From NCBI GenBank assembly GCA_030529505.1, contig JAUMWT010000004.1, positions 40,134 through 104,133 of the forward strand: a stretch of 64,000 nt of DNA, written 5' to 3'. The translations under genes were made by a program, and so were the position numbers. The notes beneath the pieces are model-generated. The model saw only the letters and a list, made by a program, of their open reading frames with translations, was not told the DNA's origin and searched no databases. The DNA is from Allobrachymonas sp. GTDB taxonomy: Bacteria; Pseudomonadota; Gammaproteobacteria; Burkholderiales; Burkholderiaceae_C. This document shows positions 1-64,000 of this stretch, one piece after another. Position 1 is the stretch's first letter; every line of letters starts with the position of its first letter.

Positions 1-809
1 GCACCACCCAATGCCAAAAAGGGGCCAAAAGGCACGTAGCCGCCTTCACGCAACTGGCCGCCAAACTTCATCGCAATGCCGATGATGGAACCAATGACGG
101 CTGCCATCAGGATGATGGGGATCAGCGCGGCAACGCCGAACCAGGCACCCAGGGCGGCAAACAGTTTGAAGTCGCCAAAACCCATGCCTTCTTTGCCTGT
201 GAGCAGCTTGAAGCCCCAGTAAATCGACCAGAGTGACAGATAGCCGATGGCGGCCCCCCATACTGCGCTATCCAGTCTGATGCCTGTGGCATTGACTGTG
301 GCCAGCAGCAAGCCAGCCCAGAGCAGGGGCAGGGTAAGGCTGTCAGGCAGGTAGGTGGTGTCCCAGTCGATCAGCGTGAGGCAAAGCAGCATGGCACCGA
401 AAAAGAACCAGGCCAGTGCCTGCCATTCCCAACCGTAACGGTGCACGCACCAACCCGCAACCAGTGCGGTGACCAGTTCAACCAGGGGATAGCGGATGCC
501 GATGGGCGTTTTGCAGGACGAACACTTGCCGCGCAAGGCGAGGAAACTGATGACTGGAATGTTTTCGTACCAGCGCACACGGTTTCCGCATTGGCGGCAG
601 CGCGATGGCGGCGTGAGCAAGTTGAAACGTTGATCGGAGCAGGCAAGAGGAGGTTCTTGCCCGGCTTGCTGGGCGGCGTAGGCGGCGTGCTCTGCCGCCC
701 AGCCACGCTCCATCATGCGCGGCAGGCGGTAAATCACTACGTTCAAGAAGCTGCCAACCAGCAGCCCCAGCAGGGCGGCCAGTGCGATATAGAGAGTGGT
801 TTCCGGCAT
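1..809 (-). CDS. pilD: Prepilin peptidase / N-methyltransferase PilD (3' end beyond window)
   Basis: Bifunctional inner-membrane aspartyl protease that cleaves the type IV prepilin leader and methylates the new N-terminus. The frame is open from an ATG at 809 to the window edge, about 269 codons, so the C-terminus is missing. Seen in the translation: an N-terminal hydrophobic segment, a cytoplasmic loop with two CxxC pairs (CRQC, CSSC), the first catalytic Asp region (LIDWDTTYLPD) and the second one (GFGDFKL), followed by more membrane segments. The start codon overlaps the pilC stop by one base (TGATG), indicating translational coupling. It is the last gene of the pilB-pilC-pilD operon. The family assignment is secure. 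Confidence 0.95.
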   Translation of the reverse strand, partial: MPETTLYIALAALLGLLVGSFLNVVIYRLPRMMERGWAAEHAAYAAQQAGQEPPLACSDQRFNLLTPPSRCRQCGNRVRWYENIPVISFLALRGKCSSCKTPIGIRYPLVELVTALVAGWCVHRYGWEWQALAWFFFGAMLLCLTLIDWDTTYLPDSLTLPLLWAGLLLATVNATGIRLDSAVWGAAIGYLSLWSIYWGFKLLTGKEGMGFGDFKLFAALGAWFGVAALIPIILMAAVIGSIIGIAMKFGGQLREGGYVPFGPFLALGG

Positions 810-2089
810 CAGACGACCTGACCCAGCTTGAAGATTGGCAGATACATCGATACCACAATGCCGCCAATCACCACGCCCAAGACCACGATGATGATGGGTT
901 CCATCAGGCTGGAAATGCCAGCGACCATGTCGTCGACCTCTGCTTCGTAGAAGTCAGCCGCCTTGCCCAGCATGTGATCGACAGAGCCTGACTCTTCGCC
1001 GATGGTGGTCATTTGCAGCACCATCACGGGGAAAAGGCGTTGCATGGTCATGGCCATGGAGAGGCTCGTGCCTTGCGCCACGTCTTGTTGAATGCGCTTG
1101 GTGGCTTGGGCAAAGACGCTGTTGCCAGCTGCGCCGCCGACCGAATCGAGCGATTCGACCAAGGGCACGCCTGCGGCAAACATGGTGGACATGGTGCGCG
1201 TCCAGCGGGCGATGACGGATTTTTCGACCAATGGGCCGAAGATCGGGATTTTCAGCAGCAGGCGATCCATGAAATGCTGGACCTTTTCATTGCGCTTCCA
1301 GGCTTGCAGGAAGAAGTAAACAGCAGCAGGCGGCACCAGCAGCACGATGTACCAATACTTGACGAATAGCTCGCTCATGCCGATCACGAATTCGGTTGGC
1401 GCGGGCAAATCGGCACCAAAGGAACTGAAGACCTGTTTGAATGAAGGAATCACGAAAATCATGATGATCGTGACTACTACAAAGGCCACCACAATCACCG
1501 CAATCGGATACATCAAGGCCGATTTGATCTTGCGTTTGATGGCCTCCGTTTTTTCCATGTAAGTGGCCAGGCGATCCAGCAAGCTTTCCAGAATACCGGC
1601 CTGCTCACCCGCTTCCACCAGATTGCAATACAGGGTATCGAAGTGCATGGGGTATTTGCGGAAGGCCTGGTTCAGCGCGGTACCGGTTTCGATGTCGCTC
1701 TTGATGGCCAGCAGCAGCTTGGTCATCTTCGGGTTCTCGCTGCCGCGTGCCACGATGTCGAAAGATTGCAGCAGTGGCACGCCCGCCTTGATCATGGTGG
1801 AGAGCTGGCGCGTGAACAGCGTGATGTCCTTGGGCTTGATGGCCTTGCCGGCCTTGGCCCGGCGTTTTTTCATCTTGAGCACGCGGATGCCCTGGCGCTG
1901 CAAGGTGCTGCGCACAACGGCCTCGGAAGCGGCACGCATTTCGCCTTGGGCGGGCCGGTTGTTTCTGTCGACACCTTGCCAGACAAACATGAAGGTTTTG
2001 ACTTCTTTTTCGGGCCTGCGAGACGACGCGGCCCGGCTGGCGCTTCGGGTCGGACGGCGGCTGGATGAGGAGCCAGAAGCTGTTGCCAT
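809..2089 (-). CDS. pilC: Type IV pilus inner-membrane platform protein PilC
   Basis: Polytopic membrane platform on which PilB acts during pilus assembly. The 426-residue protein has the two repeated GspF/PilC domains (FTRQLSTMIKAGVPL and later WTRTMSTMFAAGVPLVESL), each followed by long hydrophobic helices, and ends in a last membrane segment. The first 30 residues are Ser/Arg-rich; the conserved part begins at about residue 31, so a slightly later start is possible. It lies 48 bp downstream of pilB and overlaps pilD by one base. Length and motifs match the family. Confidence 0.96.
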   Translation of the reverse strand: MATASGSSSSRRPTRSASRAASSRRPEKEVKTFMFVWQGVDRNNRPAQGEMRAASEAVVRSTLQRQGIRVLKMKKRRAKAGKAIKPKDITLFTRQLSTMIKAGVPLLQSFDIVARGSENPKMTKLLLAIKSDIETGTALNQAFRKYPMHFDTLYCNLVEAGEQAGILESLLDRLATYMEKTEAIKRKIKSALMYPIAVIVVAFVVVTIIMIFVIPSFKQVFSSFGADLPAPTEFVIGMSELFVKYWYIVLLVPPAAVYFFLQAWKRNEKVQHFMDRLLLKIPIFGPLVEKSVIARWTRTMSTMFAAGVPLVESLDSVGGAAGNSVFAQATKRIQQDVAQGTSLSMAMTMQRLFPVMVLQMTTIGEESGSVDHMLGKAADFYEAEVDDMVAGISSLMEPIIIVVLGVVIGGIVVSMYLPIFKLGQVV

Positions 2090-2137
2090 GTTTGCGATTC
2101 CTGTAAGAGTGATTGAAAGTCGAATGAAAACGAAAGC

Positions 2138-3892
2138 TTATTCGTTGGTCACACCCAGCACTTCTTCCAAAGAAGTGATGCCCTGGATGACCTTTTGCAG
2201 ACCGGACTGGCGCAGCGACAGCACGCCTTCGCGTTCGGCCTGTTTGGCGATGTCCACGGCGCTGCCGTCGGCCAGAATGATTTCCTGAATGGCTTCGGAA
2301 ATCGGCATGACCTGGTAAATGCCCACCCGGCCTTTGTAACCGTTGTTGCAGGCATCGCAGCCCACGGGCTTGTAGGCTTGCCAACTGCCGTCGAGCTGCG
2401 CTTCGGTGAAGCCGGCTTCCAGCAGGTTTTTGCGTGGAATATCGGCAGGCGCCTTGCATTTGACGCAGAGGCGTCGCGCCAGACGCTGTGCCGTGATCAG
2501 GATGACACTGGAAGCAATATTGAACGGAGCCACGCCCATATTGCGCAAGCGCGTCAATGTGGTTGGCGCATCATTGGTGTGCAGGGTGGAAAGCACCAAG
2601 TGCCCAGTCTGAGCGGCCTTGATGGCGATGTCGGCGGTTTCCAGGTCGCGAATCTCGCCCACCATGATGATGTCCGGATCCTGGCGCAGAAAGGCCTTGA
2701 GCGCGACGGCGAAGGTGAGACCCGCCTTTTCATTGACGTTGACCTGATTGACCCCTGGCATATTGATTTCCGAAGGGTCTTCGGCCGTGGAAATATTGAT
2801 GCCGGGCTTGTTGAGCAGGTTCAGGCAGCTGTAAAGCGACACGGTTTTACCCGAGCCCGTGGGGCCGGTCACCAGAATCATGCCGTAGGGGCGGTGAATG
2901 GCTTCGAGCAGGCGTTCTTTTTCGACGGGGTCATAACCCAGGGCATCGATGCCCATCTTGGCGCTGCTGGGATCCAGAATACGGATCACGACCTTTTCGC
3001 CAAACAGGGTGGGCAGGGTGCTGACACGGAAGTCAATCACGCGCTCCGGGCCGAGCCGCAGCTTCATGCGGCCGTCTTGCGGCACGCGTTTTTCGGAAAT
3101 GTCCAGTCTGGACAAGACCTTGATGCGGGAGGCCAGGCGGTCTTTGATGGCGGGCGGTGTAGAGGCCACCTCGCGCAATTCACCGTCAATGCGAAAGCGC
3201 ACCCGGTAATTGAATTCGTAGGGCTCGAAGTGCAAGTCCGATGCGCGCATGTTCACGGCATCGACCAGCATTTTGTGGAAGAAGCGCACAACTGGCGCGT
3301 CTTCGGCGTCAACGCTGTCGGCGTCTTCCAGGTCGGTGGCATCGGCATTTTCGGCGGCAGCGATGTCGTCGAAGTTGAATTCGGCATCAGCCGTGAACTT
3401 GTCAAGGCTTTCGCCCAAGCTCGTTGCAACCTCCGCAATCACATTGGCAAGCTTGGGATACTCCACCACCACCCAGTCAACGGGCAATTGGGTAGCGAAC
3501 TTGACTTTTTGGATGGCGGACTGGTCGCCGGGGTCGGCCGTGGCGATGATGAGGCGGCCGCCTTTCTTGGCCAGGGGCAGCAACTTGCACTCTGCGATCA
3601 GTTTGATGTCCAGCAAGTCTTGGCGGATTTTGTTCTTGTCAACTGCGGTGATGTCCAGCAGGGGCAGGGTGAATGTTTGCGCCAGGGTGTAGGCCATGTC
3701 GGCCGCATTGATGTGCCCCGCATTGAGCACTTCGACAACGAAGCTGCTCTTGCTTTTGTTTTGGCGGGCTCGATGCAGCAATTCGGAGGCAACAGCTTCC
3801 GTCAGTTTGCCATGTTGGATCAGCACCTGGGCCACGGCGGGCAGGGTGCTGGCGGAAGAGGGGTCTTTCAGTACGGACTCTGGTGCGGACAT
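2138..3892 (-). CDS. pilB: Type IV pilus assembly ATPase PilB
   Basis: Cytoplasmic hexameric ATPase that powers pilus extension. The 584-residue protein has an N-terminal MshEN/GspE-N domain (to about 150), an acidic linker (about 165-200, rich in Asp/Glu/Ala), a Walker A at 343-350 (GPTGSGKT), Asp and His boxes with a Walker B (DIIMVGEIRD), and a C-terminal tetracysteine zinc site (CVKC and CDAC). It is the first gene of pilB-pilC-pilD; no pilA is present here. A candidate promoter lies about 120 bp upstream. Confidence 0.97.
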   Translation of the reverse strand: MSAPESVLKDPSSASTLPAVAQVLIQHGKLTEAVASELLHRARQNKSKSSFVVEVLNAGHINAADMAYTLAQTFTLPLLDITAVDKNKIRQDLLDIKLIAECKLLPLAKKGGRLIIATADPGDQSAIQKVKFATQLPVDWVVVEYPKLANVIAEVATSLGESLDKFTADAEFNFDDIAAAENADATDLEDADSVDAEDAPVVRFFHKMLVDAVNMRASDLHFEPYEFNYRVRFRIDGELREVASTPPAIKDRLASRIKVLSRLDISEKRVPQDGRMKLRLGPERVIDFRVSTLPTLFGEKVVIRILDPSSAKMGIDALGYDPVEKERLLEAIHRPYGMILVTGPTGSGKTVSLYSCLNLLNKPGINISTAEDPSEINMPGVNQVNVNEKAGLTFAVALKAFLRQDPDIIMVGEIRDLETADIAIKAAQTGHLVLSTLHTNDAPTTLTRLRNMGVAPFNIASSVILITAQRLARRLCVKCKAPADIPRKNLLEAGFTEAQLDGSWQAYKPVGCDACNNGYKGRVGIYQVMPISEAIQEIILADGSAVDIAKQAEREGVLSLRQSGLQKVIQGITSLEEVLGVTNE

Positions 3893-4014
3893 CTTGAGGG
3901 CGCTGGAAACGAAAATCAGGGGGATACTGCTGGCTGTTTGTTACACGATGCAGCCAATCGCTGCTTCATAAAAACGGTGAAGCGGCGCACCCTGTGCCGA
4001 GCTTCACGGGTTAC

Positions 4015-4042
4015 AGTCTAGCTTTAAGCGGTCTGCATGTAA
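4015..4042 (-). promoter_or_regulatory. Candidate sigma-70 promoter for pilBCD
   Basis: On the minus strand TTACAT (4042-4037) is followed after 16 bases by TAGACT (4020-4015). Spacing and position upstream of pilB fit a housekeeping promoter, but both boxes deviate from consensus. The rest of the 3893-4239 gap is AT-richer than its surroundings and shows no gene. Confidence 0.35.
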
Positions 4043-4239
4043 GTGTTCTGGCCTAGTTATCTGCGAGATTTGTCGCGATTTCACAAATAAAAATTAGCAA
4101 ATTCTTCCTTATTGTGACAGATTGCTCAGCGAATGTAACGCCTGTTCAATGATTCAGTAAGGATGAGACTGGCCGGAAAGCCATGGGATCAATCAGCCGG
4201 ATGCCGTCGAGCGGGCCCGGCAAGCAAAAAGGAGTATTG

Positions 4240-5763
4240 ATGTCGTTCAGAGGTTTGCTTATGCGCGCATGCGCTTGTCTGATGGTCGTTCTCACATGGG
4301 TGGCCTTGCCGGGATGTGGGCAGAAGGAGTCTGCAGCCGTTCATTCAAAGCCGACTGACACGATCACGCTGGGCATGGTGCTGGAGCCGCCAGGCCTGGA
4401 TCCCACGGTTGGCGCGGCTTCGGCCATTGGCGAAGTGGTGCTGTACAACGTGTTCGAGACTCTGAGCAAAATCCAGCCAGACGGCTCGGTGCAGCCCCTG
4501 CTGGCCAAGCGTTGGGAATCGTCGCCTGAGCACAAGATCTGGACCTTTCAACTGCGCGAAGATGTGCGCTTCCAGAATGGCGAGCCGTTCAACGCCGCCA
4601 CCGTGAAATACGCGTTTGAACGCGCTGCAGCCGCAGACAGCAGTAATAAAGACAAATGGCTGTTTGCCAGCATCCAGCGCATCGAAACGCCCGATGCGCA
4701 CACCGTGGTGCTGCACAGCGATGTGCCCAACCCGAATTTGCCCTTTTTGCTGGGGCAGGCCACAGCCATCATCGTGGAGCCCAAAACAGCTGCCAGCAAC
4801 AACACCGCGCCTGTCGGCACAGGGCCTTACCAGTTGGCGAATTGGCAAAAGGGCGCTTCACTCACGCTGAAGAAATGGGATGGCTACCGTGCTGCGGCAG
4901 ACGTCGCCCTGCAAAGCGCCACCTTCCGCTTCATTTCGGATACGGCGGCGCAATCGGCTGCCTTGCTGGCTGGTGACATTGATCTGTTCGCGCGTGTGCA
5001 AGTGGCCCGCAATCTGGCGCAGTTCAAGGGCGATGGCCGCTTTCAGGTGCGGGTGGGCGCTTCGCGTGCCAAGACCATTTTGGCCATGAACAATGGCCGC
5101 AAGCCCTTGAATGATGTGCGCGTGCGCCGCGCCATCAGTTTGGCGGTGGATCGGCAGGCCGTCATCCAGGGGGCGGCTGAAGGGTTTGGCGTGCCCATAG
5201 GCAGCTTTTACGTGCCGCAGACCCCTGGCTACATCGACACCACGGGCATCAACCCTTACGACCCCGCCAAGGCCAAGGCTTTGCTGCAAGAGGCCGGCGT
5301 GACCGATTTGAAGTTGAGCATGAAGCTGCCGCCTACGCCCTACGCCCGGCAGGGCGGGGAGGTCGTTGCCGCCCTTTTGGCCCAAGTGGGTATCAGCGTC
5401 AAGCTCGAAAACGTGGAATGGGCGCAGTGGCTGAGCAATGTGTACGGCGAAAAAGATTACGACCTGACCATCATCAGCCACGTCGAACCTTTTGACTTTG
5501 GCAATTTCGCCAAGCCGGGCTATTACTGGAATTACCACTCGCCCGCCTTCAATGCCCTGTATGCACGCGCGCTGGCTGCCAGCAACGAGGCCGAGCGCCT
5601 GCAGCTGCTGGCCCAGGCGCAAACCCTGGTGGCCGAAGATGCGGTAGCCGTTTATCTCTACCAGCCGCAATGGATCACGGTGGCCAATAGCCAGTTGCAA
5701 GGCGTAGCGCAAGACATGCCCGTGTTCGTCAACGACCTGGCCAGTTTGCGTTGGCAGCAGTAA
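4240..5763 (+). CDS. ABC transporter family 5 (oligopeptide-type) solute-binding lipoprotein
   Basis: Periplasmic substrate-binding protein of the SBP_bac_5 (DppA/OppA/NikA) family, 507 residues. The start at 4240 is chosen because AAAGGAG lies five bases upstream and it gives a clean lipoprotein signal with lipobox LPGC; an in-frame ATG 57 bases earlier has no such site. The mature part opens with the family's typical segment (ITLGMVLEPPGLDPT) and has the conserved VRFQNGEPFNAATVKYAFERA and NDVRVRRAISLAVDR blocks. No permease or ATPase gene is adjacent, so it is an orphan here; the substrate (peptide, nickel, glutathione or other) cannot be read from the sequence. Confidence 0.9.
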   Translation: MSFRGLLMRACACLMVVLTWVALPGCGQKESAAVHSKPTDTITLGMVLEPPGLDPTVGAASAIGEVVLYNVFETLSKIQPDGSVQPLLAKRWESSPEHKIWTFQLREDVRFQNGEPFNAATVKYAFERAAAADSSNKDKWLFASIQRIETPDAHTVVLHSDVPNPNLPFLLGQATAIIVEPKTAASNNTAPVGTGPYQLANWQKGASLTLKKWDGYRAAADVALQSATFRFISDTAAQSAALLAGDIDLFARVQVARNLAQFKGDGRFQVRVGASRAKTILAMNNGRKPLNDVRVRRAISLAVDRQAVIQGAAEGFGVPIGSFYVPQTPGYIDTTGINPYDPAKAKALLQEAGVTDLKLSMKLPPTPYARQGGEVVAALLAQVGISVKLENVEWAQWLSNVYGEKDYDLTIISHVEPFDFGNFAKPGYYWNYHSPAFNALYARALAASNEAERLQLLAQAQTLVAEDAVAVYLYQPQWITVANSQLQGVAQDMPVFVNDLASLRWQQ

Positions 5764-6060
5764 ACAGCTTTCGGGCGCTTGGTGGCTGGCAGGGCCTTGC
5801 TTCCAACGTTCTGCCAGCGGTTCAAGGCAAGAACGCATCAAGAGCGGCGCATACCCGCTGCTGGTCGCTGCAAACAAGAAAGCACCTGCGTGCTTCTGTT
5901 GGGCTTGCTCTTTGGCTGCATCACTTGCTCGGGGGCTGATTGGCTGTTGGCGGGAAATTGTATCGACCGCCTATTGACCGCATCGGACGATGCGCTCGGT
6001 ATCTGCATCTGGTTCAGGAAAGCAAGGTTTATCAGGCATGCGCAGTGCTGCTTCAATGGC

Positions 6061-6080
6061 GCAGCATTTTCAAATGCTGC
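6061..6080. repeat. Perfect 9-bp inverted repeat upstream of the DsrE-like gene
   Basis: GCAGCATTT and AAATGCTGC are separated by two bases. It lies 50 bp upstream of a TATAGT box, so it could be an operator or the hairpin of a weak terminator for the lipoprotein gene, although no T-run follows. The remainder of 5764-6173 shows no gene. Confidence 0.4.
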
Positions 6081-6129
6081 ACGGGTTCATTCATGCATGG
6101 CTCAGGCCTTTGGCAGGGCAGGACGCTGC

Positions 6130-6135
6130 TATAGT
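6130..6135 (+). promoter_or_regulatory. Candidate -10 box for the DsrE-like gene
   Basis: TATAGT lies 38 bases upstream of the ATG at 6174. No convincing -35 element is seen at 16-18 bases; TTGGCA is only 14 bases upstream. Confidence 0.3.
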
Positions 6136-6173
6136 GCCCGTCGATTTTTCAGCAGAAAGAAAGCGGGTTTGCC

Positions 6174-6557
6174 ATGCGTGCAGCAAAGTCTTCGCAAAGC
6201 ATTTTGATCGTCATCCACTCGCCGCCTTATGGCAGCGAGCGTTGCCTCTCGGCCCTGCGGCTGGCCTTGGCCCTGGCAGGGCCAGCGCCAAATACGGAAA
6301 ACGCGCCGCGCGTGCAGGTGTTCTTGATGTCTGATGCCGTGGTGCTGGGCCTGCCCAATCAGCAAGACGCTTCGGGCAAACCTTTGCAAATCATGGTGCA
6401 AGAGCTGGCGGACTTGCAGGTGCCCGTGCTGCTGTGCCGCACCTGCGCGCTGGCACGCGGCCTGGCGGATTTGCCTTTGATCAAGGGTTGCCGCATCGGC
6501 ACTTTGGATGAGTTGGCTGCAGCCACTTTGCAGGTCGACAAGGTGCTGACTTTTTGA
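6174..6557 (+). CDS. DsrE/DsrF-like sulfur-relay family protein
   Basis: Small soluble protein of 127 residues with the DsrE fold pattern: an N-terminal strand followed by YGSERCLSALRLALAL, a central segment (VQVFLMSDAVVLGLP) and a CRTCALARGL segment carrying two cysteines. In the family such a cysteine can carry a persulfide, but many single-gene homologues (YchN-type) have no proven role. No tus or dsr partner genes are adjacent. The family is recognised from motifs; the function is left open. Confidence 0.82.
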   Translation: MRAAKSSQSILIVIHSPPYGSERCLSALRLALALAGPAPNTENAPRVQVFLMSDAVVLGLPNQQDASGKPLQIMVQELADLQVPVLLCRTCALARGLADLPLIKGCRIGTLDELAAATLQVDKVLTF

Positions 6558-6660
6558 CGGGGGCACTGTGTGCTTGCCATGTCCCCAGGGTATTGGGGTG
6601 TGACAAGCGCAATCAGTTGGCCCGAAGCAATGAATGAATGGCCTTGCCAGCCTATCGAAC

Positions 6661-6945
6661 CAGGGTCTGTTCACCCTCCTTTGAACGATGCTTTGCGCTT
6701 CAAAAGCTCACTGGCCAAAGCGCCAGCCCCATCGCCATGCGACGCTTGCCCAGGCTGGCAACGCACAGGCGATGGCCTTTTGCGCGCAACCAAAAGGCAA
6801 GCGGCTTGCCGGAGCGCCCCTCTTTGTTGTGCTTCTTGCGCGACACACCCGTTCTGCACTGCTATTGCTGCATACATTGTTCTACGCCTCGATTGGCACT
6901 CTGGCAGGCAGCTTCGCCTGATCAAAGGAGCGTGAACAGACCCTG
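6661..6945. mobile_element. MITE-like element with 24-bp terminal inverted repeats (repeat family II)
   Basis: The left end (6661-6684, beginning CAGGGTCTGTTCACCCTCC) and the right end (6922-6945, ending GTGAACAGACCCTG) are inverted copies matching at 23 of 24 positions, enclosing 237 bp with no recognisable gene. A clear target duplication is not seen. The left part resembles a second site near 41812. This explains most of the 626-bp gene-free stretch 6558-7183. No transposase is present, so it would be non-autonomous or a relic. Confidence 0.7.
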
Positions 6946-7183
6946 GGCGCTTCATCAATTGCTGGATGACGCCAAGCGGCGGATTGGCCAAGTACAGTCT
7001 GATGCGAGCCGTGGGCCGAAGCGCAAGCACACCAGCCGCACATCGATGCACAAAGCAGCGCACAAAAACAAAGGGTGCTTGAGAGAGCGCCCTTGTATCC
7101 GAACAGTGATTGGGGGAACGATGTGTGCGGCACGCGCTTTTTTCACAGGCGTGCGTCAACATCAACTCATCGACTGCTTGCCA

Positions 7184-8527
7184 TCAATCCCCTTTGACGT
7201 AGGGATTGTGCGAGGTTTTCATCTCCACGCGCAGGGGGGTGCCCACCAGTTTGAAATGTTGGCGAATGCGGCCTTCGAGGTAGCGCTTGTAGCTGTCGGT
7301 CACGCCTTCGAGCGAGTTGCCATGCACCACCACCACGGGCGGGTTCATGCCGCCCTGGTGGGCGTAGCGCAGCTTGGGGCGGTACATGCCACTGCGCTTG
7401 GGGGCCTGCGCCTGCACCGCTTCATGCACCAGGCGGGTGAGCACCGGCGTGGGCATTTTGCAGTTGGCGGCCTTGTGGGCTTGGATGATCGAATCCCACA
7501 GCGGCGTAAGGCCTTGGCGCTTTTTGGCCGAGATGTGATGTTGCGTGGCGAACTTCAAAAAGCCCAGCCGAGCCTCGGCCGAACGCAAGAGCATCTCACG
7601 CTGGTAGCTATCGACCGCATCCCATTTGTTGATGGCGATCACCACCGCGCGGCCCGATTCGAGGATGAAGCCGGCGATGTGTGCGTCCTGATCGGTTACG
7701 CCTTGGGTGGCATCGATCAACAGCAGCACGACGTTGGCTGATTCGATGGCTTGCAGGGTTTTGACGACGCTGAATTTTTCAATCGACTCGAACACCTTGC
7801 CTTTGCGGCGCAGGCCGGCGGTGTCGATCAGTTCGAACTGCTGCCCTTTGCGCACGAAGGGCACGCTGATGGCATCGCGCGTGGTGCCGGGCAGGTCGAA
7901 AGCCACCAGGCGTTCTTCGCCCAGCCAGGTATTAATCAGGGTGGATTTGCCCGCATTGGGCCGCCCCACCACGGCCAGGCGGATGGTGTTTTGAGCGGCC
8001 ACATCGTCTTCGGCTTCATCGGGCTCGGGCACGTCGATGGTGTCGAGCGCCAACTCCAGCAGAGCGTGAATGCCCTGGCCATGCGCGGCCGATACGCCGT
8101 GCACGTCGCCCAGGCCCAGCTCGTAAAACTCGGCGAGCTTTTGCCCATCGCTCATGCCCTCGGCCTTGTTGGCGATCAGGATGCAGGGCTTGCCCAGGCG
8201 GCGCAGGTAGTTGGCGATGTCGTGGTCTTGTGCCGAAAGGCCGCTGCGCGCATCCACCACGAAGACCACCAGATCGGCCTCGGCCACGGCCTGGCGGGTT
8301 TGGCGCGCCATTTCGCGGTAGATGCTGCCTTCGCCTGCATCCGGCTCGAAGCCGCCGGTATCGATCACGATGAATTCGCGCCGTCCCAGGCGGCCGCTGC
8401 CGTAGTGGCGATCGCGCGTCAGCCCCGCGTAGTCGGCCACGATGGCATCGCGCGTTTTGGTGAGGCGGTTGAACAGCGTCGATTTGCCGACATTGGGACG
8501 CCCAACGAGGGCAATGACCGGTTTCAT
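7184..8527 (-). CDS. der: Ribosome assembly GTPase Der (EngA)
   Basis: Essential double-GTPase that acts in maturation of the 50S subunit. The 447-residue protein has two tandem Era-like G domains: the first Walker A at residues 9-16 (GRPNVGKS) with NKAE, the second with [17 protein letters not shown] and NKWD, followed by the KH-like C-terminal domain typical of EngA. Length matches the family. It is the last gene of the ndk-to-der cluster and lies 69 bp downstream of bamB. Confidence 0.98.
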
Positions 8528-8596
8528 GTGAGCGTGATTGGTAATGTGTTGCGTGCGGTGTGCGGGCGAGGCGGTGGCTCCATTCAGGCGACTTGC

Positions 8597-9739
8597 TTAT
8601 TGCAAGTGCAGGCCCGCCACCGTGCCTTTGCTGCTCACGGCGATCACCGTGTGGCCCACCAGCACGGGGGCGATCTGGATGGCGCTGTCGTCCACGCGGA
8701 TGCGGTTGCGCAATTCACCGGTGCTGGCCGAGAGCACATGCACATAGCCCTGAGCATCGCCTACCACTACGTAGCTGCCTGCCACCAGCGGGGCAGACAG
8801 GCGGCGGTGCTTGAAGGATTCGTTCTTCCACAGCGGCTGGCCGTTCTGGCGCGCCCAAGCCGTGAGTACATCGCTGTTATCGCCACCCACCACCAGTTGG
8901 GCATTGCCGCCAAGGCCGGTTGTGCCCACATGGGGTTGCACCCATTCCAGCTTGCCCACGGGCAGATTGATGCAGCCCACGGTGGATTGGTAGGCGCGGG
9001 CGCACAGGCTCTCTCCCTCGCGCGATGCGGGCGTGAGCACATCCACCACTTGCGCCAGATCGGTCACGCCACGGGGGCTGGCCAAGGGGATGTCGCCCAA
9101 TGCCTCGCCTGTGTCGGGGTTGAAGCCCACCACATTGCCAGCCACACCGGCAAACAGGGCGCCGTAGGCCGGCATCAGCAAGGCAGGTTGGCTCAGCACC
9201 AGGCGGTTAGCGGGAATGCTGCTTTTCTGGTTCCAGAGCAAGAAGCCGTTGCTGCCGTCGTAGGCGCTTACGCTGTGGTCAGCCCCCAGCACGAACACGC
9301 GCCCGCCTGCCACCAGGGGCGCGGTGGCCGACTGGTTTTGCAGCGGCACGCGCCACAGCACCTGGCCGCCGCGAATGGCCAGCAGTTCGGCCTGTGCCGT
9401 TACGACCGCAGCCGTTGTGCCATCAAAGCCAATGCCTGCGGCCAAGGGCTGGCCCACGTCAAAAGACCAGGCCGATGCCCCGTTGCTGGCGGCAAAGGCT
9501 TCAACTCGCCCGCGCGTGGTGGCGATCAGCACCTGGTCGCCTTGCACGGCGACTTGCATGGGCAGAGTCGCTCCGTTGCCAACGGAGGCGCGCCATGCTA
9601 CCTGGGCAGCGACCTCGGCCGGGTTGGCTTGCAGGGGCGAGGGGGCTGGTGGCGTATAGCCCCAGGAGCAGGCAGTCAAAGCAAGCGTGCTGGCCAGCAT
9701 GGCAGCGGCGGTCAATCGGGTGTGAAAGCGTGGCGACAT
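8597..9739 (-). CDS. bamB: Outer membrane assembly lipoprotein BamB
   Basis: Beta-propeller lipoprotein of the BAM complex that inserts outer membrane proteins. The 380-residue protein has a signal peptide ending in lipobox LTAC and repeated PQQ-type blades (for example VFVLGADHSVSAYDGSNGFLLW and VVVGDAQGYVHVLSASTGEL). It is placed between yfgM and der, the usual order in proteobacteria. Its partner bamD is in this window at 21835. Confidence 0.95.
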   Translation of the reverse strand: MSPRFHTRLTAAAMLASTLALTACSWGYTPPAPSPLQANPAEVAAQVAWRASVGNGATLPMQVAVQGDQVLIATTRGRVEAFAASNGASAWSFDVGQPLAAGIGFDGTTAAVVTAQAELLAIRGGQVLWRVPLQNQSATAPLVAGGRVFVLGADHSVSAYDGSNGFLLWNQKSSIPANRLVLSQPALLMPAYGALFAGVAGNVVGFNPDTGEALGDIPLASPRGVTDLAQVVDVLTPASREGESLCARAYQSTVGCINLPVGKLEWVQPHVGTTGLGGNAQLVVGGDNSDVLTAWARQNGQPLWKNESFKHRRLSAPLVAGSYVVVGDAQGYVHVLSASTGELRNRIRVDDSAIQIAPVLVGHTVIAVSSKGTVAGLHLQ

Positions 9740-9825
9740 GGCGGCGATGTTTTCAAATGGGTTGGTACAGAAAGAGCAATCAAAAAAACAGATTGGCTCG
9801 ACGAAAAAGAGGTTTGGCTGCGAGC

Positions 9826-10641
9826 TTATTGCGTGTTGCTGGCAGCGGGTGTTACAGAAGCAGCAGACGTTGTGGCAGTGGCAGCGCTGGCCGAAGCAGG
9901 CGCGGCGCTGCTGGTACCGGTGCTTGCCGGAGCAGATTGGGCCTTGGCTGCATCTGTTGTGCCGTTGGTGTTGGCTGCTGCGGCTGCGAGGCTGGCCACA
10001 TCCACGCCCAAGCCGCTGAGCTTGGCGGCCACCATCTGGCGGTAGGGTTGGGCGGCGTCCATGCCGTTGAAGGCTTGGGTGTAGGCCTTGATGGTTTCTT
10101 CGCGCTGGTTTTGCAAGGCATAGGCGTCGCCCATGCGGTCAGCGGCCAGTGCGGTGTAGTTTGGATCCAATGGGCCGGAAAGCTGTTTGATCGCCTCGTC
10201 GTATTGCTGCTGCTCGATCAGCAAGGCAGCCAGTTGCAGCTTGGCCGTGCTTTGCAGGCCCTTGTCTTGCCCTTGGCTGGCTGTGAGCAGGGCGGCGCGG
10301 CTGTTGTCTACCTGGCCTTTTTCGTAAAACACGCGCGCGGCCAGCAGCTGGGCCTGCTGCGCGGGCAGGCTGCGCGGGTAGCCGTCTTGCAAGGCCTTGA
10401 GGCTGGCCGTGAGCTTGTCGGTATCGGCCACGCGGGCATCGGCCAGCACCTGGTTGTACAGGTTCATGGCCTTGATGGATTGTTGGCCTTGATACCAGTG
10501 GTAGCCGTATACCGCGCCCACGGTGAGCGAGGCCACGATGGTGAGCCCGACCAGTTTGCTGCCCCAGGCTTTCCAGAAATGGCCAACGGCGGCGATTTTT
10601 TCCTGTTCTTCGAGATTGAGTTTGTTGGTATTGATGACCAT
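9826..10641 (-). CDS. YfgM-type tetratricopeptide membrane protein (SecYEG ancillary factor)
   Basis: Single-pass inner-membrane protein with a periplasmic TPR-like domain; in E. coli YfgM works with SecYEG and PpiD. The 271-residue form starts at 10641 (MVINTNKLNLEEQEKI), where family similarity begins; the frame is open 47 codons further upstream but that part is not conserved in character. A membrane helix lies at about residues 25-45 (LVGLTIVASLTVGAVYGY). The last 50 residues are Ala/Thr/Ser-rich and probably disordered. It sits between hisS and bamB, as expected. Confidence 0.88.
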   Translation of the reverse strand: MVINTNKLNLEEQEKIAAVGHFWKAWGSKLVGLTIVASLTVGAVYGYHWYQGQQSIKAMNLYNQVLADARVADTDKLTASLKALQDGYPRSLPAQQAQLLAARVFYEKGQVDNSRAALLTASQGQDKGLQSTAKLQLAALLIEQQQYDEAIKQLSGPLDPNYTALAADRMGDAYALQNQREETIKAYTQAFNGMDAAQPYRQMVAAKLSGLGVDVASLAAAAANTNGTTDAAKAQSAPASTGTSSAAPASASAATATTSAASVTPAASNTQ

Positions 10642-10806
10642 AAAAACGTGGGTAATGGGTAATGCGGTGCGCCGAATTGGCACGGAAACCGGATAGAAAA
10701 AGTTAGGTGGGGGCAAGCAGACCCAGCAGGAGCCCGGAGGACCTCTTGGAGCGACGGCATGACATGAGCCCTGCCGCAACATCCAGCGTCAACAGACGCC
10801 TGTGCC

Positions 10807-12105
10807 TCACCCCTGGCTGGGCACCGATTGTAGGCCCTTGGCCCATTGGGCAATGTCTGCCAGGGCGTGCAGGGCTTGCTGGCCGCTGCCGTCGCGCAGC
10901 TGCTTGACCGTGACGCTGTTTTGCGCCAATTCGTCGGCGCCAAAAATCAGGGCGTAGCGTGCGCCGCTGGCATCGGCCTTTTTGAATTGCGACCTCATGC
11001 TGCCGGGCTCGGCCGTGGCGCTGGCGTGCATCTGCACCCGCAGGCCCGTGGCGCGCAGCGCCTGCAGGGCCTTGAGCACTTGCGGCATGGCTGCTGCATC
11101 GGGCACGATGGCGTAAGCGTCAGGCGCCTCTTCAGCGGGCAGCAGGTTTTGCTCCTTGAGCAGTTCCAGCAAACGCTCCATGCCACAGGCCCAGCCCACG
11201 CAGGGCGCGGGCTTGCCGCCGATTTGATCGACGAGGTAGTCGTAACGCCCGCCGGCGCAGATGGTGCCTTGCGCGCCCAGGCTTTCGGTGATGAATTCGA
11301 ACACTGTGAGGTTGTAGTAATCCAGCCCGCGCACCAGCCGTGGGTTGATGGTGTAGGCCACGCCATTGGCATCCAGAATGGCTTGCACCGCCTCGAAATG
11401 CGCGCGCGATTCATCGCCCAGGTAGTCGATCAGGCGTGGCGCGGCTTCTACCAGCGCCTGCATGGCGGGGTTTTTGGTATCGAGAATGCGCAAGGGGTTG
11501 CTGTGCAGGCGGCGCTTGGCGTCTTCATCCAGCTGCTCGGCGTGTTGCTCCAGATAGGCGATGAGGGCGGCGCGATGCTGCTTGCGCTCTTCGGGCTGGC
11601 CCAGGCAATTGAGTTCCAGCCGCACGTTCTGAATGCCCAGTTCTTGCCACAAAGCCTGCGCCAGCAGAATCAGTTCGGCATCCACATGGGCACCGGCAAA
11701 GCCCAAAGCCTCGGCGCCGATCTGGTGGAATTGCCGGTAGCGGCCGCGTTGCGGGCGCTCGTGGCGGAACATGGGGCCCATGTAATACACACGCTTGCCG
11801 CCTTCGTACAGCAGGTTGTGCTCGACCGTTGCGCGCACCACGCCAGCCGTGCCTTCGGGGCGCAGACTCAGGTGTTCGCCGTTGAGCCGATCTTCGAAGG
11901 AATACATCTCTTTTTCGACGATGTCGGTGACTTCGCCGATGCCGCGCACGAACAGCGCGGTGGGCTCCAGCACGGGCGTGCGCAGATTGCGATAGGCAAA
12001 GCGCGCCATGATGGTGCGGACTTGGGCTTCGAGCCACTCCCACTGGGCGGAGTGGGGCGGCAGGATGTCGTTCATGCCTTTGACGGCCAGGATTTTTTCA
12101 GCCAT
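10807..12105 (-). CDS. hisS: Histidine--tRNA ligase
   Basis: Class II aminoacyl-tRNA synthetase that charges tRNA-His. The 432-residue protein begins [17 protein letters not shown] at 12105; an upstream in-frame ATG would add 42 unconserved residues. Seen are the class II motif 2 region ([24 protein letters not shown]), the histidine-specific [15 protein letters not shown] and AGGRYDYLV motifs, and a C-terminal anticodon-binding domain. It is flanked by ispG and yfgM within the cluster. Confidence 0.97.
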
Positions 12106-12278
12106 GCTGGGTCTTGCTTTCAACAGAAAAAGAAAAAGTGTGGGGCCAAGTGCTGCCTTGCTGCGGTGCGCGCGCCTGCCTGGCCGATGGGGAGAATGCA
12201 TTGAATTGGATGATGGCAGGGGCCGCATCAAGCTGCTTCACCCCCTGAGCCGATTCCGCATCAATTCAGCAATGCGCA

Positions 12279-13547
12279 TCAATGCGGCGCAGACGAAAAA
12301 CGCTTGTGGATGTAGTCGGTCACCAGCGTTTGAAAGTCTTGCGCGATATTCTCGCCGCGCAGGGTCATGGCCTTTTCGCCGTCGATGAAAACGGGGGCCG
12401 CAGGCGATTCGCCCGTGCCGGGCAGGCTGATGCCGATGTCGGCGTGCTTGCTTTCGCCCGGGCCGTTGACGATGCAACCCATGACGGCGATTTTGAGCCC
12501 CTCCACCCCCGGATACTGCTTGCGCCAGGTGGGCATTTGCGTGCGCAAAAAATCGTCGATCTGCTTGGCCAGCTCTTGAAACGTGCTGCTGGTGGTGCGC
12601 CCGCAGCCCGGGCAGGCCGTGACGCTGGGCACAAAAGCACGCAGGCCCAGCGCCTGCAGGATTTCGGACGCGACCACCACCTCTTGCGTGCGCGATTCGC
12701 CCGGCTGCGGCGTGAGCGAGACGCGAATGGTGTCGCCAATGCCTTCTTGCAGCAGCACCGACAGGGCCGCCGCCGAGGCCACCGTGCCCTTGGCACCCAT
12801 GCCGGCTTCGGTCAGCCCCAGGTGCAGCGGGTAATTGCAGCGGCGGGCCAGTTCGCGGTAAACGGCGATCAGGTCTTGCACGCCACTGACCTTGCACGAG
12901 AGCAGTATCTGGCCGGGCGGCATGCCCAGCTCCACGGCGCGGTTGGCCGAGCTGATGGCCGAGGTGATCAGCGCCTCGTACATCACTTGCTGGCCGCTCC
13001 ACGGCTCGCTGCGGGCGCTGTTGGCGTCCATCATCCGGGCCAGCAGCTCCTGATCCAGGCTGCCCCAGTTCACGCCGATGCGAATGGGTTTGTCCCAGCG
13101 CAGGGCGGCTTCGATCATCTGGGCGAACTGCTTGTCTTTTTTGTCCCCCTTGCCCACATTGCCGGGGTTGATGCGGTATTTGGACAGGGCCTGGGCGCAG
13201 TCCGGATGTTCGGTGAGCAAGCGGTGGCCGTTGTAGTGAAAGTCGCCAATCAGCGGCACGTTGATGCCCATGCGATCGAGCTGCTCGCGGATGTAGGGCA
13301 CGGCCTGCGCCGCTTCGGGGTTGTTGACGGTGATGCGCACCAGCTCGGAACCGGCCTGCGCCAGCTCCTTGACCTGAATGGCCGTGCCAATGGCATCGGC
13401 CGTGTCGGTATTGGTCATGGATTGCACGCGCACGGGGCTGTCGCCACCGATGGTGACGCGATGCTCGCCATGCCGAACCACGGCCTGAAGGGTGCTGTGT
13501 TTGCGCGGGGCGGAAACGGGAATCGGCGCTGCGGGTTCTGAAGGCAT
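12279..13547 (-). CDS. ispG: 4-hydroxy-3-methylbut-2-enyl diphosphate synthase IspG (GcpE)
   Basis: Fe-S enzyme of the MEP isoprenoid pathway converting MEcPP to HMBPP. The 422-residue single-domain bacterial form has a TIM-barrel start ([14 protein letters not shown]) and the [4Fe-4S] ligands CPGCGRT and [10 protein letters not shown] near the C-terminus. It supplies precursors to the hpnCDE squalene genes elsewhere in this window. It follows rodZ in the cluster; the spacing to hisS is 173 bp. Confidence 0.97.
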
Positions 13548-13602
13548 GCGCGGGGGCTTTCTATGGGCTGCTGGTGATCGATCAGGGCGCGGCAGCAGCT
13601 AT

Positions 13603-14520
13603 TCAGGGCTTGAGCTCGAAGCGTGCCATGCCGCGGGTGGCTACGCTGCTCAGATCGAAGGGCTGGCCACGGTCAAGCACCTGCACGTTTTCGGCCTTGC
13701 CGATGATGACGCGAACCGGGTATTGCGCAATGGCAATCGTTTGTTCGTCGCCTGCCTTGAGGTTGCCTTCGAACACTTTCTTGCCTTTGACGGTGCTGAC
13801 CTTGACCCAGGTGTTGCCGCTGGCCTGAATGAGCAATGTGTTGTCGGCGGCCCCGGCAGCGGCGCTGGCAGCTGCGGCGCCGACTGTGGCCGGTTGCAGG
13901 GTGGCGGGCTGCAAGGTCAAGGGGGTCGGCGAGGCGGAAGCCGGTGCCGAAGCCAAGGTGGCGGCAGGCACTGAAGTGGACAGCACCGCAGGCGCAGCGG
14001 CATCACCGGCTGCGCTGCTGGCGTTTGCGGGCGCAGCCATGCGGGCGCGCAACTGTGGAATGAGCCAGACAGCTGCCGCTGCCAAGGCCAGCAACACGGC
14101 AGCAGCCACGAGCCATTTGAGCCAGCCACTGCTGGAGCCCGGGTCGATGCTCACGGGCGTCATGGCTGGCGTACGTGCATGGGTATCGGTTTTTTCAGCG
14201 GCGGGAATACGCGGTTTTTCATCGGGCATCAGTGCCAGCACGGGCGCGGGATCGCGTTCCAGATGGCGGCAGATGTTGGCGGCCAGACCACGCGCAAAGT
14301 AGAGAGCTGGCAGGGCGCTGTAGTCGTCCGATTCGAGCGCCTGCAGCTTCTGCGGGCTGACCTTGAGCGCTGCAGCCAGCGTTTCCTGTTCCATGCCGGC
14401 TTCTTCCCGGTAGGCTTGGAGCAATGCCCCCGCGCTGCTGGCGCCGGGGCTGGCCGGTGCAGCGGAAAGGGCCAGCGCCTCTTGTGCCTCGGAAGATGGA
14501 GAGCGGCTATCAACGTCCAT
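13603..14520 (-). CDS. RodZ-like helix-turn-helix membrane protein
   Basis: Bitopic cell-shape protein that in rods links MreB to the wall synthesis machinery. The 305-residue product has an N-terminal HTH_25 domain (YREEAGMEQETLAAALKVSP, then YFARGLAANICRHL), a membrane segment (WLKWLVAAAVLLALAAAAVW), an Ala/Thr/Pro-rich linker and a C-terminal DUF4115-type domain (TWVKVSTVKGKKVFEGNLKAG). The ATG at 14520 is preferred because AAGAGGA lies seven bases upstream; another ATG at 14538 would add six residues. It sits between pilW and ispG, the common order. Confidence 0.88.
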   Translation of the reverse strand: MDVDSRSPSSEAQEALALSAAPASPGASSAGALLQAYREEAGMEQETLAAALKVSPQKLQALESDDYSALPALYFARGLAANICRHLERDPAPVLALMPDEKPRIPAAEKTDTHARTPAMTPVSIDPGSSSGWLKWLVAAAVLLALAAAAVWLIPQLRARMAAPANASSAAGDAAAPAVLSTSVPAATLASAPASASPTPLTLQPATLQPATVGAAAASAAAGAADNTLLIQASGNTWVKVSTVKGKKVFEGNLKAGDEQTIAIAQYPVRVIIGKAENVQVLDRGQPFDLSSVATRGMARFELKP

Positions 14521-14572
14521 GAAGGAATCCTCTTGCATTCAATGGTTCCGGGCCCTGTTGCGGCGGGGCGCT

Positions 14573-15395
14573 TCAGTTGTTCCAGGCGCCGCGCTCGTAC
14601 AGGCGCATTTCACGCGAATCGGGGAAGCGTTCGCGCAATTGCTGCGCATAGCGCAGCACGCTGCTTTGGTTGCCCAGCTTGTGTTCGATTTTCATGGCCA
14701 GCCACAGCGAGGCGGCGTTGCCGCTGTTGCGCACATTGGCCTGGCTGGCGTACAAGGCGGCGCGGCGGTAATCTTGCCGGTCGTAATAGACCTTGGCCAG
14801 TGCATTGGCGATGATGGGGCTGCGCGTGCCTTCTTCATAAGCGTTGAGTAGCAGGGCCTCGCCCGCAGCGACCTGGCCGCTTTGAATTTCGCAAATGGCC
14901 TGGGCCACGCGGGTTTTTTCCTTGTCTCGATACAAGGGATTGGCCATGGCGGCTTCAAAGTGTTGGCGGGCCTGGCTGAATTTTTTCTGCTCGCACAGCA
15001 CGTAGGCCAGATTGTGCTGGGCGCTGCCGTCGCGGCTGTTGAGCGACAGGGCGCGGCGGAAGCTTTCTTCGGCCAGTGCTTTGTCGCCCAGCTGGGCATA
15101 GATCAGGCCGCGCATGTCAAAAGCAGCGTGATAGCTAGGGTCGGCCACCAGGGCGCGTTTGACTTCGTCCAGCGCCACTTCGAGCTGGCCACGGCCCAAA
15201 TAACCCGCAGCCAGTTGCAGGCGGATGATGGCGCGGCGGCGCGTTTCGGTGATGTCCGACGAAGTCATGATCTCGCCCGGCGAGGCGGTGTAGCTGCTGG
15301 CCTTGCTGGCGCAGCCGGCTTGCAGAACGGCCAGACCCAGCAACAGGGCAGCCGACAAGGCAGCGGGCCGGAAGCGGCGCAGCCGTTGGACACGA

Positions 15396-15403
<8 letters not shown>
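14573..15403 (-). CDS. pilW: Type IV pilus biogenesis/stability lipoprotein PilW (PilF)
   Basis: Outer-membrane TPR lipoprotein that helps PilQ secretin multimerise. The 276-residue protein starts at 15403 with AAAGGAAA upstream, has a signal peptide ending in lipobox LQAGC, and carries TPR repeats (for example [25 protein letters not shown]). Its start codon lies inside the last codons of rlmN (8-bp overlap), so the two are likely translated together. It works with the PilBCD proteins encoded at the left edge. Confidence 0.93.
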
Positions 15404-16553
<1,150 letters not shown>

Positions 16554-16589
16554 GCGTTCAGGCAAAGCAATCCAATGAATGGCTTGGGC

Positions 16590-17015
16590 TTAGCGCGAAA
16601 ACACTTGCATGCCGGGGAAGAAGAAGGCCACTTCCACGGCAGCGGTTTCGGGTGCGTCGGAGCCGTGCACGGCGTTGGCGTCGATGCTGTCGGCAAAGTC
16701 GGCGCGGATGGTGCCCTTGTCGGCTTTCTTGGGATCGGTGGTGCCCATCAGCTCGCGGTTCTTGGCAATGGCGCCTTCACCTTCGAGCACCTGAATCATC
16801 ACCGGGCCGGAAACCATGAAGTCCACCAGATCCTTGAAGAAAGGGCGCTCCTTGTGCACGGCGTAGAAAGCCTCGGCTTCGCGGCGCGAGAGGTGGGCCA
16901 TTTTGGCGGCCACGATTTTCAGGCCCGCGCCTTCGAAGCGGGAATAGATTTGGCCGATCACGTTCTTGGCAACAGCGTCGGGCTTGATGATGGAAAGGGT
17001 GCGTTCGATAGCCAT
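16590..17015 (-). CDS. ndk: Nucleoside-diphosphate kinase
   Basis: Small cytoplasmic kinase that balances nucleoside triphosphate pools through a phosphohistidine. The 141-residue protein has the family start ([21 protein letters not shown]) and the active-site His in [12 protein letters not shown]. Length is standard. It is the first gene of the minus-strand cluster that ends with der; upstream lies a 367-bp gap. Confidence 0.98.
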
Positions 17016-17382
17016 GAAAAAATCCTGAAAAAAGTTTAAAAAATCGACTCAACTCTATGAATTTTCACGAATTTTACCGTGCGCCAACACAGGCGCAGGG
17101 CAGGGCGCGTGAAAGGCCGTTCATTCTAAACAAAAATGTTTGCCCGCCAGCCCTTGACAGACGTCCTTGGCCTGCCTCAAGGCCCGGCAATACAGGGTTT
17201 GAACAAAATGCAAAGCGGGGGTGGACTGGGCAAGGGCAGCCTCAAGGGCAAACGCAGCATGGGCCGGATGAGGCATGCACCGTTTCAGGCCCTTTGCAGC
17301 AAGAAAGATGCCACTTTCTGCGCTTCAACTCGCTGGCTGAGCATTGGCCCCGCCAGTGATTGCCCTGATTGGGGCGGACGTT
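17016..17382. other. Gene-free stretch between ndk and rluB
   Basis: No coding frame with recognisable similarity, RNA gene or repeat family member is seen. Both flanking genes read leftwards, so it should hold the ndk promoter and the end of the rluB transcript, but neither a clear -10/-35 pair nor a hairpin with a T-run was found. Confidence 0.5.
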
Positions 17383-19083
17383 TTAACGCCGGCGGCGGCC
17401 AAAGCCTGCTGGCTTGCCGCCCGAGCGTTTGTTGCCCGTGCCGCGTGCGCTGCCTGATCGATTGCCGCGGGCCGGTGTGCCGCGTTGGGGGCGTACGGGG
17501 CTGTCGGTGTAGCCAAAGCGTGTAGGGCTTGGCGTGGGGGCAGTAGCGCGGCGCGGGTTGCCAAAATCTTGGCCGCGGCGCTCACGGCTGGGCCCGCCCA
17601 AACGTGGGTTGGCGTAGTCGCTGCCGCCACCGACGCGAGCAGTGTTGCGTCCGCCACGGCTGGGGGCGGCGCGTTGGCTGCTGCGCTTGTCGTTGTAATC
17701 ACTGGCATAGGCAGCAGCACCTTGATTCGTGCGCGGGCCACTGCGCCGATTCATGCGATCACTGCGCTGGCCGAAATCGCCAAAGTCACTGGCATGGCCG
17801 AAGCGATTAGAACGGCTGAAACGATCACTGGCAGGGGCGGCCGGGCGCTTTTTGCCCGGGCCGCGGCTGCGGTCGGGGTTGCGGCGGCGCGCTTGCTGTT
17901 GCTGGCGCTCCTGGGCGGCGGCCTTGCGTTGGCGGCCGGGGGCTTTCATGCCCATCAAGTCCAGCAGGGCCTGGGTGTCACGCGGGCCCAGTTCCACCCA
18001 CTGCCCACGGCGCAGGCCGCGCGGCAGGTGCAGGGCGCCGTAGCGGATGCGGATGAGGCGGCTCACGGCATGGCCCAGCGATTCGAACATGCGGCGCACT
18101 TCGCGGTTGCGCCCTTCGCCGATGGTGACGCGGTACCACACATTGGCGCCTTCGCCGCCGCCTTCTTCGATCTGGCCGAATTGCGCGGGGCCGTCTTCCA
18201 GCTCAATGCCGGCGAGTAGGCGCTGCTTTTCTTCTTCAGTCAGCGCGCCCAGCACGCGCGCGGCGTATTCGCGTTGCAGGCCAAAGCGCGGGTGCATGAG
18301 CTGGTTGGCCAGCTCGCCCGAGTTGGTGATGAGCAGCAGGCCCTCGGTATTCAAATCCAGCCGGCCCACGGCCTGCCATTTGCCTTGCGCCAGGCGCGGC
18401 AGGGTACGGAAGACGGTGGGGCGGTTGTTGGGGTCGTCATGCGTGACGAGTTCGCCCACGGGCTTGTGATAGGCCAGCACGCGCGGCGCGGGTGCTTCGA
18501 TGCGCACGCGCACGGGCTTGCCGTCGATGCGGATGCTGTCGCCGAGGCGAATGCGCTGGCCCACGTGGGCCGCCTCGTGGTTGACGGTGATGCGGCCTTG
18601 GGCGATGAGGCGTTCCATTTCCAGGCGCGAGCCCAGCCCGGCCTGCGCCAGTACCTTGTGCAGTTTGGGCGCATCGGCATCGGGCAGCAGCACGCGCTTG
18701 TCGGGCGTTGTTGGTGCAACGTGCTCATCTGTGGCCAGGCCAGTATCTGTAGCCGTGCTTGTATCCATGCCCGCATCGAATGCGCCCGATTGCACGGCGG
18801 CAAACAGATCGTTGGGCGCTGTGCCAGCATCGGTCTGCGCATCGGCCTCATATGGCAGTGCTTGGGCCGCGCGCCGTGGTTTGGGCGCAGCCTGGGTGGC
18901 TTTTGTTTTTTCAGGAGGAGCTGCTTTGCCAGCGGCGGCTTTTCGGCCTGTTGGCTTGCCTGCTGCCTTGGATGTGGCAACAGGCGTTTCTTTTCTGGAA
19001 CGCGGCTTTTTAGCCTTTGCAGCGGCGTCAGCCGGTTTTTTGTCGGCTGGCTTGTCGGAATGATCAAAAAGGTCAGGCTGCAT
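17383..19083 (-). CDS. rluB: 23S rRNA pseudouridine synthase RluB with long disordered extensions
   Basis: RsuA-family enzyme making pseudouridine 2605 in 23S rRNA. The 566-residue product starts at 19083 ([16 protein letters not shown]), overlapping scpB by 11 bp. Residues 1 to about 135 are Lys/Ala/Asp-rich; an S4 domain follows ([20 protein letters not shown]); the catalytic Asp is at about 241 ([12 protein letters not shown]); the core ends near 377; the remaining 190 residues are Arg/Gly/Ser-rich with RGN and GGR repeats. E. coli RluB is about 290 residues, so nearly half of this protein is extra low-complexity sequence, probably RNA-binding. Confidence 0.93.
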
Positions 19084-20200
19084 GGTCGTTGTCCGTTTCC
19101 TTGGCTGGGGCCGATGGGGCGGGGTTGTAGTCGGCGCTGGATTCTGGCTGGGGCTGCGGCGTGGGCTCGCCAGTGGCTTGGACGGCTTCTTCGCGTGCCG
19201 CGATGGCGGGTGCTGGCGCAGCTTCGTCAGCACTGGCAGGGAACGTGTCGCTGCTGTGTTGGGGCACAGCTTCCATCGCTTGGCCTGTTTGGCTGGGCTG
19301 ATTGTTTGCCGAGTCGGTGGCAGTGGTAGGGCTGTTTGGCACATGCGCGGGCTCTGCTGCGCCAGATGCTTGGTCGGCAGCAGGCGCTGAGGCGGCATCA
19401 GCCCTTGCTTCTGCCGGATTCGCCGCATCGGCCACTTCGCCGGTGATGGCATCGGCAGGCGCTTCGGTCGATGGCTGCCGGGCCGCATCGTCGCTGCGTG
19501 TTGCTTGCGTTGCGCTTTCGCCGGGTTCGGCATCGGGCTGGGTGGGCAGCTCCAGCACGGCTTGGCGCGGGTCGTGCTCGGGGGCCAGCGCAACGGCCTG
19601 GGATTCGGCCAGCTCTTCAAGCAAGGCAGCGGCTTCGCCGGGGGCGATTTGCGGCAGCTGCGAGAGCGAGGCCAGCCCCATGTCGTCCAGAAATTGGCGG
19701 GTAGTGGCCAGCAGCTCGGGGCGGCCCACGGTGGGGCGGTGGCCCACGGTTTCGACCCAGCCGCGCTCTTCGAGCTGCTTGATGAGGGCGGAATTGACCG
19801 TGACGCCGCGAATGTCTTCGATATCGCCGCGCGTAACCGGTTGCCGGTAGGCGATGATGGCCAGCGTTTCGAGAATGGCGCGGCTGTATTTGGGCGGCTT
19901 TTCGGGGTAGAGTTGATCGAGGTGATCGCGCATCTCGGGCCGGGTTTGAAAGCGCCAACCGCTGGCGACCGAAACCAGCTCCAGGCCTTTGGCTTCCCAC
20001 TCTTGCGCGATTTCGTGCAGCAACTGTTCGATGATGCTGGCTTCGAGCGTGTCTTGCAACAGGGTGCGCAAATCGTGCATGGGCAAGGGCTGCGGTGCGC
20101 ACAGAATGGCGGCTTCGAGAATGCGCTTGACTTGCGAGAAGTCCGTTGATTCCGTGGCGGGGGTGTGTTCCATGCGCGTTTCCATGCACATCTGTTTCAT
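19073..20200 (-). CDS. scpB: Segregation and condensation protein B (ScpB) with long acidic tail
   Basis: Winged-helix partner of ScpA and SMC in chromosome condensation. The conserved core lies in about the first 180 of 375 residues ([47 protein letters not shown]); the rest is Ala/Glu/Pro/Thr-rich and probably disordered. Several in-frame ATGs cluster at the start; the one at 20173 has a purine-rich GGAAA upstream and may be the true start. No scpA is adjacent. The coding end overlaps rluB by 11 bp. Confidence 0.93.
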
Positions 20201-20294
20201 GCATCAAGGCTGCCCATCAGCAGCGGGCATGGCTTGAACCAGGGGCCGTGCCGTGCGGGCAGGTGGCGGATCTGCTGATCTTGAAAAGGGCCAG

Positions 20295-21314
20295 TCAAGG
20301 GCGGATGCTGGCGGGCGGTGCCGCCAAGCCCATGGCCGTGATGGCGCTTTGCATATCGGGGGGCAAAGCGGCCTCGCATTGTAGCGTTTGGCCCGTTGCG
20401 GGGTGCTGCAAACTCAATCGAAAAGCGTGCAGCGCCTGCCGTTGCATGCCCCAGGCGGGCGCGCCGCCGTAGGTGGCATCGGCCAGCAGGGGGTGGCCCA
20501 GATGTTGCATGTGCACGCGGATCTGGTGCGTGCGCCCCGTGTGCAGCTTGCCGTGCACCCAGCAGGCGGGTGCGCCAGCGGCCGTGCTGTTGCCCAGCAG
20601 GGTGAAATCGGTGCGTGCCTCTTTGCCGGGCTGGCGCTGCAAATCGACCACGGCCATGCGCAGGCGGTTGCGCGGATCGCGGCCAATGGCTGCCTCTACC
20701 CGCACGGGCTGCCCGCTTGGGTGCTTCCAGTGTCCATGCGCCAGCGCCCAGTATTCGCGCTGTACGCTGCGCGCGGCGATCTGCTGCACCAGGGCATCGC
20801 AGGCTGATCGGGTGCGGCCCACTACCATCAGGCCGCTGGTGTCTTTATCCAGCCGGTGCACGATGCCGCCGCGCGGCAGTTGGGCCGAATCGGGGTAGTG
20901 GTGCAGCAAGGCATTGAGCAGGGTGCCGCTCCAGTTGCCGGGGGCGGGGTGTACCACCAACCCGGCCGGTTTGTTGATGACGAGCAAGTGCGCGTCTGCA
21001 TGCACCACATCGATGGCAATGTCTTGCGGCACAAAGGCGTTGGATTGTGCGGTATCGCGCAGCGTGAGCGCCAGCCGGTCGCCCACTTGCAGGCGTGTGG
21101 CGGCCTTGGTGCAGGGCTGGCCGTTGCGCAGCAGCAGGCCGTCGGCAATCAGCTGCTGCAAATGGCTGCGCGAAAACTCGCCAAGCTGCTGCGCCAGAAA
21201 ACGATCCAGCCGCTGGCCGTGGTCGGCAAGGCCGACGCTCAGTTCGCGCACTTCGGTTTCGGCCAGGGCTTCTTCGGTGCTGGCGCAGATATCGGACAGA
21301 TGAAATGGATGCAT
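20295..21314 (-). CDS. rluD: 23S rRNA pseudouridine synthase RluD
   Basis: RluA-family enzyme modifying positions 1911/1915/1917 of 23S rRNA. The 339-residue protein has an S4 domain (GQRLDRFLAQQLGEFSRSHLQQLIADG) and the catalytic motif GIVHRLDKDTSGLMV with its Asp. It is divergent from bamD, the pairing normally seen for rluD in proteobacteria, which supports RluD rather than RluC. The shared 520-bp intergenic region holds two repeat elements. Confidence 0.94.
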   Translation of the reverse strand: MHPFHLSDICASTEEALAETEVRELSVGLADHGQRLDRFLAQQLGEFSRSHLQQLIADGLLLRNGQPCTKAATRLQVGDRLALTLRDTAQSNAFVPQDIAIDVVHADAHLLVINKPAGLVVHPAPGNWSGTLLNALLHHYPDSAQLPRGGIVHRLDKDTSGLMVVGRTRSACDALVQQIAARSVQREYWALAHGHWKHPSGQPVRVEAAIGRDPRNRLRMAVVDLQRQPGKEARTDFTLLGNSTAAGAPACWVHGKLHTGRTHQIRVHMQHLGHPLLADATYGGAPAWGMQRQALHAFRLSLQHPATGQTLQCEAALPPDMQSAITAMGLAAPPASIRP

Positions 21315-21349
21315 GGATTCAGCAGTGTGTTTTGCTTGGACTTGAGAAG

Positions 21350-21516
21350 CTGTTCACGATCTCATCGTGAGGTAATTGGATCTGGAGCGGGACGGGATGC
21401 AAGGCGCAAATTGCAGTGCATGGCTCGTGCGACATGTGCAAGATGATCGACAAGATTTGCAACGCAGCAGACCGTCCGCTTCCATTTTCAAGCGCCCGTG
21501 AGGAGATTTTGAACAG
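21350..21516 (-). repeat. Repeat family I, copy 1a (inverted-end element, reverse orientation)
   Basis: The ends are CTGTTCACGATCTC (21350-21363) and GAGATTTTGAACAG (21503-21516). In reverse complement it follows the copies at 38568 and 62521 through most of its length, including the CTGCGTTGCAAATCTTGTC block and a shortened form of the internal hairpin. It is 167 bp long and non-coding. Confidence 0.75.
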
Positions 21517-21686
21517 GCTCTTGGGCCGTGGTTTGATTCTTGAAGCAAATGGCAGTGGGCCGCTGCGTTGCCGATCTTGTCTTGTCTGGAGCGGGCCGAT
21601 GCACTCTGCCACATATAAAGAAAGATGAGTGCCTTGCATCCCATTCCGACCCGTACACCATCACCTCGCGTCGAGACTTCGAGCAG
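21517..21686 (+). repeat. Repeat family I, copy 1b (degenerate, forward orientation)
   Basis: It directly abuts copy 1a but points the other way. It shares the CGCTGCGTTGC...ATCTTGTC block, the GATGCACT...CCTTGCATC hairpin region and a right end GAGACTTCGAGCAG (11 of 14 matches to the family end). The left end is not recognisable, so it is probably truncated or decayed. Confidence 0.6.
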
Positions 21687-21797
21687 GTTCTGGGGGCAAG
21701 CAGGCAGCTCGCGGGCATTATTGTGCGCTGGGTAAAAGGGCAGTAGTTGAAGGGTTGCACGGCGCATATGGGCGATACGGGAGAAAAGGCGCATCAC

Positions 21798-21803
21798 TAT
21801 AAT
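21798..21803 (+). promoter_or_regulatory. -10 box of bamD
   Basis: A perfect TATAAT lies 31 bases before the chosen bamD start. Transcription would begin near 21810, which rules out the upstream in-frame ATG at 21802 as the start. No good -35 element is seen at the expected distance. Confidence 0.5.
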
Positions 21804-21834
21804 GAAGCGGTTTTTTGCCGAGCAGGAACGATTC

Positions 21835-22668
21835 ATGAACACATCCAAAGGTGCGCGTCGTCCATCCTCCGCCTGGGTGGCTTCTGTGGCGGCTGCCGTG
21901 TTGGCCGCAGGTTTGGCCGGGTGCTCTGCGCCGCGCACGACGCAGGAAAAAACCGCAGGCTGGAGTGCCAACCGCATTTACAGCGAGGCGCGTGATGAGC
22001 GCAATTCGGGCAGCTACGACCGTGCCGTGGAGTTGTACAACGTGCTCGAAGGCCGTGCCGCAGGCACCACGCTGGCGCAGCAGGCGCAGCTGGAAAAAGC
22101 TTACGCCCAGTACCAGAACACCGAGTTTGACGAAGCCAACGCCACGCTGGATCGCTTCATCCGCTTGAACCCGGCCAGCCCGGCGCTGGATTACGCCTAT
22201 TACTTGAAGGGCGTGGTCAATTTCAACGGTTCCACGGGCGGCTGGCTGTCTTTCCTGACCAACCAGGGCCTGACCGAGCGCGACCAGCAAGCGGCCAAGG
22301 AATCGTTCGATGCCTTCAAGCAGGTGGTGACGCGCTTTCCGCAGTCGCGCTACGCCTCTGACGCTCGCCGCCGCATGAACTACATCGCCAATGCGGTGGC
22401 CGAGTCAGAACTGGCCATTGCCGCTTACTACTACAAGCAGGGCGCTTATGTGGCGGCCATCAACCGTGCGCAAGATACGGTCAGCAACTACGACGGCACA
22501 CCCTCGCAAGAAAAGGCGTTGGCGATTCTGGCCCAATCGTACGATGCCTTGGGACTGACCCAACCGCGTGACGACGCTTTGCGCGTGCTCAAAACCAACT
22601 TTCCCGAAAGCCCCTATCTGAGCAAGCCCTATAAGGGCAAGCCCAAGTCGTGGTGGCAGTTGTGGTGA
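21835..22668 (+). CDS. bamD: Outer membrane assembly lipoprotein BamD
   Basis: Essential TPR lipoprotein of the BAM complex. The 277-residue protein starts at 21835 with AGGAAC upstream; the signal peptide ends in lipobox LAGC. It has the YfiO-type TPR array (YDRAVELYNVLEGRAAGTTLAQQAQLEKAYAQYQNTEFDEA; ASPALDYAYYLKGVVNF). It is divergent from rluD and followed by a strong terminator, so it is probably a single-gene transcript. Confidence 0.97.
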   Translation: MNTSKGARRPSSAWVASVAAAVLAAGLAGCSAPRTTQEKTAGWSANRIYSEARDERNSGSYDRAVELYNVLEGRAAGTTLAQQAQLEKAYAQYQNTEFDEANATLDRFIRLNPASPALDYAYYLKGVVNFNGSTGGWLSFLTNQGLTERDQQAAKESFDAFKQVVTRFPQSRYASDARRRMNYIANAVAESELAIAAYYYKQGAYVAAINRAQDTVSNYDGTPSQEKALAILAQSYDALGLTQPRDDALRVLKTNFPESPYLSKPYKGKPKSWWQLW

Positions 22669-22711
22669 GTGCCTTGCTTGCACTGAAGCAGCCAGCTAGG
22701 CCATAGCAAGC

Positions 22712-22741
22712 AAAGCGGCCCCCGACAGGGCCGCTTTTTTA
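22712..22741 (+). terminator. Rho-independent terminator after bamD
   Basis: AAAGCGGCCC and GGGCCGCTTT form a perfect 10-bp stem with a six-base loop, followed by a T-run. It lies 43 bp after the bamD stop. Confidence 0.92.
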
Positions 22742-23184
22742 TGGTTGGCTGGTCTGCTTGCTTGTTCTGGGCTGATGGCTGATGCGACAGAGTGGGCGTG
22801 GCTTCTTGTGCTGCCTTTTGATGCAAGGGCCTGCGTATCAATCACTGCGCCCAGATGTTGCCAAGCCCGCTGCGGATGATGACGCTGTGCTTGTTGGGAT
22901 TGGCGAGAGATGCCTGGCCATTTGGCGTCTGGCCTGGGCGTTGCAGATACAGGGCATGCGCGCAAAGGTGTTTTATCTGGCGGTGGGCTTGTTGCTGTTC
23001 AAACTCTTGTTCCGAAGACTTGATCAGTGAATTGCTCGTGGGCTGGCTGCTTCACACAGCTTGCTGTATCAGCAAGGTGCATCGGTATTGCAAGGGTTGC
23101 TGCGGGCTGTGGGCGATGATGCCCCCAATAAGCCACGCGCTTGGGGCTTGATGTGGATGCGCCTGTATTGCGTGATTTTTGCTG
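22742..23184. other. Gene-free stretch between the bamD terminator and dinG
   Basis: No recognisable coding region, RNA gene or repeat family member is seen. The flanking genes converge on it. Confidence 0.5.
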
Positions 23185-25476
23185 CTATTCCGATTCGGAT
23201 TCAGGCAGAGGCTTGGCCCCAGCTCCGTCTGCGCTTGATGCATCTGATGCGCCGGATGCGTCTGATGCAGCCACCCGCAGAGCATTGAGCGTTTGCAGTT
23301 GGCGCACAAAGTCGGCGTAGTTGCCCAGCCGTTGCATGGGCGGCAGGGCGGCGAGCAGGCGCGCGCCATAGCCCATGCGGAGCAGGCGGCTGTCGCCAAT
23401 GACGAGAATGCCTCGGTCGTTTTCGTGGCGAATCAGCCGCCCGGCGCCTTGCTTGAGGGCCACGGCCGCTTCGGGCAGGTGGTAGTGCATGAAAGGGTTG
23501 CGCCCCTGGCTTTTCAAGCGCTCGGCCCGGGCTTGCACCACGGGATCGTTGGGCGGTGGGAAAGGCAGCTTGTCAATCACCACCAGTTGCAGGGCATCGC
23601 CGGGAATGTCCACTCCTTCCCAAAACGAGGCCGAGGCCACCAGCACGCAGCCGCGCTGGCTGCTGTGGGCGCTGCCTTGGCGAAAGCGCTCGGTCAGCCG
23701 CCGCTTGGTGGATTCGCCTTGCACCAGTATTTCCAGCTCGCCTTCATCGCCAAACTGCTCGCGCAATTGATCGCCAATCAGGCGCAGGCTGCGCAAGGTG
23801 GTGGTCAGCACCAGGGTGCGCCCGCCCAGCAGCTGGGCGCCCTCGGCTGCGAGTTGCGCGATCTGGCTGGGGTGGGCAGGGTCGTTGGGTGGCGGCAAAT
23901 CGGGCACAAACAGGCTGGCGTGCTTGGCGTAGGCAAAGGGGCTGGCGACTTGCAGGGTGGGCATGCCAAGCAGACCGCAAGGCTCGGTGAACCAGCGCAG
24001 CTGTGGCTCATCCCCCAGCGTGGCCGAGGTAAAGATCCAGGCGCGCCGCGGCGGGGGCTGTTGCTCGGTGTTTGCTTCGGAGTCGTCTTCGGTGCCGTGC
24101 TGCTCTTCCGCTTCATAAGCAGCATCGTGATCGGCATCGCATGGATGCATACGGCTGGCCGCAGGATCGGACGCGCCTGCCGCATCAGGCACAGCGGCAT
24201 TGTCCGGCAGGCGTAGCAGGGTGTGGCGCACGGTGTCGGCAATGTCCAGCGGTGATTGGGCCAAGCGCAGGCTGTTGCCCACGTCCATCCAGCGCACGGT
24301 TTCGGGCGGGCGGGGCTGCTCGAACAGGGTGATGCGATCCAGCAGGGCCAAGGCGCGCTCGTGCAGGCGTTGCAGATCGGGGGCGAGTTCGGTTACGGTA
24401 TCCAGCGCTTCACTGGCAGCGGCCACAGCGGCCGTCAGGGCTTGCAGCGCGGCCTGCCACTGGGCGGCGTTGCTGATGCCATCGGGCACATCGCCGTGCC
24501 AGCCCCATTTGCCATGCGCCAGCTCGGCCGCCACCAGCCGCCAGTTGCGTGCGCCTTGCTCGATCTGCTGGCTGATTTGCGGCCATTCGGCCAGGCCGCG
24601 GGCATGCTCCAGGCCACCGGCCAGCAGGTCGCGGCTGAATTCGAAAAAGTGCCCGGTGCTGAGCTGCTTGCCTAAAAACTGCACGCCAATGGCGTTGAGT
24701 TGATGCGCCTCGTCAAAGACGACGGTGTGCACGCTGGGCAGCAGTTCGGCCATGCCCGATTCGCGCACGGCCAGGTCGGCAAAAAACAGGTGGTGGTTGA
24801 TGACGACGATGTCGGCGGCCAGCGCTTGGCGGCGTGCGTGGTGCACGTGGCAGCGCTTGAAGGCCGGGCACTGGTTGCCCAGGCAGTTTTCGCGCGTGGA
24901 AGTGACGATGGGGATGACGGGCGAGCGCTCGTCCAGGCCGCTCAATTCCGCCAGGTCGCCGCTGGTGGTGGTTTGGGCAAAACGCTCGATGCGCGCGAGC
25001 GTATGCAACATGGCTGCGCCGTGCATGGCCGGGTGGGCGCGGGCCTGATCCAGCCGATGGGGGCACAAATAGCTACTTCGCCCCTTGAGCAGAGCCACGC
25101 GCACGGGCAAGCCCAGCAGCTGGCAGAGGTAGGGCAGGTCGCGCGCAAACAGCTGGTCTTGCAAAGTTTTGGTGGCGGTGGAAACCAGCGCCCGCTCGCC
25201 GCTGAGCAGGGTGGGAATCAGGTAGGCAAAGGTTTTGCCCACGCCCGTGCCCGCTTCGATGACGGCCACGCCGTTGCTGCAAATGGCGCGGGTCACGGCC
25301 TGGGCCATGCGCAATTGGTCGGCGCGGGGGCGGTAGCCCGCATTGCCTTGCGCCAGCACGCCGCCGGGCGCAAACACCTGCTGCACTTGCTGCCACAGCG
25401 CTTGCATGGAGCCGTGCATGGCCGCGTCTGCGCTGGGGGCGCTGTCGCGATCGGGAATGGAATCTGGGCCGAGCAT
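23185..25476 (-). CDS. DinG/YoaA-family Fe-S helicase
   Basis: ATP-dependent 5'-3' DNA helicase of the XPD/DinG superfamily, active on damaged or structured DNA. The 763-residue protein has Walker A at residues 74-82 (EAGTGVGKT), a cluster of Fe-S cysteines (SYLCPHR, ENCLGNQCPAFKRCHV), the DEAH box (VVFDEAHQLN) and C-terminal helicase motifs (FWEGVDIPGDALQLVVIDKLPF; GAGRLIRHENDRG). An Asp/Glu/Ala-rich insert before the second RecA domain and a Ser/Asp/Ala-rich tail are extra. Cysteine spacing resembles YoaA at least as much as DinG. Confidence 0.92.
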   Translation of the reverse strand: MLGPDSIPDRDSAPSADAAMHGSMQALWQQVQQVFAPGGVLAQGNAGYRPRADQLRMAQAVTRAICSNGVAVIEAGTGVGKTFAYLIPTLLSGERALVSTATKTLQDQLFARDLPYLCQLLGLPVRVALLKGRSSYLCPHRLDQARAHPAMHGAAMLHTLARIERFAQTTTSGDLAELSGLDERSPVIPIVTSTRENCLGNQCPAFKRCHVHHARRQALAADIVVINHHLFFADLAVRESGMAELLPSVHTVVFDEAHQLNAIGVQFLGKQLSTGHFFEFSRDLLAGGLEHARGLAEWPQISQQIEQGARNWRLVAAELAHGKWGWHGDVPDGISNAAQWQAALQALTAAVAAASEALDTVTELAPDLQRLHERALALLDRITLFEQPRPPETVRWMDVGNSLRLAQSPLDIADTVRHTLLRLPDNAAVPDAAGASDPAASRMHPCDADHDAAYEAEEQHGTEDDSEANTEQQPPPRRAWIFTSATLGDEPQLRWFTEPCGLLGMPTLQVASPFAYAKHASLFVPDLPPPNDPAHPSQIAQLAAEGAQLLGGRTLVLTTTLRSLRLIGDQLREQFGDEGELEILVQGESTKRRLTERFRQGSAHSSQRGCVLVASASFWEGVDIPGDALQLVVIDKLPFPPPNDPVVQARAERLKSQGRNPFMHYHLPEAAVALKQGAGRLIRHENDRGILVIGDSRLLRMGYGARLLAALPPMQRLGNYADFVRQLQTLNALRVAASDASGASDASSADGAGAKPLPESESE

Positions 25477-25530
25477 CAGTTGCTTGCTGTTGGCAGGTGT
25501 GCGGCTGTGGCTGCTTGGGCGCTGTGCAGA

Positions 25531-26586
25531 TCAACTGCGCTCAACAGGCAGGCCGGGGGTGTTGCTCCAGGCGCTCCAGCTGCCCGCATACAGGGCCGGA
25601 CGCGGGTAGCCCGCCAGTTCCAGCGCCAACAAGGTGGCGATGGCGCTCACGCCGCTGCCGCAGTACACCACGGTTTGGGGCATTGCTTGGGGCGTGGGGC
25701 TGGGCGCTGCGTTGGAAGTGGTGTGTGCCGAAACGCTGTTGCCAGCTTGGGTGCGGTTGGCCGGTGGTAGGTTTGCCGCAGATGTGGCCGGAGTGGCAGG
25801 CAGCGCATCAGGCGATGAGGCGGCTTGCGCAGCGGTGGGGGCAGATGCAGCGGGCGTCAAGCTGGCAGGCAGCAGGGCGGCCAGCTCCTGCCGCAAAACG
25901 GCCGCGGGCTTGAAGTGGCCATCGGCCTGCAAATTGTCACTGAACGGGCGGTTGATGGCGCCGGGAATGTGCCCGGCGATGGGATCCAGCGGCTCGCACT
26001 TGCCGTGGTAGCGCGCTGCGCCACGGGCGTCGATCAGCAGCAGGCTGCCGTCGTGCAAGCTGCGGTGCACGGTGGCGGTATCCACCAGATCGGCCAAAGG
26101 CGCTTGCACGGCAAAGTCGCCCAGCGCAGCCGATGCGTCAAGCGGGGTTGCGCTTTCATCTGCGCCGCTTTCGGTGGCATAGCCCGCAGCTTGCCAGGCT
26201 GGCAGGCCACCGTCGAGTATGGCCACGGCATCGTGCCCCAGCCATTTCAGCATCCACCACAGGCGGCCGCAAAAATTGCAGCCGTTGCGGTCGTAAACCA
26301 CGGCCTGCATATCGCGGCCAAAGCCCCATTGGCGCAGGGTGGCGGCAAAGTCTTCTGGCAAGGGCAGGGGGTGCCGCCCCTGGCTGGCCGCGCGCTGGGG
26401 CGTATGGCTGCTCAGGTGATCGTGCAGGTCGGCATGGCGTGCGCCGGGAATGTGCGCCTGCGCAAACTGCTGCCGCCCGGCGGCGGGGTCGGCCAGGTTG
26501 TAGCTGCAATCAAAAACCATCACAGCTTGGCCGCTGTGTTGCAAGGCGTGCAGCTGCTTGGCAGAGATCAGGGTGCGGTACGGCAT
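25531..26586 (-). CDS. sseA: Thiosulfate/3-mercaptopyruvate sulfurtransferase (two rhodanese domains)
   Basis: Tandem rhodanese enzyme transferring sulfur from 3-mercaptopyruvate or thiosulfate. The 351-residue protein has an inactive first domain (VMVFDCSYNL; GAVVYD-type core; GLPAWQAAGY) and an active second domain with the catalytic Cys at about 309 in CGSGVSA, a loop closer to mercaptopyruvate sulfurtransferases. Between GHIPGAINRPF and the active site lies an Ala/Pro/Thr-rich insert of about 70 residues absent from E. coli SseA. Its first codons overlap the end of the downstream-reading EamA gene by 19 bp. Confidence 0.88.
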   Translation of the reverse strand: MPYRTLISAKQLHALQHSGQAVMVFDCSYNLADPAAGRQQFAQAHIPGARHADLHDHLSSHTPQRAASQGRHPLPLPEDFAATLRQWGFGRDMQAVVYDRNGCNFCGRLWWMLKWLGHDAVAILDGGLPAWQAAGYATESGADESATPLDASAALGDFAVQAPLADLVDTATVHRSLHDGSLLLIDARGAARYHGKCEPLDPIAGHIPGAINRPFSDNLQADGHFKPAAVLRQELAALLPASLTPAASAPTAAQAASSPDALPATPATSAANLPPANRTQAGNSVSAHTTSNAAPSPTPQAMPQTVVYCGSGVSAIATLLALELAGYPRPALYAGSWSAWSNTPGLPVERS

Positions 26587-27494
26587 GGTTCAGAAGATGA
26601 AGAGGGCGATGGTGTCTGTGCGGGCTTGATGCCCTTGGGCCGCCAGGCGGTGGCGGCAATGCCCGCCACGATGATGAGGGCCATGCCCAGCCACCCCGTC
26701 CATGCCAAGCGCTCGTGAAACAGAAAAACGCCAAACAGCGAAGAAAACGCCAGGCCCAGATATTGCAGGCTGGCTACTACCAGTGCTGCGCCGCGTGTGT
26801 AGGCGCGCGTGAGGCACCATTGCCCGAGCGAGGCAAACAGCCCCACGGCAGGCAGCAGCCACACCGTGCGCCAGCTTGGCCAGGTAAAGCCACCATGCAG
26901 CGCCAGGGTGCCCAGCAGGCCGAGCAAGGCCGTGCCAAGCGAAACGTAAAACACCGTGCGCTGTTCCGGCTCGCCCGCCTGCGCCAGCGATTGCACCTGC
27001 ATATAAGCCAGGGCCGCCAGAAAACCCGCCAGCAGGGTGAGCAAACCGGGCAAAACAGGCATGTGCTGCGCAGTCGAGAAAGACGGGTTCAGCAACAGCA
27101 CCACGCCCGCAAAGCCCAGCAGCACGGCGCCCATCAGCTTGGGGTAAAGAATGCTGCGGCTGTGCCACCAACCCCGCCCGATGATGATGGTGCCTAGCCA
27201 CACGCTGCTCATGGTGTTGAGCACCATGGCTGTGGCGAAAGGCAGATGGGCAATGCCGTAAAACCACAGCGCCATGGCCGTGACGCCGAAAAAGCTGCGT
27301 TTGGCGTGCAGGCCCAGCACGGGCGTGGCGCAGGTCACTTTTTGCAGCTGCAGCAGCACGGCAAAGATGACGATGCCCGTGAGGCCGCGATAGAACAGGA
27401 TCTCCATCGTGCCGTAATGCGGCGAGGCGAGCTTGATGCACACGCCCATGATGGAAAAAAACAGCGCGCCCAGCGCCATCCAAAGAGCTTGCAT
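26568..27494 (-). CDS. EamA/DMT-family transporter
   Basis: Ten-helix inner-membrane permease of the drug/metabolite transporter superfamily, 308 residues, with two EamA repeats (MGVCIKLASPHYGTMEILFYRG; YLGLAFSSLFGVFLFHERLAWTGWLGMALI). The start at 27494 is used because a TATAAT on the minus strand at 27563-27558 would place the transcript start downstream of an earlier in-frame ATG. It overlaps the sulfurtransferase gene by 19 bp, suggesting co-transcription. The substrate is unknown; family members export amino acids or other metabolites. Confidence 0.85.
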   Translation of the reverse strand: MQALWMALGALFFSIMGVCIKLASPHYGTMEILFYRGLTGIVIFAVLLQLQKVTCATPVLGLHAKRSFFGVTAMALWFYGIAHLPFATAMVLNTMSSVWLGTIIIGRGWWHSRSILYPKLMGAVLLGFAGVVLLLNPSFSTAQHMPVLPGLLTLLAGFLAALAYMQVQSLAQAGEPEQRTVFYVSLGTALLGLLGTLALHGGFTWPSWRTVWLLPAVGLFASLGQWCLTRAYTRGAALVVASLQYLGLAFSSLFGVFLFHERLAWTGWLGMALIIVAGIAATAWRPKGIKPAQTPSPSSSSEPCRTAP

Positions 27495-27557
27495 GAGGGG
27501 TGGTGATGAATGTTTCTTGGCGCCAAAAAGGGCAAGTAAACTTTTTGTTAAAAGTGA

Positions 27558-27563
27558 ATTATA
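27558..27563 (-). promoter_or_regulatory. Candidate -10 box for the EamA-sulfurtransferase pair
   Basis: TATAAT on the minus strand, about 64 bases upstream of the chosen EamA start. No clear -35 element was found. Confidence 0.35.
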
Positions 27564-27690
27564 ACGCGGCAACTGAGGAGATTTGAAATAAAGGGTTGTT
27601 TATTTTTTGATTTATCTGCCTTGATTTTCAAGTGTGTTTGTTGAAATGAATTAAAATATGGGCGGAATCTAATTTTTCCAAGGAGGAGAA

Positions 27691-28164
27691 GTGAGCAAAG
27701 AAATCGAACGCAAATTTCTGGTGAAAGGTAGGGCATGGAAAGATCAAGCCGAAGGCGTGCTTTATCGGCAAGGGTATTTGAACAGCGCCAAAGAGCGAGT
27801 GGTGCGGGTGCGCACCATTGCCGAAAAAGCCTTCATTACCATCAAGGGTATTACCTCGGGCGTATCCCGGCTGGAGTTTGAATACGAGATACCGTTTGCC
27901 GATGCCAAGCACATGCTTGATGAGCTGGTGGAAAAGCCCATCATCGAAAAGAGAAGGTACAAGATCGAGCAAGACGGTTTGCTGTGGGAGATTGATGAGT
28001 TTCTGGGCGATAACGAGGGCCTGGTTGTTGCAGAGGTCGAGCTGAAAGACGAGCATCAGGCATTGAATTTGCCGAGCTGGATTGGAGAAGAGGTTTCGTC
28101 CGACCCGCGTTATTTCAACAACAACCTGGTGGCACACCCCTACACGAGATGGAGCAAGCGATGA
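27691..28164 (+). CDS. CYTH-domain triphosphate tunnel enzyme (inorganic triphosphatase type)
   Basis: Compact beta-tunnel protein that in close relatives (the Nitrosomonas NE1496 type) hydrolyses inorganic triphosphate. The 157-residue protein begins with the ExExK signature (EIERKFLV), then YRQGYLNS, VRVRT, ITIKG, SRLEFEYEI, EKRRYKI, WEIDEF, VVAEVEL and the C-terminal WIGEEVSSDPRYFNNNL, all matching that subfamily by memory. The start is GTG with a near-perfect AGGAGGAG seven bases upstream. The stop overlaps the next gene's ATG (ATGA). The upstream region is markedly AT-rich. Confidence 0.9.
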   Translation: MSKEIERKFLVKGRAWKDQAEGVLYRQGYLNSAKERVVRVRTIAEKAFITIKGITSGVSRLEFEYEIPFADAKHMLDELVEKPIIEKRRYKIEQDGLLWEIDEFLGDNEGLVVAEVELKDEHQALNLPSWIGEEVSSDPRYFNNNLVAHPYTRWSKR

Positions 28165-28805
28165 ACAGCATGGAAACGGCAATGCAAAAAAACCAAGAGC
28201 TGACACAGGCAGACGCACAGAAAATCACGCCCAGAGCAGAATTCAGGGTGTTTGGGCAGGGCATCATTGCCCAGTTGGAAGAAGCCATCTGGTCGGCCAG
28301 GGCCAGCCTTTATGCCATTCGCGACATGCCTGTTGAAACCTATTTCGTTTCTCGAAAAGCGAATGAGGCCAACATCAAGGTGCGCGATGAACTGCTGGAC
28401 ATCAAGTTCAAAACCGGCGAAACGGCAGAAGGCTTTGAGATTTTTCAGCCCTGTGGCAAGTTTGCTTTTCCCTTGAAAGCTGCAGATTTTGAACAGGTCA
28501 TGATGCAATTGGCTGTGGAGTTGCCGTGTCATCAATCGGCATGCAGTTTTTCTGATTTTTTGTCGATGGCAAAAAATCATCCCGATTTGCGTGCAGCGAA
28601 AGTTTCCAAAAAACGCTATGGCTTTTCGGTGGATGGCGTGATTTGCGAATATGCCGAGGTGTTGATCAATGGCGCAAAAATGGAAACCGCCTGTTGCGAA
28701 GGCGAGGATTGCGCCAAAATCCAATCTGTTATTGAATCGCTTGGCTTGGCCGGCATGAAAAACACGAGCTATATTCAGGCGATCAAACAGGTCGTGGGGT
28801 TTTAG
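28161..28805 (+). CDS. Probable second CYTH-like protein coupled to the triphosphatase
   Basis: I do not recognise a named family. The 214-residue protein (start at 28161, ATGA overlap with the preceding stop, GGAG six bases upstream) has a strand pattern like a divergent triphosphate tunnel fold: EFRVFG near the N-terminus, ETYFVSR, NIKVRDELLDIKFK, then near the C-terminus KKRYGFSVDGVICEYAEVLING and METACCEGED. The alternating Lys/Arg and Glu on strands resemble CYTH proteins, but the canonical ExExK is absent. The neighbours (CYTH enzyme before, anion transporter after) suggest phosphate or carboxylate handling; this is inference. Confidence 0.6.
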   Translation: MNSMETAMQKNQELTQADAQKITPRAEFRVFGQGIIAQLEEAIWSARASLYAIRDMPVETYFVSRKANEANIKVRDELLDIKFKTGETAEGFEIFQPCGKFAFPLKAADFEQVMMQLAVELPCHQSACSFSDFLSMAKNHPDLRAAKVSKKRYGFSVDGVICEYAEVLINGAKMETACCEGEDCAKIQSVIESLGLAGMKNTSYIQAIKQVVGF

Positions 28806-28830
28806 ATGATTGGGTAGATGAAGTGAAGCA

Positions 28831-28856
28831 GGCAGCCGCTGTTTCAAGCGGCTGCC
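28831..28856 (+). other. Perfect intercistronic hairpin before the DASS transporter gene
   Basis: GGCAGCCGCT and AGCGGCTGCC pair over 10 bp around a six-base loop, 34 bp before the transporter start. No T-run follows, so it is not a standard terminator; it may set relative expression or protect an mRNA end. Confidence 0.6.
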
Positions 28857-28889
28857 CGGAGCATGACTTTTGAATTGGAGAGGTGGCTG

Positions 28890-30470
28890 ATGGATCAAAA
28901 AATGGATCATCAAAAGGCTCAAGCCTTCGATCCGCTGGATATGAACAACTACTCTTTGGAGAAGTTCAAGGAGATCAAATCCGGCAAGATCATGCATTAC
29001 ATGAAGCTGATTGGTGTGCCGCTGGCAATATTCCTGTTCATGTTTTTCCATTTCCAGTGGTGCGGAAAAATCGACATGTTCGAGGCGCAGACCAAGGTGC
29101 CGCCAGCAGCTTGCTACAGCGCGCTGGGCATCTTTCTGGCCTCGCTGGTACTGTGGATCACCGAGGCCATTCCGAATTACCTCACCTCGCTGATCGTGAT
29201 CGTTGCGGTCATTCTCACCAAAATCATGAAAATGCGCCCCGCCTTTGCCATGCTGGGCGAGCCGGTCATGATTTTGAACATCGCCAGCTTCATTCTGGCC
29301 AGCGCCTTGGTTACAACCGGTTTGGCCAAACGCATTTCGCTGATGCTGGTGTTGCGCACCAAAAACCACCTCACCATGCTGTTTTTGTGTTTTGTTGCGC
29401 TCAATTTGCTGTTTGGCGCTTTCATCAGCGCCACATCGGCCAAAACGGCGCTGTTGCTGCCTTTGTTCATGGTGATTTCGGCCATTTATGGCGCCACCGG
29501 CGGCGCCAAGCGCAACAACGTCGGGCGCAATATGGTGTTGCTGAACTTGCTGGCCAATAATGTGTCGGCCAGTGCGTTTTTAACGGGGTCGGCTGCCAAC
29601 CTGCTGTCGGTTGCCATGCTTGAAAAAGCCGGTGCTCTGGTGACGTATCAGGACTGGTTCATCGCCTTGTTTCCGCTGGCGGTGATTCAATGTCTGTTTG
29701 CCTGGTGGAGTGGCACGAAATTCATTTTCCCGATCAGCCAGGAAGACGCCACGCCCAAACTTTCGGGCGGCATGGAGCGCTTGCAGCAAGAGTACGACAA
29801 GCTGGGGGCCATTTCAGCCAATGAGATCAAGGCAGGCATCGTCTTTTTGCTGGTGCTGTTTTTCTGGGCCACTTCCAAAATCACCGGCGTGCGCGCCGAA
29901 GTGGTGGCCTTGATTGGCGCCATTGTGGTGCTGTTGCCATCTTTTTCCAAGCTGCCGGCCTTGGGTGTGATGAAATGGAATGATGCCGATATCCCCTGGC
30001 ACATGCTGATTTTCAGCTTCGGCGCCTACGTGCTGGGCGGCATGATGGAGCAAACGGATATCGTGGGCATGTACATCCACAAACTGTTTGACGGCTTGGA
30101 GGTTGACCCCAACGGCATGGGCAAGCTGATCATATTTGCCGTGCTGAGTGCGGTGTTTGGCTTTACCACTTTGGTGAGCGAAAGCAAAACGGCGCGCACC
30201 TTGATTCTGTTTCCCATCATCATCGCCATTGCGCAGCGTTATGGCTGGGATTTGGTGGGCTTTTGCTTGCCCATGGCTTTCATGATCAACCAGGTGTACG
30301 TGCTGTATTTCAATTCCAAGCCGGCCAATATCAGTTATCTGACGGATCAGTATTCCACCTGGGATTCGTTCAAATACGGCATGATCCAGTTGGTGGCGAT
30401 TTGGCTGCTATTGATTGCGTGGACGCATTACGTCATGCCCCTGATGGGCTTCAACAGCCGTTTGTGGTGA
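28890..30470 (+). CDS. DASS/SLC13-family anion transporter with altered SNT motifs
   Basis: Polytopic secondary transporter, 526 residues, of the divalent anion:sodium symporter / CitT group; relatives move dicarboxylates, citrate, sulfate or phosphate. The two hairpin motifs are recognisable (FISATSAKTALLLPL; LVSESKTARTLILFP), but the Asn of the usual Ser-Asn-Thr tips is replaced in both (SAT and SES). About 12 hydrophobic segments are visible after a hydrophilic N-terminus of about 40 residues. The start at 28890 is chosen because GGAGAGG lies just upstream; an ATG at 28863 has a poorly placed site. It ends at a terminator and probably forms one operon with the two preceding genes. Confidence 0.88.
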   Translation: MDQKMDHQKAQAFDPLDMNNYSLEKFKEIKSGKIMHYMKLIGVPLAIFLFMFFHFQWCGKIDMFEAQTKVPPAACYSALGIFLASLVLWITEAIPNYLTSLIVIVAVILTKIMKMRPAFAMLGEPVMILNIASFILASALVTTGLAKRISLMLVLRTKNHLTMLFLCFVALNLLFGAFISATSAKTALLLPLFMVISAIYGATGGAKRNNVGRNMVLLNLLANNVSASAFLTGSAANLLSVAMLEKAGALVTYQDWFIALFPLAVIQCLFAWWSGTKFIFPISQEDATPKLSGGMERLQQEYDKLGAISANEIKAGIVFLLVLFFWATSKITGVRAEVVALIGAIVVLLPSFSKLPALGVMKWNDADIPWHMLIFSFGAYVLGGMMEQTDIVGMYIHKLFDGLEVDPNGMGKLIIFAVLSAVFGFTTLVSESKTARTLILFPIIIAIAQRYGWDLVGFCLPMAFMINQVYVLYFNSKPANISYLTDQYSTWDSFKYGMIQLVAIWLLLIAWTHYVMPLMGFNSRLW

Positions 30471-30488
30471 TCGCCCATTGAGCGATTC

Positions 30489-30518
30489 AATGCCCCTTGC
30501 TCGTTCAAGGGGCATTTT
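30489..30518. terminator. Terminator between the DASS gene and hpnE (convergent)
   Basis: AATGCCCCTTG (30489-30499) and CAAGGGGCATT (30506-30516) form a perfect 11-bp stem followed by Ts. It overlaps the last codons of hpnE on the other strand. Confidence 0.85.
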
Positions 30519-32007
30519 CGTTTGTGGCTGGCGTGCAGCAAGCTTCCGCCGCTTGCAGGCCGCTGCGCACCGCGCCTTCCAGGGTGGCGGGGTAGGGGCC
30601 TTGCACGTAGTCGCCACAGGCCAGCAGCCCGTTGGCAACCTGCATGGGAGGGCGTTGCAAGGCGGGGCTGCAAACGAAAGTTGCACGCTTTTCTACAGTG
30701 GTGCGGATGATGTGCAGTTGCGGCAAGCCCAGTTGCGTGCGCGCCTGGGCCGTGATGGCGTTTTCCAGCGCCTGGCGATTGTCCGTACAGTGGCTGGCCA
30801 CGAAGCTAAGCAGGGTTTCTGATTTGCCTTGCGTGTTGCTGCGTTGCCGCTGGGCGTGGTAAAAGGCGAATTGCGCTTCGCTTGGGGATTGGCAGCGCAG
30901 TGCCTGCATCGGCGGCAAATGGGCGCAAGCGGGGCTGGGGCACCAGGCGTAAAGAGTGGCGATGGGCACGTGCTGCAAGGCGCTGGCCTGCCGGGCCCAT
31001 TGTTGCAAGTGATGTTGCAAATGACGAGTGGACATTTGCTGCTTGTTGCCCAGGGGCAGGGACCGAGTTGGCTGATCTTGTACCAAACCATGAGCCCAAT
31101 ACTGTTCCAAACCCTGCGCCAAGTCTTGTACCAGACGGGCCGCTTCCCAGGCGGGGCAGGCCAGAATGACTTGATCAAAAGCAGATCTTGGCGTATTCGT
31201 CTCTGCACTCGCATCAAAAGCTTGGCCGCATTGCACTTGCCAGGCAGCAGCTGTCGGACTCGAATGAGTTGGGTGCAAGGCCATCACGCGCTGGCCCAGG
31301 TGGATGCGCCCCGCGCGCGCTTGCAGCCAGGCCAGAGCGGGCTCGGGCAGCAGTCGGCCAAAGGGCTGGCGGGCAACCAGCGCGTCAGAAGCGCCTGGGC
31401 TGGCAAACAAGGCGTCTTGCAGCACGCGCAAAAACACGGCGCCGCTAGTTTCGTGCGGGGCGCTGTTGAAGGCGGCCACGCACAGCGGCTCAATCAGGCT
31501 GCGCAGCACCACCGGCCCCAGCCCTTGGCACAGATCGGCCACGCTGATGTGGGCCGGGCACTTGAAGCCTTGTTGTTGCCATTGCACAGCCGCACGCAAC
31601 AGCCGCCATTTTTCGCCCCAGGCCCAGCCCTTGGCTTGCCAGATGGCGCGCAGCGCCGCCAGCTGGGCAGAAGCAGGTGCAAAGGTCGCTGGGCGCAGAC
31701 GCAGGCCGTGGCCATCGGGCGTGCGCAAGTCCAGCGGCAGGCGCAGCAACAGCTCTTCGGGCGATGCGCCCACGGTGCGCATCAGGGCCAGCGTTTGGCT
31801 GTAGGCGCCGATCAGAATGTGCTGGCCGTTGTCGAGCATGCCGCCGTCTGCCTCCGCGCAGGGCACGCTGCGCGCCCGCCCGCCGGGGGTGCGGCTGGCC
31901 TCGAACACGCTGACTTGTGCGCCCATTTGCATGGCGCGCACGGCTGCGGCGCAACCGGCCCAGCCTGCGCCGATGATGGCGATGTGTGGAGCAGCAGAAG
32001 GGTGCAT
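30505..32007 (-). CDS. hpnE: Hydroxysqualene dehydroxylase HpnE
   Basis: FAD-dependent oxidoreductase that reduces hydroxysqualene to squalene, the last step of the HpnCDE route. The 500-residue protein starts at 32007, just before the FAD-binding GAGWAG (about residues 12-17), followed by EASRTPGGRA and DNGQHILIGAY, which are typical of HpnE, and a C-terminal GDYVQGPYPATLEGAVRSG. It lies 69 bp downstream of hpnD. The family is related to phytoene desaturases, but the hpnC/hpnD context settles the assignment. Confidence 0.93.
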   Translation of the reverse strand: MHPSAAPHIAIIGAGWAGCAAAVRAMQMGAQVSVFEASRTPGGRARSVPCAEADGGMLDNGQHILIGAYSQTLALMRTVGASPEELLLRLPLDLRTPDGHGLRLRPATFAPASAQLAALRAIWQAKGWAWGEKWRLLRAAVQWQQQGFKCPAHISVADLCQGLGPVVLRSLIEPLCVAAFNSAPHETSGAVFLRVLQDALFASPGASDALVARQPFGRLLPEPALAWLQARAGRIHLGQRVMALHPTHSSPTAAAWQVQCGQAFDASAETNTPRSAFDQVILACPAWEAARLVQDLAQGLEQYWAHGLVQDQPTRSLPLGNKQQMSTRHLQHHLQQWARQASALQHVPIATLYAWCPSPACAHLPPMQALRCQSPSEAQFAFYHAQRQRSNTQGKSETLLSFVASHCTDNRQALENAITAQARTQLGLPQLHIIRTTVEKRATFVCSPALQRPPMQVANGLLACGDYVQGPYPATLEGAVRSGLQAAEACCTPATNENAP

Positions 32008-32076
32008 GGTGTATCCGTGCCGATCAAGCCGGTATCTCAACGGGCATATCAGGCGGACGTATTCAAACGGGTGTTT

Positions 32077-32943
32077 TCAAACAGGCATATGGCCCAGGGC
32101 TTGCACTTTCCAGGCCAGCCAGAATTTGCGCAGCGGGGTGAGTTGGGTGCGCCGATCCAGCACGAGGAAATTGTCTTTTTCGATTTCGCGCAGCAAGTCG
32201 CGGTAGATGGCTGCCATCATCAGGCCCGGCTTTTGCGCGCGCCGGTCAGCGGCGGGCAGCAGGGCCAAGGCTTCGTCGTAGCACTGGTGCGCCTGCTGCG
32301 CCTGAAATTGCATCAGGTGCACAAATTCGGGCGTGTGCTGGCCTTGCAGCAGGCTGGTTTCGCTCACGCCGAATTGGCGCAGCTCGTCGGCCGGCAGGTA
32401 GATGCGGCCGCGCAGGGCGTCTTCGCCCACGTCGCGGATGATGTTGGTGAGTTGCAGGGCGCGCCCCAAACGGTGGGCGTATTCGGTGGTTTGCGCCTGG
32501 GTTTGGCCAAAGATGCGGGCCGATACCTCGCCCACCACACCGGCTACCAGATGGCAGTAATGCTGCAGCTGTTCGCGGTTGGCATAGCGGTGCTGGTGCA
32601 CATCCATGTGGCAGCCTTCGATGATGGCCAGCAGATGGCGGGCCTCAATGCCAAAGTGCGCGGCATGCGGCATCAGCGCCTGCATCACAGGGTGGCTGGG
32701 CTGGTCGGCAAAGGCTTGCTGCACTTCGTGCGCCCACCAGCCAAGCTTGGCGGCGGCCACTTCGGGCTCGGAGACTTCGTCCACCACATCATCCACCTCG
32801 CGGCAAAAGGCGTAAAACGCCGTGATGGCGGCACGCTCTTGCGCGGGCAGAAACAAAAACGCGTAATAAAAGCTGCTGCCCGCCGCAACGGTTTTTTCTT
32901 GAACGTATGTTTGCGGCGAAACAGTGGGGGTGGGCGACGACAT
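32077..32943 (-). CDS. hpnD: Presqualene diphosphate synthase HpnD
   Basis: Trans-isoprenyl diphosphate synthase-fold enzyme joining two farnesyl diphosphates to presqualene diphosphate. The 288-residue protein has both Asp-rich motifs (REVDDVVDE and NIIRDVGEDALRGRIYLP) and the FYYAFLFLP start common to HpnD. It sits between hpnC and hpnE. A 280-bp gap without a gene separates it from hpnC upstream. Confidence 0.95.
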   Translation of the reverse strand: MSSPTPTVSPQTYVQEKTVAAGSSFYYAFLFLPAQERAAITAFYAFCREVDDVVDEVSEPEVAAAKLGWWAHEVQQAFADQPSHPVMQALMPHAAHFGIEARHLLAIIEGCHMDVHQHRYANREQLQHYCHLVAGVVGEVSARIFGQTQAQTTEYAHRLGRALQLTNIIRDVGEDALRGRIYLPADELRQFGVSETSLLQGQHTPEFVHLMQFQAQQAHQCYDEALALLPAADRRAQKPGLMMAAIYRDLLREIEKDNFLVLDRRTQLTPLRKFWLAWKVQALGHMPV

Positions 32944-33223
32944 GGGGCTTGCCAGAAAACGAAACGATGAAAAGGGCGCATTGTGCCCGAGGGCGGGGCT
33001 TGGTCAAGGTATCTACAGATGGGGCGGGGGCAAGGTGTGGCCTGGGCCCGCAGCGGCTGTGACTGGGATCAGCGGCTATTTTGCGGGAACGGGACTGGCC
33101 GCGCCCATGCCGCAAGCGCAGCAGGATGAGAAAGGGAAGGCTGCTGGGGCTTTGTCCTTGTTGTCTGGCCCGTTTTTGGAAGTCGATTGGGCCGCTCAAG
33201 AAATAAAAAGAGCCAGCCAGAAG

Positions 33224-34150
33224 TCAAGACAGCACGCAGCGGCGCAGGCTGCGCAGGGCGATCAGGCCCCAATCCCCTGCGTGCAGCTTGGGCCGCTGGG
33301 TGATGGCCGCAGCACCCAGACGGCGCGTTTTTTGCCCGATGCGCCAGCCGCCTTGCCACACCAGCTGCAGTTCCAGCGCCGAGAGTTTGTTGCCGCGCCC
33401 GGGCTGGGCGGCCAAACGCTGGGGCAATGGCTGGCCTTGCTGCATCAGGGCATCGGTATGGTCCAGCAGACTTTGCATCAGTGCCGATTGCTGTTCGGCG
33501 CTGGCCAATTGCGGCTGCGTGGGATCAATGCCCAAAGGCGCGCACAGCAGGCTCGGCAGGTAATAGCGGCGGCGGGCGGTATCGACCGAAATGTCTTGCC
33601 AGAAGTTGTAGTACTGCAAGGCGGTGCAAATGGCATCGCTTTGCGCCAGGCTTTGGGCATCCGCCATGCCGTACAGGTGCAGCATCAGGCGGCCCACGGG
33701 GTTGGCCGACAGGCGGGCGTAATCGGCCAGTTCCGCCCAGTCGGCATACACATGGCCTGTGGCGGTGTGGTGCACGTCGCGCTCAAACGCGCTGATCAAG
33801 TCGTGCAAGGCTTGCAGTGGCAAGCTGTGCTGGCGCACGGCCGCTTGCAGGGGCTGCATCACATGGGGCCAGCGGAGCTGGGCGGCGGATGTTTCGTTGC
33901 CGCCATCGCCGCAACTGGCTTGCAGGGCCTGGCGATAGGCGGCCAGATCGGCCAGGCGCTGCTGGGGCGTGGCGTTGCCTTCGTCGGCCAAATCATCGGC
34001 CGTGCGGGCAAAGCGGTAAATAGCCACCACGGCCGGGCGAATAGGCGCCGGGCACAGCCAGCTGGCAACGGGAAAGTTTTCGTAGTGCGTGTCGGGGTGG
34101 TTGTCTGGCTCGGCAGCAGGCAGCCGGCCCGGCGATGGAGGAGTTGACAT
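33224..34150 (-). CDS. hpnC: Hydroxysqualene synthase HpnC
   Basis: Squalene/phytoene-synthase-fold enzyme converting presqualene diphosphate to hydroxysqualene. The 308-residue protein starts at 34150; it has HYENFPVASWLCP, the first Asp-rich motif (RTADDLADEG) and the second (QNFWQDISVDTARRR.YLP-type), all typical of HpnC. It is first in the hpnC-hpnD-hpnE set. No squalene-hopene cyclase is in this window, so the end product (hopanoid or other) is not shown. Confidence 0.94.
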   Translation of the reverse strand: MSTPPSPGRLPAAEPDNHPDTHYENFPVASWLCPAPIRPAVVAIYRFARTADDLADEGNATPQQRLADLAAYRQALQASCGDGGNETSAAQLRWPHVMQPLQAAVRQHSLPLQALHDLISAFERDVHHTATGHVYADWAELADYARLSANPVGRLMLHLYGMADAQSLAQSDAICTALQYYNFWQDISVDTARRRYYLPSLLCAPLGIDPTQPQLASAEQQSALMQSLLDHTDALMQQGQPLPQRLAAQPGRGNKLSALELQLVWQGGWRIGQKTRRLGAAAITQRPKLHAGDWGLIALRSLRRCVLS

Positions 34151-34464
34151 ACGAACGATGCGGGATGAAAGGCAGGCTTGGTGAATCCGCAGCAGCGATG
34201 TGAGTGCGAGGCAGGTCAAGGGCAAGCCGTTTGAAATGACTTGGCCGGGCCTTGCCATCAGTTTTGCTCCGTGGCGCTTTGCCGTTTTGCCTTTGCGCCT
34301 TTGCGCCTTTGCAATAGGGGGTGGTCATCAGGGGCGGACAAGCGCAAGGCCGCTTGGGCAGGGCCGGTTTGTCGGTTGTTCTCGTTTAGAATCCGATGTT
34401 ACTCGTTTTCAGCCACAGGCCATCGCTTCAGCGAGCCGGCGGCCAGTAAAACGTGCCCTTTTCC
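34151..34464. other. Gene-free stretch between hpnC and tRNA-Leu
   Basis: Divergent promoter region. A possible -10 (TAGAAT, 34387-34392) lies 72 bases before the tRNA, but no -35 box is correctly spaced. The stretch includes a low-complexity CTTTGCG/CCTTTGCG run near 34275-34312. No gene is seen. Confidence 0.4.
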
Positions 34465-34551
34465 GCGCGGGTGGCGAAATTGGTAGACGCACCAGGTTTA
34501 GGTCCTGACGCCAGCAATGGCGTGCCGGTTCGAGTCCGGCTCCGCGCACCA
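34465..34551 (+). tRNA. tRNA-Leu (anticodon UAG)
   Basis: The 87-base class II tRNA has a 7-bp acceptor (GCGCGGG with TCCGCGC, one G-T pair), D-loop AAATTGGTAGACGC, anticodon TAG in the loop TTTAGGT, a long variable arm, T-loop GGTTCGAGTCC and an encoded CCA. It lies 82 bp upstream of the tig start. Confidence 0.97.
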
Positions 34552-34633
34552 GGTCATTGGAATCGAACCTGCACAGCCCGTCTTTGCCTGCATGGCGAGC
34601 TGCAATCTTTCAACAAAGAAAAAGGATTTTGTG

Positions 34634-35944
34634 ATGAGCGTAAACGTTGAAACTCTGGACAAGCTCGAACGCAAGCTGGTCTTGACGGTGCCTGCCGAAA
34701 GCATCAAGTTCGAGATCAACAAGCGTTTGCAAAAGCTGGCGCGTACGGTGAAGATGGATGGCTTCCGCCCCGGCAAGGTGCCGATGAATGTGGTGGCCAA
34801 GCAGTACCACGGTGCCGTGCAGCAAGAGGTGATGAACGACAAGGTGGGCCGCGCTTTTTACGATGCCGTGACTGAAGCGGGCCTGAATGTGGCTGGCCGC
34901 CCCACCATCAACCAGCTGCCCGTGACTTCGGCCAACGAGTGGCAGTTTGAGGCGCTGTTTGAAGTGTTCCCTGAAGTCAAGTTTGGTGAACTGGCGCAAG
35001 CCGAAGTCGAAAAACTCGACACGGAGGTGGACGACTCCGCCATTGACCGCACGCTGGACATTCTGCGCAAGCAGCGCCGCACTTTCGCCCAGCGCCCGGC
35101 TGATCAGGCCGCGCAAGACGGCGACCGCGTGACGGTTGATTTCGAAGGCAAGCTCGATGGCGAAGTGTTCGAAGGCGGCAAGGCCGAAGACTTTGCCTTC
35201 ATGGTGGGCGAAGGCCAAATGCTCAAGGAATTTGAAGACGCCGTGCGCGGCATGAAAGTGGGCGAGAGCAAAACTTTCCCCCTCACGTTCCCCGAGGATT
35301 ACCACGGCAAGGAAGTGGCTGGCAAAACGGCTGACTTCCTCGTTACGCTCAAAAAAGTCGAAGCTGGCCAATTGCCCGAAGTGGATGGCACTTTGGCCAA
35401 GCAGCTGGGCGTGCAAGACGGCACGGTAGAAACACTGCGCGCCGACATTCGCAAGAACCTGAGCCGCGAAGTCAAAAACCGCCTGAAATCACGCAACAAA
35501 AACGCCGTGATGGACGCGCTGATCAAAATTGCCGAGCTGGATCTGCCCAAGATCACTGTTGAAGACGAAATCGCTTCCATGATGGACAACGCCCGTGCCG
35601 ATATGCAGCGCCGTGGCGTGAAGGATGTGAACAGCGTGCAATTGCCGGCCGACATGTTCCGCAATCTGGCCGAGCGCCGCGTGCGTTTGGCGTTGATTGT
35701 TTCTTCGCTGGTGCAGCAAAACAAGCTGCATGCCACGCCCGAACAGGTCAAGGCGCACATCGAAGATTTGGCTGCCAGCTACGAGAAGCCCGAAGAAGTC
35801 ATTCGCTGGTATCAGGCCGATCCCCGTCGCATGAGGGAAATCGAAGCCATCGTGACCGAAGACAATGTGACCAACTTCGTGCTGGAAAAAGCCAAAGTCA
35901 CTGAAAAGAAAGTGGGCTTTGACGAGTTGATGGCCCGCGCTTGA
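34634..35944 (+). CDS. tig: Trigger factor
   Basis: Ribosome-associated chaperone and peptidyl-prolyl isomerase that meets nascent chains. The 436-residue protein starts at 34634 with AAGGA upstream and has the N-terminal ribosome-binding motif GFRPGKVP, a central FKBP domain (GDRVTVDFEGKLDGEVFEGGKAEDF) and the C-terminal helical arm domain. It precedes clpP and clpX, the standard tig-clpP-clpX-lon order. Confidence 0.98.
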   Translation: MSVNVETLDKLERKLVLTVPAESIKFEINKRLQKLARTVKMDGFRPGKVPMNVVAKQYHGAVQQEVMNDKVGRAFYDAVTEAGLNVAGRPTINQLPVTSANEWQFEALFEVFPEVKFGELAQAEVEKLDTEVDDSAIDRTLDILRKQRRTFAQRPADQAAQDGDRVTVDFEGKLDGEVFEGGKAEDFAFMVGEGQMLKEFEDAVRGMKVGESKTFPLTFPEDYHGKEVAGKTADFLVTLKKVEAGQLPEVDGTLAKQLGVQDGTVETLRADIRKNLSREVKNRLKSRNKNAVMDALIKIAELDLPKITVEDEIASMMDNARADMQRRGVKDVNSVQLPADMFRNLAERRVRLALIVSSLVQQNKLHATPEQVKAHIEDLAASYEKPEEVIRWYQADPRRMREIEAIVTEDNVTNFVLEKAKVTEKKVGFDELMARA

Positions 35945-35994
35945 TGGGCGCTTGGCTGGGCCATTCAACCAGCTTTATCAGCCAAGGCCGTGTG

Positions 35995-36024
35995 CAAATG
36001 CCATCCAAGGCGCGATGGCATTTG
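35995..36024. other. Perfect hairpin after tig without T-run
   Basis: CAAATGCCATC and GATGGCATTTG form an 11-bp perfect stem with an eight-base loop, 50 bp after the tig stop. Without a T-run it may be a processing or stability hairpin rather than a true terminator. Confidence 0.6.
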
Positions 36025-36068
36025 AAACATCAAGGCTGAAAACACGAACGGGGGTGCTGCCAGCGCAA

Positions 36069-36097
36069 CTTGTGTTTTGCGATGCAGCCCCCGATTT
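36069..36097 (+). promoter_or_regulatory. Candidate sigma-32 (heat-shock) promoter for clpP
   Basis: CTTGTG (36069-36074) is followed after 14 bases by CCCCGATTT (36089-36097), close to the CTTGAA / CCCCAT layout of heat-shock promoters. It lies 145 bp upstream of clpP, a gene under sigma-32 control in E. coli. Confidence 0.4.
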
Positions 36098-36241
36098 TTT
36101 GTCTGAATATTTGTCAGAATATCGGGCAATCTCATTGAAATCACTGGGCTTTCTGATCTCGTGCAGCTTGCACAGGAATGAATAAAACCTCACAACAGGC
36201 CAGCAAGCGCTTTGCTTAGGTTCAGCCACGGAGTCGCATTC

Positions 36242-36904
36242 ATGCAAAACATCATCCATCCTCACTCTTTGCACCTGGGCAGCCAAGAGCCACGTGAAGA
36301 AACCCGCGGTTTGGGCTATGTGCCCATCGTGATCGAGCAATCGGGCCGTGGCGAGCGTTCGTTTGACATTTATTCGCGCTTGCTCAAGGAGCGTGTGGTG
36401 TTCCTGGTGGGCGAAGTGAATGATCAAACGGCCAATCTGGTGGTCGCGCAGTTGCTGTTTCTGGAAAGCGAAAATCCCGACAAAGACATTTCGCTCTACA
36501 TCAACTCGCCTGGCGGCAGCGTCACCGCCGGCATGTCGATTTATGACACCATGCAGTTCATCAAGCCCGACGTGTCCACCATGTGCCTGGGTTTTGCCGC
36601 GAGCATGGGCGCTTTCCTGCTGGCTGCTGGCGCCAAGGGCAAGCGTTACAGCCTGCCCAACAGCAAGATCATGATCCACCAGGTGCTGGGCGGTGCGCGT
36701 GGCCAGGCCACCGACATCGAAATTCACGCGCGCGATATTTTGCGCACCAAAGAACAGCTCAACCGCATTCTGGCCGAGCGCACGGGCCAACCCTACGACA
36801 AAGTGGTGCACGACACCGAGCGCGACTATTTCATGACGGCTGACGAAGCCAAAGGCTACGGCCTGGTCGATCAGGTGATCACCAAGCGTGGCGAGACGGC
36901 CTGA
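36242..36904 (+). CDS. clpP: ATP-dependent Clp protease proteolytic subunit ClpP
   Basis: Serine peptidase forming the tetradecameric chamber used by ClpX. The 220-residue protein has the catalytic Ser in GFAASMGAF (about 121), His in MIHQVLGG (about 146), and the expected length and C-terminus. The start at 36242 ([10 protein letters not shown]) gives a usual-length propeptide. clpX follows 104 bp downstream; the adaptor SspB is encoded at 52395. Confidence 0.98.
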
Positions 36905-37008
36905 TTCGTGCCTGGATGCTGGCATGGGGCACACGCTACACGCTGGGCATGTGGCGCATGGCGTGCTGTTGTGCTGTTGTATTGATTGCTTTTTGATTGC
37001 ATAGGCTC

Positions 37009-38340
37009 ATGACATCCCGAAAAGACGCTGGTAGCAAAACCGTTCACCATTGTTCGTTTTGCGGCAAATCGCAAGACGAGGTCGACAAGCTGGTTTCCGG
37101 CAGCTACGACGGGAAAAGCGTATTCATCTGCGATGAGTGCATCACGCAATGCACGCAGATCTTGCGCGAAGAAAGCCAGGCTCAGCAGCAGGCCGCTACC
37201 CCGGCGGCGCTGCAAAGCCTGCCCACACCTGTGCAGATCAAGGAGAAGCTGGATCAATACGTCATCGGGCAAGATCTGGCCAAACGCACCTTGGCCGTGG
37301 CCGTTTACAACCACTACAAACGCTTGCTGCACAAAGACGTGGCGGCAGGCCAAGAGGGCGCCGAGACAGACGGCAAAACAGAAAGCAAAAACAACAGCCC
37401 CGATGTGGAACTGGCCAAGAGCAACATCCTGTTGATTGGCCCCACCGGCTCGGGCAAAACGTTGCTGGCGCAAACCCTGGCGCGCATGCTGCAAGTGCCG
37501 TTCGTGATTGCCGATGCCACTACGCTCACCGAAGCGGGCTATGTGGGCGAAGACGTTGAAAACATCATCAGCAAGCTGCTGCAAAGCTGCGATTACGATG
37601 CCGAAAAGGCCCAGCGCGGCATCATCTATATCGACGAAATCGACAAGATTGCCCGCAAGTCTGAAAACCCTTCCATTACGCGCGACGTGTCGGGCGAGGG
37701 CGTGCAGCAGGCTCTGCTCAAGCTCATCGAGGGCACCAAGGCCAGCATTCCGCCTCAAGGCGGACGCAAGCACCCGAATCAGGACTTCTTGCAGATCGAC
37801 ACCAGCAATATGCTCTTCATCTGCGGCGGGGCATTCGATGGGCTGGAAAAAGTCATCGAACGCCGCACAAGCGGTTCGGGCATGGGCTTTGGCGCAGAAG
37901 TGCGCAGCAAGAAAGAGCTGTCGCTCAGCGAAGTTTTCCAGCACATCGAACCGCAAGACCTGATCAAATTCGGCCTGATCCCCGAACTGATCGGGCGCAT
38001 GCCCGTGATCACGGCGCTGGCTGAGCTGGACGAAACGGCGCTGGTCAAGATCCTGACCGAGCCGAAAAACGCCTTGGTCAAGCAGTATCAAAAGCTGTTC
38101 GAGATGGAAGGCGTGCAGCTCGAAATCAAGCCCAAGGCGCTGCAGGCCGTGGCCAAAAAGGCGTTGGAGCGCAAAACGGGTGCCCGCGGCCTGCGTTCGA
38201 TCATGGAGCGCATGCTGCTGGACACCATGTTCGAGCTGCCCGCCATGCGCAATGTTGAAAAAGTGGTGGTGGACGAATCCACAGTGGAAGAGGACAAGCC
38301 GCCCATGCTGGTGTACCGCTCTCAAGAAAAGCAGGCCTGA
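37009..38340 (+). CDS. clpX: ATP-dependent Clp protease ATP-binding subunit ClpX
   Basis: AAA+ unfoldase that feeds substrates to ClpP. The 443-residue protein has the N-terminal C4 zinc domain (Cys at 15, 18, 41, 44), Walker A near residue 144 (GPTGSGKT), Walker B ([12 protein letters not shown]), the IGF-equivalent region and the RLP-type arginine finger segment ([22 protein letters not shown]). The zinc domain is the docking site for the SspB tail encoded in this window. Confidence 0.98.
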
Positions 38341-38383
38341 GGGCTTGGCCGACTCGGAGCAAACGGTAAAAGAGGCAAGAAAT

Positions 38384-38407
38384 ACGCGGCGTGACAGCCG
38401 CGTTTTC
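38384..38407 (+). terminator. Rho-independent terminator after clpX
   Basis: ACGCGGC and GCCGCGT form a 7-bp stem with a six-base loop, followed by TTTTC, 44 bp after the clpX stop. It separates clpPX from lon. Confidence 0.75.
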
Positions 38408-38567
38408 TTTTGGGGCACAGGCCAGTGCCAAGGCAGCGGGCGGCAGAGGCGAGCGGTTTTGCACGCATGCCGCGCGAGCCAGGAAGCGCCAACAACGCAT
38501 TGAAATATCCAGCACACCCCCAACATGCTGAGACAATGCCAACGATCGGGCTGAAAGACTTGAGAAT

Positions 38568-38755
38568 CTCTTCAGAATCTGCTCACGGGCGTTTGAAAAC
38601 GGAAGCGGGCAGTCTGCTGCGTTGCAAATCTTGTCAATCATTTGGCACATTGGGCTCATGTCGCACGGGCGATGCACTGCGCCACATACGAAGATGTGCG
38701 CCTTGCATCTGATTCCGCACTCTGTCCAATCGCCTTGCGTTGAGATTTTGAACAG
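38568..38755 (+). repeat. Repeat family I, copy 2, immediately upstream of lon
   Basis: The 188-bp element has left end CTCTTCAGAATCTG (11 of 14 matches to the family end) and right end GAGATTTTGAACAG (38742-38755). An internal hairpin at 38671-38709 pairs GATGCACTGCGCCACAT with ATGTGCGCCTTGCATC. It shares long blocks with the copy at 62521. No coding role is seen. Confidence 0.78.
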
Positions 38756-38772
38756 GTTCTAAGGCCCCAGCC
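38747..38772 (+). promoter_or_regulatory. Candidate sigma-32 promoter for lon built partly from the repeat end
   Basis: TTTGAA (38747-38752, inside the repeat's right end) is followed after 12 bases by CCCCAGCC (38765-38772), resembling CTTGAA / CCCCAT heat-shock elements. It lies 36 bp before the lon ATG. The spacing is at the short end of the known range. Confidence 0.3.
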
Positions 38773-38807
38773 ATCGAAAGTGAAAGCCCGTTTTTCTGGA
38801 ACAAGAT

Positions 38808-41276
38808 ATGTCTGAATTCACCAATTTCCCTGCCCAACCCATTGACCTGCCGCTGCTGCCGTTGCGCGATGTGGTGGTTTTCCCGCACATGGTCATTCCC
38901 CTGTTCGTGGGGCGCAGCAAGAGCATCCACGCGCTGGAAGCGGCTATGGAAGGCAACAGGGCCATCATGCTGGTGGCGCAAAAGTCTGCCGCGCAAGAGG
39001 AGCCCGCCGTTTCCGACATGCATGACACGGGCTGCATCGCTTCGATCCTGCAATTGCTCAAGCTGCCCGACAACACGGTGAAAGTGCTGGTGGAGGGCCG
39101 CCAGCGCGCCAGCGTGCAGGCCGTAGTGGAGCAGGAGAAGTATTTTTCTGCCACCGTTTTGCCCCAGGCGGCAACAGATGATTTGTCGGCGCAAGAGCAG
39201 AGCGAGCTGGAGGCGCTGCGCCGCGCGGTGATGCAGTCGTTCGAGCAATACGTCAAGCTCAACAAGAAAATTCCGTCTGAAGTGCTGCTGTCGATCGGCA
39301 ACATCGAAGCGCCCGGTCGCCTGGCCGACACCATTTCGGCGCATCTGCCGCTGGAGCTGAATTACAAGCAGCAGATTCTGGATGAGCACAATGTGCACAA
39401 GCGCCTGGAGCTGCTCTTCGCCAAGCTGGAGCAGGAGGTGGACATCCTGAACGTGGACAAGCGCATTCGCGGCCGCGTCAAGCGCCAGATGGAGAAGAAC
39501 CAGCGCGACTTCTACCTCAACGAGCAGGTCAAAGCCATCCAGAAAGAACTGGGCGAGGGCGAAGACGGCGTGGACATCGAAGAGCTGGAAAAGAAAATCC
39601 GGCAAGCCAAAATGCCCAAAGAGGCCTTGGCCAAAGCGCAGTCCGAACTCAAAAAGCTCAAGCTCATGTCGCCCATGTCGGCCGAAGCAGGCGTGGTGCG
39701 CAACTACATCGAAGTATTGGCTGGCCTTCCCTGGAGCAAGCGCACCAAGGTCAAAAAGAATCTGGCCGAGGCCGAAACCGTGCTCAATGCCGATCACTAC
39801 GGGCTGGAGCGCGTGAAAGACCGCATTCTGGAATATTTGGCCGTGCAACAGCGCGTGGACAAGGTCAAGGCCCCCATCTTGTGCCTGGTGGGGCCGCCTG
39901 GCGTGGGCAAAACCTCGCTGGGGCAATCCATTGCCAAGGCCACGGGCCGCAAATACGTGCGCATGGCGCTGGGCGGCATGCGTGACGAGGCTGAAATCCG
40001 CGGCCACCGCCGCACCTACATCGGTGCCTTGCCCGGCAAGATTTTGCAGAACCTGAGCAAGGTCGGTACGCGCAATCCGCTCTTTCTGCTGGATGAAATC
40101 GACAAGCTCGGCGCGGATTTTCGTGGCGACCCCTCCAGCGCCTTGCTGGAGGTGCTTGACCCCGAGCAGAACCACACTTTCAGCGACCACTACGTGGAGC
40201 AAGATTTTGACTTGAGCGAAGTCATGTTCGTGGCCACGTCCAACTCCATGAACATTCCGCCGGCCTTGCTGGATCGGATGGAGGTGATTCGCCTCTCGGG
40301 CTATACCGAAGACGAAAAAATCAATATCGCCCAGCAATACCTGCTGCCCAAGCAGATCAAGAACAACGGCGTCAAAGACGGCGAATTGGAGGTAAGCGAA
40401 GCCGCCATTCGAGACATCGTGCGTTACTACACCCGCGAAGCGGGCGTGCGCTCGCTGGAGCGCGAACTGTCGAAGATTTGCCGCAAGGTCATCAAGGCCG
40501 TGCAATTGGGGCAGGCCAAAGGCCAGCAAGTGGTAACGCCCGACAATCTGTCCGATTACCTGGGCGTGCGCCGTTACACCTATGGCCGTGCGGAGGAGAA
40601 AAACACCGTGGGCCAGGTGGTGGGCCTGGCTTGGACGGAGGTGGGCGGCGATCTGCTCACCATCGAAGCGGCCACCATGCCGGGCAAAGGCAATATCACG
40701 CGTACAGGTTCGCTGGGCGAGGTGATGAAAGAGTCGGTAGAAGCCGCGCGCACCGTGGTGCGCAGCCGTGCCGCCCAATTGGGCATTGCCGACGATGCTT
40801 TCGAGAAGCGCGACATCCACATCCACGTGCCCGATGGCGCCACGCCCAAAGACGGTCCCAGCGCCGGCGCGACCATGACGACGGCGCTGGTGTCTGCGCT
40901 CACCGGCATTGCCGTGCGCGCGGACGTGGCCATGACTGGCGAGATCACCCTGCGCGGTGAGGTGACCATCATCGGTGGCTTGAAAGAAAAACTGCTGGCG
41001 GCGCTGCGCGGCGGCATCCGCAAAGTCATCATTCCGCAAGAGAACGTGAAGGATTTGCAGGAAATCCCCGAAAACGTGAAGCAGGGGCTTGAAATCATCC
41101 CCGTGCGCTGGATCGATGAGGTGCTGGCCATTGCGCTGGAAGCGCAACCGCAGCCTTTGCCCGCTTCATCAGAGGCTGCGCCTGACGAGTTTGGGGAAGT
41201 CGCCGCCTTGGCGCCAAGTGCGGCCGATAAAGCGCGCAAAACCACCCGCAGCAAGCGGCAGGCCATCAAGCATTGA
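38808..41276 (+). CDS. lon: ATP-dependent protease Lon
   Basis: Homo-hexameric AAA+ serine protease for damaged and regulatory proteins. The 822-residue protein has the N-terminal LonN domain (LPLLPLRDVVVFPHMVIPLFVGR), a coiled-coil, Walker A near residue 362 (GPPGVGKTS), Walker B (LFLLDEIDKLG) and the proteolytic dyad: Ser in KDGPSAG (about 684) and Lys in GGLKEKLLAA (about 726). The C-terminal 50 residues are Ala/Ser/Pro-rich and slightly longer than in E. coli Lon. Confidence 0.98.
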   Translation: MSEFTNFPAQPIDLPLLPLRDVVVFPHMVIPLFVGRSKSIHALEAAMEGNRAIMLVAQKSAAQEEPAVSDMHDTGCIASILQLLKLPDNTVKVLVEGRQRASVQAVVEQEKYFSATVLPQAATDDLSAQEQSELEALRRAVMQSFEQYVKLNKKIPSEVLLSIGNIEAPGRLADTISAHLPLELNYKQQILDEHNVHKRLELLFAKLEQEVDILNVDKRIRGRVKRQMEKNQRDFYLNEQVKAIQKELGEGEDGVDIEELEKKIRQAKMPKEALAKAQSELKKLKLMSPMSAEAGVVRNYIEVLAGLPWSKRTKVKKNLAEAETVLNADHYGLERVKDRILEYLAVQQRVDKVKAPILCLVGPPGVGKTSLGQSIAKATGRKYVRMALGGMRDEAEIRGHRRTYIGALPGKILQNLSKVGTRNPLFLLDEIDKLGADFRGDPSSALLEVLDPEQNHTFSDHYVEQDFDLSEVMFVATSNSMNIPPALLDRMEVIRLSGYTEDEKINIAQQYLLPKQIKNNGVKDGELEVSEAAIRDIVRYYTREAGVRSLERELSKICRKVIKAVQLGQAKGQQVVTPDNLSDYLGVRRYTYGRAEEKNTVGQVVGLAWTEVGGDLLTIEAATMPGKGNITRTGSLGEVMKESVEAARTVVRSRAAQLGIADDAFEKRDIHIHVPDGATPKDGPSAGATMTTALVSALTGIAVRADVAMTGEITLRGEVTIIGGLKEKLLAALRGGIRKVIIPQENVKDLQEIPENVKQGLEIIPVRWIDEVLAIALEAQPQPLPASSEAAPDEFGEVAALAPSAADKARKTTRSKRQAIKH

Positions 41277-41369
41277 AGGCGCTCCGGGTTCAGCACGCAT
41301 GTTGTGAAGACTGAACGCCACATCGAATGCTGCTGGGCAAACCTTGCTCATGAAGAGCGAGCAAGCCCG

Positions 41370-41399
41370 GAGACAGACGAGGAAAATTGAAGCTATAAT
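41370..41399 (+). promoter_or_regulatory. Promoter of the tRNA-Gly/tRNA-Cys unit
   Basis: GAGACA (41370-41375), an 18-base spacer and a perfect TATAAT (41394-41399), with the tRNA starting 14 bases later. Position and -10 quality support it. Confidence 0.55.
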
Positions 41400-41412
41400 G
41401 CCGAGCTTCAAC

Positions 41413-41488
41413 GCGGGAATAGCTCAGTTGGTAGAGCGCAACCTTGCCAAGGTTGAGGTCGCGAGTTCGAGACTCGTTTCCCGCTCCA
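41413..41488 (+). tRNA. tRNA-Gly (anticodon GCC)
   Basis: The 76-base cloverleaf has acceptor GCGGGAA with TTCCCGC, D-arm AGCTCAGTTGGTAGAGC, anticodon GCC between AACCTT and AAGGTT, T-arm GCGAGTTCGAGACTCG and an encoded CCA. Confidence 0.98.
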
Positions 41489-41541
41489 GCTTCTCAAAAA
41501 GCGCCGCTGGCAAAGGAAGTGGCGCTTCTCTCCGAACTCAA

Positions 41542-41615
41542 GGCGCGGTAGCAAAGCGGTTATGCACCGGATTGCAAATCCGAGTAGGTCGGTTCGACTC
41601 CGGCCCGCGCCTCCA
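41542..41615 (+). tRNA. tRNA-Cys (anticodon GCA)
   Basis: The 74-base cloverleaf has acceptor GGCGCGG with CCGCGCC, anticodon GCA in CGGATTGCAAATCCG, T-loop GGTTCGACTCC and an encoded CCA. It lies 53 bp after tRNA-Gly and probably shares its transcript. Confidence 0.98.
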
Positions 41616-41660
41616 AACAGCTTCACTCCTTTCAGGATAACGGCGCTGCCGCAATCACCA

Positions 41661-41690
41661 AAGGCTTCCAGAATCTGGAAGCCTTTTTTC
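41661..41690 (+). terminator. Terminator of the tRNA-Gly/tRNA-Cys transcript
   Basis: AAGGCTTCCAG (41661-41671) and CTGGAAGCCTT (41675-41685) form a perfect 11-bp stem with a three-base loop, followed by TTTTC. Confidence 0.92.
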
Positions 41691-41811
41691 TTGGCCCCAA
41701 CCCTGGCAGAAGTCGCATCAGACAAACAACATGCGCCGGCGGTGGAGCGTGCGGCCCGGGGCTTGCTACAGCCTGCCGTGGAAGAAAGCGGATTGGCCTC
41801 AGTGGACTCCG

Positions 41812-41960
41812 CTGGGATCTGTTCAAGCTTCCTTGAAAGCGTTGTCCTTCAAAAAATCATTGCTCAAGGGGTGGCAGTTGTCGCCATGCGACGTTTGGCC
41901 AGGCGGGCGAGCAGAATGGCTCAATGGCTTTGGGGCACAACCCGAAGGGAAACAGTTGCT
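41812..41960 (+). repeat. Repeat family II, second divergent copy (left part only)
   Basis: CTGGGATCTGTTCAAGCTTCC at the left resembles the end of the element at 6661, and both share a TCGCCATGCGACG-TTG-CCAGGC block about 70 bp inside, followed by alignable GGC-TT-G-CAACC segments. A matching right end was not found before mntR. The stretch 41691-42244 holds no other recognisable feature except the mntR operator. Confidence 0.5.
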
Positions 41961-42214
41961 GTGCAAAGCAAGGCTGCCAACCGCGTCGGTCAAGCGACAA
42001 AAGAAGAACATCCACTCTGACCTGGCGCCAGCATCCTCCCCGATTTTGGCTGTGCCAAAGCGCACCGGGGCAGGCTGGGCGACTGGCGAATTGGCGAAGC
42101 GGTTTTGAGTGGCGTTTGCTGTTTTCTTCTTGGTGGCTGGGAGCGTCAGCTTTTCGGTTCAAGCAAGGCAGAAAAAATCGCCAGACACGAAAGTTCTGCT
42201 GTCTTGATATAGAA

Positions 42215-42230
42215 TTTCGGCAAACCTAAA
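42215..42230 (+). promoter_or_regulatory. Candidate MntR-type operator
   Basis: TTTCGG-CAAA-CCTAAA is an imperfect palindrome (5 of 6 positions) overlapping a TAGAAT -10-like box (42210-42215) and lying 15 bases before the mntR start. Similar TTTAGG/CCTAAA boxes are bound by DtxR/MntR-family repressors, which would give autoregulation of the whole operon. Confidence 0.45.
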
Positions 42231-42244
42231 AATAGATCAAGAAA

Positions 42245-42919
42245 ATGCCAACAAAAGAAGACTATCTCAGGATCATCTATGAAGAGGGCGGGCTGGAAAG
42301 CATCGTCTCCAACAAGATGATTGCCGAAAAGCTCGGCCTGACGGCTGCTTCGGTTTCCGAAATGCTGACCAAGCTCAGCAGCCAGGGGCTGATTGATTAC
42401 CAGGCTTACAAAGGCTCTCGGCTCACGCCAGACGGGTTGGCCGCCTGCATGGACGTGGTGCGCAGTCACCGCTTGTGGGAGGTTTTTTTGATTCGCCACC
42501 TGGGCTACAGCTGGCGCGAATCGCATGAAGACGCGCATTTGCTGGAGCATGCGGCATCGCCCCGGATGCTGGAGCGGCTGGACGCCTTTTTGAACTACCC
42601 GCAAACCTGCCCGCACGGTTCGCTGATTCCGCGCGAGGGCGAGGCCTTGCGCCAGGCCAGTTTGCAGCGCCTGTCGGATCTGGCTGTGGGCGATCACGCC
42701 ATCGTGCGGCGGGTGGTGGAAGACGGCGCGCTGCTCGACTATCTGGAACGCAGTGGGGTTGAGGTGCACCAGCCCATACGGGTTCTTGCGGTTGAAGATT
42801 ACGAAGGCCCCATCAGCTTTGAGCAGGGCGATCAAACGATCAGTCTCAGCTACAAGGCGGCCACACAGATTTTTGTAGAGCGCCGCAGCGGCGCAAGTCC
42901 AAGAAAGAGGAAATCATGA
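42245..42919 (+). CDS. mntR: DtxR/MntR-family metal-dependent repressor
   Basis: Metal-sensing repressor that binds operator DNA when Mn(II) or Fe(II) is bound. The 224-residue protein has a winged helix (YLRIIYEEGG; KMIAEKLGLTAASVSEMLTKLSSQGLI), the metal-binding/dimerisation domain (SHRLWEVFLIRHLGYSWRESHEDAHLLEHAASPRMLERL) and a C-terminal FeoA/SH3-like domain. Its stop overlaps the binding-protein gene by four bases (ATGA). The neighbouring importer with a His-His-Glu-Asp site points to manganese rather than iron. Confidence 0.85.
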   Translation: MPTKEDYLRIIYEEGGLESIVSNKMIAEKLGLTAASVSEMLTKLSSQGLIDYQAYKGSRLTPDGLAACMDVVRSHRLWEVFLIRHLGYSWRESHEDAHLLEHAASPRMLERLDAFLNYPQTCPHGSLIPREGEALRQASLQRLSDLAVGDHAIVRRVVEDGALLDYLERSGVEVHQPIRVLAVEDYEGPISFEQGDQTISLSYKAATQIFVERRSGASPRKRKS

Positions 42920-43926
42920 CAAGCAGCATTTCATGCACACACCGGTTTTCAGCAGGCATCGGCAAAGTGCTATCGCCGTGGCTGACGGCGTTCATCGCAA
43001 CATTTGCGCTGATGTTGGCAGCTTGCACGCAGCAAGCGCCCCAGGCCTCCAAAGCCCAGGCAGCAGCCAGCGAAGCAGCCGTTGTCAAAAAACTGCACGT
43101 TCTTGCCACCACGACCATGCTGCAGGATTTGGCCGCTGCCATTGGCGGCGAGCGGGTGCAGGCCACGGCTCTGATGGGCCCGGGCATTGACCCGCACCTG
43201 TATCAGGCCAGCGCGGGCGACGTGAAAACCATGCAGGGTGCCGACGTGGTCGCCTATCATGGCCTGCATCTCGAAGGCAAGATGGATGAAGTCTTTGCCT
43301 CACTGGCCAAGCAGGGCCGGCCGGTCATCCACCTTGGGGAGGGGCTGGACAAAGCCAAACTGCTGGCCGACGAAGACAATCCCCAGCTGCACGATCCGCA
43401 CATCTGGTTTGACGTGGCCATCTGGAAAGAAGCCGCCCAGTACATGGCTGATCGCTTGGCCAGCATCGACCCGCAGCACGCAGCCGCATACTCGGCCAAT
43501 CTGAAAACCTATCTGCTCCAGCTCGACGAGCTGGATCAATACATGAAGCAGCGCGTGCAGGAAGTGCCCGCGGGGCAAAGGGTGCTGGTCACCGCGCACG
43601 ACGCCTTCCGCTACTTTGGCCGGGCCTATGGCTTTGAAGTGATGGGCCTGCAGGGCATCAGCACCGAAGCGGAAGCCGGCACGGCCGACGTAAGCAAGCT
43701 GGCGGCTTTCATCGCCGATCGCCGCATCAAGGCGATATTCGTGGAATCGTCGGTGCCGCACAAAAACGTCGAGGCTTTGCAGGCGGCCGTCAAGGCCAGG
43801 GGCTTTGAAGTGGCCATTGGCGGTGAGCTGTATTCAGACGCTTTGGGCGATGCTGCATCGGGCCATAACACCTATCTTTCGACCCTCAAGGCCAATATCG
43901 ACACCCTGGTGGATGCTTTGAAATAA
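42916..43926 (+). CDS. TroA/PsaA-type metal-binding lipoprotein (manganese likely)
   Basis: Periplasmic cluster A-I binding protein of a Mn/Zn ABC importer, 336 residues. It has an export signal with a possible lipobox (LMLAAC), the family start HVLATTTMLQDLAAAIGGERV, and four metal ligands: His in DPHLYQ, His in DPHIWF, Glu in GISTEAEAG and Asp in GGELYSDAL. A Glu as third ligand is as in the Mn proteins PsaA/MntC, whereas TroA and Zn forms usually have His. SD AGAGGAAA precedes the start, which overlaps mntR. Confidence 0.93.
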   Translation: MTSSISCTHRFSAGIGKVLSPWLTAFIATFALMLAACTQQAPQASKAQAAASEAAVVKKLHVLATTTMLQDLAAAIGGERVQATALMGPGIDPHLYQASAGDVKTMQGADVVAYHGLHLEGKMDEVFASLAKQGRPVIHLGEGLDKAKLLADEDNPQLHDPHIWFDVAIWKEAAQYMADRLASIDPQHAAAYSANLKTYLLQLDELDQYMKQRVQEVPAGQRVLVTAHDAFRYFGRAYGFEVMGLQGISTEAEAGTADVSKLAAFIADRRIKAIFVESSVPHKNVEALQAAVKARGFEVAIGGELYSDALGDAASGHNTYLSTLKANIDTLVDALK

Positions 43927-43953
43927 AAGCAGGCAAAGGAAGCAGAAAGCCGT

Positions 43954-44718
43954 ATGGGCACCAATCTGGACAGCCATGCAAATGAGTCCGCCGCAGTGAA
44001 GGTGCATGACCTGACCGTGGCCTACGATCACAAGCCGGTGCTCTGGGATATCGACCTGATCATTCCCAGGGGACAGCTGGTGGCCATCGTCGGCCCCAAC
44101 GGAGCGGGCAAAACCACGCTCATCAAGGCCATGCTGGGCCTGATCAAACCCGTATCGGGCGCGGTGCGCTTTGAGGGGCAAGCCCGGGGCTGGCCCAAAA
44201 ACCGGGTGGCCTATGTGCCGCAAAGCGAGAGCGTGGATTGGGACTTCCCCGCCACCGTGCTCGATGTGGTGATGATGGGCCGCTACGGGCACTTGGGCTG
44301 GTTCAAGCGGCCGGGCAGGGCGCAAGAGGCGCTGGCGCTGGATGCCTTGCAGCGAGTCGGCATGGCCGATTACGCCCGGCGGCAGATCAGCCAGCTCTCG
44401 GGCGGGCAGCAGCAGCGGGTGTTTCTGGCGCGGGCACTGGTGCAGCAGGCCGACATCTACTTTCTGGACGAGCCCTTCAAGGGTGTGGATGCCCAAACCG
44501 AAAAAACCATCGTGGGCCTGCTCAAAGACTTGCGGGCGCAGGGCAAAACCCTTGTCGTGGTGCACCACGATTTGCAAACGGTGGCCGATTATTTCGATTG
44601 GGTCACGCTCATCAATCTGCGCGTGGTGGCCAATGGCCCGGTGCAAGAAGCCTTTACCGCCCAAAACCTGGGCCTGCTCTACGGCTGCCCGCCCATGCAG
44701 CTGAAAGGGGCGGTTTGA
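43954..44718 (+). CDS. Metal ABC transporter ATP-binding protein (TroB-type)
   Basis: Cytoplasmic ATPase of the importer, 254 residues. Walker A GPNGAGKTT, Q-loop region VAYVPQSESVDWDFP (typical for Mn/Zn ATPases), signature LSGGQQQR, Walker B IYFLDEPFKGVD and H-loop VVHHD are all present. It follows the binding-protein gene by 27 bp and overlaps the next permease by one base (TGATG). Confidence 0.96.
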   Translation: MGTNLDSHANESAAVKVHDLTVAYDHKPVLWDIDLIIPRGQLVAIVGPNGAGKTTLIKAMLGLIKPVSGAVRFEGQARGWPKNRVAYVPQSESVDWDFPATVLDVVMMGRYGHLGWFKRPGRAQEALALDALQRVGMADYARRQISQLSGGQQQRVFLARALVQQADIYFLDEPFKGVDAQTEKTIVGLLKDLRAQGKTLVVVHHDLQTVADYFDWVTLINLRVVANGPVQEAFTAQNLGLLYGCPPMQLKGAV

Positions 44719-45668
44719 TGGCGCCCCTGTCAGCCCTGTTGCAGGACTACACCTTTCAAACCGTGGCGCTGGGCGCTGCCTTGCTGGGCGCCATCAGCGG
44801 CGTGCTGGGCAGCTTTGCCGTGCTGCGCAAGCAAAGCCTGCTGGGCGACGGGGTGTCGCACGCGGCCCTGCCGGGCGTGGTCATGGCCTTTTTGCTCAGC
44901 GGCAGCAAAAAGACCGAAATGCTGCTGCTGGGCGCCTTGCTCAGCGGCTTGCTGGCCACCTTCCTCATGCTCAAGATCGTGCAGCACGCGCGTATCCAGT
45001 TCGACAGCGCGCTGGCGCTGGTGATGTCGGTTTTTTTCGGCCTGGGGCTGGTGCTGCTCACCTATTCGCAAAAACTGCCCAATGCCAATCAGGCGGGGCT
45101 CAAGCGATTCATTTACGGGCAGGCCTCGACCCTGCTGGAGCGCGATCTGTGGCTGATGGCCATGTGCGCGCTGGTTTTGCTCGTGGTGGTGAGCTTGCTC
45201 TGGAAAGAGTTCAAGCTTCTCTCCTTCGATCCGGACTTTGCGCAAACCCTGGGCTTTCGCCCCGGCCCGCTGGGCCTTTTGCTCTCGCTGCTGGTGGTGT
45301 TGGCCATCATCGTCGGCCTGCAAACCGTGGGCGTGGTCTTGATGAGCGCCATGCTGATCGCACCGGCCACCGCAGCGCGGCAATGGACCAACCGCCTGGG
45401 CCGCATGGTGATTCTGGCGGCGCTGCTGGGTGCGGCATCGGGCGTATTGGGCACGCTGTGGAGCTCGGCCGTGCCCGGCATGCCCACCGGGCCGGCCATC
45501 GTGGTGTGTGCCAGCAGCGCAACCGTTTTCAGCCTGTTGTTTGCGCCGGGGCGCGGCATGCTGCACCGCCTGTATCGCCGCAGGCAGCAGCGCATGCAAG
45601 GGGTTGCGGGCGCCTATCAAGTGCAACAGTTCCAGCCCATGCATGCGCAAAAAAGGCAGGGGGCCTGA
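44718..45668 (+). CDS. Metal ABC transporter permease (TroC-type)
   Basis: ABC-3 family membrane permease, 316 residues, with about eight hydrophobic segments. Typical elements are VLRKQSLLGDGVSHAALPGVV near the N-terminus and GLQTVGVVLMSAMLIAPATAARQWTNRL near the C-terminus. The start codon overlaps the ATPase stop (TGATG). A longer frame upstream is only the ATPase gene read in another phase. Confidence 0.94.
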   Translation: MAPLSALLQDYTFQTVALGAALLGAISGVLGSFAVLRKQSLLGDGVSHAALPGVVMAFLLSGSKKTEMLLLGALLSGLLATFLMLKIVQHARIQFDSALALVMSVFFGLGLVLLTYSQKLPNANQAGLKRFIYGQASTLLERDLWLMAMCALVLLVVVSLLWKEFKLLSFDPDFAQTLGFRPGPLGLLLSLLVVLAIIVGLQTVGVVLMSAMLIAPATAARQWTNRLGRMVILAALLGAASGVLGTLWSSAVPGMPTGPAIVVCASSATVFSLLFAPGRGMLHRLYRRRQQRMQGVAGAYQVQQFQPMHAQKRQGA

Positions 45669-45669
45669 A

Positions 45670-46815
45670 ATGACGCCAGGCATGGAAATCCAACTCATTG
45701 CCGTTTTCGTGGCGGTGGCTTGCGCCTTGCCGGGGTGTTTTCTCGTGCTGCGCAAAATGGCCATGATGGCCGATTCCATCACGCACACCATCCTGCTGGG
45801 CATCGTGCTGGCCTTTTTCATGACGCACGATTTGAAGTCGCCCCTGCTCATCGTCGGGGCCGCGCTCATGGGGGTGCTGACCGTCTGGCTGACCGAAATG
45901 CTCAGCCGCACCCGCCTGGTCTCCGAAGACTCGGCCATCGGCATCGTCTTTCCCCTGCTGTTTTCCATTGCCATCATCCTGATCAGCCGCCATGCCAGCT
46001 CCATCCATCTGGACACGGACGCCGTTTTGATGGGCGAACTGGCCTTCACACCTTTTGACCGCTGGCTCGTGAACGGGCGGGACATGGGCGCCAAAGCCCT
46101 TTACACCACGGGGATCTTGCTGCTGCTCAACGTGGGCCTGATCACGCTTTTCTTCAAGGAATTGAAGATCGCCGCCTTCGATCCCATGCTGGCAGCCGTG
46201 CTGGGCTTTTCTCCGGCCTTGCTGCATTACGGGCTGATGAGCCTGGTTTCCGTCACGGCCGTGGGCGCTTTCGAAGCGGTCGGCTCGGTGCTGGTGGTGG
46301 TCTTCATGGTCGGCCCGCCGCTTGCGGCCTATCTGCTCACCCATGAACTCAAGCACATGCTCTGGATCAGCGCCGCCTTGGGGGCATTGAGCGGCGTGCT
46401 GGGCTACCCCCTGGCCATGTGGCTGGATGCATCAATCGCCGGCAGCATGGCGGCAAGCAGCGGTCTGGTTTTTGCCGCCGTCTTCGTTTTTTCGCCCCGC
46501 CGGGGACTGATCCTTGGGCTGCTGCGCAAAAAACAGCAGCGCCAGACGTTTGCCGAGCTGACCTTGCTGACGCATCTGCTGAATCACGAAAACACGCCCC
46601 AGGAAAAAGAGGAAAACTCCCGAGCCAGCATTGCCTTTCACTTGCGCTGGGAAGAGAAGAAGCTCGCTGCCATCATCCAAGCCTTGCAGGCCAAGGGCAG
46701 CATCTGCAACGAAGAAGGTTTGCTCAAGCTCACGGCCCAGGGCCGGCAGGAGCAGCAAGCAGCAGCGGCCCGTTTGCTGCAGCCTGTTCACGGCGCTGCA
46801 GTGCGGGGCGGTTGA
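45670..46815 (+). CDS. Metal ABC transporter permease with C-terminal winged-helix-like domain (TroD-type)
   Basis: Second ABC-3 permease, 381 residues. The membrane part (VLRKMAMMADSITHTILLGIV; VGAFEAVGSVLVVVFMVGPPLAAYLL) ends near residue 285. About 90 further residues are soluble and contain a helix-turn-helix-like region followed by a possible wing (LAAIIQALQAKGSICNEEGLLKLTAQGRQEQ), recalling DtxR-family DNA-binding domains found fused to some TroD permeases. The start is one base after the previous stop. It is the last gene of the operon. Confidence 0.9.
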   Translation: MTPGMEIQLIAVFVAVACALPGCFLVLRKMAMMADSITHTILLGIVLAFFMTHDLKSPLLIVGAALMGVLTVWLTEMLSRTRLVSEDSAIGIVFPLLFSIAIILISRHASSIHLDTDAVLMGELAFTPFDRWLVNGRDMGAKALYTTGILLLLNVGLITLFFKELKIAAFDPMLAAVLGFSPALLHYGLMSLVSVTAVGAFEAVGSVLVVVFMVGPPLAAYLLTHELKHMLWISAALGALSGVLGYPLAMWLDASIAGSMAASSGLVFAAVFVFSPRRGLILGLLRKKQQRQTFAELTLLTHLLNHENTPQEKEENSRASIAFHLRWEEKKLAAIIQALQAKGSICNEEGLLKLTAQGRQEQQAAAARLLQPVHGAAVRGG

Positions 46816-46886
46816 CTGAATGGAAGGCGGCCTGCTGCAACGGCAAGGCCAGACCTGGCTTTGACGGCCCACGGCTGAAATGCTTA

Positions 46887-47080
46887 GGGCCTGTGCAAAG
46901 TCATGCTCAGCCTGCCAACCAAGAACCCGTTCAAACTCTTTTACTTTTAATGAGGAGTGCCAGAGAAGCAAGGCGGAGATCGGCAAACTGGTGCGTGGCA
47001 GCCTCTCGCCGCACTTCCGCAGCCTTCGCTTCCTTCTCCGGTCAGATAAAGCTGCGCTCGACGATCCAGCGTTTGGGCAT
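46887..47080 (-). pseudogene. Remnant of an IS5-family transposase (3' end)
   Basis: On the minus strand a decayed transposase C-terminus is readable only with frameshifts: PKRWIVERSF in one frame, RRRKRRLRKCGERLPRTSL in a second, and FADLRLASLALLIKSKRV in a third, matching the RWVVERSFAW...RRL.K.CERxLxTSL.xxxLAxLxLLL pattern of IS5 transposases. GGGCCTGTGCAAAG at 46887-46900 resembles an IS5-type terminal repeat. The 5' part is absent. It is inactive and sits between the metal importer operon and mscL. Confidence 0.8.
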
Positions 47081-47098
47081 CGCTTAAAAGTCGCCATG

Positions 47099-47132
47099 AA
47101 AAATCCGCCCGGCATTGCGCAGGGCGGATTTT
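47099..47132. terminator. Bidirectional terminator before mscL
   Basis: AAAATCCGCCC (47099-47109) and GGGCGGATTTT (47121-47131) pair over 11 bp. A-rich and T-rich flanks allow termination in both directions, for the metal importer operon and for mscL. Confidence 0.85.
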
Positions 47133-47151
47133 TCATTCAATCGCGGGCGGC

Positions 47152-47571
47152 TTATTTTTTCAGGCTGTCGCGAATTTCGCGCAGCAGCACCACTTCTTCA
47201 GGCGTGGCAGGCGGCTCGGCCGGCGTTTCCTTTTTCATGCGGTTGAATTGCTTGACCATCATGAAAATCACAAAGGCCAGAATGACGAAGTTCACCACGA
47301 TGGTGATGAAATTGCCGTAGGCAAATACGGGCACGCCGGCTTTTTGCAAGGCATCCAGCGTATCGGGCACGCCTTCGGGCGGAGTGGCCAGCTTGATGTA
47401 CATATTGGAAAAATCGATTTTTCCGACAATCATGCCGATCAAGGGCATGATCAAATCCTTGACGGCGGAATCGACAATCTTGCCGAAAGCCCCGCCGATG
47501 ATGACACCCACGGCCAAATCCATGACATTGCCTTTAACGGCAAACTCCTTGAACTCCTGCATCATTCCCAT
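47152..47571 (-). CDS. mscL: Large-conductance mechanosensitive channel MscL
   Basis: Inner-membrane pentameric emergency valve that opens on osmotic downshock. The 139-residue protein starts at 47571 with AAAGGA upstream, has the N-terminal amphipathic helix ([32 protein letters not shown]) with TM1, a periplasmic loop, TM2 ([19 protein letters not shown]) and the cytoplasmic helix ending [15 protein letters not shown]. Length and motifs are standard. Confidence 0.97.
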
Positions 47572-47791
47572 AGATTTTCCTTTCCAAAATTGTGTGCCGA
47601 TGAATGGCTGATCGGCCTGATGCCACTGCCTTGGGTGCAGCACACGCATCAGCCATCTCCTGACGCGGGCGGGATATTAACGGCATCCGGCCGTGCTCCT
47701 GAAAATGATGGTATCCATTGGTAACTTGCTTTCTGCAATGCTTGGCCTTTTTGGTAAAAACCGAACACGCTCTTCTGCCAAAATTTCTGCC

Positions 47792-48397
47792 ATGCAAACA
47801 CCATCGCCGCCACCTGATCGCCGCCGCCGCATCTGGCTCAAAGCCACCACCGGGCTGGGTGTGTCAAGCGCGGCCTTGATGACGTGCACGCTGGTGGGCA
47901 GCTTGCAACCCACCGAGCGCGAAGCGCAAGCCGCCGCAGATATCACCGTGGACATTGGCGATTTGCCTGCAGGCGAAAAGCGCGTGCTGCAATGGCGTGG
48001 CAAGCCCATCTGGGTTTTGCGGCGCACGCCGGCCATGCTGGCGGCCTTGCAGCGACTGGATCCGGCCGAGCTGGCCGATCCCGATTCCCGCCGCACCCGC
48101 TTGCCTACGCCCGCTTTTGCGCGCAATGCCTGGCGCTCGCGCAGGCCTGAGGTGTTTGTGTGCGTGGGGCTGTGCTCGCACCTAGGTTGCGCACCCATCG
48201 ACCGTTTTCAACCCGGGGCGCAGGCCGGTTTGCCGGCCGATTGGCCGGGGGGCTTTGTCTGCCCCTGCCACGGTTCCATCTTCGATTTGGCCGGGCGGGT
48301 TTTCAAAAACAAAACGGCTACGGATAATCTGGAAATTCCGCCATACGTGTTTCTTTCGGATACACAGTTGTTGATCGGTTCTGAAACGAAAACCTGA
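47792..48397 (+). CDS. petA: Ubiquinol-cytochrome c reductase Rieske iron-sulfur subunit
   Basis: Electron carrier of the bc1 complex, 201 residues. It has a Tat-like N-terminus (DRRRRIWLKATTGLGV), a membrane anchor and the [2Fe-2S] motifs CSHLGC and CPCHGS. The start at 47792 is supported by the twin-arginine segment lying close behind it. It is first in petA-petB-petC and divergent from mscL. Confidence 0.96.
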   Translation: MQTPSPPPDRRRRIWLKATTGLGVSSAALMTCTLVGSLQPTEREAQAAADITVDIGDLPAGEKRVLQWRGKPIWVLRRTPAMLAALQRLDPAELADPDSRRTRLPTPAFARNAWRSRRPEVFVCVGLCSHLGCAPIDRFQPGAQAGLPADWPGGFVCPCHGSIFDLAGRVFKNKTATDNLEIPPYVFLSDTQLLIGSETKT

Positions 48398-48480
48398 GCC
48401 CGTGAACCGGGCGCTGCCTGGTGCCATCTGGTGGGCTGCAACTTGATTGCCTGCGCCCGTGCTTTGCGTGCCGTCCATTC

Positions 48481-50397
48481 ATGTCAACAGATTCCAAACC
48501 GCCCGCTGCTGCCGAAAACCTTGCTCAGGCTGCTTCGGCCGCTCAAGCCCATGTGCCGCCAGCCCCTGACAATCATGGGGCGAGCCAGCCCCTGCACTCG
48601 CTGCCAGCGGATCTGCCCAAGGGCGACTTGGCATCTGCTGCCGAAGAGGCATCGACGCAGCCCGTGCAAGAAACGGCGCCAGCTGCCCCGGCCTTGCCTC
48701 CAGCCCTGCACAGGGCAGGGCCAGCACAAGCCCCCGCCCAGGCAGCGCAAGAATTGGGGCTGCCGCAAAAAACCGAAGAACAAGCAGCCTCAAAACAAAC
48801 AGCACCCGAACCTACAGACACAGGCATAGGCACAGGCTTGCCAGCCTGGCTGGCGCAGCGTCTGCCTTCGCTGCTGGGCTGGTACCAGCGCCATGTGCGC
48901 AACTATTTCGTGCCCAAAAACCTCAACATCTGGTACGTGTTTGGCGCCTTGGCCCTGCTGGTGCTGGGTATGCAACTGCTCACCGGGCTGGCGCTGGCCG
49001 TGCATTACAAGGCCGATGCGCAGCAGGCCTTTGATTCGCTGCAACACATCATGCGCCATGTGCGCGGCGGGGCCTTGATCCGTTATGCGCATTCAACCGG
49101 GGCATCGGCCATTTTCATCCTGCTGTATCTGCACATGGCCCGCGGCCTGCTGTATGGCAGTTACCGCAAGCCGCGCGAGTTGGTCTGGCTGTTGGGCTGC
49201 GCCTTGTTCGTGTTGGTGATGGCCGAAGCCTTTGTGGGCCATCTGCTGCCTTGGGGGCAAACGTCTTATTGGGGCACGCAAGTCATCACCCAGCTGCTGG
49301 GCAGCATACCGGGCGTGGGGCCGTGGCTGGCGGATGTGCTGCGCGGCGGGCCCGAGGTGGGCAGTGCCACTTTGAGCCGCTTTTTTGTGCTGCACATCAT
49401 CGTCATCCCCTTGCTGCTGCTGGGCCTGGTGGCGCTGCATGTGCTGGCGCTGCACGATGTGGGGCCATCCAACCCCGATGGGGTGGACTTGGCCCAAGGG
49501 CCGCACTGCAACCGCTGGTCTGCCACGGCACCGGCCGATACGGTGCCGTTTCATCCCTATTACACCGTGCGCGATGCCTGGGCGGCGGGCGTGTTTCTCA
49601 CGGTCTTTTTTGCCATCGTCTTTTTCGCCCCCGAAATGGGCGGCCATTTTCTGGAGCCGGCCAATTTCATGCCTGCCAACCCCTTGCAGACCCCGCCACA
49701 CATCACGCCCGTGTGGTACTTCAGGCCCTTTTATGCGATTCTGCGCAGCATGACGGCGGGCGCCACGCAGCTGCTGGCGCTGGCCGTGCCCTGGCTGGCC
49801 TTGTGGGGGCTGCGGGCAGGACGTGTCAAGGGCCGCCGCTGGCAGGGCGGTGTGCTGCTGGCACTGGGCTTGTCTTTGCTGCTGGGCCTGGTGCCTACTG
49901 GGCTGGCCTGGGTGCAAGCCCCGGCCGCGGCTTTGCAAGCCTGGGAACAATTCGCCCGCTGGCCTGAAAACGTGCCTGTGCTGGGGCGCCTGTGGTGGCT
50001 GCTGTGCATGGGCATTGATGCCAGCTTTTGGGGGCTGGCGGCGATGGTGGCCGCCATCGCCTTGCTCTGCGCCTTGCCTTGGCTGGATCGCAGCCCGGTG
50101 GCCTCCATTCGCTACCGCCCGCGCTGGCATCGCTGGGTGTATGGCTTGTTTGCAGCGGCCTTTGTGCTGCTGGGCGCAGTGGGTGGTTTGCCTGCCACGG
50201 GCTTGAACGTGCTGCTGGGGCAAGTGGCGACGTTGGGTTACTTTGCTTTCTTTCTGCTCATGCCGTGGTGGAGCCGCCAAGGCACATTCCGCCCCGTTCC
50301 CCTGCGCTTGACGGGGCGGGGTGGCGCAAGGGCCGCAGCCGAAGCAGCGCCAGCCTCTCAAAAAACGAAGGTTCAGCCAGAGGAGCCCTCATCATGA
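48481..50397 (+). CDS. petB: Cytochrome b of the bc1 complex with long N-terminal extension
   Basis: Membrane subunit carrying haems bL and bH and both quinone sites. The 638-residue protein has about 120 Ala/Pro/Gln-rich residues before the conserved core (YFVPKNLNIWYVFGALALL). Haem ligands are seen in RYAHSTGAS / LHMARG and in FVLHIIVIP / LVALHVLALHD. The Qo-site motif is PVWY, the form I recall in betaproteobacteria. The C-terminal half continues with additional hydrophobic segments. The stop overlaps petC by four bases (ATGA). Typical homologues are about 460 residues. Confidence 0.95.
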   Translation: MSTDSKPPAAAENLAQAASAAQAHVPPAPDNHGASQPLHSLPADLPKGDLASAAEEASTQPVQETAPAAPALPPALHRAGPAQAPAQAAQELGLPQKTEEQAASKQTAPEPTDTGIGTGLPAWLAQRLPSLLGWYQRHVRNYFVPKNLNIWYVFGALALLVLGMQLLTGLALAVHYKADAQQAFDSLQHIMRHVRGGALIRYAHSTGASAIFILLYLHMARGLLYGSYRKPRELVWLLGCALFVLVMAEAFVGHLLPWGQTSYWGTQVITQLLGSIPGVGPWLADVLRGGPEVGSATLSRFFVLHIIVIPLLLLGLVALHVLALHDVGPSNPDGVDLAQGPHCNRWSATAPADTVPFHPYYTVRDAWAAGVFLTVFFAIVFFAPEMGGHFLEPANFMPANPLQTPPHITPVWYFRPFYAILRSMTAGATQLLALAVPWLALWGLRAGRVKGRRWQGGVLLALGLSLLLGLVPTGLAWVQAPAAALQAWEQFARWPENVPVLGRLWWLLCMGIDASFWGLAAMVAAIALLCALPWLDRSPVASIRYRPRWHRWVYGLFAAAFVLLGAVGGLPATGLNVLLGQVATLGYFAFFLLMPWWSRQGTFRPVPLRLTGRGGARAAAEAAPASQKTKVQPEEPSS

Positions 50398-51365
50398 AGC
50401 GACGCACGCCAGCCTGGATGACCTGCGCAGTCCAAGGGCTTGGAGTCAGCGCCAGCCTGGCCCTGGCCTTGTTGGGCTGGCCTGCTTGCTCGTCGGCCGG
50501 TTCTTTTTTGGCCAGTTCCCCGAGCAATACAGCGTCAGCGCCTGCAGCCAATCCTTCATCAGCTGCGGCCATAGGGAAGAGCGGCGCCACGGCAACAAGT
50601 CAGGCTGCGCCAGCGGCGGTGGCAGCCAGCGCCCCATCCACCGCCTTGCACCACCTGCCCGCCAGCCGCGATGAGCTGGCCTCGCTGCAAAACGGCGCGC
50701 GGCGCTATCTGCAATCGTGCGTGGCTTGCCACTCTGCCGCGCAGGTGACTTATGGTCAATTGCAGGCACTGGGCATGACGCTGGCCGACGTACAGGCGCT
50801 GATGCCGGAGGACCCGCCGCAATCAGGCTCGGCGGCCATTGTCTCGCCCTTGCAGGCAGAGCAGGCCGTGCAGTGGTTTGGCGCCGCGCCACCCGATCTG
50901 AGTTTGGCCACACGCACGCAGGGCAACTGGCGCTACAGCGGCGCAGATCGCGTTTACAGCTATTTGCGCGGCTTTTACCGCGACCCCGGCACGCGCAGCG
51001 GCTGGAACAACACGCTCGTACCCGGCACCGCCATGCCACATGTGCTGGCGGCCTTGCAGGCAGACGAAGCTCACAACAATGGCGCAGAGATGCAATCGGT
51101 AGAGTCAACGCCGTCTGCGTCTGCGTCTGCTGCAGCTGCATCCGGCCCCGCCTCAGCCAGCGACGAAGCCGGGCAGGGCGGCGGCCAGCTCTCGCCCGCC
51201 GAATACGAACAAGCCCTGGCCGACATCACCCTCTTCATGCAATGGATGGCCGAGCCGGATCGCCAAACGCACGAGAAATGGGGCTGGCTGGTTTGTGCGC
51301 TGTTTGCCGCTTTTGCCTTTGCGGCTTGGCGCTTGCACGCCAGTTATTGGAAAGAAGTCCAGTAG
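50394..51365 (+). CDS. petC: Cytochrome c1 of the bc1 complex
   Basis: Haem c subunit passing electrons to cytochrome c, 323 residues. It has a signal peptide, an Ala/Ser-rich stretch (about residues 35-85), the haem-binding CVACH, the methionine ligand region PGTAMPHVL, a second Ser/Ala-rich block with Glu/Gly (about 245-275) and a C-terminal membrane anchor (WLVCALFAAFAFAAWRL). It is coupled to petB. Both low-complexity blocks are unusual for the family. Confidence 0.94.
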   Translation: MKRRTPAWMTCAVQGLGVSASLALALLGWPACSSAGSFLASSPSNTASAPAANPSSAAAIGKSGATATSQAAPAAVAASAPSTALHHLPASRDELASLQNGARRYLQSCVACHSAAQVTYGQLQALGMTLADVQALMPEDPPQSGSAAIVSPLQAEQAVQWFGAAPPDLSLATRTQGNWRYSGADRVYSYLRGFYRDPGTRSGWNNTLVPGTAMPHVLAALQADEAHNNGAEMQSVESTPSASASAAAASGPASASDEAGQGGGQLSPAEYEQALADITLFMQWMAEPDRQTHEKWGWLVCALFAAFAFAAWRLHASYWKEVQ

Positions 51366-51710
51366 CCGAAGACCGTTCAGCTTGGGCAATGCAAGGGGAG
51401 CGGACGAAGGGCCGGGATTGCGCTTGAGTGAAGAGTAATTACTTTAAAAAATCAATCATTTCAATCAACTAGTCTGCAATTCGAATCCATCACATCACTT
51501 GATGCAGTGATTGGTAACGTATTTTCAAGCGCCGCCCAACTTCAAGCAGTTTATTAAATAAATAACTTGAAGTTTAATTCATATCTATATGATAAACATG
51601 AAAATTTCAGCGCCTGCCTCCCATCCGGCAAGCGCCATTCGGGGGGCTTGACAAGTGGTGGATAATGGGGCATCCGTTTTTTGGCTTGATCGACCTTTGG
51701 AGAAATAACA
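51366..51710. other. AT-rich gap between petC and sspA with a 9-bp inverted repeat
   Basis: No gene is seen. AACTTCAAG (51538-51546) and CTTGAAGTT (51566-51574) form a perfect inverted repeat around 19 AT-rich bases. A TTGACA at 51648-51653 has no -10 box at the right distance. The region should hold the sspA promoter. Confidence 0.4.
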
Positions 51711-52322
51711 ATGATGGTTTTGTACTCGGGCACCACCTGCCCCTATTCGCACCGCTGCCGTTTCGTGCTGTTTGAAAAAGGCATGGACTTTGAAATTCGC
51801 GATGTGGACCTGTACAACAAGCCCGAAGACATCAGCGTGATGAATCCTTATGGCCAGGTGCCCATTCTGGTGGAACGCGACCTGATTCTGTACGAATCCA
51901 ACATCATCAACGAATACATCGACGAGCGCTTTCCCCATCCGCAGCTCATGCCCAGCGATCCGGTGGACCGGGCGCGCGTGCGTCTGTTCCTGCTGAACTT
52001 TGAAAAAGAGCTGTTCACCCACGTTTCCGTGCTCGAAAACCGCATGGCGCGCAGCAACGAAAAAACGCTTGAGAAGGCCCGCAGCCAGATTCGCGACCGC
52101 TTGACGCAGCTGGCCCCCGTGTTTCTGAAAAACAAATTCATGCTCGGCGACAACTTCTCGATGCTTGACGTGGCCATCGCCCCCTTGCTGTGGCGTCTGG
52201 ACTATTACGGCATCGAACTGAGCAAAAACGCTGCGCCCCTGCTCAAATACGCCGAGCGCATCTTCTCTCGCCCGGCTTATATCGAGGCGCTCACGCCGTC
52301 TGAAAAAGTCATGCGCCGCTGA
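51711..52322 (+). CDS. sspA: Stringent starvation protein A
   Basis: Glutathione-transferase-fold protein that binds RNA polymerase in starved cells. The 203-residue protein has the thioredoxin-like N-terminus (MMVLYSGTTCPYSHRCRFVLFEKGMDFEIRDVDLYNKPED) and a GST C-domain (MLGDNFSMLDVAIAPLLWRLDYYGIEL). GGAG lies ten bases upstream. The petABC-sspA-sspB order is typical of betaproteobacteria. Confidence 0.96.
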   Translation: MMVLYSGTTCPYSHRCRFVLFEKGMDFEIRDVDLYNKPEDISVMNPYGQVPILVERDLILYESNIINEYIDERFPHPQLMPSDPVDRARVRLFLLNFEKELFTHVSVLENRMARSNEKTLEKARSQIRDRLTQLAPVFLKNKFMLGDNFSMLDVAIAPLLWRLDYYGIELSKNAAPLLKYAERIFSRPAYIEALTPSEKVMRR

Positions 52323-52394
52323 TGACACCCGCACGCTGAGCGCGCCATCCACCAGCCGAATGCTTTCGGCTTTCTTCCATACGTCTGCCTCGCC

Positions 52395-52964
52395 ATGTCT
52401 GCCATTGCCCCCCCGCTGACTTCTCCCAAGCCGTATCTGATCCGTGCCTGGCACGAATGGATGAGCGACAACGGGCTCACGCCGCACATCCTCGTGATGG
52501 TGGATGGCAGCGTGACCGTGCCGCGGGAATACGTGAAGAACAACGAGGTGGTGCTCAACGTCAGCCACGACGCCACGGGCAGCCTGAACCTGGGCAATGA
52601 CGAGATTCGCTTCCAGGCCCGCTTTGCCGGGCGTGTGCGCGAAATCGTCGTGCCGATCGAGCGGGTGGCCTCCATCTTTGCCCGCGAAAACGGGCAGGGC
52701 ATGGTGTTCGAGGCCCTGCTGGCCGAAGACGCCGATTTTGATGGTGACGCTGCCAGCGAAGGCGCAGGGCCGGAGGCAGGTGCATCATCAGCCACGGCCG
52801 AACGTTCCAGCGCCCACACGGGGCTGAGCCTGGTGAACAAAAGCGATTCGGCTGAGCCGCCGAAAAAGCCCAAGCGCCCAACAAGCAACGGGCCTGACGA
52901 CGAAACCCCACCACCTGCCCCCCCTTCTGCGCCCAAGGGCGGCGGCCTCAAGGTCGTGAAATAG
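52395..52964 (+). CDS. sspB: ClpXP protease specificity-enhancing factor SspB
   Basis: Adaptor that delivers ssrA-tagged proteins to ClpXP. The 189-residue protein has the substrate-binding domain (KPYLIRAWHEWMSDNGLTPHILV; VVLNVSHDATGSLNLGNDEI; IVVPIERVASIFARENGQGM), a disordered Pro/Ser linker and a C-terminal ClpX-docking motif (GGGLKVVK). It lies 72 bp after sspA. Its partners ClpX and ClpP are encoded at 36242-38340. Confidence 0.95.
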   Translation: MSAIAPPLTSPKPYLIRAWHEWMSDNGLTPHILVMVDGSVTVPREYVKNNEVVLNVSHDATGSLNLGNDEIRFQARFAGRVREIVVPIERVASIFARENGQGMVFEALLAEDADFDGDAASEGAGPEAGASSATAERSSAHTGLSLVNKSDSAEPPKKPKRPTSNGPDDETPPPAPPSAPKGGGLKVVK

Positions 52965-53459
52965 CAGGCTGGCTTGCTCGGTTCCAGTAACGTTGCATGC
53001 CACTTGCTGGTGGCAGCTTGGCTTCTTTAAGGGCATGCTGGCTTTTGGCTGGGCGGCGTGATTAAGCGCGGAATTGCGGAATTGGCAGCCAATGCCCGCC
53101 ATGGCGCATGGTTCGAATGACATGCATGAAGACGCAGCAAGCAACGGCAGCTTGCCATGCCCAAAAGTTGCTTTTGCTGCTGCAAGCCCCAAGCTGCTGA
53201 TGCTGCCCGGAGCAGGACTGTTCCAGACAAAGCGCCCAGCCCGCTGCTTTATCGGATTGAACGGGTCGCGCACTTTCGTGACGGTTGGGATACGCGCCAT
53301 CGCGATCACCCCTTGGCGACAGGCGATGATGCACAAGCGATCTGTCTGCCGCAAAGGCGCTGCTGTGCGATTGTTGAGTTCATGCCCAGCATGTTCTTTT
53401 GCTGATTTGTTTGCTTTGCCTAAGCGGGCAAAGTGCTTTTGCCCGAACGGATTGAACCC
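52965..53459. other. Gene-free stretch between sspB and the Uup gene
   Basis: No recognisable coding region, RNA gene or repeat family member is seen, apart from a short AATTGCGGAATTGGC direct-repeat-like run near 53070. Confidence 0.45.
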
Positions 53460-55391
53460 ATGAGTTGCCTGACCCTCGTCAACGCCCATCTGGCCTTTGG
53501 CCACTTGCCCTTGCTGGATGGGGCAGATTTTTCGCTGAATCTGGGCGAACGCGTGGGCCTGATCGGGCGCAATGGCACGGGCAAATCCTCGCTGCTCAGA
53601 ATCCTCGCAGGGCTGGAAAGCCCCGACGACGGCACCCTGCAACGCCAGCAAGGCTTGGTCACGACTTACGTGCCGCAAGAACCGGAGCTGGACGGCCAAG
53701 CCACCGTGTTTGAAGCGGTGCAAGCCGGGCTGGCGCCCACGCTGGAACTGATCGCGCAATACGAAAGCGGGCAGGGCGACTTGGACGCGCTGCAAACGCA
53801 GATCGAAGCCTGCGACGGCTGGCAGTGGAAGCAGCGTGTGGACATGGCCCTGCAAAAGCTCGGGCTGGATGGCAGCGCGCGCATCAGCACGCTGTCGGGC
53901 GGCAACATCAAGCGCGTGGCCCTGGCGCAGGCTTTGGTGATGCAGCCCCACGTGCTCTTGCTTGACGAGCCCACCAACCACCTGGACATGGACGCCATCC
54001 TCTGGCTGCAAGACCTGCTGTTGGACTTCAAAGGCGCGGTGGTCGTCATCAGCCACGATCGGGCTTTTCTGGACGCCATCAGCACCCGCATCGTGGAACT
54101 GGATCGAGGCAAGCTGCGCAGCTTCCCCGGCAACTTCAAGCAGTATCAGCAACTCAAGCAAGAGCAGCTGGAGCAAGAAGCCACGCTCAACGCTCGTGCC
54201 GACAAGCTGCTCGCGCAAGAAGAAGCCTGGATCCGCAAAGGTGTGGAAGCGCGCCGCACCCGCGCCGTGGCCCGCATCAATCGCTTGCAAGTGCTGCGCG
54301 AGCAGCGCCAGCAGCGGCGCGAAGCCTTGGGCCGCGTGCGCATGGATGTGGATCGCGGCGCAGCCAGCGGCAAAATCGTGGCCGAACTGCAAAACGTGAG
54401 CAAATCATTCGGCCAACGTGTGGTGGTGAACGATTTTTCGGCCACCATCTTGCGTGGCGACAAGGTCGGGCTCATCGGCCCCAACGGCGCGGGCAAATCC
54501 ACTTTGCTCAAACTGATGTTGGGCGAACTGGCGCCCGACCGCGGCCAGGTGCGCCAAGGCAGCAATGTGCAAGTGGCCTACTTCGACCAGATGCGCAATG
54601 CACTGGACCTGAACGCCACGCTCGAAGACTTCATCAGCCCGGGCAGCGAATGGATTGAAATCGGCAGCCAGCGCCGGCACGTCAAAAGCTATTTGGGCGA
54701 CTTTCTGTTCAGCCCCGCGCGGGCGGCCTCGCCCGTGCACAGCCTCTCGGGCGGTGAACGCAACCGCCTGCTGCTGGCGCGCCTGTTTGCACGCCCGGCC
54801 AACGTGCTGGTGCTGGACGAACCCACCAACGATCTGGACATCGACACGCTGGAACTGCTCGAAGATCTGCTGCAAAGCTACGATGGCACGGTGTTTCTCG
54901 TCAGCCACGACCGGGCTTTTCTCGACAACGTCGTCACCAGCCTGATCGTGAGTGAAGACAGCCCGCAACCCCCCGGCCTGTGGCGCGAATACGAAGGCGG
55001 CGTGCAAGACTGGCTGCAACAAAGCCAGCGCGCCAAAGCTGCACAAGCCGCGCAGGCAGCATCGTCTGCCCAAAGCGAGGGCAGCGCCAGCAGCGAGAAA
55101 AAATCAGGCGACAAAAAACAAGGCGCCACAGACAAGCCGCAGCCTGCCAGCGATGCCCAATCGGCACCAGCCAAGCGCAAACTCAGCTACAAAGAACAGC
55201 GCGAGCTGGAAGGCTTGCCCGCCCATATTGAAGCGCTGGAAGCCGAACAGGCTGCGCTGCGCGCCGAGCTGGCCGACATCAGCATCTACCAACGCGATGC
55301 CCAACGTGCCGCGGCCCTGCACACACGCGATGCAGCCATCGAAGACGAGCTGATGCAGGCTCTGGAGCGCTGGGAAGGGTTGGGGGCGTAG
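53460..55391 (+). CDS. uup: ABC-F ATPase Uup
   Basis: Soluble ABC-F protein acting on ribosomes and linked in E. coli to genome stability. The 643-residue protein has two ATPase cassettes: GRNGTGKSS / LSGGNIKR / VLLLDEPTNHLD and GPNGAGKST / LSGGERNR / VLVLDEPTNDLD, a charged linker between them, and a C-terminal coiled-coil domain (KRKLSYKEQRELEGLPAHIEALEAEQ) that marks Uup. An Ala/Ser/Lys-rich stretch precedes this domain. Confidence 0.94.
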   Translation: MSCLTLVNAHLAFGHLPLLDGADFSLNLGERVGLIGRNGTGKSSLLRILAGLESPDDGTLQRQQGLVTTYVPQEPELDGQATVFEAVQAGLAPTLELIAQYESGQGDLDALQTQIEACDGWQWKQRVDMALQKLGLDGSARISTLSGGNIKRVALAQALVMQPHVLLLDEPTNHLDMDAILWLQDLLLDFKGAVVVISHDRAFLDAISTRIVELDRGKLRSFPGNFKQYQQLKQEQLEQEATLNARADKLLAQEEAWIRKGVEARRTRAVARINRLQVLREQRQQRREALGRVRMDVDRGAASGKIVAELQNVSKSFGQRVVVNDFSATILRGDKVGLIGPNGAGKSTLLKLMLGELAPDRGQVRQGSNVQVAYFDQMRNALDLNATLEDFISPGSEWIEIGSQRRHVKSYLGDFLFSPARAASPVHSLSGGERNRLLLARLFARPANVLVLDEPTNDLDIDTLELLEDLLQSYDGTVFLVSHDRAFLDNVVTSLIVSEDSPQPPGLWREYEGGVQDWLQQSQRAKAAQAAQAASSAQSEGSASSEKKSGDKKQGATDKPQPASDAQSAPAKRKLSYKEQRELEGLPAHIEALEAEQAALRAELADISIYQRDAQRAAALHTRDAAIEDELMQALERWEGLGA

Positions 55392-55604
55392 TCGGGGTGA
55401 AGTGGTGTTTGGTGTTTCTTGACGCTTTTTCTTCGTGGCCGCCAACAAATAGCTTGAACGCTAGTTCGCCACGACTGGCTGCATCCGCATCCCATTCGCC
55501 TCTGATGGGGGTGGCAGCTTGCAGATTTCGATCAACGCCACCTAATTCGGGTTGATGACAAAGCGATGTAGCTGCAAGCCAGTAAATAAGCAGGCCATTT
55601 ACCA

Positions 55605-55634
55605 TTTACCGTTTAACGGTAAACGGCATATAAT
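55605..55634 (+). promoter_or_regulatory. higBA promoter and operator
   Basis: TTTACCGTT-T-AACGGTAAA (55605-55623) is a perfect 9-bp inverted repeat with a single central base, directly followed by TATAAT (55629-55634). The palindrome covers the -35 region, so a bound antitoxin would block polymerase. Transcription would start at or next to the higB ATG at 55642. Confidence 0.7.
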
Positions 55635-55641
55635 CAACCGC

Positions 55642-55922
55642 ATGGCCATCGTCTCTTTCAAGTGCGCAGATACCGAGGCGCTTTTCGCCTCGGGCAAGAG
55701 CAAGCGATTCGCCGCCATCCAGGCCGTGGCAGAACGAAAGCTTGCGCAACTGGAAGCAGCGGCCAGCTTGGAGTTTTTACGCGCACCGCCAGGCAATCGT
55801 CTGGAAAGCTTGACGGGCGACCGCAAGGACAGCACAGCATCCGCATCAATGCGCAGTGGCGCGTTTGCTTTGTCTGGACCTTGCAAGGCCCCAAAGATGT
55901 GGAAATTGTTGACTATCACTGA
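55642..55922 (+). pseudogene. higB: HigB/RelE-type toxin gene, frameshifted
   Basis: Ribosome-dependent mRNA nuclease of the HigB type. The first part reads MAIVSFKCADTEALFASGK to ...RLESLTGDRK in one frame; the conserved continuation HSIRINAQWRVCFVW...DVEIVDYH lies in another frame. One missing G at about 55827-55828 (AAGGACAGC where AAGGGACAGC would restore the frame) explains it. Corrected length is about 93 residues, normal for the family. No Shine-Dalgarno is seen. It is either an inactivated toxin or a sequencing error in a short G-run. Confidence 0.85.
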
Positions 55923-55937
55923 AAAGGAGCAAACACG

Positions 55938-56240
55938 ATGCTGAAAAACGGAATGCGCCCCGTGCACCCTGGCGAAGTCTTGCGCCTGGACTATCTAGAG
56001 CCTCTGGGCATGTCGGCCAATGCCTTGGCCAAGCGCTTGCACTTGCCCGCCAGCCGCATCAACGACATCGTGCTGGAGCGCCGAGGCGTAACGGCCGACA
56101 CGGCCATGCGTCTGGCCCGCTTCTTTGGCGGCGATGCGCAAAGCTGGATGAATCTGCAAAGCATGTACGAGCTGCGCGTGGCGCAAACGGCCCATGCCCA
56201 ATCCATTGAGCGCGAAATCGAGCCGCTGTTTGCTGCCTGA
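55938..56240 (+). CDS. higA: HigA-family antitoxin
   Basis: Helix-turn-helix antitoxin that neutralises HigB and represses the operon. The 100-residue protein has the family layout: NGMRPVHPGEVLRLDYLEPLGMSANALAKRLHLPASRINDIVLERRGVTADTAMRLARFFGG, then YELRVAQ. AAAGGAG lies eight bases upstream. It is intact, starts 15 bases after the higB stop, and is followed by a terminator. Confidence 0.95.
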   Translation: MLKNGMRPVHPGEVLRLDYLEPLGMSANALAKRLHLPASRINDIVLERRGVTADTAMRLARFFGGDAQSWMNLQSMYELRVAQTAHAQSIEREIEPLFAA

Positions 56241-56330
56241 TTGAAATTGAAGCAGGCTATGCGCAACCTTCGGCTGCATGTGGCAGCAGCCGGAACGCGG
56301 GTTCCATATTGCCGACGGAAGCAGAGAAAC

Positions 56331-56368
56331 AAAAAGCCCGCCTTGTGCAAAAACAGGCGGGCTTTTTT
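56331..56368. terminator. Bidirectional terminator between higA and tRNA-Leu
   Basis: AAAAAGCCCGCCT (56331-56343) and AGGCGGGCTTTTTT (56355-56368) form a strong stem with A- and T-runs on the two sides, ending the higBA transcript on one strand and the tRNA transcript on the other. Confidence 0.92.
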
Positions 56369-56392
56369 GTATCCGTTACGGGCAAGAAAAGG

Positions 56393-56483
56393 TGGTGCCT
56401 CGAACCGGAATCGAACCGGTACGCCGTCTTTCGTTGGCGGCGGATTTTAAGTCCGCTGTGTCTACCAATTTCACCATCGAGGC
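56393..56483 (-). tRNA. tRNA-Leu (anticodon UAA)
   Basis: The 91-base class II tRNA on the minus strand has acceptor GCCTCGA paired with the 3' strand, D-arm GGTGAAATTGGTAGACAC, anticodon TAA in CTTAAAA between GCGGA and TCCGC, a long variable arm, T-loop GGTTCGATTCC and an encoded CCA. It lies between the two toxin-antitoxin loci. Confidence 0.97.
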
Positions 56484-56590
56484 AGGGCAGAGGCCAAGTG
56501 AATATCTGGTGAAAACAAGCCTGCGCCGGACGCAGGGCGGGATTCTACACGGGCGGTATCGCTGTGGAACACGGCGTGTTTGCGAATGGC

Positions 56591-56914
56591 CTAGATCAGC
56601 CCAACGACAAGCAGCAAGGCCCGATCCACCGCTTTCATGCGTTCGTCGTCTAATCGGCCAAAAGGTTCACTGATTCTCGATCGTGGCAAGGTTGATAGTT
56701 TGTCCACCATCACCTGTGAAAGTTCACGCAAGCCGTTGGCCTTATCCGGCTCAACCGTGATGCGGAAGGCCGATGCATCGCGCATGGCGCTTGTAATCGG
56801 GCAAATCACCACGCTTTCCAATTCGGCCAGCAGATTCGATTGCACGACAAGCGCCGGGCGAGGTTTGCCGTAGGCACCTTGCAGTGCAACCGTGACGATA
56901 TCGCCCCGCTTCAT
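56591..56914 (-). CDS. MazF/PemK-family toxin
   Basis: Type II toxin endoribonuclease, 107 residues. It shows the family's beta-barrel start (MKRGDIVTVALQGAYGKPRPALVVQ), VVICPITS, and the C-terminal SRISEPFGRLDDERMKAVDRALLLVVGL. The start codon overlaps the antitoxin stop by four bases (ATGA). All conserved regions are present, so the toxin looks intact. Confidence 0.93.
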   Translation of the reverse strand: MKRGDIVTVALQGAYGKPRPALVVQSNLLAELESVVICPITSAMRDASAFRITVEPDKANGLRELSQVMVDKLSTLPRSRISEPFGRLDDERMKAVDRALLLVVGLI

Positions 56915-57132
56915 TGCCAGCCTTCAATCTCTTGCGCGGCCTCTTCGGCAAAGCGCAAGATATCCAGCTCCTCCGGATCGTTTTTCAGCTTCAGACATTG
57001 CTGGCGCACACATTCAGCAAAGCTGCTTGACCGCGTATCAGGCACCCAAAACTGAACAGGACGAAAGCCTGCCGCACGCATGCGCTGGCGATAGCGTTCT
57101 ACCTTGTTTTCTGGCTGTTTGACTGTGGCCAT
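56911..57132 (-). CDS. Antitoxin of the MazF-type pair (DUF3018-like)
   Basis: Small antitoxin, 73 residues, starting at 57132 with GGAG seven bases upstream. The sequence VERYRQRMRAAGFRPVQFWVPDTRSSSFAECVRQQC is characteristic of the antitoxin type found beside proteobacterial MazF genes; the C-terminus is acidic and would bind the toxin. The inverted ACCGT/ACGGT repeat at 57169 is its likely operator. Confidence 0.88.
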   Translation of the reverse strand: MATVKQPENKVERYRQRMRAAGFRPVQFWVPDTRSSSFAECVRQQCLKLKNDPEELDILRFAEEAAQEIEGWQ

Positions 57133-57168
57133 GAGAAGCTCCGATTGGATCATGCGAGGTTTCATGAT

Positions 57169-57182
57169 ACCGTTTTTACGGT
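57169..57182 (-). promoter_or_regulatory. Candidate operator of the MazF-type locus
   Basis: ACCGT-TTTT-ACGGT, 37 bp upstream of the antitoxin start, is an inverted repeat with the same half-sites as the higBA operator but a spacer one base longer. Confidence 0.45.
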
Positions 57183-57268
57183 CATAAGGCGATCAGCCAA
57201 GCTCTGGCCAAGCTTGTCTTTACTTTGACTGCACGTTGTGAAAGCGTCTTGCCCGAAAGAAGCATTCA

Positions 57269-58369
57269 CTATGCTGCGCGCAACGCACGGCGCCGCTTCA
57301 CCGCATCGGCCAGTTGTTGCAATACAGGGGCCGTTTGCGCCAGGCTGATGCAGGCGTCGGTGATGGAAACGCCGCGCTGCAAATCGCTGCCGCCCAGGTC
57401 TTGCCGGCCTTCTTGCAAGTGGCTTTCGATCATCACGCCGGTGATGCGTGTTTCACCTGCGGCGATTTGCTGGGCCACGTCGGCCGCCACTTCGATTTGC
57501 CTGTGGTGCTGCTTGCTGCTGTTGGCGTGCGAAAGGTCGATCATGACTTGTTCGCGCAAGCCGCTGGCGGCCAGTTGCTGGCAGGCGGCGGCCACGTGCT
57601 CGGCACTGTAATTGGGCGCTTTGCCACCGCGCAGAATCACGTGGCAATCGTTGTTGCCGCGCGTTTCGAAAATGGCGGCTTGGCCCATTTTGGTCACGCC
57701 CATGAAGGCATGCGCGGCTTGCGCGGCCAAGATGGCATCCACGGCGATTTTGACGTTGCCATCGGTGCCGTTTTTGAAGCCCACCGGGCAGCTCAAACCG
57801 CTGGCCAGCTGGCGGTGGCTGGGGCTTTCGGTGGTGCGTGCGCCAATGGCGCCCCAGGCGATCAGGTCGCTGATGAATTGCGGGCTGAGCAGATCCAGAA
57901 ATTCAGTACCCGTGGGCAGGCCCAGCTCGATGATGTCCAGCAGCAGGCGGCGCGCGCGCTCCAACCCTTTGTTGATGGCAAAGCTGCCATCCAGATGGGG
58001 GTCGTTGATGTAGCCTTTCCAGCCTACGGTGGTGCGCGGCTTTTCAAAATACACGCGCATGATGATGAGCAATTCCTTGGCAAACGGCTGCACCATGCTT
58101 TTGAGTTGCTGCGCGTATTCCAGGGCCTGATCGTGGTCGTGAATCGAGCAGGGGCCCACCACCACCAGCAGCCGATCATCGCGGCCGTGCAGCACGTCAG
58201 CAATCGCCTGGCGCTGTTGCCGGATTTGCCGGGCCAGTTCGGGGCCGAGCGGCAAGCGTTCTTGCAACAGGGCGGGCGAAATCAGGGGGCGCACAGCCTG
58301 GATGCGAAGGTCGTCGATGCGGGTGGTGTCGTGGGTGGAGGGCAGGGTGTTTTCGAGCATGGCGGGCAT
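57269..58369 (-). CDS. 3-deoxy-7-phosphoheptulonate (DAHP) synthase, class I
   Basis: First enzyme of aromatic amino acid synthesis, joining PEP and erythrose 4-phosphate. The 366-residue protein has VVVGPCSIHD, RVYFEKPRTTVGWKGYINDP, GARTTESPSHRQLASGLSCPVGFKNGTDG, and DLSHANSSK, the metal and substrate motifs of the AroF/AroG/AroH family. The ATG at 58369 is used; one three codons later is equally possible. Which aromatic amino acid inhibits it cannot be read from the sequence. Confidence 0.94.
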   Translation of the reverse strand: MPAMLENTLPSTHDTTRIDDLRIQAVRPLISPALLQERLPLGPELARQIRQQRQAIADVLHGRDDRLLVVVGPCSIHDHDQALEYAQQLKSMVQPFAKELLIIMRVYFEKPRTTVGWKGYINDPHLDGSFAINKGLERARRLLLDIIELGLPTGTEFLDLLSPQFISDLIAWGAIGARTTESPSHRQLASGLSCPVGFKNGTDGNVKIAVDAILAAQAAHAFMGVTKMGQAAIFETRGNNDCHVILRGGKAPNYSAEHVAAACQQLAASGLREQVMIDLSHANSSKQHHRQIEVAADVAQQIAAGETRITGVMIESHLQEGRQDLGGSDLQRGVSITDACISLAQTAPVLQQLADAVKRRRALRAA

Positions 58370-58525
58370 TGTACGGTCGGCGCTTGCTTTCAGGCCCGGT
58401 TTTTCAGCGAAGTCATGGCGGCGGCTTGCCCTTTGCAGCAGGCCGGCCATGTGCTTTTGCATGTGGCCCAGGCGCGGCGCGACACAGTTGCGCGATCAAT
58501 CATCAGTTGCCGCAAGATCAGGCAG

Positions 58526-59206
58526 CTAGGGCTCAGATTCGCCCAGCAGCAGGCGGTAGCCGCGCTCGGCCTTGTTCTGTTTTTGGGGCGAAAGGGCAAA
58601 CGCGCGCTGCAAGGTTTGCACAGCGGCAAACAAGGCATCAGCATGGCCGTGTTTGAGTTCGATTTCAATTTCGCTCACGGGCAGGCTGCGGCCATTGGCT
58701 TCTATGCTGCCTGCGTCCAGCGCCAGTTCCAGCAAGCTGCCGTTGCAGGGCAATTGCCACAGCGTGCGCTCAATGCGCGTTTCAAACACGGGCTGCAAGC
58801 GGGGGGCAATGCCGGGGCTGCTCAAAAAGTCGCGCATGGGGGCGTGGATGATGCGATGCAGTTCCAGCGCTTGGGTGGCGGTGGCGTGTTCGATTTCAAC
58901 ACGGGTATGCAGGCCCAGGCTGGCGGGGTTGGCTGCGACAGCATCAGATGCATCTGATGCCCTTGCAGATACCATTGCTTCGGTCGGGGTGAACTTCAAG
59001 GTTTGCACCCAGCCATCGCCTTGCTGGCGCAGGCGCAAGCCCATATGCCGCTGGGCCAGTTCCAGCGTGGGCGTGTCGTAATAAATGCTGCGCAAGGCGT
59101 GCACTTGCGGGGCAGAAGCGGCAGGAAACAGTTGCGCCACCTGCCTGATAAAAACAGGCTGCTGATCGTCAGGCAGGCACAGGGTCCATTCGATTTCGGT
59201 CTGCAT
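58526..59206 (-). CDS. CYTH-domain protein (YgiF-like, no CHAD domain)
   Basis: Triphosphate tunnel fold protein of 226 residues. It has TEIEWTLCLP at the N-terminus, SIYYDTPTLELAQRHMGLRLRQQGDGWVQTLKFTP, TRVEIEH, FETRIERT, LELALDAGSI, EIEIELKHG and KAERGYRLL, the order seen in YgiF-type inorganic triphosphatases. The ExExK signature reads EIEWT, with Thr in place of Lys. A Ser/Asp/Ala-rich insert lies near residue 80. The C-terminal CHAD domain of longer homologues is absent. It is a third CYTH-fold protein in this window. Confidence 0.85.
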   Translation of the reverse strand: MQTEIEWTLCLPDDQQPVFIRQVAQLFPAASAPQVHALRSIYYDTPTLELAQRHMGLRLRQQGDGWVQTLKFTPTEAMVSARASDASDAVAANPASLGLHTRVEIEHATATQALELHRIIHAPMRDFLSSPGIAPRLQPVFETRIERTLWQLPCNGSLLELALDAGSIEANGRSLPVSEIEIELKHGHADALFAAVQTLQRAFALSPQKQNKAERGYRLLLGESEP

Positions 59207-59227
59207 GATGCGTGAATGTTACAAAGC

Positions 59228-59257
59228 TTGAGTGTTTCCCCCGCTCCTTCATACAAT
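59228..59257 (+). promoter_or_regulatory. Sigma-70 promoter of the universal stress gene
   Basis: TTGAGT (59228-59233), an 18-base spacer and TACAAT (59252-59257), 81 bp upstream of the uspA start. Confidence 0.55.
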
Positions 59258-59337
59258 GGGGGGGCGCGGAGCTTAAAGAATCTTAAAAGGGCGGAGCGCA
59301 AATTCAATTTCATTCATCAAGCAAGGAGGTGGAGATC

Positions 59338-59772
59338 ATGTTCAAGCATATTGTTTTCGCTACCGATGGTTCGCCCAGCGCGGCAAAAGCCAGCCAAACG
59401 GCCATTGAGCTGGCCCGCTTGCACGGCGCCAAGCTGACCGTGGCGTTTGTGATCGATCCCTATCCTTACATGTCCTTGGGTGAGGGCACGGGCGATGCCT
59501 TTCAGGCCTACATGAATGCCGCTTACGCGGCTTCGGCCAAGGTCACGCAGGAGCTGGAAGAGAAAGCGCGTCAGGCAGGCGTCACGCTTGAAAAGAGCGT
59601 GATCGAAGGCGACGATGTGGCCTCTGCCATCGTGATGGTGGCTGAGCAGCAAGGTGGTGATTTGCTGGTGATGGGTTCGCACGGGCGCAGCGGCATCCAG
59701 AAGCTGATTCTGGGCAGCGTGGCCAGCAAGGTGCTGACGCTTTCCAAAGTGCCGGTGCTGATCGTGCGCTGA
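59338..59772 (+). CDS. Universal stress protein UspA family
   Basis: Cytoplasmic stress protein with a nucleotide-binding Rossmann-like fold, 144 residues. The start at 59338 has a near-perfect AAGGAGGT upstream. It has HIVFATDGSPSAAKASQTAIELA at the N-terminus and the ATP-binding GSHGRSGIQKLILGSVASKVL at the C-terminus, so it probably binds ATP. It has its own promoter and terminator. Confidence 0.94.
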   Translation: MFKHIVFATDGSPSAAKASQTAIELARLHGAKLTVAFVIDPYPYMSLGEGTGDAFQAYMNAAYAASAKVTQELEEKARQAGVTLEKSVIEGDDVASAIVMVAEQQGGDLLVMGSHGRSGIQKLILGSVASKVLTLSKVPVLIVR

Positions 59773-59865
59773 TTCGTTGGCTGATGCATGGGCGTGCCTG
59801 CCTTGTGCGGGGGGATTTGAAAAGGCGCACAGGGCAGCCGCGCAAATCGCACGAATTCATTGAAC

Positions 59866-59891
59866 AAAAAAGCCGCAAGCGCGGCTTTTTT
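59866..59891. terminator. Terminator after the universal stress gene
   Basis: AAAAAAGCCGC and GCGGCTTTTTT around a four-base loop, 94 bp after the stop; symmetric, so it may serve both strands. Confidence 0.8.
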
Positions 59892-60219
59892 GCCGGGTGC
59901 CATGAGCAGAGGACAAGGAACCGCGTGCACGCTTGCTTGTGTGAGTGCTTCAGATGCATGCATGGTCTGATGCGATCTGGTTTTGAGGGTGGATTTGGGA
60001 CAAATGCACAGTGCGCCACTGGCAAGCAGCACGGCGGCTTGCGCCTTGTCTCTGTACGCCCCATTGCATCCCAAACGCACTTTCAGCACGTGCACGGCAG
60101 CGCTGCGAATCGCTTGCCAAGGCTCTAAGCATTACCTGGTTTGATTGGGCTGAGCGGGCAGGGCTGCTGCATTGCTCTTGCTCATATGCCTGCGGCCTGC
60201 ATGGGCGCTTGGCCTATGG
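59892..60219. other. Gene-free stretch between the uspA terminator and ligA
   Basis: No recognisable coding region, RNA gene or repeat family member is seen. Confidence 0.45.
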
Positions 60220-62699
<2,480 letters not shown>

Positions 62700-63051
62700 T
62701 TTCTTGCAGCAGGCGCCAAGTTGCCGCGCCCTTGCGGCTTGTCCTCGGCTATCTATGGATCTGCTTTTGCTGTTTGAGGGCGGCTCGCGGCGTGCCGATA
62801 GCGTCTTTGCGTCACCCGGCCCACTGCTGCGCTAGTCAATCCTCAAGATGCGAGTTGATGCGCGGGCTGCAGCACAGGCCGTATGCCTGTACAAAAAGAA
62901 AAAGATGAAAGCCATTGCGCCAAAAGGCGTCCTCTGGCTGACACTTCAACAGGCATGAAGGCTTGCATCAGCAAGCTGGGCCAGGCGCGTGATGACAGCG
63001 AATTGATCGCTTATGCTTGCGGCGTAATCCTGCCTTTTCTTGCATGCTCTC

Positions 63052-63822
63052 ATGTCCAACAAGCACACATCTTCCCCTTCCAAAACCCGCATGGTCTACG
63101 GTTTTCATGCCGTGGGCGTGCACCTCAAAACCGCGCCGCAAACCGTGCAGGAAATCTGGTTCGATCCCTCGCGGCGTGATGCCCGCATGCGCCAGTTTTT
63201 GCAGCGCGCGCAAGAGGCAGAGCTGCAACTCATCGAGGCAGATGCTGCGCGGCTTGCCCGCCTGGCGGGCAGCTTCAATCACCAGGGCGTGGTCGCACGC
63301 GTGGCGGCTGCGCCCGCCAGCCATTCGCTGGATGATTTACTGGATGGCCTGCAAGCACCGCCTTTTCTGCTGGTGTTGGATGGCGTAACCGACCCGCACA
63401 ACCTGGGTGCCTGCCTGCGCGTGGCCGATGGGGCCGGGGTACACGCCGTGATCGCGCCCAAAGACCACGCCGCGGGCATCAGCGCCGTGGTGGCCAAAGT
63501 GGCCTGTGGCGCGGCCGAAACCGTGCCGTACTTCATGGTCACCAATCTGGCGCGCACCCTCAATGAACTGAAAGAACGCAACATCTGGGTCATCGGCACC
63601 AGCGGCGATGCGCCGCAAACGCTTTACCAGGCCGATCTGCAAGGCCCGCTGGCCCTGGTGCTGGGGGCTGAAGGCACGGGACTGCGCCAACTCACCCGCA
63701 AAACCTGCGATGCGCTCATCTCCATCCCCATGCTCGGCGCGGTTGAAAGCCTGAACGTATCTGTTGCCAGCGGCGTATGCTTGTACGAAGCCGTGCGGCA
63801 GCGGCAGGTTCAGGCGGATTGA
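63052..63822 (+). CDS. rlmB: 23S rRNA 2'-O-ribose methyltransferase RlmB
   Basis: SPOUT-class enzyme methylating G2251 of 23S rRNA. The 256-residue protein has the SpoU substrate-binding N-domain (RMVYGFHAVGVHLKTAPQTV) and the knotted catalytic domain with LDGVTDPHNLGACLRVADGAGV, LVLGAEGTGLR and IPMLGAVESLNVSVASGVCLYE. The start at 63052 gives the usual length. TrmH-like relatives exist, but the N-domain and length favour RlmB. Confidence 0.94.
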   Translation: MSNKHTSSPSKTRMVYGFHAVGVHLKTAPQTVQEIWFDPSRRDARMRQFLQRAQEAELQLIEADAARLARLAGSFNHQGVVARVAAAPASHSLDDLLDGLQAPPFLLVLDGVTDPHNLGACLRVADGAGVHAVIAPKDHAAGISAVVAKVACGAAETVPYFMVTNLARTLNELKERNIWVIGTSGDAPQTLYQADLQGPLALVLGAEGTGLRQLTRKTCDALISIPMLGAVESLNVSVASGVCLYEAVRQRQVQAD

Positions 63823-64000
63823 TACGGTTTGATGCCGTCAACCAAGCCGCTTTTTGTCTCGCAAAAGCAACTGCTTTGTTGGGGTAAACGTTAAATACGC
63901 AGCCATAGATGATCTTTTTATCAACAAATATCAAAAGCCATGCTTTTTCTAGACAGCGTCGTCATGAGATATTGAGCCACAACATCAAACAACGGATTTG
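63823..64000. other. Right edge of window, no gene seen
   Basis: AT-richer sequence after rlmB. No coding start, terminator or RNA is recognisable before the window ends. Confidence 0.4.

Follow-up and report, generated by a model that had tools for sequence, protein, structure and literature searches.

A Recurrent CYTH–MID–DASS Gene Unit Looks Like an Undescribed System for Phosphate-Chain Handling at the Cell Membrane

The window analysed here, a 64-kb stretch of Allobrachymonas sp. DNA, carries on its plus strand a compact trio of genes closed by a terminator, as found by ORF inspection. The first gene (27691–28164), which begins with GTG behind the ribosome-binding site AAGGAGG (27680–27686), encodes a CYTH-domain protein of 157 amino acids. 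Its stop codon overlaps the start of the second gene (ATGA), which encodes the unnamed 214-residue partner MID (28161–28805); the start at 28161 is favoured over an alternative at 28149 because a GGAG ribosome-binding site lies at 28151–28154. The third gene (28890–30470) encodes an anion carrier of the DASS/SLC13 type whose hairpin tips are basic. Although its reading frame is open from 28863, the start at 28890 is favoured because of the ribosome-binding site GGAGAGG at 28877–28883, leaving a gap of 84 bp between MID and DASS. The unit ends in a terminator-like hairpin (30489–30516) whose 11-pair stem is followed by a T-rich tail; the window holds nine sites of this kind, compared with 5.0 in shuffles, and this one is the longest. 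The three plus-strand genes, the ATGA overlap, the 84-bp gap, and the terminator had all been claimed in a sequence-only reading of this DNA, and each was confirmed at its coordinates. The G+C content of the unit is low (0.515, versus 0.605 for the window), which, together with its patchy distribution, fits transfer as a unit.

The CYTH protein scores 71.1 bits against Pfam CYTH, above the curated cut-off of 23.2, and its two PDB matches at E ≤ 0.1, 3typ (E 3.4e-17) and 2fbl (E 4.7e-17), are both NE1496 (NeuTTM), aligned over residues 3/4–146 of the CYTH protein. Conserved arginine, lysine, and glutamate residues line the tunnel of CYTH proteins, and these residues are present in the window protein together with the ExExK motif; in a 30-sequence alignment, E4, E6, R39, R41, K52, E62, E64, K87, R89, E115, and E117 are invariant, and K8 is nearly so. 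Tyr29 and Lys52 align with the Tyr/Lys pair proposed as catalytic in NeuTTM (PMC3440374), and NE1496 is named a tripolyphosphatase in a second source (PMC13318637). These features predict an inorganic tripolyphosphatase of the NeuTTM type; the difference is that no association of NeuTTM with MID or DASS was found in the part of the literature searched.

The carrier scores 167.5 bits against Pfam Na_sulph_symp (cut-off 27) and 177.5 bits against NCBIfam TIGR00785, below the curated cut-off of 198.6, and is therefore filed as a divergent clade outside that subfamily. It is homologous over most of its length to known DASS/SLC13 carriers such as NaCT, plant DiT, LaINDY, and VcINDY (11 matches, E 4.5e-14 to 8.3e-6), but the DASS proteins of the module differ from these in having lysine or arginine, and no SNT, at both substrate-hairpin tips. 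SNT at both tips is the motif of Na+/carboxylate DASS carriers. The tips of the window protein read FISATSAKT (29421–29447) and LVSESKTAR (30171–30197), and basic residues occupy both tips in all 50 module DASS proteins, counted after three wrong-frame ORFs had been dropped from 53. The tip-1 motif AT[ASTG]A[KR] and the tip-2 motif SK[TN]xR are each present in 50/50 module proteins and 0/30 control DASS proteins, the motifs having been defined after the module sequences, all relatives of one query, had been seen. SNT occurs at neither tip in any of the 50, whereas the controls have SNT at tip 1 in 21/30 and SN[TVSAG] at tip 2 in 26/30; arginine at the first tip is also found in 4/30 controls. 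The DASS protein of the window may transport phosphate or short polyphosphate.

The window MID matches no Pfam family at E ≤ 1, and Pfam CYTH at the same threshold is matched by none of ten MID members, so that a plain CYTH protein by Pfam was rejected. Alignments of 56 and 18 sequences reveal a conserved charged core, in which E27-x-R29 takes the place of ExE and the lysine of ExExK is missing; when the MID and CYTH profiles are aligned, E27 falls on CYTH K8 and not on the glutamate residues. A search of 177,635 PDB sequences with the MID profile A6 yielded three matches at E ≤ 10, the archaeal CYTH-superfamily proteins 2een, 1yem, and 2dc4, which are weak (E 0.015, 0.037, and 0.064) and cover only the C-terminal third of MID; MID differs from these proteins in lacking ExExK, in carrying an N-terminal extension before E27, and in being unmatched by Pfam CYTH. 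The score of MID against a merged CYTH profile was reached by 0/60 column shuffles, and that against the set A5 in 1/100, 4/100, 2/200, and 2/60 shuffles; there are five same-charge conserved columns, compared with a null maximum of four in 200. Little signal was obtained against its own partner CYTH (the score was reached in 17–21/100 and 11/60 shuffles), and the C6 set gave 19/100 and 58/100, or 1/60 with A6, while the hhalign probabilities for the kinship are only 0.4–2%. The middle protein had been called CYTH-like; the profile evidence is positive but marginal, without a Pfam CYTH match or ExExK, so that a distant kinship of MID to CYTH proteins is probable but marginally supported. Over 25 loci (L025 was left out of 26), MID distances correlate with CYTH distances (r 0.73) and weakly with DASS distances (0.28). 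Profile comparisons of MID with its own partner CYTH, and of the larger MID alignment with the C6 set, either gave no support to CYTH kinship or counted against it.

At least 580 MID loci were confirmed, and the counts among relatives given here refer to the best 80, which cover the closer part of the family. The exact order CYTH–MID–DASS is found in 26 of these 80, with MID proteins 48–62% identical to that of the window; both partners lie within 3.5 kb of MID in 36/80, and at least one does in 54/80, where absences set lower bounds on presence because many loci are cut by contig ends. The grouping recurs in distant genomes of very different bacteria, for which single phylum labels were not trusted, as metagenome-assembled genomes that encode similar proteins bear titles with an implausible mixture of organisms. 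MID is present in two of nine genomes of the genus sample, the window's own included, and the other likewise holds all three genes in order. In the family sample, MID occurs in 5/200 genomes and the DASS clade (E ≤ 1e-40) in 4/200, all four with MID; in the phylum sample, the clade occurs in 2/298, both among the 5/299 with MID, and the other three of those five are without it. The window's own genome is included in these counts. In both samples, therefore, the clade occurs only where MID does. A chance or purely local grouping was rejected, since the exact order persists in 26/80 loci and the unit recurs across the family and phylum samples; the refuting case named in the sequence-only reading, that close relatives rarely keep the trio together, did not arise. 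One copy of the unit resides on a Citrobacter freundii plasmid, and another carrier is the environmental bacterium Edaphovirga cremea, while searches of E. coli genomes for the Citrobacter amalonaticus unit, and of phages, gave no match.

The hydrolase next to MID is not always a CYTH protein. Among the same 80 loci, CYTH is found near MID in 49, a DHH-DHHA2 protein in 22, both in none, and neither in nine, eight of which lie on truncated contigs. This alternation has a Fisher p of 7e-13, a value that overstates independence because the alternation follows lineages. In the PDB, yeast exopolyphosphatase (2qb6, E 7.5e-33) is the entry closest to the DHH-DHHA2 protein that replaces CYTH; the DHH gene is found in 0/40 control windows and, unlike CYTH, is absent from the 64-kb window. 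Two loci encode a fusion of MID with Ppx/GppA. The domain in the first is recognised at E 1.5e-47; the second fusion, 62.5% identical over 98%, resides on a Cupriavidus plasmid, whose record shows no annotated features, and each fusion adjoins a CYTH gene.

The surroundings of MID are similarly rich in phosphate-related genes. At 37/80 loci, the 8 kb around MID include phosphate porins, phosphate carriers, DUF47, or secreted pyrophosphatases, compared with 0/40 control windows; MID loci supplied the marker probes, and only 14 Pseudomonadota genomes supplied the controls. The count is 18/39 among loci with full flanks, and leaving out probes that come from the locus itself does not alter the result. 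In the 64-kb window itself, neither the phosphate marker genes nor the DHH gene were found, and Porin_O_P had no match in the window genome (83.5% complete). The carriers adjoining MID vary, and include DASS, TctC (tripartite tricarboxylate) systems, PiT with DUF47, Na_Pi with PhoU, and, in single cases, SulP with a cNMP domain and a chromate-type carrier. The claimed link to phosphate chains is supported by context, alternation, and fusion in relatives, but the tripartite tricarboxylate, SulP, and chromate-type carriers beside MID leave room for anions other than phosphate in some of them.

The reading that we favour, at a probability of about 0.58, is that the trio is a horizontally mobile module coupling the transport of a phosphate-type polyanion to the cytoplasmic handling of inorganic phosphoanhydrides, which would be pyrophosphate, tripolyphosphate, and short polyphosphate. 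The substrate, the direction of transport, and the activities of this CYTH protein and of MID are what we infer here: the anion moved by the carrier would be phosphate, pyrophosphate, or tripolyphosphate, the CYTH enzyme would cleave tripolyphosphate, and MID, as partner of the hydrolase, would act on these phosphate chains or bind them. Elsewhere, a PPX1-like DHH-DHHA2 gene stands in for CYTH, or MID is joined to Ppx/GppA next to a CYTH gene; the place of the carrier is taken by PiT with DUF47, by Na/Pi or tripartite systems, or by further kinds of anion carrier, and phosphate-selective porins and secreted pyrophosphatases come in addition.

The yeast VTC and Pho91 proteins offer a eukaryotic parallel, as there too a triphosphate-tunnel protein is paired with an SLC13-type carrier around a phosphate-chain theme. 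They differ from the trio in that these are separate proteins, no SPX or VTC domain is detected in the trio by Pfam, and the trio carries no evidence of polyphosphate synthesis. A bolder proposal, speculative and fairly unlikely, is that MID represents a new class of tunnel domain that processes or senses phosphate chains, that the DASS clade carries pyrophosphate, tripolyphosphate, or short polyphosphate in bacteria, and that the trio is a horizontally spread functional counterpart of the yeast pair. No description of the three-gene arrangement was found among the matches listed from the open-licence PMC literature, mostly titles and the beginnings of abstracts, and the MID family appears undescribed. 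The widespread operon ties the CYTH enzyme to one unnamed family and a distinct carrier, and so provides a direct genetic handle. It singles out the DASS clade as a candidate for carrying phosphate chains, and MID as a candidate phosphate-chain domain with links to three hydrolase families, CYTH, DHH-DHHA2, and Ppx/GppA.

Rather than an enzyme, MID could be a ligand-sensing regulator that responds to phosphate chains, or to an anion related to them, by gating the adjoining carrier, much as PhoU-type and SPX domains play sensing or regulatory roles for other phosphate carriers. The varying type of adjoining carrier agrees with this, as does the replacement of ExE by E27-x-R29, which could weaken metal binding, and we regard it as possible, if somewhat unlikely; against it, adjacency, alternation, and fusion all connect MID with hydrolases, its distances track CYTH more than DASS, and two loci (L018 and L019) hold MID, CYTH, and a phosphoesterase with no DASS match among the neighbours scanned.

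It is unlikely that the unit moves a di-/tricarboxylate or sulfate-type anion while CYTH and MID independently clear away tripolyphosphate or organic triphosphates. Carboxylates are the classical substrates of the DASS and TctC families, and within 8 kb of MID, TctC is found at 20/80 loci, with LysR regulators at 40/80 (5/40 in controls), but SNT is missing from both tips of all 50 module carriers, and MID repeatedly has phosphate porins, phosphate carriers, secreted pyrophosphatases, and exopolyphosphatase-like genes beside it. That the three genes merely hitchhike on mobile DNA without joint function, as the patchiness of MID, the low G+C content, and the C. freundii plasmid copy might suggest, is very unlikely, because the exact order is maintained at 26 loci whose MID proteins share 48–62% identity with that of the window, and neither hydrolase alternation nor fusion would be expected of passive passengers.

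The three-gene unit (27691-30470, plus strand) encodes a CYTH protein of 157 aa (start 27691), an unnamed protein of 214 aa, here called MID (start 28161), whose gene shares an ATGA overlap with the CYTH gene, and a DASS/SLC13-type carrier (28890-30470). Ribosome-binding sites precede all three starts, and the unit is closed by a terminator-like hairpin of 11 pairs (30489-30516). Its neighbors lie on the minus strand; by Pfam, those upstream encode an EamA transporter and a rhodanese, and the one downstream encodes an amine-oxidoreductase-type protein. The G+C content is 0.515 for the unit versus 0.605 for the window, and is equally low or lower in only 1 of 123 unit-sized sliding windows. A second CYTH-domain gene lies about 28 kb from the unit (58556-59116, minus strand; G000:C95:98689-99249 in the window's genome; 71.4 bits, 230-aa frame).

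At least 580 of 594 candidate stretches were confirmed as MID relatives, and the best 80 were retained, on which all counts out of 80 are based. Using tblastn with the window's CYTH and DASS proteins, CYTH was located within 3.5 kb of MID in 42/80 loci, DASS in 48/80, both in 36/80, and at least one in 54/80; for the 53 loci whose sequence extends 3.5 kb or more in both directions, the counts were 31 for CYTH, 36 for DASS, and 27 for both. The exact same-strand order CYTH-MID-DASS is kept in 26/80 loci, with named isolates including Saezia sanguinis, Parasutterella muris, Turicimonas muris, Cardiobacterium valvarum, Citrobacter amalonaticus, and Edaphovirga cremea, and the annotation of a Citrobacter freundii plasmid reads LysR, CYTH, hypothetical protein, SLC13 permease, hypothetical protein. 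Across 25 loci, pairwise distances correlate most strongly for CYTH-MID (r 0.73), followed by CYTH-DASS (0.46) and MID-DASS (0.28). Two loci (L018 and L019) carry MID with two CYTH genes and a calcineurin-like phosphoesterase, and show no DASS match.

The CYTH protein of the unit has two PDB matches at E<=0.1, 3typ and 2fbl (NE1496). PMC3440374 describes NeuTTM of Nitrosomonas europaea as hydrolyzing tripolyphosphate, with Tyr28 and Lys52 as the proposed catalytic residues, and PMC13318637 equates the tripolyphosphatase with NE1496. Tyr29 and Lys52 of the unit's protein align with this proposed pair; in an alignment of 30 sequences, Lys52 is invariant and Tyr29 is not.

MID, regarded as CYTH-like in the sequence-only reading, matches no family in a Pfam search. 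Across 18 divergent members, E27, R29, R75, K82, P104, E180, and Y204 are invariant, and P24, F31, E59, E93, L143, K150, and E163 nearly so. The PDB was searched with three MID profiles: A1 gave four matches, with 1yem, a CYTH protein, first and 2dc4 fourth; A4 gave eight, headed by 1yem, 2een, and 2dc4; and A6 gave these three alone (E 0.015-0.064), covering the C-terminal third. A broad CYTH profile also matches 2een (E 0.0021) and 2dc4 (E 0.33). The profile-profile alignment of MID with broad CYTH is nearly full-length and pairs Y61-Y29, K73-R39, R75-R41, K82-K52, K150-K87, R152-R89, and E163-E100; E27 falls on CYTH K8 and E180 on E121, and the motif Glu residues are missed. Conserved columns of the same charge number 5, versus a shuffled mean of 1.1 and a maximum of 4 in 200. 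Column shuffles matched the MID score in 1/100, 4/100, 2/200, and 2/60 runs against the CYTH comparison set A5 and in 0/60 against merged CYTH, and in 17/100, 21/100, and 11/60 against the partner CYTH and 19/100, 58/100, and 1/60 against the set C6. The A6 profile scores 17.3-20.8 with CYTH profiles versus 13.1-16.7 with four decoy families, and hhalign probabilities are only 0.4-2%. From these profile comparisons, MID is probably a remote CYTH relative, a kinship that is unproven.

Loci without CYTH frequently carry a DHH-DHHA2 protein (PF01368, PF02833). Its top PDB match is the exopolyphosphatase of yeast (E 7.5e-33), with inorganic pyrophosphatases ranking next; NCBIfam pyrophosphatase models match it below their cut-offs. 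CYTH occurs in 49/80 loci (within 8.1 kb of MID), DHH in 22/80, both in none, and neither in nine, eight of which sit on contigs ending early on at least one side. This mutual exclusion gives a Fisher p of 7e-13, a value that overstates independence as lineages cluster. In 10 of the 22 DHH loci, no more than 250 bp separate the DHH and MID matches, and the gene is absent from forty control windows (16.6 kb each) taken from 14 Pseudomonadota genomes. MID also occurs in fusions: in genome G506, the neighbor of a CYTH gene encodes a 512-aa protein that combines MID with a Ppx/GppA domain (E 1.5e-47), and a Cupriavidus plasmid carries a single-piece match over 98% of this fusion (62.5% identity), preceded on the same strand by a CYTH match. 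CYTH adjacency, DHH alternation, and the Ppx/GppA fusion thus link MID to three families of phosphate-chain hydrolases. In genome G606, a GPP34 domain is followed by a MID-like C-terminus (L240:817-2070; E 3.2e-14), beside two chromate-transporter genes. At least one carrier among DASS, TctC, PiT, and Na/Pi is present in 71/80 loci, and hydrolase and carrier are jointly present in 66/80.

SNT hairpin tips are a motif of Na+/carboxylate DASS carriers. The module DASS proteins, down to 34% identical to that of the window, carry AT[ASTG]A[KR] at tip 1 and SK[TN]xR at tip 2 in 50/50 cases, and neither motif, formulated after the module sequences had been inspected, occurs in the 30 phylum-sample control DASS listed. 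Tip 1 reads SNT in 21/30 controls and tip 2 reads SN[TVSAG] in 26/30, versus 0/50 module proteins for each. The charge contrast is weaker at tip 1, where 4/30 controls have Arg; at tip 2, Arg occurs in one control, near the edge of the compared window, and one further control sequence is incomplete. The extra positive charge at the substrate site would fit a more highly charged anion.

Counting the window's own genome, MID is present in 2/9 genomes of the genus sample, 5/200 of the family sample, and 5/299 of the phylum sample (6/398 by profile). The DASS clade (E<=1e-40) is found in 4/200 family genomes and 2/298 phylum genomes, and is restricted in both samples to MID carriers; the fifth family genome, G050, has its MID near a contig end, and the other three phylum genomes carry MID without this clade. 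CYTH relatives are commoner (26/200 genomes at E<=1e-25). In G494, the nearest relative carrying all three genes, the unit lies on the opposite side of the EamA gene, which fits mobility of the unit.

Neighbors of MID were clustered, and representatives were scanned with Pfam. Within 8 kb of MID, phosphate markers comprise Porin_O_P (14/80), PiT (13/80), DUF47 (14/80), Na/Pi (7/80), and a secreted pyrophosphatase (12/80); TctC (20/80), TctA (14/80), and LysR (40/80) also occur. One or more of these five markers occur in 37/80 loci, and in 18/39 with full flanks, figures unchanged after same-locus probes were dropped, versus 0/40 control windows, a contrast somewhat flattered because MID loci supplied the probes and a single phylum supplied the controls. 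LysR occurs in 5/40 control windows, and two control-source genomes (G434 and G126) carry MID outside these windows. No phosphate marker was found in the 64-kb window, and no Porin_O_P match in its genome (83.5% complete).

Most likely, a phosphate-type polyanion would pass the membrane, inward or outward, via the DASS clade, and in the cytoplasm CYTH, together with MID as an enzyme or a sensor, would handle tripolyphosphate or short chains. In other lineages, hydrolase and carrier are exchanged and MID is retained. CYTH, DASS, PPX1, and Ppx are kinds already known. The full-text literature matches listed hold no description of CYTH with a MID-type partner and a DASS carrier, and within this literature the MID family and the three-gene module appear undescribed.

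Several further neighbors were observed. A family of about 490 aa without assigned function (12/80 loci within 8 kb) directly follows DASS in several lineages (L098:10307-11782, L033:10301-11815); it has one central hydrophobic stretch and no Pfam family above cut-off. A DUF4010 membrane protein occurs in 14/80 loci (L036:819-2150, L031, L051, and others), mostly labeled Holophagaceae or other Acidobacteria, and in 7 of the 14 a copy flanks MID on each side. Proteins with signal-peptide-like starts adjoin the unit in several relatives (L081:10349-13046, L054:10971-13822), these sets comprising two families of unassigned function and then an inorganic pyrophosphatase. Such starts also occur near MID at L097:8668-9492 and L096:12946-13824 in proteins matching CYTH weakly, below cut-off (E 0.0021 and 0.015), possibly secreted tunnel enzymes. 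At L012:8233-10455 (genome G036), a SulP carrier with STAS and cyclic-nucleotide-binding domains lies between MID and DASS.
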